Below, one piece after another: positions 1-49,182 of a DNA stretch of 49,182 bases (its first letter is position 1; each line of letters starts with the position of its first letter). Source of the stretch: Leyella stercorea DSM 18206. Lineage in GTDB: Bacteria > Bacteroidota > Bacteroidia > Bacteroidales > Bacteroidaceae. The DNA lies in NCBI RefSeq assembly GCF_000235885.1, contig NZ_JH379341.1, forward strand, positions 1 through 49,182, written 5' to 3'. Both the position numbers and the translations under genes were made by a program. The notes below the pieces were generated by a model. The model saw only the letters and a list, made by a program, of their open reading frames with translations, searched no databases and had not been told where the DNA came from.

Positions 1-10
1 GCAAAGTTAC
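1..10 (-). other. attL: attL core, left end of the element
   Basis: GCAAAGTTAC is the reverse complement of GTAACTTTGC and fits the GTANNTTTGC core shared by attDOT and its chromosomal targets. The first six bases recur as the last six of the window (49177-49182), as expected for the two junctions of an integrated CTnDOT-type element. The flanking host DNA is not in the window, so the exact crossover cannot be seen. Confidence 0.75.
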
Positions 11-33
11 TACAAAAAAGTGAAATGCGGAAA
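2..33 (-). promoter_or_regulatory. Outward-facing promoter candidate at the left junction
   Basis: Read on the minus strand, TAACTTTG (2-9) is a perfect Bacteroidetes -7 box (TAnnTTTG). TTTC at 30-33, 20 nt upstream, is a 3/4 match to the -33 TTTG. Transcription would leave the element into the left flank. The -7 box is part of the att core itself. Confidence 0.35.
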
Positions 34-130
34 GATATAGTGATAGAATTGAGTTACAAGGGTTTTGGTTGAAGTGGCGATAATCCGTGAAGCCATTACA
101 ATCCCTGCCGAAGCCAAATCCTGACGCCGC

Positions 131-243
131 TACGTTACTTGTTCGTAACCATGCCCGAAAATGCGACAAACGGGTACGAATAGCGAAACAAGGCTCTAAG
201 GAATAGTGAGTTATCCATAACTCATGCGAAAAATCAGGTTACG
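131..243. other. Left-end arm region (329-bp non-coding stretch): dyads and GGTTACG sites
   Basis: Bases 11-329 hold no gene. They contain a GTTAC/GTAAC dyad (134-149), a perfect 8-bp-arm dyad TGAGTTAT-CC-ATAACTCA (207-224), and the heptamer GGTTACG in both orientations (144-150 as CGTAACC, 237-243). The same heptamer occurs twice near the right end. By analogy with IntDOT biology these are candidate arm-type integrase or Xis binding sites and may also control int. The assignment is inferred from symmetry only. Confidence 0.4.
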
Positions 244-329
244 GAAAAAGATTGCGCCGTTCCTCCCCGTTTTGCGTACCAACACCGGACTCTTCACCAA
301 CTAATTTTGAAACCCAAAAATTAAGGACA

Positions 330-1565
330 ATGAAGAGTACATTTTCAGTAATCTACTACCTCAAGCGTCAGGTAGTGAAAAAGGACGGGACAGTTCCCGT
401 CATGGGACGCATCACGGTGGACGGCAGCCAGACACAGTTCAGCTGCAAACTGACTGTCGATCCGAAACTGTGGGACACCAAAGGTGGACGTGTCACGGGC
501 AGAAGCACGGCGGCACTCGAAACGAACCGTATGCTTGACAAGATGCGGGTACGCATCAACAGGCATTATCAGGAAATCATGGAGCGTGACAACTTCGTCA
601 CGGCGGAGAAGGTGAAGAACGCCTTTCTCGGACTGGAACACCGCTACCACACGCTGATGCAGGTGTTCCGCCAGCACAACGAGGACTACGAGAAGCAGGT
701 GGAGGCAGGCATGAAAGCCAAAGGCACGCTGCTGAAGTACCGCACCGTTTACAAGCACATGCAAGAGTTCCTCGACATCCGCTACCATGTGAAGGACATC
801 GCCCTAAAAGAGCTTACCCCGGCTTTCATCTCCGACTTCGAGATGTTCCTGCGCACGGACAAGCACTGCTGCACCAATACCGTGTGGCTGTACGTCTGCC
901 CGTTACGGACGATGGTATTCATCGCCATCAACAACGAGTGGCTGACGCGCGACCCGTTCCGCGAGTATGAAATCAAGAAGGAGGAAACAACACGCAGTTT
1001 CCTGACCAAAGATGAGATCCGCCTGCTGATGGAGGGGAAACTGAAAAACGCCAAACAGGAATTGTACCGCGACCTCTACCTGTTCTGCGCCTTCACGGGG
1101 CTGTCGTTCGCGGATATGCGCAACCTTACGGAAGAGAATATCCGCACCTACTTCGACGAACACGAGTGGATAAACATCAACCGCCAGAAAACGGGCGTGG
1201 TGTCCAACATCCGCCTGCTCGACATCGCCAACCGCATAATCGGCAAATACCGGGGACTGTGCGGGGACGGCAGGATATTTCCCGTTCCGCATTATAACAC
1301 GTGCCTTGCCGGTATCCGTGCCGTCGCCAAGCGTTGCGGCATCACCAAGCATATCACGTGGCATCAGAGCCGCCACACGGCAGCCACGACGATATTCCTC
1401 TCCAACGGTGTTCCCATCGAAACGGTCAGCTCCATGCTCGGACACAAGAGCATAAAGACGACGCAGATTTACGCAAAGATAACCAAAGAGAAGCTCAATC
1501 AGGACATGGAGAACCTTGCCGCAAGATTGAACGGCGTCGAGGAATTTGCAGGTTGCACCATCTAA
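330..1565 (+). CDS. intDOT: IntDOT tyrosine recombinase (integrase)
   Basis: Site-specific tyrosine recombinase that integrates and excises the element through the 10-bp att core. The ATG at 330 (MKSTFSVIYYLKRQ), preceded by TTAAGGACA, gives 411 aa, the length of IntDOT. A longer start at 252 is open but adds unlike residues. An N-terminal arm-binding and SAM-like core-binding region is followed by a catalytic domain from about residue 240. Ser259 stands where most family members have the first catalytic Arg (TGLSFAD). His345 and Arg348 lie in WHQSRHT, the LGH box follows, and Tyr381 (QIYAK) is the nucleophile. These numbers match those established for IntDOT. The gene sits at the left end and reads inward. 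Confidence 0.97.
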   Translation: MKSTFSVIYYLKRQVVKKDGTVPVMGRITVDGSQTQFSCKLTVDPKLWDTKGGRVTGRSTAALETNRMLDKMRVRINRHYQEIMERDNFVTAEKVKNAFLGLEHRYHTLMQVFRQHNEDYEKQVEAGMKAKGTLLKYRTVYKHMQEFLDIRYHVKDIALKELTPAFISDFEMFLRTDKHCCTNTVWLYVCPLRTMVFIAINNEWLTRDPFREYEIKKEETTRSFLTKDEIRLLMEGKLKNAKQELYRDLYLFCAFTGLSFADMRNLTEENIRTYFDEHEWININRQKTGVVSNIRLLDIANRIIGKYRGLCGDGRIFPVPHYNTCLAGIRAVAKRCGITKHITWHQSRHTAATTIFLSNGVPIETVSSMLGHKSIKTTQIYAKITKEKLNQDMENLAARLNGVEEFAGCTI

Positions 1566-1576
1566 AAAGAAAAGCC

Positions 1577-1939
1577 ATGAAACGTGACACAATCATCATC
1601 GAGGACAAGGCAGTCAGCGTAACCGGTAACGACGTGTGGATGACCGCCACCGAAATAGCCGGATTGTTCCATACGACCGTCCCGGCAGTGAACGCCGCCA
1701 TCAGAGCCGTCCGCAAGTCGGACGTGCTGAACGACTACGAGGTGTGCCGCTACATGCAGCTTGAAAACGGGCTGCACGCGGACGTGTACGCCCTTGAAAT
1801 CATCATCCCGGTCGCTTTCAGGGTGAATACCTACAACACCCACCTGTTCCGCACATGGCTGGTGGGAAAGGCACTCTCACAAGAGAAACGGCAGACATAC
1901 GTGATGTTCATACAGAACGGAAAAGCCGGGTATTGCTGA
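1577..1939 (+). CDS. Hypothetical protein downstream of int (CTnDOT orf2-like)
   Basis: A 120-aa protein beginning MKRDTIIIEDKAV, only 11 nt after the int stop, so probably co-transcribed with int. The sequence DVWMTATEIAGLFHTTVPAVNAAIRAV (about residues 18-44) looks like a helix-turn-helix, and the rest resembles the virulence-RhuM/Fic-associated DNA-binding style proteins. I assign no function. A strong convergent-type hairpin follows the stop. Genes of this size lie next to intDOT in the family, which supports it being real. Confidence 0.8.
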   Translation: MKRDTIIIEDKAVSVTGNDVWMTATEIAGLFHTTVPAVNAAIRAVRKSDVLNDYEVCRYMQLENGLHADVYALEIIIPVAFRVNTYNTHLFRTWLVGKALSQEKRQTYVMFIQNGKAGYC

Positions 1940-1959
1940 TTGCACATACCCCATAAGAC

Positions 1960-2001
1960 AAGTAAACGGGTAGCACCACAAAAGGTGTCACCCGTTTACT
2001 T
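1960..2001. terminator. Terminator between the int transcript and the convergent HTH genes
   Basis: AAGTAAACGGGT (1960-1971) pairs with ACCCGTTTACTT (1990-2001), with inner CACC/GGTG and a 6-nt loop. A T-run follows on the plus strand. It lies between the 1577-1939 gene and the minus-strand gene ending at 2017. Confidence 0.75.
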
Positions 2002-2016
2002 TTTCATGAAACCGCC

Positions 2017-2319
2017 TCACTCCAGCGGCTTGCGGTAGTTCGCTTCCAGTACCCCGCGCAGCCCCGTTTCCGGGTAAAGCACCTTCCCTCCCAAAAGTAT
2101 GAAGGGCAACACGCGGTTGTTGCGGTATTCCTGCAAGGTGCGCCGGCTCACACGGAGCAGTTCCGACACCTCGCCGTCCGTCAGGTAACGTTCCCCGTCC
2201 AGCGGAGGACGGTAGCTTTCCAGAAATGCGGACAGCCATTTCGAGCCTTTGCGCATATCCTGCACCACAGAGGCTATCGGCTCGTCTTCCATCGTAAAAA
2301 CATCGTTGTTCTCGTTCAT
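2017..2319 (-). CDS. Excisionase-like helix-turn-helix protein
   Basis: A 100-aa protein starting MNENNDVFTMEDE. Residues about 47-92 (YLTDGEVSELLRVSRRTLQEYRNN then VLPFILLGGKVLYPE) form a MerR/excisionase-type winged helix of the HTH_17 class, the same fold as Xis2c and Xis2d nearby. It is read after the 2354-2653 gene on the same strand, separated by 34 nt, so the two probably form one leftward operon divergent from xis2c. By position it may correspond to one of the small orf2-series genes of CTnDOT. Its DNA target is unknown. An adjacent ATG at 2322 is equally possible. Confidence 0.85.
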   Translation of the reverse strand: MNENNDVFTMEDEPIASVVQDMRKGSKWLSAFLESYRPPLDGERYLTDGEVSELLRVSRRTLQEYRNNRVLPFILLGGKVLYPETGLRGVLEANYRKPLE

Positions 2320-2353
2320 CATAACTTCGGATTCAGTGGGTGAATAAATCAAA

Positions 2354-2653
2354 TCATCTGCCGTGCGGATAGAGCGTGCCGACAAGCGGTATCAGCCGCT
2401 TCACCTCCTCTGGCTTGTAATAGAACCTGCGGTTTATCTGCGAGTAGCCGATAAGCCGCCTGTCACGCAGCGTCTGCAACGTGCGCGGGCTTATTCTCAA
2501 CTGCCCGCAGACCTCCTCGCCCGTGAGCCATCTTTCCATGCGCCCCGTGTCGCTTTTGCGCCTCAGGGCGGCGACCTTCTCCGAGAGTGCGCCGAATGCC
2601 GCCACCATCATCTCGAAAGTCTTTTTCTCGATAGATACTATTTCCATATTCAT
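2354..2653 (-). CDS. Excisionase-like helix-turn-helix protein
   Basis: A 99-aa protein (MNMEIVSIEKKTFEMM). An N-terminal helical segment (about residues 5-35) precedes a winged-helix excisionase-type domain (WLTGEEVCGQLRISPRTLQTLRDRRLIGYSQINRRFYY). It is the first gene of a leftward pair and is divergent from xis2c. The architecture, helical lead plus HTH_17, is the same as Xis2c and Xis2d, so a regulatory or directionality role is plausible but not shown. A start at 2647 is also possible. Confidence 0.85.
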   Translation of the reverse strand: MNMEIVSIEKKTFEMMVAAFGALSEKVAALRRKSDTGRMERWLTGEEVCGQLRISPRTLQTLRDRRLIGYSQINRRFYYKPEEVKRLIPLVGTLYPHGR

Positions 2654-2771
2654 GTCATTTAGAGTTTGCCGCAAAGGTAACGAAACGGCATACAAGACGT
2701 ATCGTTTTCCGCTGAAAGGCTGCCTGTTGCGCCGTTTGACCGGGTTACGGAGCCATCTTCCGCAAAAATCT

Positions 2772-2786
2772 TACGTGAGTCACGTA
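2772..2786. promoter_or_regulatory. Dyad upstream of xis2c, candidate RteC operator
   Basis: TACGTGA-G-TCACGTA is a perfect 7-bp-arm dyad 69 bp before the xis2c start. RteC is known to activate the xis2c operon from inverted half-sites upstream of its promoter, and this is the clearest dyad in the divergent gap. A degenerate -7 box (GAATTTTG, 2819-2826) lies downstream. The assignment is inference. Confidence 0.5.
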
Positions 2787-2854
2787 GTGAGTTGTTAAAG
2801 CCCCTTTTGTTTATTGCCGAATTTTGTCGCAGAAACAAAAAGAAAGGACTGAAC

Positions 2855-3217
2855 ATGAAAGTGATAACAATGGAAAGTTCCGCCTACAAGGAGATGATGG
2901 CGCAGATTGCGAACATCGCAGGGTACATCCGCGAGGCAAGGGACGAGAAGAAACGGAAGCGGGAAACCGAAGACAAGCTGCTTGACACGGCACAGGCGGC
3001 GAAGATGCTCAACGTGAGCAAGCGCACCATGCAGCGTATGCGCACCGACCACCGTATCGAGTATGTGGTGGTACGCGGAAGCTGCCGCTACCGCCTTTCC
3101 GAGATACTGCGGCTATTGGAGGACAACACAGTAAGGAACGAGGAAGGGACAATAGACACCCTGTTCCACAACCACACGCTGCGCACGGGCGGCAAACCAA
3201 AAGGAAGGAGGACATAG
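2855..3217 (+). CDS. xis2c: Xis2c excision factor
   Basis: A 120-aa recombination directionality factor, first gene of the excision operon. An N-terminal charged helix (SSAYKEMMAQIANIAGYIRE) precedes a HTH_17 excisionase domain at about residues 45-92 (LLDTAQAAKMLNVSKRTMQRMRTD). The start ATG at 2855 follows AGAAAGG. The stop is 3 nt before xis2d, indicating tight translational coupling. In CTnDOT Xis2c is required for excision with IntDOT, Xis2d and Exc, and also stimulates tra and mob transcription. Expression is expected to depend on RteC. Confidence 0.93.
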   Translation: MKVITMESSAYKEMMAQIANIAGYIREARDEKKRKRETEDKLLDTAQAAKMLNVSKRTMQRMRTDHRIEYVVVRGSCRYRLSEILRLLEDNTVRNEEGTIDTLFHNHTLRTGGKPKGRRT

Positions 3218-3220
3218 GTC

Positions 3221-3571
3221 ATGGAACTGCTCACACGAAACAACTTCGAGGGCTGGATGCAGAAGCTGATGGAACGGCTCGACCGTCAGGACGAACTGCT
3301 GCTGGCGATGAAGGCTGAGGGGAAACAGCCCACTATCACGGAAAGCATCCGCCTTTTCGACAATCAGGATTTGTGCATGTTGCTCCAGATAAGCAAACGC
3401 ACCCTCCAACGCTACCGCAGCGTAGGCGCATTGCCCTACAAGACGCTGGGCAAGAAGACCTATTACAGCGAGGAGGACGTGCTGACATTCCTTTCCAACC
3501 ATATCAAGGACTTCAAAAAGGAAGATATAGCCTTCTACAAGGCTCGTATCCATAATTTCTTTCATAAATAA
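3221..3571 (+). CDS. xis2d: Xis2d excision factor
   Basis: A 116-aa small basic DNA-binding protein whose start is preceded by AGGAGG. The layout repeats that of Xis2c: an N-terminal helix (NNFEGWMQKLMERLDRQDELL) and a winged helix-turn-helix at about residues 45-90 (DLCMLLQISKRTLQRYRSVGALPYKTLGKKTYY). In CTnDOT Xis2d acts directly in the excisive complex and as an activator of the tra promoter. It lies 3 nt after xis2c and 20 nt before orf3, in one operon. Confidence 0.93.
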   Translation: MELLTRNNFEGWMQKLMERLDRQDELLLAMKAEGKQPTITESIRLFDNQDLCMLLQISKRTLQRYRSVGALPYKTLGKKTYYSEEDVLTFLSNHIKDFKKEDIAFYKARIHNFFHK

Positions 3572-3591
3572 CCCATTAAAACATTTTTCAG

Positions 3592-5163
3592 ATGGCAAAG
3601 AAAAAAGACGAAAAGGACGTGCTGGTAGTCCGTGACGAGAAGACAGGCGAGATCAGCGTGGTAGCCGGGCTGAACGCGGACGGCACACCCAAGCGCACCC
3701 CCGCAAAAGCGGAGAACGCGCAGAGTTTCCTGCAATTCGACCGACATGGCGACGTGCTGGACAACTTCTTCAAGAACTTCTTCCGGCAGTGCAAGGAACC
3801 CAGCCGCTTCGGTTTCTACCGCATTGCGGCAGACCAAGCTGAAAATCTCTTAGAGGTGATGAAGCAACTGCTGAAAGACCCCGAAGCGAACAAGGAGCTG
3901 CTCGCCCCTCACAAGGTGGACACCTCCGACTATGAGAAGAAGGTGCAGGAAGAGATGGCAGCACAACAGACAGAGAAACAAGAACCTCAAAAACAGGAGA
4001 ACATGGAACAACGGAAAGAACAGCAACAGGACAAATCCGAACAGATGCAGGGCAAACGTGGCTACCAGCCCATCGACGAGAGTAAAATCAACTGGCAGGA
4101 GCTGGAGGACAGATGGGGCGTAAAGCGGGACAACCTTGAAAAGTCCGGCGACCTTACGAAGATGCTCAACTATGGCAAGTCCGACTTGGTAAAGGTCAAA
4201 CCGACCTTCGGCGGCGAATCATTCGAGCTGGACGCCCGCCTCTCCTTCAAGAAGGACGGTGAGGGAAACATCAGCCTCGTGCCGCACTTCATCCGCAAGG
4301 AGCAGAAGCTGGATGAGTACAAGGAACACAAATTCTCCGACAATGACCGGAAGAACCTCCGCGAAACGGGCAATCTCGGTAGGGTTGTGGACATTGTGGA
4401 CAGGGAAACGGGCGAGATCATCCCCTCCTACATCAGCATCGACCGCAAGACGAATGAAATCACGGACATTCCGGCAAGCAGGGTGCGCATCCCGGAGCGC
4501 ATCGGCAAGACGGAAATCACCACGCAGGAGCGGGACATGCTCCGCGCCGGACTGCCCGTACGCGACAAGCTCATCGAGCGCAACGACGGCAGAAAGTTCG
4601 TCACCACCCTGCAAGTGAACGTGGAGCAGCGCGGCGTGGAGTTCGTGCCGGGAACCGGCAAGTCGCCCCGTACCGCACAGACACAGGAAACCAAAGGCGA
4701 CACATCGAAAAGTCAGGCGCAGGGCGGGGAAAATGCCGCACAGACCAAGAAGGAGCAACGCCGCAACACGTGGACGAACGAGGACGGCAGCATCCGCCCC
4801 ATCAGCAAATGGAGCGGCGTGAGCTTCACCGACCAGCAGAAAGCCGACTATGTGGCGGGTAAAGCCGTGAAGCTGGAGAACGTGACCGACAAGCAGGGCT
4901 TCCATGCCACGATGTATATCAAGTTCAACCCGGAGAAGGGACGCCCGTACCGCTACGACACGAACCCTGACAATGCACAGCAGGTTGCTCCGTCCAACGA
5001 GAGCCGCACGCAGGTGGCGGTGAACAACGATGGCAAGACCAACGAGGCTACAAAGAATCTGAGAGAGCCGTTGCAGAAAGGTCAGACCAACCCGAAGGAC
5101 GCCCGCCAGCAACAGCAGCAGGAGAAGCCGCAGAAGAAAACGGGCAAGGGCATGAAAATGTAA
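3592..5163 (+). CDS. orf3: Orf3, DUF4099/DUF3945 protein of the excision operon
   Basis: A 523-aa hydrophilic protein with no signal peptide. Residues about 120-160 are a Gln/Glu/Lys-rich linker. A DUF4099-like block follows (YQPIDESKINWQELEDRWGV, about 160-240). Two DUF3945-like repeats come next (about 245-345 and 395-455). The C-terminus is Gln/Lys-rich and probably disordered. The gene lies between xis2d and exc, as orf3 does in CTnDOT, where it is dispensable for excision. Its function is unknown. The AT-rich leader before ATG 3592 has no clear Shine-Dalgarno, which is usual in Bacteroides. Confidence 0.9.
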   Translation: MAKKKDEKDVLVVRDEKTGEISVVAGLNADGTPKRTPAKAENAQSFLQFDRHGDVLDNFFKNFFRQCKEPSRFGFYRIAADQAENLLEVMKQLLKDPEANKELLAPHKVDTSDYEKKVQEEMAAQQTEKQEPQKQENMEQRKEQQQDKSEQMQGKRGYQPIDESKINWQELEDRWGVKRDNLEKSGDLTKMLNYGKSDLVKVKPTFGGESFELDARLSFKKDGEGNISLVPHFIRKEQKLDEYKEHKFSDNDRKNLRETGNLGRVVDIVDRETGEIIPSYISIDRKTNEITDIPASRVRIPERIGKTEITTQERDMLRAGLPVRDKLIERNDGRKFVTTLQVNVEQRGVEFVPGTGKSPRTAQTQETKGDTSKSQAQGGENAAQTKKEQRRNTWTNEDGSIRPISKWSGVSFTDQQKADYVAGKAVKLENVTDKQGFHATMYIKFNPEKGRPYRYDTNPDNAQQVAPSNESRTQVAVNNDGKTNEATKNLREPLQKGQTNPKDARQQQQQEKPQKKTGKGMKM

Positions 5164-5174
5164 TCCCGTGTCCG

Positions 5175-5203
5175 CCACTGAATCCAAAATAAAATCCAAA
5201 GTA
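5175..5203 (+). promoter_or_regulatory. Tandem RteR-complementary leader motif before exc
   Basis: CCACTGAATCCAAAATA (5175-5191) overlaps TAAAATCCAAAGTA (5190-5203), 20 nt before the exc start. Both resemble the reverse complement of RteR 7371-7387. The second copy gives an 11-nt uninterrupted match (AATCCAAAGTA), so this is a weaker site than those at mobA and traI. Confidence 0.35.
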
Positions 5204-5223
5204 TCAACAAAAAAGAAGAAGAC

Positions 5224-7311
5224 ATGAAGACAATCATTGCAGAAAAGCCCTCCGTGGCACGTGAAATCGCCCGCATCGTGGGCGCGACAAAGAGAGAGGA
5301 AGGATATTTCGAGGGAGGCGGTTATGCCGTGACATGGGCATTCGGACACCTCGTTCAGCTTGCCATGCCCGACGGCTACGGCGTGCGCGGATTTGTCCGT
5401 GACAACCTCCCGATTATTCCCGACACATTCACGCTCGTCCCCCGTCAGGTCAGGACGGAGAAAGGTTACAAGCCCGACAGCGGCGTGGTGTCGCAGATAA
5501 AAGTCATCAAAAGACTGTTCGACACAAGCGAACATATCATCGTGGCGACCGATGCCGGACGCGAGGGAGAGCTTATCTTCCGCTACCTCTACCACTATAC
5601 GGGTTGCACCACTCCTTTCGTGCGCCTGTGGATCAGCTCTCTCACCGACAAAGCTATCCGCGAGGGACTGCGGAAACTCGAAGACGGCAGCAAATACGAC
5701 AACCTCTACCTCGCCGCCAAAGCGCGGAGCGAATCCGACTGGCTCGTGGGCATCAACGGCACACAGGCGTTATCCATCGCCGCCGGACACGGCACGTATT
5801 CCGTGGGGCGGGTGCAGACACCAACGTTGGCTATGGTATGTGAACGCTACTGGGAGAACCGCCGCTTTACGTCCGAAGCATTCTGGCAGCTCCATATCGC
5901 AACGGACGGTTGCGACGGCGAAGTCGTGAAATTCTCATCCTCCGAGAAATGGAAAGAGAAAGAACCGGCGATGGAACTATATAATAAGGTAAAGGCGGCA
6001 GGTTGCGCCACTGTCACGAAAGCCGAGCGCAAGGAGAAGACGGAGGAAACTCCCTTGCTCTACGACCTGACCACGCTCCAGAAAGAAGCCAACGCCAAGC
6101 ACGGCTTCACGGCGGAACAGACGCTTGAAATCGCGCAGAAACTCTACGAAAAGAAGTTGATAACCTATCCGAGAACGGGAAGCCGCTACATCCCCGAAGA
6201 CGTGTTTGCCGAAATTCCCAAACTGCTCGCTTTCATCGGCACACAGCCCGAATGGAAAGACAAGGTGCGGGCAAAAGCCGCCCCGACACGCCGCAGCGTG
6301 GACGACGGCAAGGTGACAGACCACCATGCCCTGCTCGTCACGGGTGAGAAACCGCTCTTCCTCTCCAAAGAGGACAATACCATCTATCAGATGATTGCCG
6401 GGCGCATGGTCGAGGCATTCTCTGAGAAATGCGTCAAGGATGTGACCACTGTCACGGCGGAATGTGCCGGAGTGGAGTTTACCGTAAAAGGCAGCGTCGT
6501 GAAGCAAACCGGATGGCGTGCCGTCTATGGCGAGGAAAAAGAGGAAATTACCATCCCCGGCTGGCAGGAAGGCGACACGCTGACACCGAAAGGCTCGTCC
6601 ATTACCGAAGGAAAGACCAAACCCAAGCCGCTGCATACCGAAGCCACCCTGCTCTCGGCAATGGAAACGGCGGGCAAGGAAATTGAGGACGACGCACTGC
6701 GGCAGGCGATGAAGGACTGTGGCATCGGTACTCCCGCCACACGCGCCTCCATCATCGAAACGCTTTTCAAGCGCGGTTACATGGAACGCTGCAAGAAGTC
6801 GCTTGTTCCCACCGAAAAAGGACTTGCCCTCAATTCCGTCGTCAAGACGATGCGCATCGCCGATGTTGCCATGACGGGCGAATGGGAAAAGGAGCTGGCG
6901 CGTATCGAGCGCGGGGAACTGTCCGACGACACCTTCCGCAAGGAGATAGAGGCGTACACACGTGAGATAACCTCCGAACTGATCTCGTGCGACAAGCTCT
7001 TCGGCAGCCGTGACTCCGGCTGCGCGTGTCCCAAGTGTGGCACGGGCAGGATGCGGTTCTACGGCAAGGTGGTACGCTGCGACAACACGGAGTGCGGACT
7101 GCCCGTGTTCCGGCTGAAAGCGGGACGCACCCTGTCCGACGATGAAATCAAAGACCTGCTCACCGAAGGGCATACCAAGCTGCTCAAAGGGTTCAAGAGC
7201 AAACAGGGCAAGAGTTTCGATGCTGTTGTCGCCTTTGACGGGGAATATAACACGACTTTTGTGTTCCCGGAGGCTAAAAAGGACAAGAAATTTTCAGGAC
7301 GGAAGAAATAG
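5224..7311 (+). CDS. exc: Exc, type IA (topoisomerase III) DNA topoisomerase
   Basis: A 695-aa TopB-family enzyme. The N-terminal Toprim domain begins at IIAEKPSVAREIARIVG with its DAGREGELIF acidic motif (about residues 106-115). The central gate domains carry the active-site Tyr at about residue 315 (LITYPRTGSRYIPED). A C-terminal zinc-ribbon-like segment (CPKCGTGRMRF...CDNTECG) and a short tail follow. In CTnDOT Exc is required for efficient excision in vivo although its topoisomerase activity has been reported dispensable, and it takes part in regulating tra. It is the last gene of the xis2c operon. The RteR promoter begins almost at its stop codon. Confidence 0.95.
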   Translation: MKTIIAEKPSVAREIARIVGATKREEGYFEGGGYAVTWAFGHLVQLAMPDGYGVRGFVRDNLPIIPDTFTLVPRQVRTEKGYKPDSGVVSQIKVIKRLFDTSEHIIVATDAGREGELIFRYLYHYTGCTTPFVRLWISSLTDKAIREGLRKLEDGSKYDNLYLAAKARSESDWLVGINGTQALSIAAGHGTYSVGRVQTPTLAMVCERYWENRRFTSEAFWQLHIATDGCDGEVVKFSSSEKWKEKEPAMELYNKVKAAGCATVTKAERKEKTEETPLLYDLTTLQKEANAKHGFTAEQTLEIAQKLYEKKLITYPRTGSRYIPEDVFAEIPKLLAFIGTQPEWKDKVRAKAAPTRRSVDDGKVTDHHALLVTGEKPLFLSKEDNTIYQMIAGRMVEAFSEKCVKDVTTVTAECAGVEFTVKGSVVKQTGWRAVYGEEKEEITIPGWQEGDTLTPKGSSITEGKTKPKPLHTEATLLSAMETAGKEIEDDALRQAMKDCGIGTPATRASIIETLFKRGYMERCKKSLVPTEKGLALNSVVKTMRIADVAMTGEWEKELARIERGELSDDTFRKEIEAYTREITSELISCDKLFGSRDSGCACPKCGTGRMRFYGKVVRCDNTECGLPVFRLKAGRTLSDDEIKDLLTEGHTKLLKGFKSKQGKSFDAVVAFDGEYNTTFVFPEAKKDKKFSGRKK

Positions 7312-7322
7312 TATTAACTTTG
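7292..7322 (+). promoter_or_regulatory. Promoter of the RteR small RNA
   Basis: TTTC (7292-7295), a 19-nt spacer and TAACTTTG (7315-7322) match the Bacteroidetes -33/-7 consensus in 3/4 and 8/8 defined positions or spacing classes. The -33 lies inside the 3' end of exc. Transcription should start near 7329. Confidence 0.7.
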
Positions 7323-7328
7323 CCACTT

Positions 7329-7418
7329 GTTCAGAGTAATGAATTGTTCTTCGATACCGGATTACACTCATACTTTGGATTTAGTGGTGGCACTCGGAGG
7401 GATACCGAGTGCCTTTTT
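7329..7418 (+). ncRNA. rteR: RteR small RNA, repressor of transfer
   Basis: A promoter just downstream of exc and a terminator ending at 7418 bound an RNA of about 90 nt, which matches the published size and position of RteR, the trans-acting sRNA that lowers tra expression in CTnDOT. A 5' hairpin can form (GAGTAAT 7334-7340 with 7361-7369). Bases 7371-7388 are left unpaired before the terminator stem. The unpaired stretch contains TACTTTGGATTTAGTGG, complementary to several gene leaders in this same element. No protein is encoded. The identity rests on position, size and signals, not on a sequence search. Confidence 0.8.
7389..7418 (+). terminator. Intrinsic terminator of RteR
   Basis: GGCACTCGG (7389-7397) pairs perfectly with CCGAGTGCC (7405-7413) around a 7-nt loop and is followed by TTTTT. 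Confidence 0.9.
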
Positions 7419-7459
7419 CTTCCTTTTTCCAACCGATTATCCCGTTAATTATCAATCCG

Positions 7460-7473
7460 CTAAATCCAAAGTA
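7460..7473 (+). promoter_or_regulatory. RteR-complementary leader motif before the DUF1896 gene
   Basis: CTAAATCCAAAGTA directly abuts the ATG at 7474 and is the exact reverse complement of RteR 7371-7384. Including one G-U pair, the match extends to 17 bp. It can pair in cis with read-through transcripts or in trans with RteR. Confidence 0.5.
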
Positions 7474-7926
7474 ATGAACAACAAGAAGAAAAACGAGGGT
7501 CAGACCGACTTTTCCTATTACGGTCTGTACCTGCTGGACTATCTCCGCACGAACAAGTTTGAACAGGCTGACGACACCGCTTTCATACGGGAACGGGCCG
7601 ACCGTGCCGCCGAAACGTATGAGAGGGCACGGCTTGAAGGCTATCCCGCCGATGGTGCGCAGGAACTGGCGATGGACACGCTGCTGCGCGGGCTGCATTA
7701 TTCCCGTTACGCCATCCTCCGCGAAGTCGTGGAAAACGAGTTTGCCGATGAAGTGCCGGAAGAGAAGCGTGAAGCCTTTGTCCTGAAACTGCTGCCGCTT
7801 GTCGGCAACGTGTTCTCCGTCTATGACCTCTCGGATGACAATTTCGCCCTGTCTTCCGATTACGACCTGCTCTACACGGAGCTGACGGGAGCAACCGTCC
7901 TTTACTTAGACGAATATGGCGTTTAA
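7474..7926 (+). CDS. DUF1896 family protein
   Basis: A 150-aa acidic cytosolic protein ([29 protein letters not shown]). It matches the DUF1896 family that accompanies the large methyltransferase-helicase gene in Bacteroidales conjugative elements: a mostly helical domain with [20 protein letters not shown] and a C-terminal [18 protein letters not shown]. The stop codon overlaps the start of the downstream gene by 11 bp, so translation is coupled and the two proteins may act together. The upstream extension to 7327 runs through RteR and is rejected. No biochemical role is known to me. Confidence 0.88.
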
Positions 7927-10900
7927 CCGCAAACAGAAACTGCGGGACAACATCGAGGCGATACGGACGGCATTCATCCTTGACAGGGAAAATAGGACAG
8001 CGACAACCGAAGAGCGTGCCATACTTCAAAGGTACTGCGGTTTCGGCGGTCTGAAATGTATCCTCAACCCTGCAAAGGAACTGACGGATGCCGTCCGGTG
8101 GGCGAAATCCGACCTCGAACTGTTCGCCCCGACGGTGGAGCTGCACAGGCTTATCCGTGAGAACAGCAAGGACGAAACAGAGTACAAGCGGTTTGTGGAT
8201 TCGCTGAAAGCGTCCGTGCTGACCGCTTTCTACACCCCCAAAGAGATAACCGACACCATCGCGGACGTGCTGGCAGATTACAGCGTCCGCCCCGCCCGTA
8301 TGCTCGAACCGTCGGCAGGTGTCGGCGTGTTCGTGGATTCCATGCTGCGGCACAGCCCCAATGCGGATGTGATGGCTTTCGAGAAGGATCTGCTCACGGG
8401 TACAATCTTGAGGCATCTCTATCCCGACCAGAAAATGCGCACCTGCGGTTTTGAGAAAATCGAAAGACCGTTCAACAATTATTTCGACTTGGCGGTGTCC
8501 AACATTCCGTTCGGTGACATTGCCGTGTTCGACGCGGAGTTTCAGCGGAGCGACTCTTTCGGCAGACGCTCCGCCCAGAAAACCATCCACAACTATTTCT
8601 TTCTCAAAGGACTGGATGCCGTGCGTGACGGCGGTATCGTGGCGTTCATCACCTCGCAAGGGGTATTGAATAGCACCAAGACCTCCGTGCGTAACGAGCT
8701 GTTCAGTCAGGCCAATCTGGTATCCGCGATACGCCTGCCCAACAACCTGTTCACGGACAACGCGGGCACGGAGGTGGGCAGTGACCTGATTGTCCTGCAA
8801 AAGAACCTCAGCAAGAAGGAAATGTCGCAGGACGAGCGGCTGATGACCGTGATACAGACGGACACGAAAACCGCCCTGACCGACAACGCCTATTTCATCC
8901 ACCACCCGGAACGCATCGTGCATACGATGGCGAAACTTGACACAGACCCCTACGGGAAGCCCGCTATGGTTTATCTGCACGAGGGCAAGGCAGCAGGCAT
9001 CGCCGGGGATTTGCGCCGTATGCTCGACGAGGATTTCCATTACAGGCTTGCCATGCGCTTGTATTCGGGTTCAATCCGGCAGGCAGGAACGGAAGAAAAA
9101 GTTGCCGTTCAAAATAAAGTAGAGCGTCCTGCCATAAAATTGGAAACAGTATCCTCGGCGCAGACGGTGGAAACTCCGACAGAAAAGCCGCAACCCGCAG
9201 ATGAAAAGCCGGAGATAGAACCGCGCCCGCAATATTCCGCAGGCGTGCAGCTCACCCTGCTTGACCTCTGGGGGATGACGGAAGAGGTCAGCCAACCGAA
9301 AACCTCCAAAAAGAAAAAGACGGTGAAAAAGGCAGTTACGGCAAAGTCCACTCCGCCCAAACCGAAAGTCACGGTTACACCGACAGCTCCAACTGCAAAA
9401 CCCGCAATGGAGAATAAGGAGGTGAAAGCGGAGAACACCGCCAAGCCTGCCGACCCGGACGACATCTATGCCACACTGGACTGGGATACCAATCCTCCCA
9501 TCAACGGTTTCTATGAAATGATGATGGGTTTGACGCCGGAGCGTAGGAAAGAACTTCGGGAACTGGCAAGGCAGCATAACGAGAAACAAGTGGCGGAAAA
9601 GACGGAAGTGAAAGCCGTGCCGGAAACTTCCCGTGAGCAGCCACGACAGGAGGAAACACAGCCGGAGGCAGTCGCCGCACCTGCCGTTACAGATACCCCA
9701 TCGGAAGCGGTGGGGACTTTCCTTTTCCCCGACATCGAAACGGAAAAGCCGAAGGAGGAAGTCGTGGACCTTTCTCCGCGTGCCTACCACCGCACGCCGG
9801 AGATGCACCTGCGCGAAGGGTCGCTGGTGGCTGACCGGGGGCGTCATAACATCGGCTACCTGAAAGACATCACGCCATACGGGGCGACATTCCAGCCGCT
9901 CGACCTGAAAGGATACCAGAAGGAAAAGGCGTTGTTGTATGTGTCGCTGCGTGACGCCTACGAGCGTCTGTACCGTTATGAATCGCTCCGGCGCGAGGCA
10001 AATGTTCCGTGGCGAGAGCATCTGAATACCTGTTACGATGAGTTTGTCATGCGCTACGGCAACCTCAACGCCAAGCAGAACGTGAAGTTAGTGATGATGG
10101 ATGCGGGCGGGCGCGACATCCTTTCGCTGGAACGGATGGAAAACGGAAAGTTCGTCAAGGCGGACATCTTCGAGCATCCTGTTTCCTTCGCGGTGGAGAG
10201 CCATGCCAACGTAGGCTCTCCCGAAGAAGCCCTGTCTGCGTCGCTCAACAAATATGGTACGGTCAATCTCGACTATATGCGGGAGATAACCGACAGCACG
10301 GCGGAGGATTTGCTCACTGCCCTGCAAGGGCGCATCTACTACAATCCGCTCGTGACCGGTTACGAAATCAAAGACCGTTTCATCGCCGGAAATGTCATAG
10401 AGAAAGCGGAACGCATAGAGGCATGGATGGGTGACAATCCCGAAAATGAGCGTATGCCGGAGGTGAAGCAGGCGTTGGAGGCTCTGAAAGATGCCGAGCC
10501 GCAGCGCATCGCCTTCGAGGATCTGGACTTCAATTTCGGGGAACGCTGGATTCCGACGGGTGTCTATGCCGCCTACATGAGCCGGCTGTTCGACACGGAG
10601 GTGAAAATCGCCTATTCCGCAAGCATGGACGAGTTTTCGGTGGTGTGCGGCTACCGCACCATGAAAATCACGGACGAGTTTCTGGTGAAGGGGTATTACC
10701 GGAACTATGACGGTATGCACCTCCTAAAACACGCCCTGCACAACACCTGCCCTGACATGATGAAGTCCATCGGCAAGGACGAGCATGGCAACGACATCAA
10801 GATGCGCGACAGCGAGGGAATACAACTCGCCAACGCCAAGATTGACGAGATACGAAACGGCTTCTCCGAATGGCTCGAAGAGCAGTCGCCGCAGTTCAAG

Positions 10901-13732
10901 GAGCGGCTTGTGACGATGTATAACCGCAAGTTCAACTGTTTCGTGCGCCCGCGCTACGACGGCTCCCATCAGACCTTTCCCGACCTCAACCTGAAAGGGC
11001 TGGCAAGCCGGGGTATCAAGAGCGTCTATCCCTCACAGATGGATTGCGTCTGGATGTTGAAACAGAACGGCGGCGGAATTTGCGACCACGAGGTGGGAAC
11101 CGGTAAGACGCTGATAATGTGCATCGCCGCGCATGAGATGAAGCGTCTGAATTTGGCACACAAGCCGATGATTATCGGGCTGAAAGCCAACGTTGCGGAG
11201 ATTGCAGCCACCTATCAGGCGGCATATCCCAACGCACGTATTCTGTACGCTTCGGAGAAGGACTTTTCGACCGCCAACCGTGTGCGCTTCTTCAATAATA
11301 TAAAGAACAACGACTACGATTGCGTCATCATGTCGCACGACCAGTTCGGCAAGATACCGCAGTCGCCGGAATTGCAGCAGCGCATCCTGCAAGCAGAGCT
11401 TGACACGGTGGAGGAAAACCTCGAAGTGCTACGGCAGCAGGGAAAGAACGTGTCGCGGGCGATGCTGAAAGGATTGGAGAAGCGCAAGCACAACCTTGAA
11501 GCGAAGCTGGAGAAGGTGGAACACGCCATAAAGTCACGCACGGACGACGTGGTGGATTTCAAGCAGATGGGCATCGACCACATCTTCATAGATGAGAGCC
11601 ACCAGTTCAAGAATCTGACTTTCAACACGCGCCACGACCGTGTGGCGGGATTGGGAAACAGCGAGGGAAGCCAGAAGGCACTTAACATGCTCTTTGCCAT
11701 ACGCACCATACAGGAGCGCACAGGAAAAGACTTGGGTGCGACCTTCCTCTCCGGCACGACTATCAGCAACTCACTGACTGAATTGTACCTGCTGTTCAAG
11801 TACCTGCGCCCGAAGGAGCTGGAACGGCAGGACATAAGGTGTTTCGACGCTTGGGCGGCGATATTTGCCAAGAAGACGACGGATTTTGAATTTAACGTGA
11901 CGAACAATGTGGTCCAGAAGGAGCGTTTCCGCTACTTCATCAAAGTGCCGGAGCTTGCCGCCTTCTATAATGAAATCACGGACTACCGCACGGCGGAGGA
12001 TGTGGGCGTTGACCGTCCTGCCAAGAACGAGATACTGCACCATATACCGCCCACGCCGGAACAGGAGGACTTCATACAGAAACTGATGCAGTTCGCCAAG
12101 ACGGGCGATGCCACCTTGTTGGGCAGGCTGCCGCTTTCGGAAACGGAAGAAAAGGCGAAGATGCTCATCGCCACGGACTATGCCCGGAAAATGGCACTCG
12201 ACATGCGCATGATAGACCCGAATTACGAAGATCATCCCGACAACAAAGCGAGTCACTGTGCCAAGATGATCGCGGAGTATTATCAAAAATACGACGCCCA
12301 GAAAGGCACGCAGTTCGTTTTCTCTGATTTGGGGACATACCAGCCGGGCGACGGGTGGAACGTCTATTCGGAAATCAAGCGCAAACTGACGGAGGACTAC
12401 GGTATACCGCCAAGCGAGGTGCGCTTCATTCAGGAGTGCAAGACCGACAAGGCGCGGAAGGCGGTGATAGACGCCATGAACGCCGGGACGGTGCGTGTGC
12501 TGTTCGGCTCTACCTCTATGCTCGGAACGGGTGTGAACGCCCAGAAACGGTGTGTGGCTATCCATCATCTCGATACGCCGTGGCGACCGTCCGACTTGCA
12601 ACAGCGTGACGGACGCGGAGTTAGGGCAGGTAATGAGATTGCCAAACATTTCGCCGGGAACAACGTGGATGTAATCATCTACGCGGTGGAGAAGTCACTG
12701 GACAGCTACAAGTTCAACCTCCTGCACTGCAAGCAGACTTTCATAAGCCAGCTCAAAAGCGGTGCGATGGGTGCGCGTACCATCGACGAGGGGGCAATGG
12801 ACGAAAAATCGGGCATGAATTTCTCGGAATACATGGCGTTGCTCTCCGGCAATACCGACCTGTTGGACAAGGCGAAACTGGAAAAGCGGATCGCATCGCT
12901 CGAAGGGGAACGCAAGTCGTTCAACAAGGGCAAGCGTGATTCGGAGTTCAAGCTGGAGTCAAAGACCGGCGAGTTGCGCAACAACACGGCTTTCATAGAT
13001 GCCATGACGGAGGACTGGAACCGCTTCCTGTCGGTGGTGCAGACCGACAAGGAGGGCAACCGCCTTAATATAATAAAGGTGGACGGAGTGGATTCCGCCG
13101 ATGAGAAGGTCATCGGAAAGCGTTTGCAGGAGATAGCCAAGAATGCCACGACCGGAGGGTTGTACACGCAGGTCGGTGAACTTTACGGTTTTCCGATAAA
13201 GGTGGTGAGCGAAAGGATACTCAAAGAGGGATTGGAGTTCACCGACAACCGCTTCGTGGTCGAGGGGAACTACAAGTACACCTACAACAACGGGCATCTG
13301 GCGATGGCTGACCCGTTGGCCGCCGCCCGCAACTTCCTCAACGCGATGGAGAGGATACCCTCCATCATCGACCAGTACAAGGCGAAGAACGAGGTGCTGG
13401 AGATGGAGATACCGCAGTTACAGGAGATAGCGGGTAAGGTGTGGAAGAAGGAGGACGAGCTGAAGCAGTTGAAGTCCGAACTTGCCGCCCTTGACCGAAA
13501 AATTCAGCTGGAGCTTGCGCCACCCACGCCCGAAGTCGCAGAAAAGGAGAATGAAGGGCAACAGCTCAAGCCGGAAGCGGAAGATGTGAGGAACAGGCAG
13601 GCGCAATATCCCGAAAATGCACCGCCGCAGATACGCAGTCCGGCGGATAGTATCGTTGCCAACCATGTCATAATCGGGCGTCCGGGACTGTATGCCAAGG
13701 AGGAAACCCGGTCCAAAGGATTGAAAATATAA
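7916..13732 (+). CDS. Giant N6-methyltransferase / SF2 helicase fusion (DarB/BmhA-like)
   Basis: A 1938-aa protein. The N-terminal methyltransferase module (about residues 70-330) has an AdoMet motif I ([13 protein letters not shown]) and the motif-IV position SNIPFGD where N6-adenine enzymes usually have NPPY/F. A Pro/Lys/Glu-rich linker spans about 390-620. The C-terminal SF2 helicase has Walker A-like [10 protein letters not shown] (about 1059-1068), IDESHQF (motif II), SGTTISNS (motif III) and a helicase-C region with GTGVNAQ and [12 protein letters not shown] (V/VI). A coiled-coil-rich tail follows. The plan resembles phage P1 DarB and the BmhA-type mobile methylases of Bacteroides. A role in protecting incoming DNA from restriction is plausible but inferred. 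Confidence 0.88.
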
Positions 13733-13755
13733 CCTAAGGAATTTTATCTGAAGTA

Positions 13756-13859
13756 TTAATAAGGGCTATCCCAAAAGGTCTAAAAGTAAATTTTATCCTT
13801 TCTGCAAGTATCTATAGGATGGCAACTGCATTTTTTTCTTTTTGGGCAGCCCTTATTAA
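13756..13859. repeat. 104-bp inverted-repeat mini-element or terminator before tetQ
   Basis: TTAATAAGGGCT (13756-13767) pairs with AGCCCTTATTAA (13848-13859). The homology continues inward imperfectly (ATCCCAAAAGG against CTTTTTGGGC). The ends GGGCTnTCCCAAAA resemble IS termini common in Bacteroides, and TTAA on both sides could be a target duplication, though it is also part of the palindrome. It could equally work as terminator for the 7916-13732 gene. No transposase is present. Confidence 0.5.
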
Positions 13860-14224
13860 AATTTATTCTTATTTTAGGTTATATACATTCATGTCCATTT
13901 ATGTAAAAAATTCCTGCTGACCTTGTTTATGTCTTGTCAGTCACCATTTGCAAAACCATATTTGACCCTCAAAGAGGCTGAATTTGATAAGTAACTTGCT
14001 ACATACTCATAATAAGGAGCTAAATAGAACACGAATGGGAAATACACAAATGCTAAACTAAAGAAGATATTGGCCAAAATAAACGCTATACCGAGAGAGA
14101 AACTTGATTTTTCAACTTCCTAAAACGGTGTTGTTCAAACATTTCTACTTATTTGTACTTGCCAGTTGAACCTACGCTTCCCTAATAAAATGTCTATGGT
14201 AAAAAGTTAAAAAATCCTCCCACT
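13860..14224. other. AT-rich non-coding stretch upstream of PtetQ
   Basis: I find no intact gene. A short in-frame stretch (PYLTLKEAEFDK, near 13957-13993) is reminiscent of an excisionase start but is closed by stops and may be a remnant. In CTnDOT the ermF insertion lies in the tetQ-upstream part of the element. Nothing of it is seen here. Confidence 0.4.
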
Positions 14225-14255
14225 TTTGTTAGATATATTTTTTTGTGTAATTTTG
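14225..14255 (+). promoter_or_regulatory. PtetQ promoter of the tetQ-rteA-rteB operon
   Basis: TTTG (14225-14228), a 19-nt spacer and TAATTTTG (14248-14255) match the Bacteroidetes -33/-7 consensus perfectly. The start of transcription should be about 14262, just before the leader-peptide ATG. Confidence 0.85.
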
Positions 14256-14263
14256 TAATCGTT

Positions 14264-14275
14264 ATGCGGCAGTAA
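14264..14275 (+). CDS. Three-residue tetQ leader peptide
   Basis: ATG CGG CAG TAA encodes Met-Arg-Gln. A three-amino-acid leader is part of the known translational attenuation of tetQ: ribosomes stalled here by tetracycline alter the downstream hairpin. It lies a few nucleotides after the predicted transcription start. Confidence 0.7.
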   Translation: MRQ

Positions 14276-14286
14276 TAATATACATA

Positions 14287-14338
14287 TTAATACGAGTTAG
14301 TAATCCTGTAGTTCTCATATGCTACGAGGAGGTATTAA
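14287..14338 (+). promoter_or_regulatory. tetQ translational attenuator hairpin
   Basis: The outer stem TTAATAC (14287-14293) pairs with GTATTAA (14332-14338). The inner stem TCCTGTAG (14304-14311) pairs with CTAC-g-AGGA (14322-14330). The Shine-Dalgarno GAGGAGG (14326-14332) is thus largely buried, so tetQ translation needs the hairpin to be opened. This agrees with the published model of tetracycline control of CTnDOT. Confidence 0.8.
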
Positions 14339-14341
14339 AAG

Positions 14342-16315
14342 GTGCGTTTCGACAATGCATCTACTGTAGTATATTATTGCTTAATCCAAATGAATATTAT
14401 AAATTTAGGAATTCTTGCTCACATTGATGCAGGAAAAACTTCCGTAACCGAGAATCTGCTGTTTGCCAGTGGAGCAACGGAAAAGTGCGGCCGTGTGGAT
14501 AATGGTGACACCATAACGGACTCTATGGATATAGAGAAACGTAGAGGAATTACTGTCCGGGCTTCTACGACATCTATTATCTGGAATGGAGTGAAATGCA
14601 ATATCATTGACACTCCGGGACACATGGATTTTATTGCGGAAGTGGAGCGGACATTCAAAATGCTTGATGGAGCAGTCCTCATCTTATCCGCAAAGGAAGG
14701 CATACAAGCGCAGACAACGTTGCTGTTCAGTACTTTACAAAAGCTGCAAATCCCGACAATTATATTTATCAATAAGATTGACCGTGCCGGTGTGAATTTG
14801 GAGCGTTTGTATATGGATATAAAAACAAATCTGTCGCAAGATGTCCTGTTTATGCAAACTGTTGTCGATGGATCGGTTTATCCGGTTTGCTCCCAAACAT
14901 ATATAAAGGAAGAATACAAAGAATTTGTATGCAACCATGACGACGATATATTAGAACGATATTTGGCGGATAGCGAAATTTCACCGGCTGATTATTGGAA
15001 TACGATAATCGCTCTTGTGGCAAAAGCCAAAGTCTATCCGGTGCTACATGGATCAGCAATGTTCAATATCGGTATCAATGAGTTGTTGGACGCCATTTCT
15101 TCTTTTATACTTCCTCCGGCATCAGTCTCAAACAGACTTTCAGCTTATCTCTATAAGATAGAGCATGACCCCAAAGGGCATAAAAGAAGTTTTCTTAAAA
15201 TAATTGACGGAAGTCTGAGACTTCGAGACGTTGTAAGAATCAACGATTCGGAAAAATTCATCAAGATTAAAAATCTAAAGACTATTTATCAGGGCAGAGA
15301 GATAAATGTTGATGAAGTGGGTGCCAATGATATCGCGATTGTAGAAGATATAGAAGATTTTCGAATCGGAGATTATTTAGGTGCTAAACCTTGTTTGATT
15401 CAAGGATTATCTCATCAGCATCCCGCTCTCAAATCCTCCGTCCGGCCAAATAAGCCCGAAGAGAGAAGCAAGGTGATATCCGCTCTGAATACATTGTGGA
15501 TTGAAGACCCGTCTTTGTCCTTTTCCATAAACTCATATAGTGATGAATTGGAAATCTCGTTATATGGTTTGACCCAAAAGGAAATCATACAGACATTGCT
15601 GGAAGAACGATTTTCCGTAAAGGTCCATTTTGATGAGATCAAGACTATCTACAAAGAACGACCTATAAAAAAGGTCAATAAGATTATTCAGATCGAAGTA
15701 CCACCCAACCCTTACTGGGCCACAATAGGGCTGACTCTTGAACCCTTACCGTTAGGGGCAGGGTTGCAAATCGAAAGTGACATCTCCTATGGTTATCTGA
15801 ACCATTCTTTTCAAAATGCCGTTTTTGAAGGGATTCGTATGTCTTGCCAATCTGGTTTACATGGATGGGAAGTGACAGATCTGAAAGTAACTTTTACTCA
15901 AGCCGAGTATTATAGCCCGGTAAGTACACCTGCTGATTTCAGACAGCTGACCCCTTATGTCTTCAGGCTGGCTTTGCAACAGTCAGGTGTGGACATTCTC
16001 GAACCGATGCTCTGTTTTGAGTTGCAGATACCCCAAGTAGCGAGTTCCAAAGCTATTACAGATTTGCAAAAACTGATGTCTGAGATTGAAGACATCAGTT
16101 GTAATAATGAGTGGTGTCATATTAAAGGGAAAGTTCCATTAAATACAAGTAAAGACTATGCCTCAGAAGTAAGTTCGTACACTAAGGGCTTAGGCATTTT
16201 TATGGTTAAGCCATGTGGGTATCAAATAACAAAAGACGGTTATTCTGATAATATCCGCATGAACGAAAAAGATAAACTTTTATTCATGTTCCAAAAATCA
16301 ATGTCATTAAAATAA
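14342..16315 (+). CDS. tetQ: Tet(Q) ribosomal protection protein
   Basis: An EF-G-like GTPase that releases tetracycline from the ribosome. The GTG at 14342 lies 9 nt after the Shine-Dalgarno GAGGAGG and gives 657 aa. The ATG at 14390 gives the 641-aa form beginning [18 protein letters not shown], where the family homology starts. G motifs are visible: AHIDAGKTS (G1), DTPGHMDF (G3) and NKIDRAG (G4). EF-G domains III-V and the RPP C-terminal helix follow. Base composition is clearly more AT-rich than the neighbouring exc and tra genes, consistent with later acquisition. The stop TAA shares its last base with the rteA ATG (TAATG). Control is by the upstream attenuator. Confidence 0.98.
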
Positions 16316-18633
16316 TGGAGCGGTCAGGAAATTTCTATAAGGCAATACGGTTGGGATATATACTTATCTCCATTCTTATCGGATGTATGGCATATAATAG
16401 CCTCTATGAATGGCAGGAGATAGAAGCATTAGAACTTGGCAATAAAAAAATAGACGAGCTCCGAAAAGAAATAAACAATATCAATATTCAAATGATAAAA
16501 TTTTCTCTATTGGGTGAAACAATACTGGAATGGAACGATAAAGATATCGAGCATTACCATGCACGGCGTATGGCAATGGACAGTATGCTCTGCCGTTTCA
16601 AGGCCACCTATCCAGCAGAGCGCATCGATAGTGTGCGCAGTCTTTTAGAGGATAAGGAACGACAGATGTTCCAGATAGTCCGGTTAATGGATGAACAACA
16701 ATCTATTAACAAGAAGATAGCCAATCAAATTCCGGTTATTGTACAGAAAAGTGTGCAGGAACAGTCCAAAAAGCCAAAACGAAAAGGTTTCTTAGGCATA
16801 TTCGGCAAAAAAAAGGAAGTAACTCCAGCAGTATCAACCACTATCCTTCATTCGGTCAATAGAAACGTAATCAGCGAACAGAAAGTGCAGGATCGCCAAT
16901 TGTCGGAACAAGCCGACAGCCTTGCAGCTCGTAATGCAGAACTTAACAGACAACTGCAAGAATTGATTTGCCAAATAGAAGAAAAGGTACAAACCGAACT
17001 GCAAAGCCGGGAAAACGAAATAGTTGCCATGCGTGAAAAGTCATTTATGCAAGTAGGCGGTTTAATGGGATTCGTTCTTCTATTGTTGTTAATTTCCTAC
17101 ATCATCATACATTGTGATGCAAAAAGCATTAAACAATACAAGCACAAGACAACTGATTTGATAAGGCAACTGGAACAATCCGTACAACGGAACGAGGCAC
17201 TGATAACGTCAAGGAAGAAGGCGGTACATACTATCACCCATGAACTGCGCACACCGCTGACAGCAATAACAGGCTATGCCGGACTGATACGGAAAGAACA
17301 GTGTGAGGATAAGTCCGGGCAGTATATCCAAAACATACTGCAATCCTCCGACCGTATGCGGGATATGCTTAACACTTTGCTTGACTTCTTCCGCCTGGAC
17401 AACGGCAAGGAACAGCCCCGTCTGTCACCCTGCCGGATTTCAGCAATCACGCACACACTTGAAACGGAGTTCATGCCTGTTGCCGTGAACAAAGGGCTGT
17501 CCTTGTCCGTGAAGACTGGACACGATGCCATTGTATTGACCGACAAAGAGCGAATAATACAAATCGGGAATAACCTGCTGTCAAACGCTGTCAAGTTCAC
17601 AGAAGAAGGCGGTGTTTCTTTGATTACTGAATATGATAATGGAGTTCTGACACTGGTCGTTGAAGATACAGGTACAGGCATGACAGAAGAGGAACAGAAA
17701 CAAGCGTTCGGTGCGTTTGAACGTCTATCAAATGCCGCCGCAAAGGAGGGTTTCGGGCTTGGGCTTGCCATAATGCGTAATATTGTGTCGATGCTTGGCG
17801 GAACAATCCGTTTAGACAGCAAGAAAGGGAAAGGCAGTCGTTTCACAGTTGAAATTTCTATGCAGGAAGCTGAAGAACAGCTTGGATATACAAGCAATAC
17901 ACCTGTTTATCATAACAATAAATTCCATGATGTTGTCGCCATTGACAATGATGAGGTATTACTTCTGATGCTGAAAGAGATGTATTCCCAAGAAGGAATA
18001 CACTGCGACACTTGCACCGATGCTGCGGCACTGATGGAAATGATACGCCAGAAAGAATACAGCCTGTTGCTGACAGACTTGAATATGCCCGATATAAACG
18101 GTTTCGAATTGCTGGAACTGTTGCGTTCGTCCAACGTGGGCAATTCACCAACAATCCCGGTGGTTGTGGCAACCGCTTCGGGCAGTTGTAACAAAGGGGA
18201 ACTATTGGCAAAAGGCTTTGCCGGATGCCTGTTCAAACCGTTCTCCATATCGGAACTGATGGAGGTTTCCGACAGGTGTGCCATAAAAGCGACACCGGAC
18301 GGGAAACCGGACTTTTCCGCCTTATTGTCCTATGGCAATGAAGCCGTCATGCTGGAAAAGTTGATAACTGAAACAGAAAAGGAAATGCAGGCGGTACGGG
18401 ATGCAGCAAAAGAAAAAGACCTGCAAAAGCTGGATTCCCTGATCCACCACCTGCGCAGTTCGTGGGAGGTGCTCCGTGCCGACCAACCGCTGAATGTACT
18501 TTACGGATTGCTTCGTGGCGATGCTCTCCCGGATGGTGAAGCGTTAAGCCATGCCGTGACTGCCGTGCTGGATAAGGGAGTGGAAATAATACGGTTGGCA
18601 GAAGAGGAAAGGAGAAAATACGAAGATGAATAA
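16315..18633 (+). CDS. rteA: RteA hybrid sensor histidine kinase
   Basis: A 772-aa membrane sensor. Transmembrane segments at about residues 10-27 and 243-266 flank a coiled-coil-rich, probably periplasmic region. The kinase core follows: H-box ITHELRTPLTAI with His309, N-box GNNLLSNAVKFTEEGG, and G-boxes DTGTGMTEEE and GFGLGLAI. A receiver domain has Asp588 (LLTDLNMPD), and a C-terminal HPt-like helix carries LIHHLRSSWEVL (about 706-717). RteA and RteB form the two-component pair that starts transfer after tetracycline exposure. It overlaps tetQ by one base and rteB by 8 bp. The first 800 bp are more AT-rich than the rest. Confidence 0.96.
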   Translation: MERSGNFYKAIRLGYILISILIGCMAYNSLYEWQEIEALELGNKKIDELRKEINNINIQMIKFSLLGETILEWNDKDIEHYHARRMAMDSMLCRFKATYPAERIDSVRSLLEDKERQMFQIVRLMDEQQSINKKIANQIPVIVQKSVQEQSKKPKRKGFLGIFGKKKEVTPAVSTTILHSVNRNVISEQKVQDRQLSEQADSLAARNAELNRQLQELICQIEEKVQTELQSRENEIVAMREKSFMQVGGLMGFVLLLLLISYIIIHCDAKSIKQYKHKTTDLIRQLEQSVQRNEALITSRKKAVHTITHELRTPLTAITGYAGLIRKEQCEDKSGQYIQNILQSSDRMRDMLNTLLDFFRLDNGKEQPRLSPCRISAITHTLETEFMPVAVNKGLSLSVKTGHDAIVLTDKERIIQIGNNLLSNAVKFTEEGGVSLITEYDNGVLTLVVEDTGTGMTEEEQKQAFGAFERLSNAAAKEGFGLGLAIMRNIVSMLGGTIRLDSKKGKGSRFTVEISMQEAEEQLGYTSNTPVYHNNKFHDVVAIDNDEVLLLMLKEMYSQEGIHCDTCTDAAALMEMIRQKEYSLLLTDLNMPDINGFELLELLRSSNVGNSPTIPVVVATASGSCNKGELLAKGFAGCLFKPFSISELMEVSDRCAIKATPDGKPDFSALLSYGNEAVMLEKLITETEKEMQAVRDAAKEKDLQKLDSLIHHLRSSWEVLRADQPLNVLYGLLRGDALPDGEALSHAVTAVLDKGVEIIRLAEEERRKYEDE

Positions 18634-19948
18634 GACAAAAATAATTGTGGTGGAAGACAACATCGTGTATTGCGAATATGTCTGCAATATGCTGTCACGG
18701 GAGGGCTACCGCAATATGAAGGCTTACCACCTCTCAACCGCGAAGAAACATCTGCAACAGGCAACAGATAATGATATCGTGGTTGCCGACCTGCGTCTGC
18801 CTGACGGCAGTGGCATAGACCTTTTGTGCTGGATGCGAAAGGAGGGAAAGATGCAGCCCTTCATCATTATGACCGACTACGCCGAAGTTAATACCGCCGT
18901 GGAAAGCATGAAACTCGGCTCGATAGACTATATTCCCAAACAGCTTGTGGAGGATAAACTTGTCCCCCTGATCCGTTCCATACTGAAAGAACGTCAGGCA
19001 GGACAACGCCGTATGCCTATATTCGCCCGTGAAGGTTCCGCCTTTCAGAAAATCATGCACCGCATAAGGCTGGTAGCCGCCACCGATATGAGCGTGATGA
19101 TATTTGGTGAGAACGGCACGGGCAAGGAGCATATTGCCCACCTGTTGCATGACAAGAGCAAACGTGCAGGCAAGCCATTTGTGGCGGTGGACTGCGGTTC
19201 ACTCTCCAAAGAGCTTGCACCGTCGGCTTTCTTCGGACACGTCAAAGGTGCATTTACAGGTGCGGACAATGCCAAGAAAGGATATTTCCATGAGGCGGAA
19301 GGCGGCACGTTGTTTCTGGACGAGGTAGGAAACCTCGCGTTGGAAACCCAACAGATGTTGCTCCGTGCCATACAGGAGAGGCGGTATCGCCCGGTCGGAG
19401 ACAAGGCAGACCGGAATTTCAATGTCCGCATCATCGCTGCTACCAATGAAGATTTGGAGGTATCGGTGAATGAAAAGCGTTTTCGGCAGGATCTTCTGTA
19501 CCGCCTGCACGACTTCGGGATAACCGTTCCTCCGTTGCGTGACTGTCAAGAAGACATTATGCCGCTGGCAGAGTTCTTCCGTGATATGGCAAACAGAGAG
19601 CTGGAGTGTAGCGTGAGCGGGTTCAGTTCCGAAGCACGTAAAGCGTTGCTGACACACGCATGGCCGGGCAACGTGCGGGAACTTCGGCAGAAAGTTATGG
19701 GTGCTGTATTGCAGGCGCAGGAAGGTGTTGTCATGAAAGAGCATCTGGAACTTGCCGTGACGAAACCGACCTCTACTGTCAGCTTCGCCTTGCGCAATGA
19801 CGCGGAGGATAAGGAGCGGATATTGCGTGCGTTGAAACAGGCAAACGGCAACCGGAGTGTCGCCGCAGAACTGCTCGGCATAGGCAGGACAACACTATAC
19901 AGCAAACTTGAAGAGTATGGACTTAAATATAAATTCAAGCAATCATAG
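18626..19948 (+). CDS. rteB: RteB sigma-54-type response regulator
   Basis: A 440-aa NtrC-like regulator. The receiver domain is at about 1-120, with phosphoacceptor Asp55 (VVADLRLPDGSG). The AAA+ domain (about 140-370) has Walker A FGENGTGKE, an intact GAFTGA loop, GTLFLDEVGNL and an arginine-finger region. A C-terminal Fis-type HTH reads NRSVAAELLGIGRTTLYSKL. RteB activates rteC and is required for tetracycline-stimulated excision and transfer. The intact GAFTGA predicts action through sigma-54 RNA polymerase. Its start lies inside the rteA end, so the two are translationally coupled. Confidence 0.96.
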   Translation: MNKTKIIVVEDNIVYCEYVCNMLSREGYRNMKAYHLSTAKKHLQQATDNDIVVADLRLPDGSGIDLLCWMRKEGKMQPFIIMTDYAEVNTAVESMKLGSIDYIPKQLVEDKLVPLIRSILKERQAGQRRMPIFAREGSAFQKIMHRIRLVAATDMSVMIFGENGTGKEHIAHLLHDKSKRAGKPFVAVDCGSLSKELAPSAFFGHVKGAFTGADNAKKGYFHEAEGGTLFLDEVGNLALETQQMLLRAIQERRYRPVGDKADRNFNVRIIAATNEDLEVSVNEKRFRQDLLYRLHDFGITVPPLRDCQEDIMPLAEFFRDMANRELECSVSGFSSEARKALLTHAWPGNVRELRQKVMGAVLQAQEGVVMKEHLELAVTKPTSTVSFALRNDAEDKERILRALKQANGNRSVAAELLGIGRTTLYSKLEEYGLKYKFKQS

Positions 19949-19970
19949 CCCGTAATTCACTGAATTTGGC

Positions 19971-19978
19971 TATCTTTG
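19971..19978 (+). promoter_or_regulatory. -7 box of the promoter for the structured leader and RibD-like gene
   Basis: TATCTTTG fits TAnnTTTG exactly, 22 nt after the rteB stop. No good -33 TTTG is seen at the usual distance. Transcription would start at about 19985. Confidence 0.5.
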
Positions 19979-19984
19979 CATAAC

Positions 19985-20200
19985 ATTTGAGAAAAACGGC
20001 GATTGGCAGGAGCTTTTCGCCGCCAACATATAGGATAAGACCGCAAGGCGTTTCAAGCGAAAATCTGGTAAATTGGAACTACGGAGACGATTGCGTGATG
20101 CTTATGCTATGCTTACGCATAGCGTGCATTCACGTACTCTCCGTAAAGGCTTTACCAGAGCCATCGCTTGAAGGTAGTGTGAATTGCACGCTACTTTTTT
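19985..20200 (+). ncRNA. Structured leader RNA with terminator/antiterminator switch
   Basis: The 279-bp gap before the RibD-like gene encodes an elaborate fold. A first hairpin forms from CGGCGA and TCGCCG (about 19997-20023). A 121-nt hairpin (20052-20172) has paired blocks 20052-20060/20164-20172, 20064-20072/20151-20159, 20080-20087/20138-20145, 20094-20098/20130-20134 and 20106-20112/20117-20123. Intrinsic terminator arms are 20174-20181 and 20187-20194, followed by six T. Bases 20120-20133 can instead pair with 20179-20193 (14 bp, one bulge), which would break both the terminator and the apex of the long hairpin. This is attenuator or riboswitch architecture. The ligand or signal is unknown, and I match it to no known class. 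Confidence 0.7.
20174..20200 (+). terminator. Intrinsic terminator within the RibD-like gene leader
   Basis: GTAGTGTG (20174-20181) pairs with CACGCTAC (20187-20194), one G-U pair and a 5-nt loop, then TTTTTT. It lies 27 nt before the start codon at 20228, the position of a conditional terminator. Confidence 0.8.
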
Positions 20201-20227
20201 ACCCTTGCCTAACGAAAGGAAACGATT

Positions 20228-20650
20228 ATGGGTAAAGTTCAGATTCTCGCCGTACTGACGATGGACGGATGTCTTTCTTCAGAGTTATATGATAAAGCAC
20301 ATCAGGATTTGTGCCTTGACCGTTGCGGTCTTGATGAAATCAGGAAGAAAGCCTTTTACCGTGTGACACCGGACTATTCCATTTCAATGCTGCACGAATG
20401 GAGAAAAGACTGCACAAACATCCGTTACCTCGCGGAAGCCACACCGGACACGGCAGACTATATAAACGGACTGCTGCGGATGCACGCTGTGGATGAAATC
20501 ATACTATACACCGTTCCTTTCATATCCGGAAGCGGACGACATTTTTTTAAGTCGGCTCTGCCAGAGCAACACTGGACGCTTTCCTCTTTGAAAAGCTATC
20601 CCAACGGTGTATGTCGCATTATCTATATCCTTGATAAAAAAGCAAGATAG
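20228..20650 (+). CDS. RibD C-terminal / dihydrofolate reductase-like protein
   Basis: A 140-aa protein starting MGKVQILAVLTMDGCLSS, preceded by AACGAAAGGAAACGATT. The start strand-turn-helix (VLTMDG), a central ISMLHEW segment and a C-terminal VDEIILYTVPFISGSGRHFF block are typical of the RibD C-terminal domain, which shares the DHFR fold and binds NADPH. It is shorter than classical DHFR or RibD (no deaminase domain) and lacks the usual G-x-x-x-x-G run I would expect for strong nucleotide binding, so the activity is uncertain. Genes of this type are known beside tetQ-rteA-rteB in related elements. The upstream attenuator suggests conditional expression. Confidence 0.75.
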   Translation: MGKVQILAVLTMDGCLSSELYDKAHQDLCLDRCGLDEIRKKAFYRVTPDYSISMLHEWRKDCTNIRYLAEATPDTADYINGLLRMHAVDEIILYTVPFISGSGRHFFKSALPEQHWTLSSLKSYPNGVCRIIYILDKKAR

Positions 20651-20670
20651 CCAAAATGTGCGGCAAGCAT

Positions 20671-20701
20671 ACATTTCTATTTTCAGGAATAGAATAAATG
20701 T
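20671..20701. promoter_or_regulatory. Dyad between the RibD-like gene and rteC
   Basis: ACATTTCTATT (20671-20681) pairs with AATAG (20688-20692) and AAATGT (20696-20701), with a 3-nt bulge. It lies about 190-220 bp upstream of rteC. RteB binds half-sites a couple of hundred bp upstream of the rteC transcription start in CTnDOT, so this is a candidate operator, or simply a weak terminator for the preceding gene. Confidence 0.3.
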
Positions 20702-20770
20702 TCCGATTACAAACAATTTAAGTCGGAGATAATTTGTCCTTGTGAAAAAATACTGAATTTTATACCTCTG

Positions 20771-20808
20771 AAATCCAGCACTTTGTAAAATTGAGTGTTG
20801 GATTTTTT
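20771..20808 (+). terminator. Intrinsic terminator or attenuator upstream of rteC
   Basis: AAATCCAGCACT (20771-20782) pairs with AGTGTTGGATTT (20794-20805), one G-U pair and an 11-nt loop, followed by a T-run to 20808. It lies 80 nt before the rteC start. It either ends upstream transcripts or attenuates rteC. Confidence 0.75.
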
Positions 20809-20888
20809 ATTTTCTGCCGCGTTTTTTGCCAATTATATTCATGTGCGCACGCAGAAAACAAAGTGTAATTTTCAAAATTGACAGAACC

Positions 20889-21494
20889 ATGAATTATTTC
20901 TTGCTGGCGGAAACCGACTTTTTCCGCCTGATAAACGAAGCCGGCGACTGCAATATGGAAACGGCATACACGGCTTTCGCCACCCAAGTGATCGAACTGT
21001 GCAACGGCGGCATGGACATGAACCTTACCGTCATCGCGCTTGCCTACATCGAAATCGAGTTGCAGCACCATCCCGTACGTAATCTGTCAGAAGAAAAAAG
21101 AGAGATTGCCGCCTACGTCAGCAAGGCTCTGTCTTTCGTAAGAAAGATGCAGAAATTCCTTGCCACGCCCCAAGTGCCACCACTAATATCCGCCAACAAC
21201 GCAACAGAAACCACCGCCAGCCTTCTTCAATGGACGGGCAATGCCATCGACCTCGTGGAACTTATCTACGGCATAGACGTGATGGGCTGCATCAACAACG
21301 GCAATATGCCGCTCAAACAGCTCGCCCCACTTCTCTATAAGATATTCGGGGTTGATTCTAAAGACTGCTACCGCTTCTACACTGATATCAAACGCCGGAA
21401 GAACGAAAGCCGCACCTATTTCATTGACAGGATGCAGGAAAAACTGAACGAGAGAATGTTGCGTGATGAGGAGTTGGAGCGGATGAGAAAATAA
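20889..21494 (+). CDS. rteC: RteC transcriptional activator of excision
   Basis: A 201-aa protein from the ATG at 20889 (MNYFLLAETDFFRLINEAGD). An ATG at 20841 would add 16 basic residues and give 217 aa. It is a mostly helical N-terminal half followed by TASLLQWTGNAIDLVELIYGI and a C-terminal basic helical region (CYRFYTDIKRRKNESRTYFIDRMQEKLNERML), as in the RteC family. RteC is made when RteB activates its promoter and itself activates xis2c-xis2d-orf3-exc. It is monocistronic and has terminator hairpins on both sides. In this element it is followed by non-backbone cargo. Confidence 0.95.
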   Translation: MNYFLLAETDFFRLINEAGDCNMETAYTAFATQVIELCNGGMDMNLTVIALAYIEIELQHHPVRNLSEEKREIAAYVSKALSFVRKMQKFLATPQVPPLISANNATETTASLLQWTGNAIDLVELIYGIDVMGCINNGNMPLKQLAPLLYKIFGVDSKDCYRFYTDIKRRKNESRTYFIDRMQEKLNERMLRDEELERMRK

Positions 21495-21516
21495 AAAAAT
21501 ATCCATTACATATGAG

Positions 21517-21546
21517 AAGACAGGAATACTCGTATCCTGTCTTTTT
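21517..21546 (+). terminator. rteC terminator
   Basis: AAGACAGGA (21517-21525) pairs with TCCTGTCTT (21535-21543), followed by TTTTT (21542-21546 region), 22 nt after the rteC stop. The remaining gap to 21795 is AT-rich and holds only the promoter region of the next gene. Confidence 0.8.
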
Positions 21547-21707
21547 ATTTTCATTTAATTATATATTAATTAGCACAATATATGTGAGTTTTTCATTCCT
21601 ATAAGGACAAATTTCAGAAACGTATGTCTGGTAAATTATTGAGTCATCATAGTATGAACATATATCATTACTAAAAACAATGAAACAACTTCCATAAGAT
21701 TGTGGTT

Positions 21708-21777
21708 GTAAAAATCGCCATTTAATAGCCCGTTTTTTTTGTAAAATTCGCCAATTAAAAAAATATGATTATCTTTG
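21708..21777 (+). promoter_or_regulatory. Promoter region of the ATPase/KAP cargo operon
   Basis: TATCTTTG (21770-21777) is a perfect -7 box 18 nt before the start codon. A direct repeat, GTAAAAATCGCC (21708-21719) and GTAAAATTCGCC (21741-21752), has a 33-bp period (about three helical turns), and its second copy covers the -33 position, so it is a candidate regulator-binding site. No consensus -33 TTTG lies at 19-21 nt. Confidence 0.5.
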
Positions 21778-21795
21778 CATTATATTTTATAAGGT

Positions 21796-22926
21796 ATGGA
21801 AACAGTAAATAGAATACTTCAAGAGAAGATTACAGCACGAATCGCGCCCAATAAAGCAGTACTGATTTTTGGTGCTCGCCGTGTTGGTAAAACGGTAATG
21901 ATGCGTAAAATTGTGGACAACTATTCAGGTAGGACGATGATGCTCAACGGCGAAGACTACGACACATTAGCACTATTGGAGAATCGCTCAATAGCCAATT
22001 ATCGGCATTTATTGGATGGTATTGATTTGCTGGCTATTGATGAGGCACAGAACATACCACAAATCGGTAGTATTCTGAAGTTGATAGTTGATGAAATACC
22101 GGGAATAAGTGTCTTGGCAAGTGGTTCTTCGTCATTCGATTTGCTGAATAAGACTGGTGAACCGTTGGTCGGCCGCAGTACGCAATTTCTCCTTACACCA
22201 TTCTCGCAACGGGAAATCGCACAGACGGAAACGGCACTTGAAACCCGCCAGAACCTCGAAGCGCGCTTGATTTACGGTTCCTATCCCGAAGTAGTAATGA
22301 TGGAGAACTATGAACGTAAAACAGACTACCTACGTGATATTGTCGGTGCATACCTGCTTAAAGATATCTTAGCAATTGACGGCTTAAAAAATTCGAGCAA
22401 GATGCGCGATCTACTGCGATTGATAGCTTTTCAGTTGGGCAGCGAAGTTTCTTACGAAGAGTTAGGTAAACAACTCGGCATGAGCAAGACGACCGTTGAA
22501 AAATACCTCGACCTATTGGAAAAGGTCTTCGTTATCTATCGTCTGGGGGCTTATTCGCGTAACCTACGCAAGGAGGTTACAAAAGCTGGCAAGTGGTACT
22601 TCTACGACAACGGCATTCGCAATGCCATTATCGGGGCTTTCTCACCGCTGGCCATTCGGCAGGATGTCGGTGCGCTGTGGGAGAACTACATCATCGGAGA
22701 GCGGCGCAAAGCGAACTTCAATGAGGGACTGCACAGGGAGTTCTATTTCTGGCGCACCTACGACAAACAGGAAATCGACCTGATTGAGGAGAGTGCCGAC
22801 AGTCTTACCGCCTTGGAGTTCAAGTGGGGAAATAAAATGCCGGCCGCACCGAAAGCCTTCCAAGAAGCCTATCCCTATGCCGAGTTTCATGTGGTAAATC
22901 GGGAGAATTATTTGGAGTTCGTATAA
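21796..22926 (+). CDS. AAA-type ATPase with DUF4143 domain
   Basis: A 376-aa cytosolic protein. Walker A is GARRVGKT (residues 26-33), Walker B LLAIDEAQ (about 78-85), and a sensor-like LASGSSSFDLL follows. A winged-helix segment (SYEELGKQLGMSKTTVEKYLDLLE, about 222-245) precedes the DUF4143 C-terminal domain. That domain ends with EIDLIEE...ALEFKWG, an arrangement like a restriction-endonuclease fold core. Such proteins are common and poorly understood. Only 16 nt separate it from the KAP NTPase gene, so the two form an operon. GC content is lower than that of the tra genes, marking it as cargo between rteC and mob. Confidence 0.85.
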   Translation: METVNRILQEKITARIAPNKAVLIFGARRVGKTVMMRKIVDNYSGRTMMLNGEDYDTLALLENRSIANYRHLLDGIDLLAIDEAQNIPQIGSILKLIVDEIPGISVLASGSSSFDLLNKTGEPLVGRSTQFLLTPFSQREIAQTETALETRQNLEARLIYGSYPEVVMMENYERKTDYLRDIVGAYLLKDILAIDGLKNSSKMRDLLRLIAFQLGSEVSYEELGKQLGMSKTTVEKYLDLLEKVFVIYRLGAYSRNLRKEVTKAGKWYFYDNGIRNAIIGAFSPLAIRQDVGALWENYIIGERRKANFNEGLHREFYFWRTYDKQEIDLIEESADSLTALEFKWGNKMPAAPKAFQEAYPYAEFHVVNRENYLEFV

Positions 22927-22942
22927 TCAATAAATTACGTAT

Positions 22943-25900
22943 ATGGAAACAAAACTACAATCCAAACAGCAATATCCGCGGTTTATCCAAAATAAACCGT
23001 GTGGTATTGACAAATTCGATGGAGGTTCGCAAGAAAGGTTGGCAAAAACTATTGCTCGCCATTTTTGTCAGAATGATTCATTGGATGAGGAATGTACTTT
23101 ACCTCGAATTATCGGCATCGAAGGTATTTGGGGATCTGGAAAATCCAACGTGGTTAAAATGTTGGAACGTGAATTATCAGACGACTATTACTTTTTTGAG
23201 TATGACGCATGGGGACATCAAGAGGACTTGCAACGCCGCTCTATATTGGAATTGCTTACAAGCAAACTTATTGATGATGGTATCCTATCTGGAAATGCAA
23301 CAATAAAAGTCAAAGGTGGAGGTACGAAAACCGTATCATGGTCTGAAAAGCTGAAATATTTATTAGCCCGTAAAACGGAGACCGTAACCGAAAAATATCC
23401 CCTTATCAGTAATGGTATGGTTGCGGCATTTTTGGTTGCAGTTTTAACTCCGATATTTACATTTATTGCGTATGCAGTAAAACCTACACCCACAACATGG
23501 TGGTTTTCTTTATTGTCTATTATCATAGCTGCACTGCCAGTTCTTATTGCATTGTGCGTTTGGAAATGGGCATATAGCAAAGATCATAAATATGGATGGA
23601 GTTATATGTTAGCTATTTATCAAGATAAAGTCGAAAAGGACGTTTGCTATGAGACTTTGAGCGAAGACGAACCAACGGTTTACGAGTTCAAAACATGGAT
23701 GCAAGACATTTCTGATTTTATCAAGGAAAAAGGACAACGTAAATTAGTCCTTGTTTTTGACAACATGGATCGTCTCCCCGCTGAAAAAGTAAAAGAATTA
23801 TGGTCTTCTATCCATATGTTCTTCGCCGATAGCGGTTTTGAAAATGTTTGGGCTGTTATTCCTTTCGATGAAACACATTTAGCTTGTGCATTCGGAGATG
23901 AGACCGACGAACAAACGAAACAACTGACCAAGTATTTTATCAATAAAACTTTCCCTATTGTTTATCGTGTTGCTCCTCCTGTTATTACCGACTATCGAAG
24001 TATATTCAACAAACTGTTTGTTGAAGCATTTGGAGAAACAGAAAATGAAGCGAAAGAAACTATAAATCGGATATTCAGATTGGTAAATCCTAATGCCAAT
24101 GTTAGGGAAATTATATCATATATCAATGAGATGGTCGCTCTTAAACAAGAGTGGTGTAACGAAATTTTGATGATAAACATAGCATTGTTCTGTTTGAAGA
24201 AGACGGATATTCTGGCAAATCCAGTAGAACAAATATTGTCCGGCGACTATCTGAATGGCATTCAAACAATAATTAACAATGATCTGCAAACACAACGCGA
24301 AATTGCAGCTTTGGTATATGGTGTCGATGTTGAAGATGCTCGACAAATTCCATTGAAAAAATATATTGAAGGCTGCATCAACGGAGAAGAAGACCACGAC
24401 ATAAATCAATATGCAGAGACTAATAAACAATTTGACACTGTATTAGAAGAAGTTATACAATGTATGGACAATGCGCTTATCGATAAGATTATACATTGTT
24501 TGCATAAATTAACTCGAAAGAGCGATGTTATTCTGCGTGTATGGCAAAGAATAGCACAATTGAAATTAAAAGAATCCATAGAGAAGCAGGTGTTCCCTGT
24601 CGAATACCAAGAACTGCTGTTGCATTTAGACACGGAAAGCCAAAACCATGTGATTGCTCAATTATATAAGAAGATAGTTCGGTTCAATGACTTCAATGGC
24701 GGCGACTATTTCAAAACGTTAGATGCAATAGACAGGTTTATTGCGCAAAATAAGTTGGCGTGCGATTTTACGTCATTGATTGAAGCAAAAACAGTCAAGC
24801 CAAATACATTTATCGATTATATTCAAGCTGCAAATGCAACAGATGCTGCCTATCGGGATAACGCGACAACTAAAGCATATAAATATTATCAAGTAGCAAC
24901 AAATTCGGAGGCGCTCGATAATTATTTGGCAAACTTACTACCCGATAATTTCGACCATGCAGATATTGTAAAAACGTTAAAAGATAATTCTACCTATACG
25001 TTTCCAACGCTTTTGCAAGCGATCACGAATTGCATTGATGAACAGAATGTAAATAAAGATAATATAGGGGCTATATTTACAACCTATCGTTTATTGGCAT
25101 CTGACGAAGAAAGACCTTTACCTGTAACGTTAGATTCAACCTACATAAATCAGTTGCATTCTGAATTAGAAACTGATGGCCGAAACATTAAAGAGTCTGG
25201 ATATTACGATTTAGTCGCCATGCAATTGGCACATGGTCATTCCGTTTCCTTAATAGAGGGTGGAGATATAAAATATGTTGCAGAACTCATGGACTATTAT
25301 GTGGATCATGGAGACTTATTAGTAAATAGTGTGGGATGGAATATACCGCTATTAAATGAAACACTACAATACATGGTAAATCATAAACTTGGCTATAAAT
25401 TATTGCTCTCAGACATATTGCCCCAATTTGAAGATATTAAGAACAGAATAGGTGTAACGGATGAGGTATTTATCGAGCATTTAGCAGAGTGGAATACCGA
25501 TTTGGATAAGTATATCACTAAGAACAATATTAAAGATGTAATTCCTGACGCATCTTTTTACGATTTGACCACTAAAATAAGCAATGTCCTGACCGATCAT
25601 ATCAATAAAATAGCGTTCGAAGCGTTGTCTGAAATAAGTGTTGATACATTATACGCCCAAAGAACAGCACATACATCATATTATTGGTTTGTCGCAATAA
25701 AACATTTACTGGCTAAAATCAAATCCTTGCCAGATAACTTGACTGAATTTGGCAAAAAGATTCTGATGGATATTGCTTCTGGAACTCAAAGTTTGAATCC
25801 TTTCCCTAATTGTTTCAAGAATATAGTTGAAAGATTGGATAAACGAAAAATTAAATCGACAGTTACCGATATAAGAAATGATTTCTGCATCGGTAAAAAG

Positions 25901-26197
25901 ACTATCAATGCAATAAAGTTTCAATTTTTCGAAACATGGCTTAGATCGCATGGTAATTTGAAAAGTCAAGCTGGAGACGTTATTGATAAAATAGTGAAAC
26001 CTGTAATTTCCGATGGGGCATGCCGTTCATTGATTCTGCAAAACAAAGATTTTTATATGGATTTAATAAATACAGCAGGGGATGATGCTTATGAATTGAA
26101 AAAGAGTCTCCGAAACCTCATACAAAAAGATTCAGATCCGCAATTGGTTAAATTTGTCAATTCGATAGATTCAGTACCTGAGGTTGAAACCGCGTAA
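22943..26197 (+). CDS. KAP family P-loop NTPase, membrane-anchored
   Basis: A 1084-aa protein. Walker A is GIWGSGKS (residues 61-68). Two transmembrane helices (about 158-178 and 186-208) are inserted within the NTPase domain, which is the hallmark of KAP NTPases. Walker B is LVLVFDNMDR (about 268-277). About 650 residues of helical, repeat-like C-terminus follow with no motif I recognise. The gene is strongly AT-rich compared with the backbone and is the second gene of the DUF4143 operon. KAP NTPases occur in several anti-phage systems, so defence is a reasonable guess. Nothing in the sequence shows the effector or trigger. Confidence 0.85.
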   Translation: METKLQSKQQYPRFIQNKPCGIDKFDGGSQERLAKTIARHFCQNDSLDEECTLPRIIGIEGIWGSGKSNVVKMLERELSDDYYFFEYDAWGHQEDLQRRSILELLTSKLIDDGILSGNATIKVKGGGTKTVSWSEKLKYLLARKTETVTEKYPLISNGMVAAFLVAVLTPIFTFIAYAVKPTPTTWWFSLLSIIIAALPVLIALCVWKWAYSKDHKYGWSYMLAIYQDKVEKDVCYETLSEDEPTVYEFKTWMQDISDFIKEKGQRKLVLVFDNMDRLPAEKVKELWSSIHMFFADSGFENVWAVIPFDETHLACAFGDETDEQTKQLTKYFINKTFPIVYRVAPPVITDYRSIFNKLFVEAFGETENEAKETINRIFRLVNPNANVREIISYINEMVALKQEWCNEILMINIALFCLKKTDILANPVEQILSGDYLNGIQTIINNDLQTQREIAALVYGVDVEDARQIPLKKYIEGCINGEEDHDINQYAETNKQFDTVLEEVIQCMDNALIDKIIHCLHKLTRKSDVILRVWQRIAQLKLKESIEKQVFPVEYQELLLHLDTESQNHVIAQLYKKIVRFNDFNGGDYFKTLDAIDRFIAQNKLACDFTSLIEAKTVKPNTFIDYIQAANATDAAYRDNATTKAYKYYQVATNSEALDNYLANLLPDNFDHADIVKTLKDNSTYTFPTLLQAITNCIDEQNVNKDNIGAIFTTYRLLASDEERPLPVTLDSTYINQLHSELETDGRNIKESGYYDLVAMQLAHGHSVSLIEGGDIKYVAELMDYYVDHGDLLVNSVGWNIPLLNETLQYMVNHKLGYKLLLSDILPQFEDIKNRIGVTDEVFIEHLAEWNTDLDKYITKNNIKDVIPDASFYDLTTKISNVLTDHINKIAFEALSEISVDTLYAQRTAHTSYYWFVAIKHLLAKIKSLPDNLTEFGKKILMDIASGTQSLNPFPNCFKNIVERLDKRKIKSTVTDIRNDFCIGKKTINAIKFQFFETWLRSHGNLKSQAGDVIDKIVKPVISDGACRSLILQNKDFYMDLINTAGDDAYELKKSLRNLIQKDSDPQLVKFVNSIDSVPEVETA

Positions 26198-26202
26198 GTA
26201 TT

Positions 26203-26335
26203 TGTCTAACAAGTCCGAATTTTACGATTTTACCCGTCAGAACTGAAGTGCCCCCCAAAAAAATTGTATCCAACTTTTGGGGGTCACTTCAAACTTCGAT
26301 AGGGATAATTTTCAATTTTGGGGACTTGTTAGACA
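26203..26335. repeat. 14-bp inverted repeat at the cargo/mob convergence
   Basis: TGTCTAACAAGTCC (26203-26216) and GGACTTGTTAGACA (26322-26335) are perfect inverted copies. The right copy covers the mobC stop codon and the left starts 5 nt after the KAP stop. It may be a bidirectional terminator stem for the two convergent operons, or a boundary repeat left by insertion of the cargo. Confidence 0.6.
26244..26291. mobile_element. 48-bp IS3-type terminal-repeat remnant
   Basis: The 48 bp begin TGAAGTGCCCCCCAAAA and end, on the opposite strand, TGAAGTGACCCCCAAAAG, termini of the style seen in IS3-family (IS150-like) elements. They are flanked on both sides by AAC (26241-26243, 26292-26294), a 3-bp direct repeat as that family makes. 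Only the two ends remain. It also forms a strong hairpin that can terminate transcription in both directions. Confidence 0.5.
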
Positions 26336-28347
26336 GTCTCATTATCTGGTAGCAGTTTACACAGCACCGGATCGTTTTTGATACGCTCCAGTTCCTCCTG
26401 CACAATCTGCTTCACCTCTTCCTTGATGCGCCGGTAGTTCGCCTGCACCGTTTCCTTCATGCGGTCGTTGCCGTCCTCGTCCGTGAAGTTTGTAATGACG
26501 GGAATTTTCTTGTAGGCACTTTCTTCCCGTTTCACCTTTTCGGCATCCACCACAATCTCGCAATGAAAAATCTTCTGCTCGATACGCTCGTTGAAGTTGT
26601 CGGATACAGAACCGACAAACATTCCCTGCGTAAGCCCGGAAATCTTACTCGGTGGAATGAGCGCGTCCATCTGCGTGTTGATGGAGGTGGAAACATCCTG
26701 CCGGTTGATGGAGATGGACTGCCGTTTCTGCAACACCTTACCGAACCGCTCGGAGAGCGTCTTGGCTGTTTCCCCCACCACCTGACCGGAGAAAATATTG
26801 CCGACAGTGTTCATCACCACTTTCGCCTCTTTGTCCCCGTAGTCACGCACTAACTGGCTGAAATCCTGAAAGCCCAGACACACGGCAACCTTGTTGCTTC
26901 GGGCGGTAGCTATAAGATTGTCCAACCCTTTGAAGTATATTGTGGGCAACTCGTCGATGATGACCGATGACTTCAGCATCCCCTTCTTGTTGATGAGCTT
27001 CACGATACGGGAATTATACAGACCGAGAGCCGCACCGTAGATATTCTGACGGTCGGGATTGTTACCCACGCAGAGGATTTTCGGCTCTTCGGGATTGTTG
27101 ATGTCCAGCGTAAACTCGCTGTCTGACATCACCCAGTAGAGCTGCGGTGAAATCATCCTCGAAAGCGGGATTTTTGCCGACGCTATCTGACCCATGAGCT
27201 GCTCCGCAGCCCCTCCAAGCCACGCATCCATGAACGGCGAAAGGTAGTTCTCCAGCTCCGGATAAGAGGTCAGTATCGGAAATATATCCTCGTAACGGCG
27301 GTTCAGAAACTCGATAGCATGGGGAAACGTGCAAAACTTCCCGTTCTGATAGATTTTGAGATACCAGATAATACTGGCAAACAGAATGATAGGTGACTCC
27401 ACGAAGAAGTCGCCCTGCTTTTGCACCCACGTTTTATTGAGGTTGAGCATTATTGTGTAGGCACTCTCATAGGCATCCGTAATATCTTCCATAAAATCCG
27501 GGTGAATGGGATTGCACCGATGAGAGCGTCGCGGGTCGTCGAAGTTGATCACATAGAACTTCGGCTTTACCTTGTAGCCGTCCGGGTGGTTCAGCAAATG
27601 GTTGTAGGCAATAGTAGATAGGTCGGGATACTTGAAATCGTAGATGTATTGACTAAAGCCCTTTTCAATCTGTTGCTTGATAAAATTGTTTACCACGGCA
27701 TAGGACTTGCCGCTGCCCGGCGTACCCAACACGATGGACGCACGGAAGGGATTAACTACATTGATCCAACCGTTGTTCCAGCGTTTCCTGTAATAGAAAC
27801 GTGTCGGCAGATTGACCGAATACTCGCTTTCGATAAGCCTCGTTTCCTGCATGAAACTCTCGTTCTCGTTGTTGAAAACATCCTCCATCAAATTGTGTTT
27901 CAACAGGCGGCTCATCCACAGACCACCCATCAACAGGCAGACATAGCCCGTTCCAATGGTAAGGACATACAGTCCCGTCACCGCTTCAAGCGGCAGCGGC
28001 AGGGGCAGCAACCACCAGTTCAGGAAAAACAGCACGAACCCGACGGCAAATGCTGTCCAGATTCTCCCCCAAGTGATTTTCTCACCCTTGACACCCTTCG
28101 TACCCAGACAGGACAAGGCAAGCAAAAGGACGGAAAACAGCTTCGTGTAGAGAATGGAATGGAACAGCCCCGCCGTGCGGTCGAAGTTCAGAAGGATTTT
28201 GTCCACCACGCCGATGTTCACGCCCCACAGCCGGATGGCTTCGTAGCAGAACCAGTACACGTTCATGACCACTAAAATGATACTCACGGCACGCAGAAAA
28301 TCCATGATTTTCGCCAATGCCCTCAAATCGTCTTCTTGTTGTGACAT
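26329..28347 (-). CDS. mobC: MobC, VirD4/TraG-type coupling protein
   Basis: A 672-aa inner-membrane ATPase that links the relaxosome to the mating channel. Hydrophobic segments at about residues 15-35, 58-75, 93-110 and 120-145 are followed by Walker A VLGTPGSGKS (about 207-216) and Walker B SSVIIDELPTIYF (about 441-453). The remainder matches the Bacteroides TraG/MobC class. It is the last gene of the leftward mobA-mobB-mobC operon, 30 nt after mobB. In CTnDOT nomenclature this coupling protein is MobC, distinct from the VirB4-like TraG encoded further right. Confidence 0.95.
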   Translation of the reverse strand: MSQQEDDLRALAKIMDFLRAVSIILVVMNVYWFCYEAIRLWGVNIGVVDKILLNFDRTAGLFHSILYTKLFSVLLLALSCLGTKGVKGEKITWGRIWTAFAVGFVLFFLNWWLLPLPLPLEAVTGLYVLTIGTGYVCLLMGGLWMSRLLKHNLMEDVFNNENESFMQETRLIESEYSVNLPTRFYYRKRWNNGWINVVNPFRASIVLGTPGSGKSYAVVNNFIKQQIEKGFSQYIYDFKYPDLSTIAYNHLLNHPDGYKVKPKFYVINFDDPRRSHRCNPIHPDFMEDITDAYESAYTIMLNLNKTWVQKQGDFFVESPIILFASIIWYLKIYQNGKFCTFPHAIEFLNRRYEDIFPILTSYPELENYLSPFMDAWLGGAAEQLMGQIASAKIPLSRMISPQLYWVMSDSEFTLDINNPEEPKILCVGNNPDRQNIYGAALGLYNSRIVKLINKKGMLKSSVIIDELPTIYFKGLDNLIATARSNKVAVCLGFQDFSQLVRDYGDKEAKVVMNTVGNIFSGQVVGETAKTLSERFGKVLQKRQSISINRQDVSTSINTQMDALIPPSKISGLTQGMFVGSVSDNFNERIEQKIFHCEIVVDAEKVKREESAYKKIPVITNFTDEDGNDRMKETVQANYRRIKEEVKQIVQEELERIKNDPVLCKLLPDNETV

Positions 28348-28377
28348 ACATTGATTTTTTAATTGTTGATACTCTGA

Positions 28378-29625
28378 TTACATACCCAAGCCCTTGCGTT
28401 TTTTCTTCTTTTTGCGCTTCATCGCCCGGATGAAAGCCTCTTCCTCGGCATCTACCGCCGGACCTTCGGGAGTGAGCAAGCCCATACCGCCCGATATATC
28501 TTCACTGTCGTAGGCGGTCTGCCCGTGTGCCTTGTCCGCAGCATCCACAGGGATGGATAGCGGTATCGGCGGTTGTCCGGCGTATGGCAGGGTGAAGTGT
28601 TCCTGCAAGGCATTCGCCGAAAGCTCCTTACCCATGCGCGAACCGTTCAGCACGCATCCCGTGCGGTGGTCGATGAAGGTAGCCCCATAGATGCGCCCTT
28701 CCTCTGTGTAGCGCAGTACGGTGTCGATGCCCTTCTCTTTGAGTTGGGATACAAATTTGTCCTTGTCATAAGTGCCTTGCAGCACGGAAAGGACGGTGCG
28801 TTTCGTCATGTCTGCCAGTTTCCTATCCTTGATTTCCGATTTGGAACGGACAAACTTCTTCTGTACGGCTTCATAGCCTGCGGACTTCCCGAAAAGCGAG
28901 GATTTGAACGGGTTGCCCACCTTGTTACCCTTGTCGTCCGTGACGGAATAGACCAGCCCGTGATACTCCCGTCCGCGCACGTTGCCCCTCGCTTCCTCCA
29001 CCGTCATATTATATAAGGAAAGGAGCGCACGGTATTCGCCCATCGTCTGGAAACGGTACTGCCCATTCAGAGCCTTCACGGTGTTGCCTACCTGCTTCTT
29101 CACATCACCTGCCGATGCGGCCACCTTGCGCAACGGATTATCCAATCTCTGATTTTTACGTTCTGCCGGATGCAATCCGTACTTCTGTTCCAGTTCCCTG
29201 CGGATACGGTCGCTGCGGCGGTAGAGAAAATCCCGGTTGAGCCTTTTCCCGTTCTCGTCCACGTTGACCGTCACGATGTGCAGGTGGTGGCGGTCGATGT
29301 CCTCGTGCTTGAATACAAGATAAGGCTGGTTTCCGAAACCGAGTTTTTCCAGATACTCGCGGGCGATATTCTGCAACTCAATATCGGTCAGCACATCCTC
29401 CGGGTGCGGGTTGAGAGAGATATGCACCACCGGCTTCTCGATCTTCATCTGCGGTGGCAGGAAGGTGAGAAAACCCTCCATCGCCTTGCCTATGTCCACC
29501 GTTCCCGAACCGTCATTGTAGATGCGGTTGGTGGTGAGAAGCCGCCCCTGCGCCTCGTTAATCTTCTCCCCGTTGTAGGCAATCGCGCCGTACAACGAAC
29601 TTCCTACACTGATTTTTGCGACCAT
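28378..29625 (-). CDS. mobB: MobB relaxase
   Basis: A 415-aa relaxase that nicks oriT and leads the strand into the recipient. N-terminal MVAKISVGSSLYGAIAYN carries the likely catalytic Tyr region. The metal-binding histidine motif is HHLHIVTVNVD (about residues 112-122), placing it in the MobA/MobL-VirD2 (MOBP-like) relaxases. The C-terminal half is basic and ends in a KKKKKRKG tail. It overlaps mobA by 22 bp, so translation is coupled. A minor point is the long C-terminal extension beyond the relaxase fold, whose role I cannot see. Confidence 0.93.
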   Translation of the reverse strand: MVAKISVGSSLYGAIAYNGEKINEAQGRLLTTNRIYNDGSGTVDIGKAMEGFLTFLPPQMKIEKPVVHISLNPHPEDVLTDIELQNIAREYLEKLGFGNQPYLVFKHEDIDRHHLHIVTVNVDENGKRLNRDFLYRRSDRIRRELEQKYGLHPAERKNQRLDNPLRKVAASAGDVKKQVGNTVKALNGQYRFQTMGEYRALLSLYNMTVEEARGNVRGREYHGLVYSVTDDKGNKVGNPFKSSLFGKSAGYEAVQKKFVRSKSEIKDRKLADMTKRTVLSVLQGTYDKDKFVSQLKEKGIDTVLRYTEEGRIYGATFIDHRTGCVLNGSRMGKELSANALQEHFTLPYAGQPPIPLSIPVDAADKAHGQTAYDSEDISGGMGLLTPEGPAVDAEEEAFIRAMKRKKKKKRKGLGM

Positions 29626-30032
29626 TTTGCCTCCATTTCCCTTGAAAGTTCCACAATCCGGCGGCTCAGTTTCACGAGTTCGACGGTGTGTTGCTCTAAT
29701 TTGTAGAGCAACGCCATCGCCTTTTTCTCTGAAAAATGCAGCCTCAGTTCCTTCACGACTTGGTTGTAATTCGTACCCACGGCACGGAATTGTGCATGAA
29801 AATCCGACAGTTTGGTGTAATAGTCCACCAACGTCTTGTCCACCTTCAGCACCTTGAACGGTTGCCCGAAGAAGTGCGCTTTGAGGAAAACAGACCGTGC
29901 ATAGACACCCGATTTTCCGAACATGGCGAGGAAACGGTTGTGTTCCTCCTCGTTGAAACGGACGGTGTACCGGTACACCGCCGGATCAAGTTTGGGATTT
30001 CTCCCTGATTTGCTTTTCCTTTTCTCTTTCAT
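29604..30032 (-). CDS. mobA: MobA relaxosome accessory protein
   Basis: A 142-aa basic protein (MKEKRKSKSGRNPKLDPAVYRYTVRFNEEEHNRFLAMF). The N-terminal YRYTVRFNEEEHNRFLAMFGKSG is a ribbon-helix-helix of the plasmid MobC family, and the rest is helical. It binds oriT and assists the relaxase. It is the first gene of the mob operon and is read away from the probable oriT. Its start codon is preceded at once by a leader sequence complementary to RteR. Confidence 0.92.
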   Translation of the reverse strand: MKEKRKSKSGRNPKLDPAVYRYTVRFNEEEHNRFLAMFGKSGVYARSVFLKAHFFGQPFKVLKVDKTLVDYYTKLSDFHAQFRAVGTNYNQVVKELRLHFSEKKAMALLYKLEQHTVELVKLSRRIVELSREMEAKWSQKSV

Positions 30033-30034
30033 AT

Positions 30035-30051
30035 TACTTTGGATTTAGCGG
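30035..30051 (-). promoter_or_regulatory. RteR-complementary leader motif before mobA
   Basis: The plus strand TACTTTGGATTTAGCGG is identical to RteR 7371-7387 except one base, so the mobA mRNA carries CCGCUAAAUCCAAAGUA ending two nt before the AUG. This gives 17 bp of pairing with RteR including one G-U. Confidence 0.55.
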
Positions 30052-30159
30052 ATTGACGGCATAAGCCGCCGCTTCGGATTACAGCACCGCAGTTCTGAAA
30101 GGCTTCCCGACTTCGGAGGGAAAGCCCGCCCCCTGCAAGGGCAAGTGCTTTTCGTGGCT

Positions 30160-30236
30160 GCTCAAAATATTTTGAGCGGCTGAAAAGACATCTTGCTATG
30201 TTCAGGTGAACATAAAAATCCGTCAGGGGACGGATT
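30160..30236. other. oriT: Probable oriT: three consecutive palindromes
   Basis: Three perfect inverted repeats lie close together: GCTCAAAATATTTTGAGC (30160-30177), TATGTTCA-GG-TGAACATA (30197-30214) and AATCCGTC-AGGG-GACGGATT (30217-30236). They sit in the 709-bp mobA/traA divergent gap, next to the relaxosome gene, where CTn oriTs are found. The nick site is not identifiable by eye. Confidence 0.65.
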
Positions 30237-30296
30237 GGGAAAATACCTTTCAGGACTCCGGGCCGCGCGTCATCGGCGAACCCTGCTGTCCGGGTG

Positions 30297-30304
30297 CAAA
30301 GTTA
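30297..30304 (-). promoter_or_regulatory. -7 box of the mob operon promoter, and internal att-core copy
   Basis: On the minus strand TAACTTTG fits TAnnTTTG, and with its flanks it reads GTAACTTTGC (30296-30305), identical to the left att core. No good -33 is seen upstream. A leader of about 260 nt containing the oriT palindromes would precede mobA. Confidence 0.45.
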
Positions 30305-30305
30305 C

Positions 30306-30741
30306 GCCCTTAAAGCGGTATCGGACAGATGCTTGACCCGGTCAATGACTGCCAACCGGCGCAACGTGCCGCCACTTGCCGGAGAAGTGATACAGGTTCC
30401 AAAATATACTTGTTTATTTGCAGCATGATTCAAGAAACGAACGATTTGAAGATATGATAAACGGAACATTCAAATACCCGGAAATCCGCTTCTTCGGATA
30501 CTTGCCGAAACGGATACCCGAACCGTCGGAAACCCGGTTCTCCGACAATTCGGTGACGTATGGATTCAATGACTTCATGACGCAATGTCGTCAATCACCA
30601 TTTGTCCGACGCACCGCTTCACCACAGAACCGGATACGCGACGACCCGCCTGCGTGTGTAGTCACGGAAGCGGATGGTGCGACAGCCAAATCCGTATGGA
30701 AACAGAAAAACAAATCATCAACAATTAAAATAAATGGAACT
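30306..30741 (+). promoter_or_regulatory. Long leader and regulatory region of the tra operon
   Basis: An open frame from 30418 runs into traA but its residues are unlike ParA proteins, so I treat it as leader. It holds small hairpins such as ATCCG-CTTCTT-CGGAT (about 30484-30499) and an AACCG/CGGTT dyad (about 30520-30540). In CTnDOT Xis2c, Xis2d and Exc act upstream of traA. The exact promoter is not clear to me. Confidence 0.4.
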
Positions 30742-31503
30742 ATGAGTAAGGAAATCTTCGTTGCATTCGCAACACAGAAAGGTGGCATCGGCAAATCCAC
30801 TGTCACGGCACTTGCCGCCAGCTACCTGCACAACGTGAAAGGCTACAATGTCGCCGTCGTGGACTGCGACGACCCGCAGCACAGCATCCACGGGCTGCGC
30901 GAACACGAAATGGGGCTTATCGACAGCAGCACCTACTTCAAGGCTCTCGCTTGCGACCATTTCCGCCGGATCAAAAAGAACGCCTACACCATCGTCAAAA
31001 GCAATGCGGTGAACGCCCTCGACGATGCCGAGAGGATGATTGCCACTGAGGACGTGAAACCCGACGTGGTGTTCTTCGACATGCCCGGCACACTCCGAAG
31101 CAACGGCGTGATAAAGACGCTCTCGCAGATGGACTACATTTTCACTCCGCTGAGTGCCGACCGCTTTGTCGTGGAGAGTACCCTGAAATTCGTCACGATG
31201 TTCCGCGACAGGCTGATGACTACCGGACAGGCGAAAACAAAGGGGCTGCATCTGTTCTGGACGATGGTGGACGGCAGGGAGAGGAACGACTTGTACGGCA
31301 TCTACGAGGAAGTGATAGCCGAAATGGGCTTTCCGGTACTTTCCACCCGCTTGCCCGACAGCAAGAAGTTCCGCCGTGACCTTTCGGAAGAGCGCAAGAG
31401 CGTTTTCCGCTCCACCATCTTCCCGATGGACACGGCACTGCTGAAAGGGAGTGGCATCCGGGAGTTTTCCGAAGAGATAAGCGACATCATCAGACCGCAG
31501 TGA
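30742..31503 (+). CDS. traA: TraA, ParA/MinD-like ATPase
   Basis: A 253-aa cytosolic ATPase, first gene of the transfer operon. The deviant Walker A is ATQKGGIGKST (residues 9-19). VVDCDDPQ (about 43-50) is the A' motif and VVFFDMPGTL the Walker B-like strand. The ATG at 30742 (MSKEIFVAFATQKGG) is chosen because homology to ParA starts there. Its role in transfer is not defined. ParA-like proteins in conjugation operons can position the machinery. The stop is 2 nt before the traB ATG. Confidence 0.92.
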   Translation: MSKEIFVAFATQKGGIGKSTVTALAASYLHNVKGYNVAVVDCDDPQHSIHGLREHEMGLIDSSTYFKALACDHFRRIKKNAYTIVKSNAVNALDDAERMIATEDVKPDVVFFDMPGTLRSNGVIKTLSQMDYIFTPLSADRFVVESTLKFVTMFRDRLMTTGQAKTKGLHLFWTMVDGRERNDLYGIYEEVIAEMGFPVLSTRLPDSKKFRRDLSEERKSVFRSTIFPMDTALLKGSGIREFSEEISDIIRPQ

Positions 31504-31505
31504 GC

Positions 31506-31946
31506 ATGGGCAGCAGGAAAGTGAACACGGAAGGCATCGACGAGGAACTGCTGTTAGCCTCCATCGGGCGGCGCACACAGGACGGGACACTGCGCCCCGC
31601 ACAGGAAGTACCCGCAGCTGCACCGACCGAAGAGGACACCGCCGCACCGGAACCATCTCCTGTGCAACCCGTAACACGGGAAAAAGCGCAGAGGGAAAGT
31701 GGACGCCGGAAAAGGCAGGACGAGGACTACAACGAGCTATTCCTGCGCCGCAACGAGATAAAGACCCGCCAATGTGTCTATATCAGCCGTGACGTCCACG
31801 GCAAGATCCTCAGAATCGTGAACGACATCGCCGGAGGGGAAATCTCAGTAGGCGGATATGTGGATACCGTGCTGCGCCAGCATCTGGAACAGCACAAGGA
31901 GAGAATCAACGAACTGTACAAGAAACAACGTGAAGATCTGATTTGA
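31506..31946 (+). CDS. traB: TraB, DUF3408 protein
   Basis: A 146-aa protein (MGSRKVNTEGIDEELLLASIG) with a Pro/Glu-rich disordered N-terminal half. The C-terminal DUF3408 domain (NEIKTRQCVYISRDVHGKILRIVNDI then VGGYVDTVLRQHLEQHKERI) looks like a ribbon-helix-helix, so DNA binding is likely. It is homologous in its C-terminus to the next gene product. A GTG at 31500 overlapping the traA stop is an alternative start. Function in transfer is unknown. Confidence 0.88.
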   Translation: MGSRKVNTEGIDEELLLASIGRRTQDGTLRPAQEVPAAAPTEEDTAAPEPSPVQPVTREKAQRESGRRKRQDEDYNELFLRRNEIKTRQCVYISRDVHGKILRIVNDIAGGEISVGGYVDTVLRQHLEQHKERINELYKKQREDLI

Positions 31947-31948
31947 AA

Positions 31949-32302
31949 ATGGAAAAAGAAATGACACCGAATGAAAAAAGACCACAGCAAGACTGCGGAG
32001 GTATGTTTACCCAAGTGCAGGCGAGTGTGGAAATACTGTCGCCTGTCCCGGTAAGCGGCAAATGCAGTGAGAAGGACTATGAACGCCTGTTCATCCGCGA
32101 CCCGGAAGTAAAGGCACGTGAGGGGAAGATGGCGTATGTGCGCCCGGAGTACCACGAGCGTATCATGCGTATCACCCGTGTAATCGGGCATGACCGGCTT
32201 ACGCTGTCCGCTTACATCGACCATGTGCTGACGCACCACTTCAACCAGTGCGAAGATGCGATAAAGAGCCTTTATGCCCGAAATTACAATTCAGTATTCT
32301 AA
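31949..32302 (+). CDS. traC: TraC, DUF3408 protein
   Basis: A 117-aa paralogue of TraB. The C-terminal DUF3408 domain (AYVRPEYHERIMRITRVIGHDRLTLSAYIDHVLTHHFNQ) aligns with the TraB domain by eye, suggesting gene duplication and perhaps a heterodimeric DNA-binding pair. It begins 2 nt after traB. No enzymatic motif is present. Confidence 0.87.
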   Translation: MEKEMTPNEKRPQQDCGGMFTQVQASVEILSPVPVSGKCSEKDYERLFIRDPEVKAREGKMAYVRPEYHERIMRITRVIGHDRLTLSAYIDHVLTHHFNQCEDAIKSLYARNYNSVF

Positions 32303-32318
32303 CCAAAAACGGAAGGAT

Positions 32319-33047
32319 ATGAATTACACAATCAGCATGACAGACATTCTGCTGGCGGTATCGGTCGGCTGCAACCTCTGGTTCCTGTTCCTGCTCCTTT
32401 ACGAGCGCATCATGGACACGCGGATTGTCCGCTTCTTCAAGGGCATTGTCGGATTATGGCGGTCACTGGACGGGAATGAGGCTAAACGCATAGCGGCACA
32501 CGAGGAAGTCCCTGCGGAAAAGGCGGACATCATCGGCAAGAGCCGTTTCAGGATGGCATCCACCCGGACAACCGCTGCCATACCGACGCAAGAAGCCGCC
32601 ACTATTGAAAAAGGCATTGAGCTGTCGGAGGAAGAGGCTACTTTTGACGACGGAAAAACGGGAAACGCATCCCGCCCGGCACAAGTCCCGGAGGAAAAAC
32701 TCGATGAGACCTTCACGAGCATACCGCCGGAGGAACTGGGATACGGGGACGACGAACCGGAAGAGGACGCCTCGGACACGCCACGGGCTTCGGGCAGCAG
32801 CTTTGACGAGATTGACGACGCCTGCAAGACCGCCAAAAACCCGGACGCGACACAGGCGGAACGTGAAAAGGCGGCTAAGGTGTTCACCGACATGGAGGGC
32901 ACGGAGTTGTACGAGAAAATGATGGAAGGCTCTTCGGAGATAGGCATCCGCATCAAGGGGCTTATCGAGATTCGGCTGAAGAAATCTGAAAAGGAGTTCG
33001 TCGTGCCGGACAACATCGAGGAGTTCGACATTCGCAACTATGTATGA
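32319..33047 (+). CDS. traD: TraD, conjugation membrane protein
   Basis: A 242-aa protein starting at the ATG after GGAAGG (MNYTISMTDILLAVSVG). One N-terminal membrane helix (about residues 8-27) is followed by a long acidic, probably disordered cytosolic region rich in Glu and Pro. A C-terminal conserved block follows (FDEIDDACKTAKNPDATQAEREKAAKVFTDMEGTELYEKM). This is the usual TraD position in CTnDOT. Function is unknown. It is unrelated to the F-plasmid TraD coupling protein. Confidence 0.87.
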   Translation: MNYTISMTDILLAVSVGCNLWFLFLLLYERIMDTRIVRFFKGIVGLWRSLDGNEAKRIAAHEEVPAEKADIIGKSRFRMASTRTTAAIPTQEAATIEKGIELSEEEATFDDGKTGNASRPAQVPEEKLDETFTSIPPEELGYGDDEPEEDASDTPRASGSSFDEIDDACKTAKNPDATQAEREKAAKVFTDMEGTELYEKMMEGSSEIGIRIKGLIEIRLKKSEKEFVVPDNIEEFDIRNYV

Positions 33048-33161
33048 CAACAATAAAAGAAATGAACATGAAAGAATGACATCAACCCACGCGGCGAGGA
33101 AACGCAAGGCGCATCCCCATCCGCAACGGACACGCCCACGTCCGTGGAAACAAACGGGCAT

Positions 33162-33178
33162 CCACTAAAACCAAAGTA
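33162..33178 (+). promoter_or_regulatory. RteR-complementary motif in the traD-traE gap
   Basis: CCACTAAAACCAAAGTA matches the reverse complement of RteR 7371-7387 with one mismatch. It is 71 nt before the traE start, within a 201-bp non-coding gap that otherwise shows no gene. Confidence 0.4.
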
Positions 33179-33248
33179 AAGAAACAAAGTATCAACCGCC
33201 CGACAAAGGACCATCCACCCTTTTGACGGCAAAAAACAAGAACAGTTT

Positions 33249-33566
33249 ATGAACAAGAACATCTTGAAAAACAGAAAAGCAATCCTCTCCGCGGCACTTG
33301 TCATCGCCGCAACCGCCTCCGCTTTCGCGCAGGGAAACGGCATCGCGGGCATCAACGAAGCCACCTCTATGGTGAGTTCTTATTTCGACCCCGGAACTAA
33401 ACTGATATACGCCATCGGTGCAGTCGTCGGGCTTATCGGGGGCGTAAAAGTGTACGGCAAGTTTTCATCGGGCGACCCCGACACCAGCAAGACAGCCGCC
33501 TCGTGGTTCGGCGCGTGCATCTTCCTGATTGTTGCCGCCACCATCCTGCGCTCATTCTTCCTTTAA
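33249..33566 (+). CDS. traE: TraE, VirB2-like pilin subunit (DUF4134)
   Basis: A 105-aa small hydrophobic protein. A signal peptide ends near ASAFAQ (residue about 28), followed by a Gly-rich helix (LIYAIGAVVGLIGGVKVYGKF) and a second membrane helix (FGACIFLIVAATILRSFFL). The pattern, a cleaved leader plus two transmembrane helices, is that of VirB2/TrbC pilins. DUF4134 is the Bacteroidetes version. It lies 10 nt before traF, the expected VirB2-VirB3 order. Confidence 0.93.
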   Translation: MNKNILKNRKAILSAALVIAATASAFAQGNGIAGINEATSMVSSYFDPGTKLIYAIGAVVGLIGGVKVYGKFSSGDPDTSKTAASWFGACIFLIVAATILRSFFL

Positions 33567-33576
33567 TAAATAATGT

Positions 33577-33909
33577 ATGGCTGAATACCCAATCAACAAG
33601 GGTATCGGCCGTCCGGTAGAGTTCAAGGGCTTGAAGGCACAGTACCTCTTCATCTTCTGCGGAGGTCTGCTGGCTCTCTTCGTCCTGTTCGTCATCCTCT
33701 ACATGGTCGGTATCGACCAGTGGATATGTATCGGCTTCGGCGCGGCATCGTCCTCCCTCCTTGTATGGCAGACCTTCGCGCTGAACGCCCGGTACGGTGA
33801 ACACGGGCTGATGAAATTAGGAGCGGCACGGAGCCATCCCCGATACCTTATCAACCGGCGGCGGATAACCCGTCTGTTCAAACGACAACGAAAGGAAGAA
33901 AGACAATGA
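33577..33909 (+). CDS. traF: TraF, VirB3-like protein (DUF4133)
   Basis: A 110-aa inner-membrane protein with two adjacent membrane helices (about residues 25-45 and 48-66) and a basic C-terminus (RYLINRRRITRLFKRQRKEERQ). This is the VirB3 pattern. The ATG of traG overlaps its stop by 4 bp, typical of the VirB3-VirB4 partnership. Confidence 0.92.
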   Translation: MAEYPINKGIGRPVEFKGLKAQYLFIFCGGLLALFVLFVILYMVGIDQWICIGFGAASSSLLVWQTFALNARYGEHGLMKLGAARSHPRYLINRRRITRLFKRQRKEERQ

Positions 33910-36410
33910 GGAATACATCGAAAATGACAACACTGGAAAACAGGTTCCCACTTTTAGCGGTGGAGCATGGCTGCATCATCTCAAAGGACGCCGACATCAC
34001 GGTGGCTTTCGAGGTGGAACTACCGGAACTTTACACCGTGACGGGTGCGGAGTACGAGGCGATACACAGTTGCTGGTGCAAGGCTATCAAGGTGCTGCCG
34101 GACTACTCCGTCGTCCACAAACAGGACTGGTTCATCAAGGAACGCTACAAACCGGAGCTTCAGAAGGACGACATGAGCTTTTTAAGCCGCTCTTTCGAGC
34201 GTCACTTCAACGAGCGTCCGTACCTGAAACACACCTGCTACCTCTACCTGACCAAGACAACAAAGGAGCGTAACCGGATGCAGAGCAATTTCAGCACGCT
34301 GTGCCGGGGACATATCATCCCGAAGGAGCTGGACAGGGAAACCACGACCAAGTTCTTGGAAGCCTGCGAACAGTTCGAGCGCATCATGAACGACAGCGGG
34401 CTTGTCAGGCTGCGCCGCCTCTCCACCGATGAGATTGTGGGTACTGAGGGAAAGACGGGACTTATTGAACGCTACTTCTCGCTCATGCCGGAAGGTGACA
34501 CCACCTTGCAGGACATCGAGCTTTCGGCAAGGGAGATGCGCATCGGCGACAACCGCCTGTGTCTGCACACCCTCTCCGACGCGGAAGACCTGCCGGGCAA
34601 GGTGGCTACCGACACCCGTTACGAGAAGCTCTCCACCGACCGGAGTGACTGCCGACTGTCATTCGCCTCCCCGGTGGGGCTTCTGCTCTCCTGCAACCAT
34701 ATCTACAACCAGTATGTGCTGATAGACAACAGTGAGGAAACCTTGCAGAAGTTCGAGAAGTCCGCCCGTAACATGCAGTCGCTATCTCGCTATTCAAGGA
34801 GCAACAGCATCAACCGCGAGTGGATAGACCAATACCTGAACGAAGCCCATTCCTACGGACTGACCTCGGTACGGGCACACTTCAACGTCATGGCGTGGAG
34901 CGACGATGCGGAGGAACTGAAGCATATCAAGAACGACGTGGGCAGCCAGTTGGCAAGCATGGAATGCGTGCCGCGCCACAACACCATCGACTGCCCGACA
35001 CTCTACTGGGCGGCGATACCCGGCAATGCGGCGGACTTCCCGGCGGAAGAGAGTTTCCACACCTTCATCGAACAGGCGGTGTGCCTGTTCACAGAGGAAA
35101 CCAACTACCGCAGCTCGCTCTCGCCCTTCGGCATCAAGATGGTGGACAGGCTCACGGGAAAACCGCTGCACCTTGACATCTCCGACCTGCCCATGAAGCG
35201 AGGTATCACGACCAACCGCAACAAGTTCGTGCTGGGTCCTTCGGGCAGCGGCAAGTCTTTCTTCATGAACCACCTCGTGCGCCAATATTATGAGCAAGGC
35301 GCACATGTGGTATTGGTGGACACGGGAAACTCCTATCAGGGCTTGTGCGGCATGATCCGACGCAAGACAGGCGGAGCGGACGGTGTGTATTTCACCTACA
35401 CGGAAGATAAGCCCATCAGCTTCAACCCGTTCTACACCGACGATTACATCTTCGACGTGGAGAAGAAGGACAGCATCAAGACCCTGTTGCTGACGCTCTG
35501 GAAGTCGGAGGACGACAAGGTGACAAAGACGGAGAGCGGCGAGCTGGGCAGTGCCGTGAGTGCCTATATTGAGCGCATCCAATCCGACCGTAGCATCGTG
35601 CCGTCGTTCAACACCTTCTACGAGTATATGCGTGACGACTACCGCAAGGAACTGGCACAGCGTGACATCAAGGTGGAGAAGTCCGACTTCAACATCGACA
35701 ACATGCTCACCACCATGCGGCAGTATTACCGGGGCGGGCGTTACGATTTCCTGCTCAACTCCACGGAGAACATCGACCTGCTCGGCAAGCGGTTCATCGT
35801 CTTCGAGATAGATTCGATTAAAGAAAACCGCGAACTGTTCCCCGTCGTGACCATCATCATCATGGAAGCCTTCATCAACAAGATGCGGCGGCTGAAAGGC
35901 GTGCGGAAACAGCTTATCGTGGAAGAGGCTTGGAAGGCCCTCTCATCGGCGAACATGGCTGAATATCTGCGCTATATGTATAAGACGGTCAGAAAATATT
36001 ACGGCGAGGCAATCGTGGTGACGCAGGAGGTGGACGACATTATCAGTTCTCCGGTGGTCAAAGAGAGCATTATCAACAACTCGGATTGTAAAATCCTGCT
36101 TGACCAAAGGAAATATATGAACAAGTTCGACCAGATACAGGCGTTGCTCGGACTGACGGAAAAGGAGAAGTCGCAGATACTCTCCATCAACATGGCGAAC
36201 AACCCTTCACGGCTCTACAAGGAGGTGTGGATAGGCTTGGGCGGCACGCAGTCGGCGGTCTATGCCACGGAGGTCAGCGCGGAAGAGTATCTGGCGTACA
36301 CCACCGAGGAAACGGAAAAAGTGGAGGTTTACCGTCTGGCGGAGAAGCTGGGCGACGACATCGAAGCCGCCATCCGGCAGCTTGCCGAAAGGCGGAGAAA
36401 CAAGGAATAA
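33906..36410 (+). CDS. traG: TraG, VirB4-like conjugation ATPase
   Basis: An 834-aa ATPase energising pilus and channel assembly. The N-terminal CagE/VirB4 domain comes first. Walker A is LGPSGSGKSFFMNHL (about residues 440-454), preceded by NRNKFV, and Walker B is KQLIVEEAWKAL (about 668-679). The C-terminal helical region DKILLDQRKYMNKF-like follows. The length is usual for the family. It overlaps traF by ATGA. It should not be confused with plasmid TraG coupling proteins, since that job is MobC here. Confidence 0.95.
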   Translation: MRNTSKMTTLENRFPLLAVEHGCIISKDADITVAFEVELPELYTVTGAEYEAIHSCWCKAIKVLPDYSVVHKQDWFIKERYKPELQKDDMSFLSRSFERHFNERPYLKHTCYLYLTKTTKERNRMQSNFSTLCRGHIIPKELDRETTTKFLEACEQFERIMNDSGLVRLRRLSTDEIVGTEGKTGLIERYFSLMPEGDTTLQDIELSAREMRIGDNRLCLHTLSDAEDLPGKVATDTRYEKLSTDRSDCRLSFASPVGLLLSCNHIYNQYVLIDNSEETLQKFEKSARNMQSLSRYSRSNSINREWIDQYLNEAHSYGLTSVRAHFNVMAWSDDAEELKHIKNDVGSQLASMECVPRHNTIDCPTLYWAAIPGNAADFPAEESFHTFIEQAVCLFTEETNYRSSLSPFGIKMVDRLTGKPLHLDISDLPMKRGITTNRNKFVLGPSGSGKSFFMNHLVRQYYEQGAHVVLVDTGNSYQGLCGMIRRKTGGADGVYFTYTEDKPISFNPFYTDDYIFDVEKKDSIKTLLLTLWKSEDDKVTKTESGELGSAVSAYIERIQSDRSIVPSFNTFYEYMRDDYRKELAQRDIKVEKSDFNIDNMLTTMRQYYRGGRYDFLLNSTENIDLLGKRFIVFEIDSIKENRELFPVVTIIIMEAFINKMRRLKGVRKQLIVEEAWKALSSANMAEYLRYMYKTVRKYYGEAIVVTQEVDDIISSPVVKESIINNSDCKILLDQRKYMNKFDQIQALLGLTEKEKSQILSINMANNPSRLYKEVWIGLGGTQSAVYATEVSAEEYLAYTTEETEKVEVYRLAEKLGDDIEAAIRQLAERRRNKE

Positions 36411-36450
36411 CTAAAAAACAGAATGTATCAACCAAAAAAGAAAAACGCGT

Positions 36451-36831
36451 ATGAATTTACCAAAAGTGAAAATGCTGCAAGTCAGCAAGTGCCTTATCGG
36501 ATTGGCGGTCATGATGCTGCAATCCTGCGACGTGGCCGACAACCGCCGCGACATGCTGTGCGGGAACTGGGAGAGCGTGGAGGGAAAACCTGACGTGCTT
36601 ATCTACAAGGAGGGCGAAGCCTACAAAGTGACGGTGTTCCGTCGTAGCGGTCTGCGCCGCAAGCTCAAGCCGGAAACCTATCTCTTGCAGGAGGAGAACG
36701 GCAACCTGTTCATGAACACCGGCTTCCGCATCGACGTGTCCTACAACGAGGCCACGGATGTGCTGACTTTCTCGCCAAACGGGGACTATGTGCGGGTGAA
36801 GCCGCAGCCGGGACATCCGACCGAAGAATAA
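36451..36831 (+). CDS. traH: TraH, DUF3876 lipoprotein
   Basis: A 126-aa protein with an N-terminal hydrophobic leader and a lipobox-like LQSC (Cys at about residue 27), so probably a lipoprotein. The mature part is beta-rich (NWESVEGKPDVLIYKEGEAYKVTVF, then LQEENGNLFMNTGF), matching DUF3876. It lies between the VirB4 and VirB5-like genes. Function is unknown. Confidence 0.88.
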   Translation: MNLPKVKMLQVSKCLIGLAVMMLQSCDVADNRRDMLCGNWESVEGKPDVLIYKEGEAYKVTVFRRSGLRRKLKPETYLLQEENGNLFMNTGFRIDVSYNEATDVLTFSPNGDYVRVKPQPGHPTEE

Positions 36832-36834
36832 CAA

Positions 36835-36852
36835 CCACTAAAATCCAAAGTA
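36835..36852 (+). promoter_or_regulatory. RteR-complementary leader motif before traI
   Basis: CCACTAAAATCCAAAGTA ends 2 nt before the traI ATG. It pairs with RteR 7371-7387 over all 17 bases with one bulged A. Confidence 0.55.
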
Positions 36853-36854
36853 AC

Positions 36855-37484
36855 ATGAGAACAAGAATAACAATGATTATCTGCCTGTGCCTGCTTTTCG
36901 CGGGCAGGGCAAGCGCACAGTGGGTCGTAAGCGATCCGGGCAATCTAGCGCAGGGCATCATCAATGCCTCCAAAAACATCATCCATACCTCCAAGACCGC
37001 CACGAACATGGTGAGCAACTTTCAGGAGACGGTGAAAATCTATCAGCAGGGCAAGAAGTATTACGATGCCCTCAAATCGGTGAACAATCTGGTCAAGGAC
37101 GCCCGCAAGGTGCAGCAGACCATCCTGATGGTGGGCGACATCACAGACATCTATGTGAACAGTTTCCAACGGATGCTCCGTGACGGGAATTTCAGACCCG
37201 AAGAGCTTTCCGCAATCGCTTTCGGCTACACGAAACTGCTGGAGGAAAGCAACGAAGTGTTGACGGAACTCAGGAACGTGGTGAACATCACCACGCTCTC
37301 CATGACCGACAAGGAGCGCATGGACGTGGTGGAACGCTGCCACTCGAAGATGAAGCGTTACCGCAACCTCGTGAGCTACTACACGAACAAGAACATCTCC
37401 GTGAGTTACCTGCGTGCGAAAAAGAAGAACGACCTCGACCGCATCATGGGGCTGTACGGGAACATGAACGAAAGATACTGGTAG
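36855..37484 (+). CDS. traI: TraI, VirB5-like DUF4141 protein
   Basis: A 209-aa secreted protein with a cleavable signal peptide ending at RASAQ (residue about 22). The mature protein is helical and coiled-coil-like (GIINASKNIIHTSKTATNMV and VKIYQQGKKYYDALKSVNNL), matching DUF4141, a probable VirB5/TrbJ-type minor pilus or periplasmic component. It lies 3 nt upstream of traJ. Its translation start sits next to an RteR-complementary leader. Confidence 0.9.
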   Translation: MRTRITMIICLCLLFAGRASAQWVVSDPGNLAQGIINASKNIIHTSKTATNMVSNFQETVKIYQQGKKYYDALKSVNNLVKDARKVQQTILMVGDITDIYVNSFQRMLRDGNFRPEELSAIAFGYTKLLEESNEVLTELRNVVNITTLSMTDKERMDVVERCHSKMKRYRNLVSYYTNKNISVSYLRAKKKNDLDRIMGLYGNMNERYW

Positions 37485-37487
37485 CCT

Positions 37488-38492
37488 ATGAAGTTCGACA
37501 ACCTTCATCAGATTTTACGTTCACTTTATGAGCAGATGATGCCGCTGTGTGGGGACATGGCTGGTGTGGCGAAAGGCATCGCCGGGCTGGGTGCGCTGTT
37601 CTACGTCGCCTACCGGGTATGGCAGTCGCTGGCGAGAGCTGAACCGATAGACGTATTCCCGATGCTCCGTCCTTTTGCCATCGGTCTGTGCATCATGTTC
37701 TTCCCGACTGTGGTGCTGGGCACGATAAACAGCATCCTCTCACCCGTCGTACAGGGCACGGCAAAGATGCTGGAGGCGGAAACGCTGGACATGAACCGAT
37801 ACCGGGAGCAGAAGGACAAACTGGAATACGAGGCGATGGTACGCAACCCCGAAACCGCCTACCTCGTGTCCAACGAGGAATTTGACAAGCAACTGGAGGA
37901 ACTCGGCTGGTCGCCCTCCGACATGGTGACGATGGCGGGAATGTATATCGACCGGGGAATGTACAACATGAAGAAGAGCATCCGCGACTTCTTCCGCGAG
38001 ATACTCGAACTGCTGTTCCAAGCCGCCGCCCTCGTGATAGACACCGTCCGCACCTTCTTTCTCGTGGTGCTGGCGATTCTCGGTCCGATAGCCTTCGCCC
38101 TGTCGGTATGGGACGGTTTCCAAAACACGCTCACGCAGTGGATATGCCGCTATATACAGGTCTCTCTGTGGCTACCGGTATCGGACATGTTCAGCACCAT
38201 ACTGGCGAAGATACAGGTTCTGATGCTGCAAAACGACATCGAGCGGATGCAGGCAGACCCGAACTTCTCGCTGGATTCGAGCGACGGGGTGTATATCGTA
38301 TTCCTCTGCATCGGCATCATCGGCTACTTTACCATTCCCACCGTTGCGGGCTGGATTATCCAAGCCGGAGGCATGGGCGGTTACGGTCGCAACGTGAACC
38401 AGATGGCGGGACGAGCCGGAAGCATGGCGGGCAGCGTGGCGGGTGCAGCCGCAGGAAACGCAGTCGGACGTGGCGGCAAATTGCTGAAATAA
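37488..38492 (+). CDS. traJ: TraJ, VirB6-like membrane protein
   Basis: A 334-aa polytopic inner-membrane protein with hydrophobic helices at about residues 26-46, 62-84, 178-212, 222-240 and 262-285. A Gly/Ala-rich C-terminus follows (MAGRAGSMAGSVAGAAAGNA). This is the VirB6/TrbL profile of a channel component. The order VirB5-VirB6-VirB8 is kept. Confidence 0.92.
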   Translation: MKFDNLHQILRSLYEQMMPLCGDMAGVAKGIAGLGALFYVAYRVWQSLARAEPIDVFPMLRPFAIGLCIMFFPTVVLGTINSILSPVVQGTAKMLEAETLDMNRYREQKDKLEYEAMVRNPETAYLVSNEEFDKQLEELGWSPSDMVTMAGMYIDRGMYNMKKSIRDFFREILELLFQAAALVIDTVRTFFLVVLAILGPIAFALSVWDGFQNTLTQWICRYIQVSLWLPVSDMFSTILAKIQVLMLQNDIERMQADPNFSLDSSDGVYIVFLCIGIIGYFTIPTVAGWIIQAGGMGGYGRNVNQMAGRAGSMAGSVAGAAAGNAVGRGGKLLK

Positions 38493-38523
38493 TCAATGTG
38501 CAATCATAAATTGGAAAATATAA

Positions 38524-39147
38524 ATGGAATTCAAATCACTTAGAAACATCGAATCGTCGTTCAGGCAGATACGCCTGTTCGGTATCGTCTTCCTCTCGCT
38601 GTGCGCCGTGGTGACGGTGTGGAGCGTGTGGAACTCCTACCGTTTCGCAGAGAAGCAACGGGAGAAAATCTATGTGCTGGACAACGGCAAGAGCCTGATG
38701 CTCGCCTTGTCTCAGGATTTGTCGCAGAACCGCCCGGCGGAGGCACGGGAACATGTGCGCCGTTTCCACGAGATGTTCTTCACGCTATCACCTGAAAAAA
38801 GCGCGATTGAACACAACGTGAAACGTGCCTTGCTGCTGGCGGACAAGAGCGTGTACCACTATTATTCGGACTTCGCGGAGAAGGGGTACTACAACCGCAT
38901 CATCGCCGGGAACATCAACCAAGTGCTGAAGGTGGACAGCGTGGTGTGCGACTTCAACGCCTATCCCTACCGTGCCGTGACCTACGCCACACAGAAAATC
39001 ATCCGGCAGAGCAACGTCACCGAGCGCAGCCTCGTGACCACCTGCCGCCTGCTGAACGCATCGCGGTCGGATGACAACCCGAACGGTTTTACCATCGAGG
39101 GTTTCACCATCATTGAGAACAAGGATTTACAGACTATCAAACGGTAA
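38524..39147 (+). CDS. traK: TraK, VirB8-like protein
   Basis: A 207-aa bitopic inner-membrane protein: short cytosolic N-terminus, one membrane helix at about residues 17-37 (IRLFGIVFLSLCAVVTVWSV), and a periplasmic domain rich in mixed alpha/beta sequence. It resembles the Bacteroidetes TraK scaffold proteins that occupy the VirB8 position. It lies 6 nt before traL. Confidence 0.92.
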   Translation: MEFKSLRNIESSFRQIRLFGIVFLSLCAVVTVWSVWNSYRFAEKQREKIYVLDNGKSLMLALSQDLSQNRPAEAREHVRRFHEMFFTLSPEKSAIEHNVKRALLLADKSVYHYYSDFAEKGYYNRIIAGNINQVLKVDSVVCDFNAYPYRAVTYATQKIIRQSNVTERSLVTTCRLLNASRSDDNPNGFTIEGFTIIENKDLQTIKR

Positions 39148-39153
39148 CAGGAC

Positions 39154-39462
39154 ATGAAAAGTATCAGAAAATCAATGTGGGGCATGTATTGGAAACTCCA
39201 CGACAAACGGAAACGCTTGGCGGCAAGTCTCAAAGGGTATCTGGACGGCTTGCCGCCGGAAACACGCCGCCGCATCGTGCTGGGGATGTTCGCCGCCTTC
39301 GCGGTGCTTGCCCTTTACACCTTCGGCAGAGCCGTCTATGACATCGGCAGGAACGACGGCTCACATATGGAAACGGGACACGCCGGACGGGTGGAACTGC
39401 CGACCCCGGCGGAAACAGGCAATCACTTAACACCTTATTTATATGGAACAGACAAAGAATGA
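39154..39462 (+). CDS. traL: TraL, DUF3989 membrane protein
   Basis: A 102-aa protein with a basic cytosolic N-terminus (WKLHDKRKRLAASLKGYLDGL) and one membrane helix at about residues 45-65 (IVLGMFAAFAVLALYTFGRA). It overlaps the start of traM by 20 bp. It matches DUF3989, found only in these transfer operons. Function is unknown. Confidence 0.88.
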   Translation: MKSIRKSMWGMYWKLHDKRKRLAASLKGYLDGLPPETRRRIVLGMFAAFAVLALYTFGRAVYDIGRNDGSHMETGHAGRVELPTPAETGNHLTPYLYGTDKE

Positions 39463-40795
39463 ACCGACGAAAGAGAACAAAGCTGCTCCCGAAACGGGGA
39501 AACCGAAAAAGGAGCGCGAACCGCTGACAGAGGCGCAACGGCTGAAACGGCAGAAGATGATCGTGCTGCCCGCTATGGTGTTGGTGTTCATCGGGGCGAT
39601 GTGGCTGATATTCGCCCCGTCCTCCGGCAAGGAGCAACCGCCGGGAACGGACGGATACAACACCGAGATGCCCGACGCTGACAAGGCGAACCGGCAGATT
39701 ATCGGCGACAAGCTGAAAGCCTACGAGCATGGGGAGATGGAAGAGCGTCAGGAGAGCCGCAACCGTGCCATCGGGCAGCTGGGCGACATGTTCGACCGCG
39801 AGATAGCGGGAACGGAGAACGGAGTGGACTTCGACCTCGCCAATCCGGGCGGCAAGGAAGAAAGGGCAAAGCCAGCCACGCCGCAGACCATCCAGTCCTC
39901 CGCAGCCGCCTACCGTGACCTGAACGCCACGCTCGGAAACTTCTACGACCAGCCGAAAAACGACAATGCGGAGATGGACGAATTGTTGGAGCGCATCGCA
40001 TCGCTGGAGTCGGAACTGGAAAGCGAGAGGGGCAAGGCTTCCTCTATGGACGAGCAGGTGGCTCTTATGGAGAAGTCCTACGAGCTGGCGGCAAAGTACA
40101 TGGGCGGTCAGAACGGAGGACAGCCATCGGCGGAACAGAGGGCAGAGCCAACTACCGTGCAGAAAGGGAAGAAGAACAAGGCAATGCCTATCAGACAGGT
40201 GGAGCATCAAGTAGTTTCTTCACTCTCACAGCCTATGAGTAACGCGGAGTTTGTCGCCGCCTTATCGCAGGAACGCAACCGGGGTTTCAACACGGCTGTC
40301 GGCACGGCGGAGGTATTGGACAGGAACACCATACCGGCGTGCGTGCATGGGGCGCAGAGCGTGACGGACGGGCAGACGGTAAGGCTGCGCCTGCTGGAGC
40401 CTATGGCGGTGGCAGGCAGGACAATACCCCGGGGTGCGGTGGTGGTCGGCACGGGCAAGATACAGGGTGAGCGGCTCGACATCGAGATTACCTCGCTGGA
40501 ATACGACGGCACGATTATCCCCGTGGAGCTTGCGGTCTATGACACGGACGGACAGCCCGGCATCTTCATCCCGAACTCGATGGAGATGAACGCCGTCCGG
40601 GAGGTCGCCGCCAACATGGGCGGCTCGCTGGGAAGCAGCATCAACATCTCCACCAATGCCGGGGCGCAGCTCGCCTCCGACTTGGGCAAGGGGCTGATAC
40701 AAGGCACGAGCCAGTACATCGCCAAAAAGATGCGAACCGTCAAGGTGCATCTGAAAGCCGGGTACAGGGTCATGCTTTACCAAGAAAAATATTGA
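39443..40795 (+). CDS. traM: TraM, VirB10-like channel protein
   Basis: A 450-aa protein with a charged N-terminus, one membrane helix at about residues 36-54 (MIVLPAMVLVFIGAMWLIF) and a long low-complexity periplasmic region with coiled coil (about 170-225). The C-terminal conjugative TraM domain (from about 290) has a VirB10-like beta fold: GAQSVTDGQTVRLRLLEPM, RGAVVVGTGKI, and the closing MRTVKVHLKAGYRVML. It bridges inner and outer membranes. Confidence 0.93.
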   Translation: MEQTKNEPTKENKAAPETGKPKKEREPLTEAQRLKRQKMIVLPAMVLVFIGAMWLIFAPSSGKEQPPGTDGYNTEMPDADKANRQIIGDKLKAYEHGEMEERQESRNRAIGQLGDMFDREIAGTENGVDFDLANPGGKEERAKPATPQTIQSSAAAYRDLNATLGNFYDQPKNDNAEMDELLERIASLESELESERGKASSMDEQVALMEKSYELAAKYMGGQNGGQPSAEQRAEPTTVQKGKKNKAMPIRQVEHQVVSSLSQPMSNAEFVAALSQERNRGFNTAVGTAEVLDRNTIPACVHGAQSVTDGQTVRLRLLEPMAVAGRTIPRGAVVVGTGKIQGERLDIEITSLEYDGTIIPVELAVYDTDGQPGIFIPNSMEMNAVREVAANMGGSLGSSINISTNAGAQLASDLGKGLIQGTSQYIAKKMRTVKVHLKAGYRVMLYQEKY

Positions 40796-40810
40796 AAACA
40801 ATAAAAATTA

Positions 40811-40829
40811 CCACTAAAATCCAAAAGTA
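40811..40829 (+). promoter_or_regulatory. RteR-complementary leader motif before traN
   Basis: CCACTAAAATCCAAAAGTA abuts the traN ATG. It matches the RteR complement with two extra A residues. Confidence 0.45.
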
Positions 40830-41816
40830 ATGAGAAAAGTAATCATCATGTTTGCCCTCGCTATGGGCATCATAACTGCCAACGCGCAGGAGAATGTAAC
40901 CGTTGAAACGACCAACGGAAGTGAACAACCGACCTTGACGAAGGAGGTCTATCCGCAGAAGGAGGCGGACGGCGACCTATATCACGGGCTGTCACGCAAG
41001 CTGACCTTCGACCGCATGATACCGCCGCACGGTCTGGAAGTGACCTACGACAAGACCGTCCACGTCATTTTTCCGGCGGAGGTGCGCTATGTCGATTTAG
41101 GCTCGCCCGACCTGATTGCCGGGAAAGCCGACGGAGCGGAGAACATCATCCGTGTGAAGGCTACCGTAAGGAATTTTCCCAACGAAACGAATATGTCCGT
41201 CATCACGGAGGACGGCAGTTTCTACACCTTCAACGTGAAGTACGCCGCCGAACCGCTGTTGCTCAACGTGGAGATGTGCGACTTCATCCATGACGGCAGC
41301 ACGGTGAACCGCCCGAACAACGCGCAGGAAATCTATCTGAAAGAGCTGGGCAGCGAAAGCCCGATGCTGGTGCGCCTTATCATGAAGTCCATCCACAAAC
41401 AGAACAAGCGCGAGGTGAAGCATATCGGCTGCAAGCGTTTCGGCATCCAATACCTGTTGAAAGGCATCTACACGCACAACGGCTTGCTTTATTTCCACAC
41501 GGAGATAAAGAACCAGAGCAACGTGCCTTTCGATGTGGACTACATCACTTGGAAAATCGTGGACAAGAAGGTTGCGAAGCGTACTGCCGTGCAGGAGCAG
41601 ATTATTCTGCCGCTCCGCGCGCAGAACTACGCCACCCTCGTGCCGGGCAAAAAGAGCGAGCGCACGGTCTTCACGATGGCGAAGTTCACCATCCCCGATG
41701 ACAAGTGCCTCGTGGTGGAATTGAACGAGAAGAACGGCGGCCGTCACCAGTCCTTCGTGATTGAGAACGAGGATTTGGTACGCGCGGGTACCATCAACGA
41801 ACTTCAAGTACGCTGA
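40830..41816 (+). CDS. traN: TraN, VirB9-like protein (DUF4138)
   Basis: A 328-aa secreted protein with a signal peptide ending near ITANAQ (residue about 20). The N-terminal VirB9-like beta domain includes VHVIFPAEVRYVDLGSPDLIAGKADGAENIIRVKA (about 75-110). The C-terminal domain includes FDVDYITWKIVDKK. It is an outer-membrane-associated channel component acting with TraM and TraO. The stop is followed after 2 nt by the traO ATG. Confidence 0.93.
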   Translation: MRKVIIMFALAMGIITANAQENVTVETTNGSEQPTLTKEVYPQKEADGDLYHGLSRKLTFDRMIPPHGLEVTYDKTVHVIFPAEVRYVDLGSPDLIAGKADGAENIIRVKATVRNFPNETNMSVITEDGSFYTFNVKYAAEPLLLNVEMCDFIHDGSTVNRPNNAQEIYLKELGSESPMLVRLIMKSIHKQNKREVKHIGCKRFGIQYLLKGIYTHNGLLYFHTEIKNQSNVPFDVDYITWKIVDKKVAKRTAVQEQIILPLRAQNYATLVPGKKSERTVFTMAKFTIPDDKCLVVELNEKNGGRHQSFVIENEDLVRAGTINELQVR

Positions 41817-41818
41817 CC

Positions 41819-42394
41819 ATGAGAAAGTACATCGCAATAATCATCGCGTCGCTTGCCCTTTTTACAGGGCAGGCGCACGCCCAGCGGTGTCTGCCGAAGA
41901 TGCAGGGCATCGAGGTGAGGGCGGACATGGCGGACGGCTTCAATCTCGGCGGCAAGGACGGCGGGTACAGCTTCGGGGCGGCTCTCTCCACCTACACGAA
42001 GAAGGGGAACAAGTGGGTGTTCGGTGGCGAATACCTGTTGAAGAACAATCCCTACAAGGACACCAAGATACCCGTGGCGCAGTTCACGGCGGAGGGCGGC
42101 TATTACTTCAAGATACTGTCGGACGCCCGAAAGATTGTTTTCGTCTATGCCGGGGCTTCGGCTCTCGCCGGATATGAGGCGGTAAATTGGGGGAAGAAGG
42201 TGCTGCATGACGGCTCCACGCTGCACGACCGGGACGCCTTCATCTACGGCGGTGCGCTGACGCTCGATGTGGAGTGTTACGTGGCAGACCGTATCGCCCT
42301 GCTTGCCAACCTGCGGGAGCGTTGCCTTTGGGGTGGCGACACACGGAAGTTCCACACGCAGTTCGGGGTCGGTATCAAGTTCATCATCAACTGA
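41819..42394 (+). CDS. traO: TraO, outer-membrane conjugation protein
   Basis: A 191-aa protein with a signal peptide ending near GQAHAQ (residue about 21). The mature part alternates amphipathic beta-strands (GYSFGAALSTYTKKGNKWVF, GGEYLLKNN, FHTQFGVGIKFIIN) and ends in an aromatic/hydrophobic strand, as in small outer-membrane beta-barrels. It occupies the TraO position. Only 7 nt separate it from traP. Confidence 0.92.
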   Translation: MRKYIAIIIASLALFTGQAHAQRCLPKMQGIEVRADMADGFNLGGKDGGYSFGAALSTYTKKGNKWVFGGEYLLKNNPYKDTKIPVAQFTAEGGYYFKILSDARKIVFVYAGASALAGYEAVNWGKKVLHDGSTLHDRDAFIYGGALTLDVECYVADRIALLANLRERCLWGGDTRKFHTQFGVGIKFIIN

Positions 42395-42401
42395 CACGGG
42401 C

Positions 42402-43304
42402 ATGGAAAGGACGGAAATAGATGCTGTCAGAAGGATGCCGCTTGCGGATTTTCTCGCACGGCTGGGGCATGAGCCTGTCAGAAGGAGCGGTAACGAGCTG
42501 TGGTATCTTGCCCCGTACAGGGGCGAGCGCACATCCTCTTTCCGTGTGAACGTGGCGAAACAGCTCTGGTACGACTTCGGTTTGGGCAAGGGCGGCGACA
42601 TCTTCACGCTTGCCGGGGAGTTTCTGCAAAGCGATGACTTCATGAAGCAAGCGAAGTTCATAGCGGAAGCCGCCAATATGACGGTTGCCGGATGGGAAAA
42701 GCCCGTCTATCTCTCGAAGCCGACCGAATCCGTTTTTGAGGATGTGGAGGTCGCTCCGCTGCTCCGCTCACTGCTGACGGAGTATTTAGAGGAACGGGGC
42801 ATCCCTTACGCCATCGCATCCCGTCACTGCTGCCGCTTGAACTACGGTGTGCGTGGGAAACGGTATTTTGCCGTTGGCTTTCCGAACATGGCAGGTGGCT
42901 ATGAAGTCAGAAGCCGATATTTCAAGGGTTGCATACCTCCGAAGTCTGTATCACTGGTAAAGGCGAATGACATCCCGGCTGACGAGTGCCTCGTGTTCGA
43001 GGGCTTCATGGACTTTCTCTCTGCCGTGACGCTTGGTGTAACCGGTAACGCTGACTGTCTTGTGCTGAACTCAGTCGCCAACGTGGAGAAGGCGGCGGGA
43101 TTGCTGGACGGATACGGGCGCATCGGCTGCTTCCTCGACCGTGACGAAGCCGGACGGCGGACGCTTGCCGCACTTACCATGCGATACGGGGAACGTGTCA
43201 CCGACCGTTCCTCCCTCTATGACGGTTGCAAGGACTTGAACGAGTACCTGCAACTGACAACGAAAAAACAGAAAAACAACCATCTAAAAATCGAAGAACA
43301 ATGA
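42402..43304 (+). CDS. traP: TraP, DnaG-type primase (CHC2/Toprim)
   Basis: A 300-aa DNA primase-like protein. The N-terminal zinc-binding-like domain keeps the LWYLAPYRGERTSSFRVN and DFGLGKGGDIFTLAGEF signature of CHC2 fingers. The Toprim core follows (CLVFEGFMDFLSAV at about 196-209, and CFLDRDEAGRR at about 244-254). It probably primes synthesis of the complementary strand of transferred DNA. Cys/His ligands of a true zinc finger are not obvious, so the finger may be degenerate. It overlaps traQ by 4 bp. Confidence 0.92.
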   Translation: MERTEIDAVRRMPLADFLARLGHEPVRRSGNELWYLAPYRGERTSSFRVNVAKQLWYDFGLGKGGDIFTLAGEFLQSDDFMKQAKFIAEAANMTVAGWEKPVYLSKPTESVFEDVEVAPLLRSLLTEYLEERGIPYAIASRHCCRLNYGVRGKRYFAVGFPNMAGGYEVRSRYFKGCIPPKSVSLVKANDIPADECLVFEGFMDFLSAVTLGVTGNADCLVLNSVANVEKAAGLLDGYGRIGCFLDRDEAGRRTLAALTMRYGERVTDRSSLYDGCKDLNEYLQLTTKKQKNNHLKIEEQ

Positions 43305-43804
43305 ACATACTGAACAACAGAAACAAGAGAACATCAATATTCAAGGCAGTGGCGTTATGCCTGATAGCCGCCATGTCATTCACCCTCGTGTCATGTGACG
43401 ATGACATGGACATCCAGCAGTCCTATCCCTTCACGGTGGAGGTCATGCCCGTGCCGAACAAGGTAGTAAAGGGGCAGACAGTGGAAATCCGCTGTGAACT
43501 GAAAAAGGAGGGCGACTTTTCGGGTACGCTCTATACCATCCGCTATTTCCAGTTCGAGGGGGAAGGCTCGCTCAAAATGGATAACGGCATCACCTTCCTG
43601 CCTAACGACCGCTACCTGCTGGAGAACGAAAAATTCCGCCTGTACTACACGGCGGCGGGTGATGAGGCGCATAATTTCATCGTGGTGGTGGAGGATAACT
43701 TTAGCAACTCCTACGAACTGGAATTTGACTTCAACAACAGGAATGTAAAGGACGACGATCTTACCATCGTTCCCATCGGCAACTTCAGCCCCTTGTTGAA
43801 ATGA
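43301..43804 (+). CDS. traQ: TraQ, DUF3872 lipoprotein
   Basis: A 167-aa protein with a leader and lipobox-like TLVSC (Cys at about residue 28), so probably lipid-anchored. The mature part is a beta-rich Ig-like domain (FTVEVMPVPNKVVKGQTVEIRCEL, YTIRYFQFEGEGSL) of DUF3872. Both junctions overlap neighbours by ATGA. In CTnDOT TraQ is the last named tra gene. Confidence 0.92.
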   Translation: MNILNNRNKRTSIFKAVALCLIAAMSFTLVSCDDDMDIQQSYPFTVEVMPVPNKVVKGQTVEIRCELKKEGDFSGTLYTIRYFQFEGEGSLKMDNGITFLPNDRYLLENEKFRLYYTAAGDEAHNFIVVVEDNFSNSYELEFDFNNRNVKDDDLTIVPIGNFSPLLK

Positions 43805-44328
43805 TGCGTGTATTCATGACAATGCTCTGTTCACTTCTGACGGTCTGTTCTGTGTCCGCGCAGATCAGCCGCCAAGAGGGAACGGACGGGCAGGCGGCAA
43901 TCTACCGACTGCCGCTTATGGAACGTGCTTTTTTATGCTGCCGCTACTTTGAAGGCTGGCACTCAGAAAAACACTACCCATACGTCGGTTGGGGTCACAA
44001 ACTTTTGCCAAACGAGAAGTATTCGGCACGAACCATGACAAAACGGGATGCGGATGAACTTTTGCGGAAAGACCTGCGCAAATTTGTCGCCATGTTCCGT
44101 AAATTCGGGGTTGATTCGATTTTGCTTGGCACGTTAGCTTACAATGTGGGACCGGCGAAGCTGTTAGGCAGCAAAACAATCCCCAAAAGCACCTTAATCA
44201 AGAAGCTGGAAGCTGGTGACAGGAACATCTACCGTGAGTATATAGCCTTCTGCAACTACAAAGGAAAACGCCACGCCATGCTGCTCAAACGGAGAAAGGC
44301 GGAGTTTGCGCTGTTGTATATCCCATAA
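43801..44328 (+). CDS. Lysozyme-like peptidoglycan hydrolase (VirB1-type role)
   Basis: A 175-aa secreted protein with a signal peptide ending near VSAQ (residue about 21). A T4-lysozyme-like (GH24) core follows, with catalytic-style FEGWHSEKHYPYVGWGHKL (about 49-67) and LGTLAYNVGPAKLLGSKT. It probably opens the peptidoglycan locally for channel assembly. It starts at the ATGA overlap with traQ and closes the tra operon before a strong terminator. Confidence 0.92.
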   Translation: MMRVFMTMLCSLLTVCSVSAQISRQEGTDGQAAIYRLPLMERAFLCCRYFEGWHSEKHYPYVGWGHKLLPNEKYSARTMTKRDADELLRKDLRKFVAMFRKFGVDSILLGTLAYNVGPAKLLGSKTIPKSTLIKKLEAGDRNIYREYIAFCNYKGKRHAMLLKRRKAEFALLYIP

Positions 44329-44345
44329 AAGGACTGACAAAACTG

Positions 44346-44384
44346 GCAAAAGACGTGCCATATTTAACTTGGCACGTCTTTTGC
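44346..44384 (+). terminator. Terminator of the tra operon
   Basis: GCAAAAGACGTGCCA (44347-44360 region) pairs perfectly with TGGCACGTCTTTTGC (44370-44384) around a 9-nt loop. The internal T-rich 3' arm acts as the U-tract. It begins 17 nt after the lysozyme gene. Confidence 0.85.
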
Positions 44385-44536
44385 TCTATCACTTGATAGA
44401 TTATCGTAGGATTTTCTCGTTAATTGACATCGTTGAGCCATTTTTGCCTATCGGTTTCCAAATAACACTTCAAGTTGTAAGTGTTGTGAGAGCAATACAA
44501 AACATAGTTATTAACCATAAAAAGTATAGCGAAATT

Positions 44537-44782
44537 ATGAAGAAAGTATTTAGGAAAATTCAGAAAGGAACAACAAAAATGATTGAACGTATCAAATCGT
44601 TGGGGGAAATGGAGACGAAGCAGAAATGTGTAGTTCAACGGTTCGAGATTATCATTCCCCTCCACCAAAAAATAACGACCCAATATATAGCCTCCGCAAG
44701 TTTTACTTGCGGATTTTTTAGTTATCGCAGATTGGACAAAGGTTTCTTTGCTACTTTCTTTGTCCGCCATCATGCTCACTGA
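44537..44782 (+). CDS. Doubtful small ORF in the tra/tail gap
   Basis: An 81-aa frame (MKKVFRKIQKGTTKMIERIKSLGEMETK) in the 487-bp gap between the lysozyme gene and the leftward tail. It has a basic N-terminus, but its middle runs through a terminator hairpin (44693-44719) and its C-terminus through non-coding-looking sequence. I do not recognise a family, and it may be a remnant. Confidence 0.3.
   Translation: MKKVFRKIQKGTTKMIERIKSLGEMETKQKCVVQRFEIIIPLHQKITTQYIASASFTCGFFSYRRLDKGFFATFFVRHHAH
44693..44719 (+). terminator. Intrinsic terminator in the tra/tail gap
   Basis: TCCGCAAG (44693-44700) pairs with CTTGCGGA (44706-44713) around a 5-nt loop and is followed by TTTTTT. A second, GC-rich hairpin (44792-44798/44803-44809, GGGCGGC/GCCGCCC) lies closer to the leftward gene ending at 44816 and may terminate that operon. 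Confidence 0.75.
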
Positions 44783-44815
44783 AAGAAAGTAGGGCGGCTC
44801 TCGCCGCCCCGCCAC

Positions 44816-45124
44816 TCAAAAGCGTGTGTAAAGTCCCGTCACCATCGTGAACATTTCCTCCAGCATATCAAAATAGATACCCTCGTGTACGGCAATGTCC
44901 TTTGTCTTGCACTCAAAGGTCTTTTTGCTGAACGTCCTGCGGTAGAAGCGCATATTGTAGAGGTCTGCCCCTTCGTCATAGATGATGTCAAGGCGGTTGG
45001 CACTTGTTTTGTTCCTTGCAAGGCTCATCCGTAAGCCGTTGCCCATATCTATGAAATCACGGCTACCTGTCATGGCGGTGAAGCGTTTTCCGCCTATCTG
45101 CTGTAATATCGTCTTGGCTATCAT
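44816..45124 (-). CDS. Hypothetical tail protein
   Basis: A 102-aa protein (MIAKTILQQIGGKRFTAMTGSRDF), with a conserved-looking core NGLRMSLARNKTSANRLDIIYDEGADLYNMRFYRR. There is no membrane segment or signal. It is the last gene of the leftward tail operon. I recognise it only as a hypothetical protein commonly found with PcfJ/PcfK genes of Bacteroidales elements. Function is unknown. Confidence 0.8.
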   Translation of the reverse strand: MIAKTILQQIGGKRFTAMTGSRDFIDMGNGLRMSLARNKTSANRLDIIYDEGADLYNMRFYRRTFSKKTFECKTKDIAVHEGIYFDMLEEMFTMVTGLYTRF

Positions 45125-45177
45125 ATCTTTTGTTTTTAGGGTTTTAAGTATTGGCGGTGCGGACACCGCCATCCCGT

Positions 45178-45423
45178 TCAAAATTCTCGCATTTCGGAAA
45201 TGGGGGTCTGCCGTTGTAGCCACTCTTTCACACATTCCATATTGTACTCGCTCGTGATGACTGCCGTATGGCTGTCGGTGGCGGTGAAACGTGTGCTTTC
45301 GTAATCATCTATCCACCCCTTGAGGGTGTCCGTTCCCCACGCTCCGGTATCGTCAAAGATACCGTCCAATGCCGTGATAGGTTCGCTGAACTTGACTATC
45401 AGCGTTTGATAGGTCGTGTTCAT
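45178..45423 (-). CDS. Hypothetical tail protein
   Basis: An 81-aa acidic protein (MNTTYQTLIVKFSEPITALDGIF) with no motif I recognise. Its start overlaps the DUF3873 gene stop by 4 bp (ATGA), so they are translationally coupled. A small soluble alpha/beta protein is likely. Confidence 0.75.
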   Translation of the reverse strand: MNTTYQTLIVKFSEPITALDGIFDDTGAWGTDTLKGWIDDYESTRFTATDSHTAVITSEYNMECVKEWLQRQTPISEMREF

Positions 45424-45653
45424 AGTCTGTCCTCCTTTCCCTTCTTTGCGTTCAGCCACTTGTCCCGTGCGGCTCGGCACTCGTCCAACGTGGGTTTGAC
45501 ACAAGAGAACAATTCTCTGTCTATGGGGTGGCGGTAGTCGTACTGCACAAGTGTCCGCCTGCGTCTTCCGATACCCGATTGGAAACGCTCGTATTTCTCC
45601 GTACCTGCTTCCGCGCAGGTGCTTACTCCGTTGATGGTCATTCGTGTTGTCAT
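45420..45653 (-). CDS. DUF3873 protein
   Basis: A 77-aa basic protein (MTTRMTINGVSTCAEAGTEKYERF) with the YDYRHPIDRELFSC block and a C-terminal CRAARDKWLNAKK helix, which I associate with DUF3873, a small family of Bacteroidales mobile elements. Two or three Cys residues might bind metal. Function is unknown. Confidence 0.78.
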   Translation of the reverse strand: MTTRMTINGVSTCAEAGTEKYERFQSGIGRRRRTLVQYDYRHPIDRELFSCVKPTLDECRAARDKWLNAKKGKEDRL

Positions 45654-45672
45654 AATGTTGCTTTTTAGATGG

Positions 45673-45930
45673 TTAAAAATGTACTGACAGAACTCTGTTC
45701 TTCATCACCATTTCGGGGTTGCTTGTGTAGCGTTGGTGCAGGTAGAAATGGTGTGAGCCGAAGCCGTAAAGGAAAAACTTGTCAAGTTCGTGCTTCTCGG
45801 CAAACTCCTTTACGCTCTTTCTCAATTCCCCCTCACTCGTTGTGAGAGTGAGGAGGTTCACAAATTCAAGGAACATCGTGGGGATTGCATCATCCCACAC
45901 ACAAATCATACTTTCAATTCTTACTTCCAT
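45673..45930 (-). CDS. Hypothetical tail protein
   Basis: An 85-aa protein (MEVRIESMICVWDDAIPTMF). SEGELRKSVKEFAEKHELDKFFLYGFGSHHFYLHQRY is its clearest stretch. There is no signal or membrane segment. It lies 19 nt before the DUF3873 gene in the same leftward operon. I do not recognise its family. Confidence 0.72.
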   Translation of the reverse strand: MEVRIESMICVWDDAIPTMFLEFVNLLTLTTSEGELRKSVKEFAEKHELDKFFLYGFGSHHFYLHQRYTSNPEMVMKNRVLSVHF

Positions 45931-45954
45931 ATCAATGTTGTTTTAGGGGTTATG

Positions 45955-47286
45955 CTATGCCGCTTTCATCCGCTCACGGATAAGGTTGGCGTTCTTGTTC
46001 ACAAGGTCTATGATGCGCTCGTGATATTCGGTGTCCTGGTTGTGCTTGCCGTGGCACTGCACCACTTCGAGGGTTCGCAAGTCCACCTCTACGGTTTCAA
46101 TAATCTCATCGCCAATCCTTGCCGATAGTATGAGGGTGTCGGCTTTCTTGTAGTATCCACTGCCAAACACGCAGATGCCCTGCGTCTTGCCCTCGTTGTA
46201 ATACTCGTCTATGCTTTCAAGCACCTTGACGATTATTTCCTCGTCCGTGATTACCAAGCCGAAGAATTTGGATTTGTTGGCGATGAAATCCTCCGCATCT
46301 TTCTTTCGTTGGAGTTGTCGCTGTTGCTCACGCTCACGCCTTTCAATCTCCCAACGGCGTTGCTCTGCGGCTCTTTCCTTCTCGTGTATGGCTTCAATTT
46401 TTCGGGTTGCGTTGTCGTGTGCCGCCATGAAATCTTCGGGACAGATGTTCTTCGGGTTACGGAGGTCTTGACCGAGTTTTTTGAGCATACGCAGATAGTC
46501 GCACCACATTGAGAGGTTGTCTATCTGATACTTGTGACGCTTGGCAATCAGATATGATGCCCAACATTCATCGGCAGTACGGGTATTGAAAAGAAAGTGT
46601 TTCATGACCTCAATCTCACCGCCTTTCATAAGGGTTTCAATTCTTGGGTCTGAAAGCAAGGCTTTGAAAAGACGCACGGGGGAGATGCCGTGGAAATCGC
46701 CCTTGAAGCCGTTACGTCTGAGTTGGGGCAATATCCTCATCTTTGGATATGCACAGCTTCTTGCCACCACATCATCGTATAGGCTGTTGTGCGGTCTTAC
46801 CTCCATATCGCTGCCTAATGCCCACACATCGCAATAGCAGAAAAGGAAGCCACGGAGCAACGCCATGTCCGTAACCTTGCCGTCGGGTGAAATCCAACGC
46901 TGCACGACCTCGTGGCAGTAGAAACGCATCGGTTCGCCTTTCCTGCTCTCGCATCTGACCTGCGCCACGCGGATTACCTGATACCCTTTGCAGGTGGTTA
47001 TCACGCTGAAATTCTGCGTTTCCTTGTAGATGCGTCTGCGTGTGTCCTGCACTTTGAGTTCGGCATGGCATTTGGGGCAGGTGCAGCCTTCAAGGGTGTC
47101 GCATAGTCCGCTGTCGCTGTGCCACTCGTGACCGCAGTCGGAACAGGTGATGTTCCCTTTCTTGGTGCGGTAGCCGATATGCTCAACGCAGTGGCGGTAT
47201 GCCCAATCTATTTGTGTCGCTGATATGGGGCGAAGGTTGGCGGAAAGTCTTGCCACCTCTTTCTGTATCTTGGTCTTCGGTTTCAT
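45955..47286 (-). CDS. PcfJ-like protein
   Basis: A 443-aa protein related to PcfJ of the enterococcal plasmid pCF10. A zinc ribbon lies at about residues 48-73 (CSDCGHEW...CTCPKCHAEL). A central helical domain follows, then a highly charged coiled coil at about 298-345 (EKERAAEQRRWEIERRE). The C-terminal PcfJ-specific region (SARIGDEIIETVEVDLRTLEVVQCHG) closes it. PcfJ proteins are widespread in conjugative elements and their biochemical role is unclear. The start overlaps the pcfK-like stop by 4 bp, so the two act as a pair. Confidence 0.88.
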   Translation of the reverse strand: MKPKTKIQKEVARLSANLRPISATQIDWAYRHCVEHIGYRTKKGNITCSDCGHEWHSDSGLCDTLEGCTCPKCHAELKVQDTRRRIYKETQNFSVITTCKGYQVIRVAQVRCESRKGEPMRFYCHEVVQRWISPDGKVTDMALLRGFLFCYCDVWALGSDMEVRPHNSLYDDVVARSCAYPKMRILPQLRRNGFKGDFHGISPVRLFKALLSDPRIETLMKGGEIEVMKHFLFNTRTADECWASYLIAKRHKYQIDNLSMWCDYLRMLKKLGQDLRNPKNICPEDFMAAHDNATRKIEAIHEKERAAEQRRWEIERREREQQRQLQRKKDAEDFIANKSKFFGLVITDEEIIVKVLESIDEYYNEGKTQGICVFGSGYYKKADTLILSARIGDEIIETVEVDLRTLEVVQCHGKHNQDTEYHERIIDLVNKNANLIRERMKAA

Positions 47287-47699
47287 AAGCCTAAATCAAA
47301 TAATGAGGGTTGGGGTTGGTTTTCTTTTCTCGCTGACGGTCTGTGGCGGTTCTGCAACTTGCGGAGTTCCTCCTCTTGGTATTTGCGGACAGCGTTCTGA
47401 CGTGCCTCCGCCTTTTCCTCTGCCGTGAGTTTCACAACGTGGTTCACAACCACTTGGCAGTCCATCGGTTTGCCCACCTCTATCTCGTTTTCCTCATAGT
47501 AGTGGATGGCTTGCCCGAATATCTCTCCGTCCGTGAAACCGTTGCAACCGCTTTTCTGCACATAGTTCAGAATGTGGGTCACGCACTCGTCCATGTTCTT
47601 GGCAGGGTTGCGGTACTTCTTTGCAAATAGCGCATCTTCCTCCGCACGCTGTTCCAAGTACATATATATCGTTCTCTTGAAATGGTCTGTTCCTTTCAT
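47283..47699 (-). CDS. PcfK-like protein
   Basis: A 138-aa helical protein (MKGTDHFKRTIYMYLEQRAEED). NPAKNMDECVTHILNYVQKSGCNGFTDGEIFGQAIHYY is the conserved core, followed by a Lys/Glu-rich helix and disordered tail. It matches the PcfK family that always precedes pcfJ. It overlaps the PcfJ-like gene by ATGA. Function is unknown. Confidence 0.88.
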   Translation of the reverse strand: MKGTDHFKRTIYMYLEQRAEEDALFAKKYRNPAKNMDECVTHILNYVQKSGCNGFTDGEIFGQAIHYYEENEIEVGKPMDCQVVVNHVVKLTAEEKAEARQNAVRKYQEEELRKLQNRHRPSARKENQPQPSLFDLGL

Positions 47700-47712
47700 A
47701 TCGCTGTCATTT

Positions 47713-47934
47713 TTAGATTATCTGTTTCAGTATCTCTCTCCAATAGGTCGGCTCTACCTCGCTGAGAAGGAAGTCCATGAAATCCCTCCGTGCGTCCTTG
47801 TTCAGTTCGTGGTACAATCTTCGGAAAGTTTCAAAATTGCCGTTGATGTACGTTTCCACCATATACACGAAGATGTTGTCCACCTCGTAATATCTGCACT
47901 GCTGCGCTGCCGTCTTGCTGTTTCTTTTTGCCAT
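47713..47934 (-). CDS. Hypothetical tail protein
   Basis: A 73-aa protein (MAKRNSKTAAQQCRYYEVDNIFVYMVETYINGNFETFRRLYHEL). It is helical, and the C-terminus has RDFMDFLLSEVEPTYWREIL. It lies between the membrane protein and the PcfK-like gene, spaced by 11 and 13 nt. I do not recognise its family. Confidence 0.78.
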   Translation of the reverse strand: MAKRNSKTAAQQCRYYEVDNIFVYMVETYINGNFETFRRLYHELNKDARRDFMDFLLSEVEPTYWREILKQII

Positions 47935-47945
47935 GTCGGTAAGGG

Positions 47946-48161
47946 TTAAAGGGTGAATAACCAAAGGATGAAGCCAAAGAAGGCAATGGTGGAAAGGATA
48001 GCCACGATTACACCTATCGCCACTCGGAACACTCCGTTTACAATCTCTCTGATGATGCCCCAAAGGATGCCGAACACCCCGAAGGCGGTGCGCATCATCA
48101 AGCCGCATATCGCCAACCCGATGTGTTGCGCCATTTGTCTGAAATTTGCCGTTGCCGTCAT
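47946..48161 (-). CDS. Small membrane protein, first gene of the tail operon
   Basis: A 71-aa protein (MTATANFRQMAQHIGLAICG) with two hydrophobic helices (about residues 12-36 and 46-69). It is probably an inner-membrane protein. It heads the leftward tail operon. Its promoter lies in the following 300 bp, but I see no clear TAnnTTTG on the minus strand there. Confidence 0.78.
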   Translation of the reverse strand: MTATANFRQMAQHIGLAICGLMMRTAFGVFGILWGIIREIVNGVFRVAIGVIVAILSTIAFFGFILWLFTL

Positions 48162-48821
48162 ATCTTCGCTGTTTTTGATTTTTTTGTTTTTAATGCGGAT
48201 TCAAGAGCTGAGGGAGTTGAGTTTCAAACTATCTTATCTGCCTCTCGTTTATCCGACATTTTTTTTATGCGTCTTTCTGTCGCATCGGTCGTTTTCGTTT
48301 CGGGTGCTTGAAAAGGTAGGGATTAGGGAATGCAAGGTTTTTCGGTCAAAATACTACCCGCAGGGCTGGAGATTTTTACCGAAAACAGGAGGCTTGACCT
48401 TGCTTTCCCGTCCAATCCCGGAATTACCTTTGCGCCCAGAACGAAAATGACTGACTGATGCGGCTTACTGAAAGGCGCAAAATGGAGGTAAACGAAAACA
48501 GAGGCAGATTGTGTAGAAAAAAACTTCAGGGGAAAATCCGTAAAAAAAAGAATCACCAAAAGGAAAAAGACATCACCGGAAGCGTGAAAAGGGCAAACCA
48601 CAACAAAGGAAGTATGATTGTTTCCGATCCGACGGAACTTGTTCAGCCGGGTGGCAACAATCATTCTTCCCGGTTTGTCCGGCTGTGTGTGGGCGCCTGT
48701 TTCATTCATGGGGCAGGCTGACACACTCTGCATTCACTTTCCGCTTCCGGCAAAAGAGACAGCGAAAAAAGAAAAATCATTTGAAAACCCGTAAAAGCAC
48801 CTCTTGGCATAGGCGCAAAAG
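48162..48821. other. Right-end stretch without a convincing gene
   Basis: About 660 bp. A plus-strand frame from ATG 48482 (MEVNENRGRLCRKK) to 48721 encodes a Lys-rich product that looks like translated A-rich DNA. I do not accept it as a gene. No repeat or RNA signal stands out here. Confidence 0.4.
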
Positions 48822-48878
48822 AAAGGGGCATTGCTTCATCTGTCTAAACATCGTTTAGGCGTGAGGCAATGCCCTTTT
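48822..48878 (+). terminator. Strong right-end hairpin
   Basis: AAAGGGGCATTGCTTCA (48822-48838) pairs, with small imperfections, with TGAGGCAATGCCCTTTT (48862-48878). The inner stem GTCTAAAC (48842-48849) pairs with GTTTAGGC (48853-48860). It has an A-run at its 5' foot and a T-run at its 3' foot, so it could stop transcription in either direction and insulate the element from its right flank. Confidence 0.65.
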
Positions 48879-49025
48879 CTCCAGCTATGCGGTAGTCGGC
48901 ACACGTTTGTTCCAAACTCGTTTTGGGCAATGGTGTGCCGACGGACAATACCGCTTTTACGGAAAATTCTTATGAATGAGGGGATAAAAAACGGGAGTTT
49001 ATATCAAAATCTCGAATTAAATAGC

Positions 49026-49033
49026 TACTTTTG
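49026..49033 (+). promoter_or_regulatory. -7 box near the right end, facing outward
   Basis: TACTTTTG fits TAnnTTTG. No consensus -33 lies at 19-21 nt. If used, it would transcribe the last 140 bp and the right flank. No ORF follows within the window. Confidence 0.3.
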
Positions 49034-49053
49034 CATACGAAGAGTTCTTTGAA

Positions 49054-49169
49054 GGTTACGCAACGCGCAGAAGGATAATGCAGTAGATAACTAACTAAAT
49101 CGTAACCTATTACTATCAAGAGCAATTAACCTACGCTCATTTCCAATAAATTACACTCTTTTCGTAACT
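49054..49169. other. Right-end arm region with GGTTACG sites
   Basis: GGTTACG (49054-49060), CGTAACC (49101-49107) and CGTAACT (49163-49169) repeat the heptamer seen near the left end. They are candidate IntDOT arm-type sites. No gene is present between 48879 and the end. Confidence 0.4.
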
Positions 49170-49176
49170 TCGTATA

Positions 49177-49182
49177 GCAAAG
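49177..49182. other. attR: attR, right end of the element (truncated by the window)
   Basis: GCAAAG repeats window bases 1-6. If this is attR, the next four bases beyond the window should complete GCAAANNTAC. Confidence 0.6.

What the first reader, a model, noticed from the sequence alone, without database searches (positions are those of the whole stretch)
7371..7387. RteR small RNA is complementary to the translation start regions of several genes of the same element
The unpaired segment of RteR (TACTTTGGATTTAGTGG), lying between its 5' hairpin and its terminator, is complementary to a recurrent leader motif: mobA (30035-30051 minus, 17 bp with one G-U), DUF1896 gene (7457-7473, 17 bp with one G-U), traI (36835-36852, 17 bp with one bulged A), traN (40811-40829, two bulged A), traE leader (33162-33178, one mismatch) and exc (5190-5203, partial). 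In mobA, traI, traN and the DUF1896 gene the motif ends 0-2 nt from the start codon, where pairing would block ribosomes. The family literature reports that RteR lowers tra expression but, as far as I know, not by this seed. The complementarity is directly visible; its function is inferred.
Basis: partly seen in the sequence, partly recalled or inferred. Interest (0 to 1): 0.85.

Follow-up and report, generated by a model that had tools for sequence, protein, structure and literature searches.

The report
Conjugation sRNA pairs with target leaders
A small RNA carried by a gut-bacterial mobile element has short stretches complementary to the start regions of about seven of the element's own genes, and the two sides have changed together in related elements, which suggests that it controls those genes by direct base-pairing.

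Summary
The complementarity is real. No shuffled seed of 1000 did as well; with self-folding counted, these seven are the top 7 of the 29 genes tested. Covariation, the decisive test, supports pairing: leaders chosen by orthology fit their own element's seed better than permuted seeds (0/50000 over 11 types; 3/120 and 8/720 within groups), though the own seed ranks first for only 5 of 11. One genome holds two elements whose RteRs fit only their own leaders. New here: traE (VirB2/TrbC-like pilin) looks clamped. The main seed pairs 70 nt upstream, and a second RteR segment pairs over the start codon and also covaries (0/50000; 2/120; 5/120). Exceptions: targets lost in some lineages, uncompensated seed changes, RteRs without a matching leader. 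The segment is partly buried in RteR's own hairpin, not unpaired. Translational repression is inferred. The original RteR papers could not be read here.

The parts
7315..7322 (+). TAACTTTG, -7 promoter box of the TAnnTTTG type for RteR
   Evidence: sequence; a TAnnTT[TC]G box 45-74 nt before the seed core was found in 11 of 11 RteR loci examined; the consensus itself is recalled
7326..7418 (+). RteR small RNA (5' end inferred, not mapped here)
   Evidence: hairpin, seed and terminator; 90 nt is the size given for RteR in PMC7366714 (passage)
7327..7333 (+). second seed, first part, predicted to pair with traE 33250-33256
   Evidence: dimer fold; test
7340..7351 (+). second seed, main part, predicted to pair with traE 33238-33249
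   Evidence: dimer fold; covariation test
7353..7357 (+). GATAC, middle contact with GTATC of the traE leader
   Evidence: compensated forms in two other types
7371..7387 (+). primary seed
7389..7413 (+). terminator hairpin, followed by a T run to 7418
7457..7473 (+). RteR site at the start of the DUF1896 gene
30035..30051 (-). RteR site at the start of mobA
36835..36852 (+). RteR site at the start of traI (one bulged A)
40811..40829 (+). RteR site at the start of traN (two bulged A)
33162..33178 (+). primary RteR site in the traE leader
33189..33193 (+). GTATC, middle contact in the traE leader
33200..33229 (+). stem-loop in the traE leader with a nearly constant loop; left intact in the predicted duplex
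33238..33256 (+). traE start region complementary to the second seed (start codon 33249-33251)
5175..5188 (+). stronger RteR site in the exc leader, 35 nt before the start codon; a weaker one is at 5191-5203
2323..2340 (-).

Best explanation
RteR is an element-encoded, trans-acting antisense RNA whose direct targets are the element's own mRNAs. A primary seed (7371-7387) pairs with a shared leader motif at or before the start codons of mobA, traI, traN, traE, exc, the DUF1896 gene and a small HTH gene. At traE a second segment in the upper part of the RteR 5' hairpin pairs over the start codon, so that RteR clamps the leader around a stem-loop. I infer that pairing blocks ribosome entry, and perhaps changes mRNA stability, and so lowers several transfer functions at once. 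Shown by computation: the complementarity, its concentration at these genes, and its covariation. Inferred: pairing in cells, repression, its direction and size.
For: Not chance: 0 of 1000 shuffled seeds; 6 near matches in the window against 0.21 expected. With self-structure counted, the seven targets are the top 7 of 29 window genes tested. Orthology-picked leaders of six genes: mean -19.0 kcal/mol (114 leaders) against -9.8 for control genes (233 leaders) in 19 related elements. Own versus permuted seeds: 0/50000, 3/120, 8/720; DUF1896 leaders over 26 seeds 0/20000. An RteR reached through the DUF1896 protein rather than its own sequence shows matching seed and leaders. Two elements of one genome: own -19.7 to -26.3, cross -9.0 to -13.5. 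traE second seed: 0/50000, 2/120, 5/120.
Against: The own seed ranks first for only 5 of 11 leader sets. The DUF1896 test within group 2 gives 1274/20000. G415:C45 has an uncompensated seed change; G289 keeps a mismatch in DUF1896, mobA and traN; traI has no site in group 2 or G289; G407 lacks traI and traN sites. 13 of 58 seed-plus-downstream combinations pair more weakly than -14 kcal/mol. The seed is partly buried in RteR's hairpin. exc and traE primary sites are far from the start codon in this element. The second seed was proposed from four of the nine types later tested, is weak in L211/L262 (-14.4), and in a later look ranked the same genome's traE first for only two of nine RteRs, one of them a tie. 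No expression data.
Confidence: 0.78

Rival explanations
1. The leader motif is an ordinary translation-start element of these bacteria, and RteR merely resembles its complement.
For: Four of seven window sites abut the start codon.
Against: Control genes of the same elements lack it, it is rare in the host genome, and it changes in step with the local RteR seed.
Confidence: 0.05
2. The leaders bind a protein (repressor or chaperone), and RteR shares or mimics that site, its 5' arm acting as a decoy.
For: The RteR 5' arm (CCACTTGTTCAGAGTAATGAA) resembles the leaders; the conserved CCACT core could be a binding site.
Against: In 11 of 11 elements compared, leaders match the complement of the 3' arm better than they match the 5' arm (means 10.0-15.2 against 6.5-10.7; for G406 the script took a wrong 5' arm).
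Confidence: 0.07
3. The RteR-DUF1896 complementarity acts in cis: in a read-through transcript from exc the seed folds onto the DUF1896 leader around the terminator, as an attenuator.
For: RteR, its terminator and DUF1896 lie in this order on one strand, and the order recurs in related loci.
Against: The same motif occurs at genes 2 to 33 kb away and on the other strand, which cis folding cannot explain. It could exist in addition.
Confidence: 0.06
4. RteR pairs with the leaders but activates or stabilises some of the mRNAs, or acts on decay or termination, rather than blocking ribosomes.
For: In this element exc and traE primary sites lie 35 and 70 nt upstream of the start codon, and group-2 traN sites 21-34 nt upstream. 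One paper describes RteR's effect as discoordinate tra expression (PMC7366714, passage).
Against: Four window sites abut start codons, the second seed covers the traE start codon, and RteR is called a repressor of the tra operon in PMC9299015 (passage).
Confidence: 0.15
5. The reverse complement of the leader motif is a -7 promoter box (TAnnTTTG) for antisense transcription, and RteR carries the same box by chance.
For: TACTTTGG fits the box in this element (consensus recalled).
Against: The box is absent in divergent leaders that still match their own RteR, for example CCACTAAATCCACAGTTAAAATG and GCCACTAATTTCC.
Confidence: 0.02

Closest known systems
RteR of CTnDOT (Waters and Salyers 2012; paper not held; known here from passages in PMC7366714 and PMC9299015)
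   Same: A short RNA of a CTnDOT-type element that affects tra expression; 90 nt in the cited passage, about 93 nt here.
   Different: Its sequence was not compared with the published one. Direct pairing sites, the seed, the wider target set (mobA, exc, DUF1896, HTH) and the traE clamp are proposed here; whether the original paper mentions any of them is unknown to me.
FinP of F-like plasmids (named in PMC9299015, passage)
   Same: An antisense RNA that limits conjugation.
   Different: The passage calls FinP an antisense RNA that represses traJ. RteR is not encoded opposite its targets and has several.
sgm-sRNA of Salmonella genomic island SGI1 (PMC9299015, passages)
   Same: An sRNA encoded by a mobile element and involved in its mobilisation.
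   Different: It comes from the 3' UTR of a transcript and is required for mobilisation, whereas RteR is described as an inhibitor.
Multi-target seed sRNAs of enterobacteria, such as RybB or SgrS (recalled)
   Same: A short seed with several mRNA targets near start codons.
   Different: Here seed and targets sit on one mobile element and diverge together by lineage; no chaperone dependence was tested.

Membership tests
RteR sRNA of CTnDOT-type elements | Encoded on a CTnDOT-type element with tetQ-rteA-rteB-rteC-mob-tra genes | tested here: met
   gene families
RteR sRNA of CTnDOT-type elements | Short RNA of about 90 nt with its own promoter and terminator | tested here: inconclusive
   promoter-like box, hairpin and terminator span about 93 nt; transcription was not measured
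RteR sRNA of CTnDOT-type elements | Sequence identity with published RteR | not tested
   the CTnDOT sequence and the RteR papers were not fetched or not held
RteR sRNA of CTnDOT-type elements | Lowers transfer gene expression | not testable with these tools
   needs expression experiments
Trans-acting base-pairing sRNA | Targets encoded elsewhere and matched by a seed that covaries with them | tested here: met
   with the exceptions given there
Trans-acting base-pairing sRNA | Regulation lost and regained by compensatory changes | not testable with these tools
   needs reporters
Cis-antisense RNA (FinP type) | Encoded on the strand opposite its target | tested here: not met
   RteR lies between exc and DUF1896 on their strand; other targets are kilobases away

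The most novel reading that the evidence does not exclude
RteR is a two-headed sRNA with a lineage-specific pairing code. One head recognises a leader tag shared by the element's transfer genes; the other, in its hairpin, closes over the start codon of the pilin gene traE, so that sRNA and leader form a clamp around a stem-loop. Because seed and tags diverge together, elements living in one cell would repress only themselves: in genome G372 two elements show own pairings of -19.7 to -26.3 and cross pairings of -9.0 to -13.5 kcal/mol.
Probability: 0.5. Interest if true: 0.82.

Novelty: new variant of a known kind. Interest (0 to 1): 0.74.

Why it matters
RteR is described as acting on tra expression (passages), and none of the passages I could read names a direct target. 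A defined seed, named sites and naturally compensated variants make the mechanism directly testable. Sites inside the tra operon (traE, traI, traN) would explain discoordinate tra expression. Elements of this type carry tetQ, so their own brake on transfer is worth knowing, and seed-leader codes that diverge together would be ready-made orthogonal sRNA-target pairs for Bacteroidales.

Tried and rejected
Rejected: a chance match; a generic start motif; an antisense promoter; a 5'-arm decoy. L044 first looked like a counterexample; the locus carries an insertion of about 70 bp between two copies of TTAGTGGTG, and a segment fitting its leader lies before it. Kissing of the RteR terminator loop (GGAUA) with the traE loop (UAUCC) was considered and dropped, because G407 lost the traE loop while its RteR loop stayed (by inspection). 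Of the five host-genome sites outside the window, four were inspected: three lie inside open reading frames and one at the start of a 97-aa protein; the fifth was not. Rfam: nothing reached a gathering score. Plasmid records: 3 with near-identical RteR. The 10-row RteR alignment was not turned into a covariance model, because its 5' arms did not align.

Papers: Waters and Salyers 2012, Jeters 2009 and a 2013 mBio paper are not held. Seen as passages only: PMC10994844, PMC7366714, PMC9299015, PMC5729914, PMC5418344. RteR with CTnDOT occurs in five held papers; passages of four were read, and PMC4020798 was not opened. Searches were seen as listings; one search was swamped by unrelated words (30 of 5,625 shown). 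No listed title or abstract start that I saw mentions RteR pairing sites; this does not show that they are unpublished.

Full report
What is there. The window is a CTnDOT-type integrative and conjugative element: integrase, topoisomerase (exc), DUF1896, a tetQ-type gene, rteA/rteB-type two-component genes, rteC, mob and tra genes. TraG, J, K, L, M, N, O and RteC are supported by named family models; the other gene letters follow the CTnDOT scheme from memory. Between exc and DUF1896 lies a short unit with a -7 box at 7315-7322, a 5' hairpin, the segment 7371-7387 and a terminator ending near 7418. It matches RteR in setting and size; its sequence was not compared with the published one.

The observation. 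Two corrections: the segment is partly buried in the 3' arm of the 5' hairpin in predicted folds, and a strong seventh site was missed, at the start of an HTH_17 gene on the minus strand (2323-2340, -27.0 kcal/mol). Against chance: 6 near matches in the window, RteR itself among them, with 0.21 expected; 0 of 1000 shuffled seeds put six of 29 gene starts at -17 kcal/mol in -50..+12 (maximum 2), and 0 of 1000 reached seven in -130..+12 (maximum 6). The 29 genes are those I chose from the window, not every open frame. When RteR and each leader are folded together and their own structures are paid for, the seven targets are the top 7 of 29, at -12.5 or better, the next gene at -8.2; traE was given a longer leader than the others. 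In six further elements of that call the same genes lead the list, with lapses: mobA is eighth in G413:C5 and seventh in G372, and traI is low in G289 and group 2. An eighth element (G406) was spoiled by a truncated RteR.

Homologues. RteR-like DNA was found in 18 of 393 Bacteroidales genomes (the weakest hits are unrelated short matches by inspection). Of 31 genomes searched for TraJ, 25 had it; of these 25, 24 matched the RteR pattern. Stretches for 21 elements were fetched and scanned together with the window. Target genes were then located by protein similarity to the window's genes, not by the seed.

Covariation of the primary seed. Over 19 of the 22 elements, exc, DUF1896, mobA, traE, traI and traN had mean duplex energy -19.0 kcal/mol (114 leaders), control genes -9.8 (233 leaders). 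The elements are related and several nearly identical, so the Mann-Whitney p-value of 4.8e-34 is not to be taken at face value. The stronger test permutes seeds among elements: 0 of 50000 with 11 seed types, 3 of 120 within the five GGATTTAGTGG types, 8 of 720 within the six TTTTTTAGTGG types. The own seed is the single best for 5 of the 11 leader sets. For the region downstream of RteR (mostly DUF1896 leaders), 26 distinct seeds gave 0 of 20000, and within groups 209 and 1274 of 20000. Of 58 distinct seed-plus-downstream combinations, 45 reached -14 kcal/mol and 13 did not; four of the 45 (L064, L080, L082, L117) have no start codon flagged and may be chance. Readable double changes: the window has CTTTGG with CCAAAG; G413:C5 has CTGTGG with CCACAG or CCACAA in mobA, traE, traI and traN; G407 has AGTGG with CCACT in exc and traE; group 2 has long U and A runs on the two sides. 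An RteR reached through the DUF1896 protein, so not selected by its own sequence, has seed GAAATTAGTGGAGG with leaders CCTCCACTAATTTCC (DUF1896) and GCCACTAATTTCC (traE). Its genome (G372) also holds a group-2 element: own pairings -19.7 to -26.3, cross pairings -9.0 to -13.5 kcal/mol.

Results against. The G415:C45 seed has one change without an answering change in its leaders. G289 keeps one mismatch in DUF1896, mobA and traN. In G413:C5 the exc and DUF1896 leaders lack a clean matching change. traI has no site in group 2 or in G289, and G407 lacks good sites at traI and traN. The downstream test within group 2 does not reach 5 per cent.

A clamp on traE. The primary site lies 70 nt before the traE start in the window. 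Folding RteR with the traE leader gave further pairing: RteR 7353-7357 with 33189-33193, and RteR 7340-7351 and 7327-7333 with 33238-33256, across the start codon at 33249-33251, with a stem-loop (33200-33229) left intact. When RteR's 5' part was tested against gene starts, traE ranked first of 29 in the window (-22.1), first in 10 of 20 elements and in the top two in 14 of 20; it ranked 4th, 5th and 7th in G289, G408 and G407, 4th in G025, and low in G059 and G400, where the tra genes are unlinked or mis-assigned. Permutation: 0 of 50000 over nine types, 2 of 120 and 5 of 120 within groups; four of the nine types had suggested the idea. The middle contact appears in three matched forms: GATAC/GTATC, CATAC/GTATG (G408) and AATAC/GTATT (G407), by inspection. 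A later look was mixed: of nine further RteRs against 22 traE leaders, the same genome's traE came first for two, one a tie; which RteR and traE share an element is unknown there. In a Muribaculaceae type two traE leaders (L274, L285) carry CCACTATCCAAATCCACAATCC followed closely by AAAAATAAAATTTATGAC; the latter pairs with the RteR of L051, from a genome where no traE was found, at -18.7, with L058 at -13.1, and with the RteR of G395 itself at -11.1. Three other traE-like loci of these genomes (L281, L244, L282) gave -7.6 to -10.8. In L211/L262 the second seed is weak (-14.4).

Mechanism. The simplest account is antisense control at translation initiation, acting on several transfer functions at once. 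Pairing is supported by evolution; repression, its strength and any effect on mRNA decay are inferred. Site position differs by gene and lineage: exc sites are 0-6 nt from the start codon in group 2 but 31-41 nt upstream in most group-1 elements, and traN sites are at the start in group 1 but 21-34 nt upstream in group 2. So not every site need act by covering the start codon. [quoted passage not shown] sites at traE, traI and traN inside the operon would fit that.

Known or new. RteR itself is known. I saw no statement of its pairing sites in the listings and passages available, but the primary papers are not held, so priority cannot be settled here. I rate it a new variant of a known kind: an element-borne antisense RNA with a multi-gene tag and, probably, a second head for the pilin gene.

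Noticed in passing
window 33200-33229; L241, L253, L254, L255, L262 and others: A stem-loop in the traE leader has a very variable but matching stem and a nearly constant loop (ACTATCCAC and close variants) in 16 aligned leaders. It also occurs in leaders without an evident RteR site (L241, L255), so it probably has a function of its own.
   Followed up: partly
L193 (G396:C1), L044: RteR locus carrying an insertion of about 70 bp between two copies of TTAGTGGTG.
   Followed up: partly
L058/L079, L076/L099, L101, L116, L133, L137, L032, L078, L091, L073, L070: RteR-like genes without a matching leader just downstream: rearranged elements, or RteR copies that might act on elements elsewhere in the cell.
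   Followed up: no
own genome 1810269-1810285 (L189): A site with one mismatch to the pattern at the start of a 97-aa protein that looks like a relative of the HTH_17 target (by eye), outside the window.
   Followed up: partly
L126 (Riemerella columbina); L075, L082, L103 (records labelled as Clostridia): RteR pattern matches outside Bacteroidales labels; the Clostridia-labelled records are metagenome bins and may be mis-binned.
   Followed up: no
L223 (G308:C6), before the DUF1896 gene: The RteR-type terminator hairpin occurs in reverse orientation, without an evident seed.
   Followed up: no
window 7326-7346 against the leaders: The RteR 5' arm resembles the target leaders, so the seed is held by a leader-like strand of its own; target binding would replace that strand.
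   Followed up: partly
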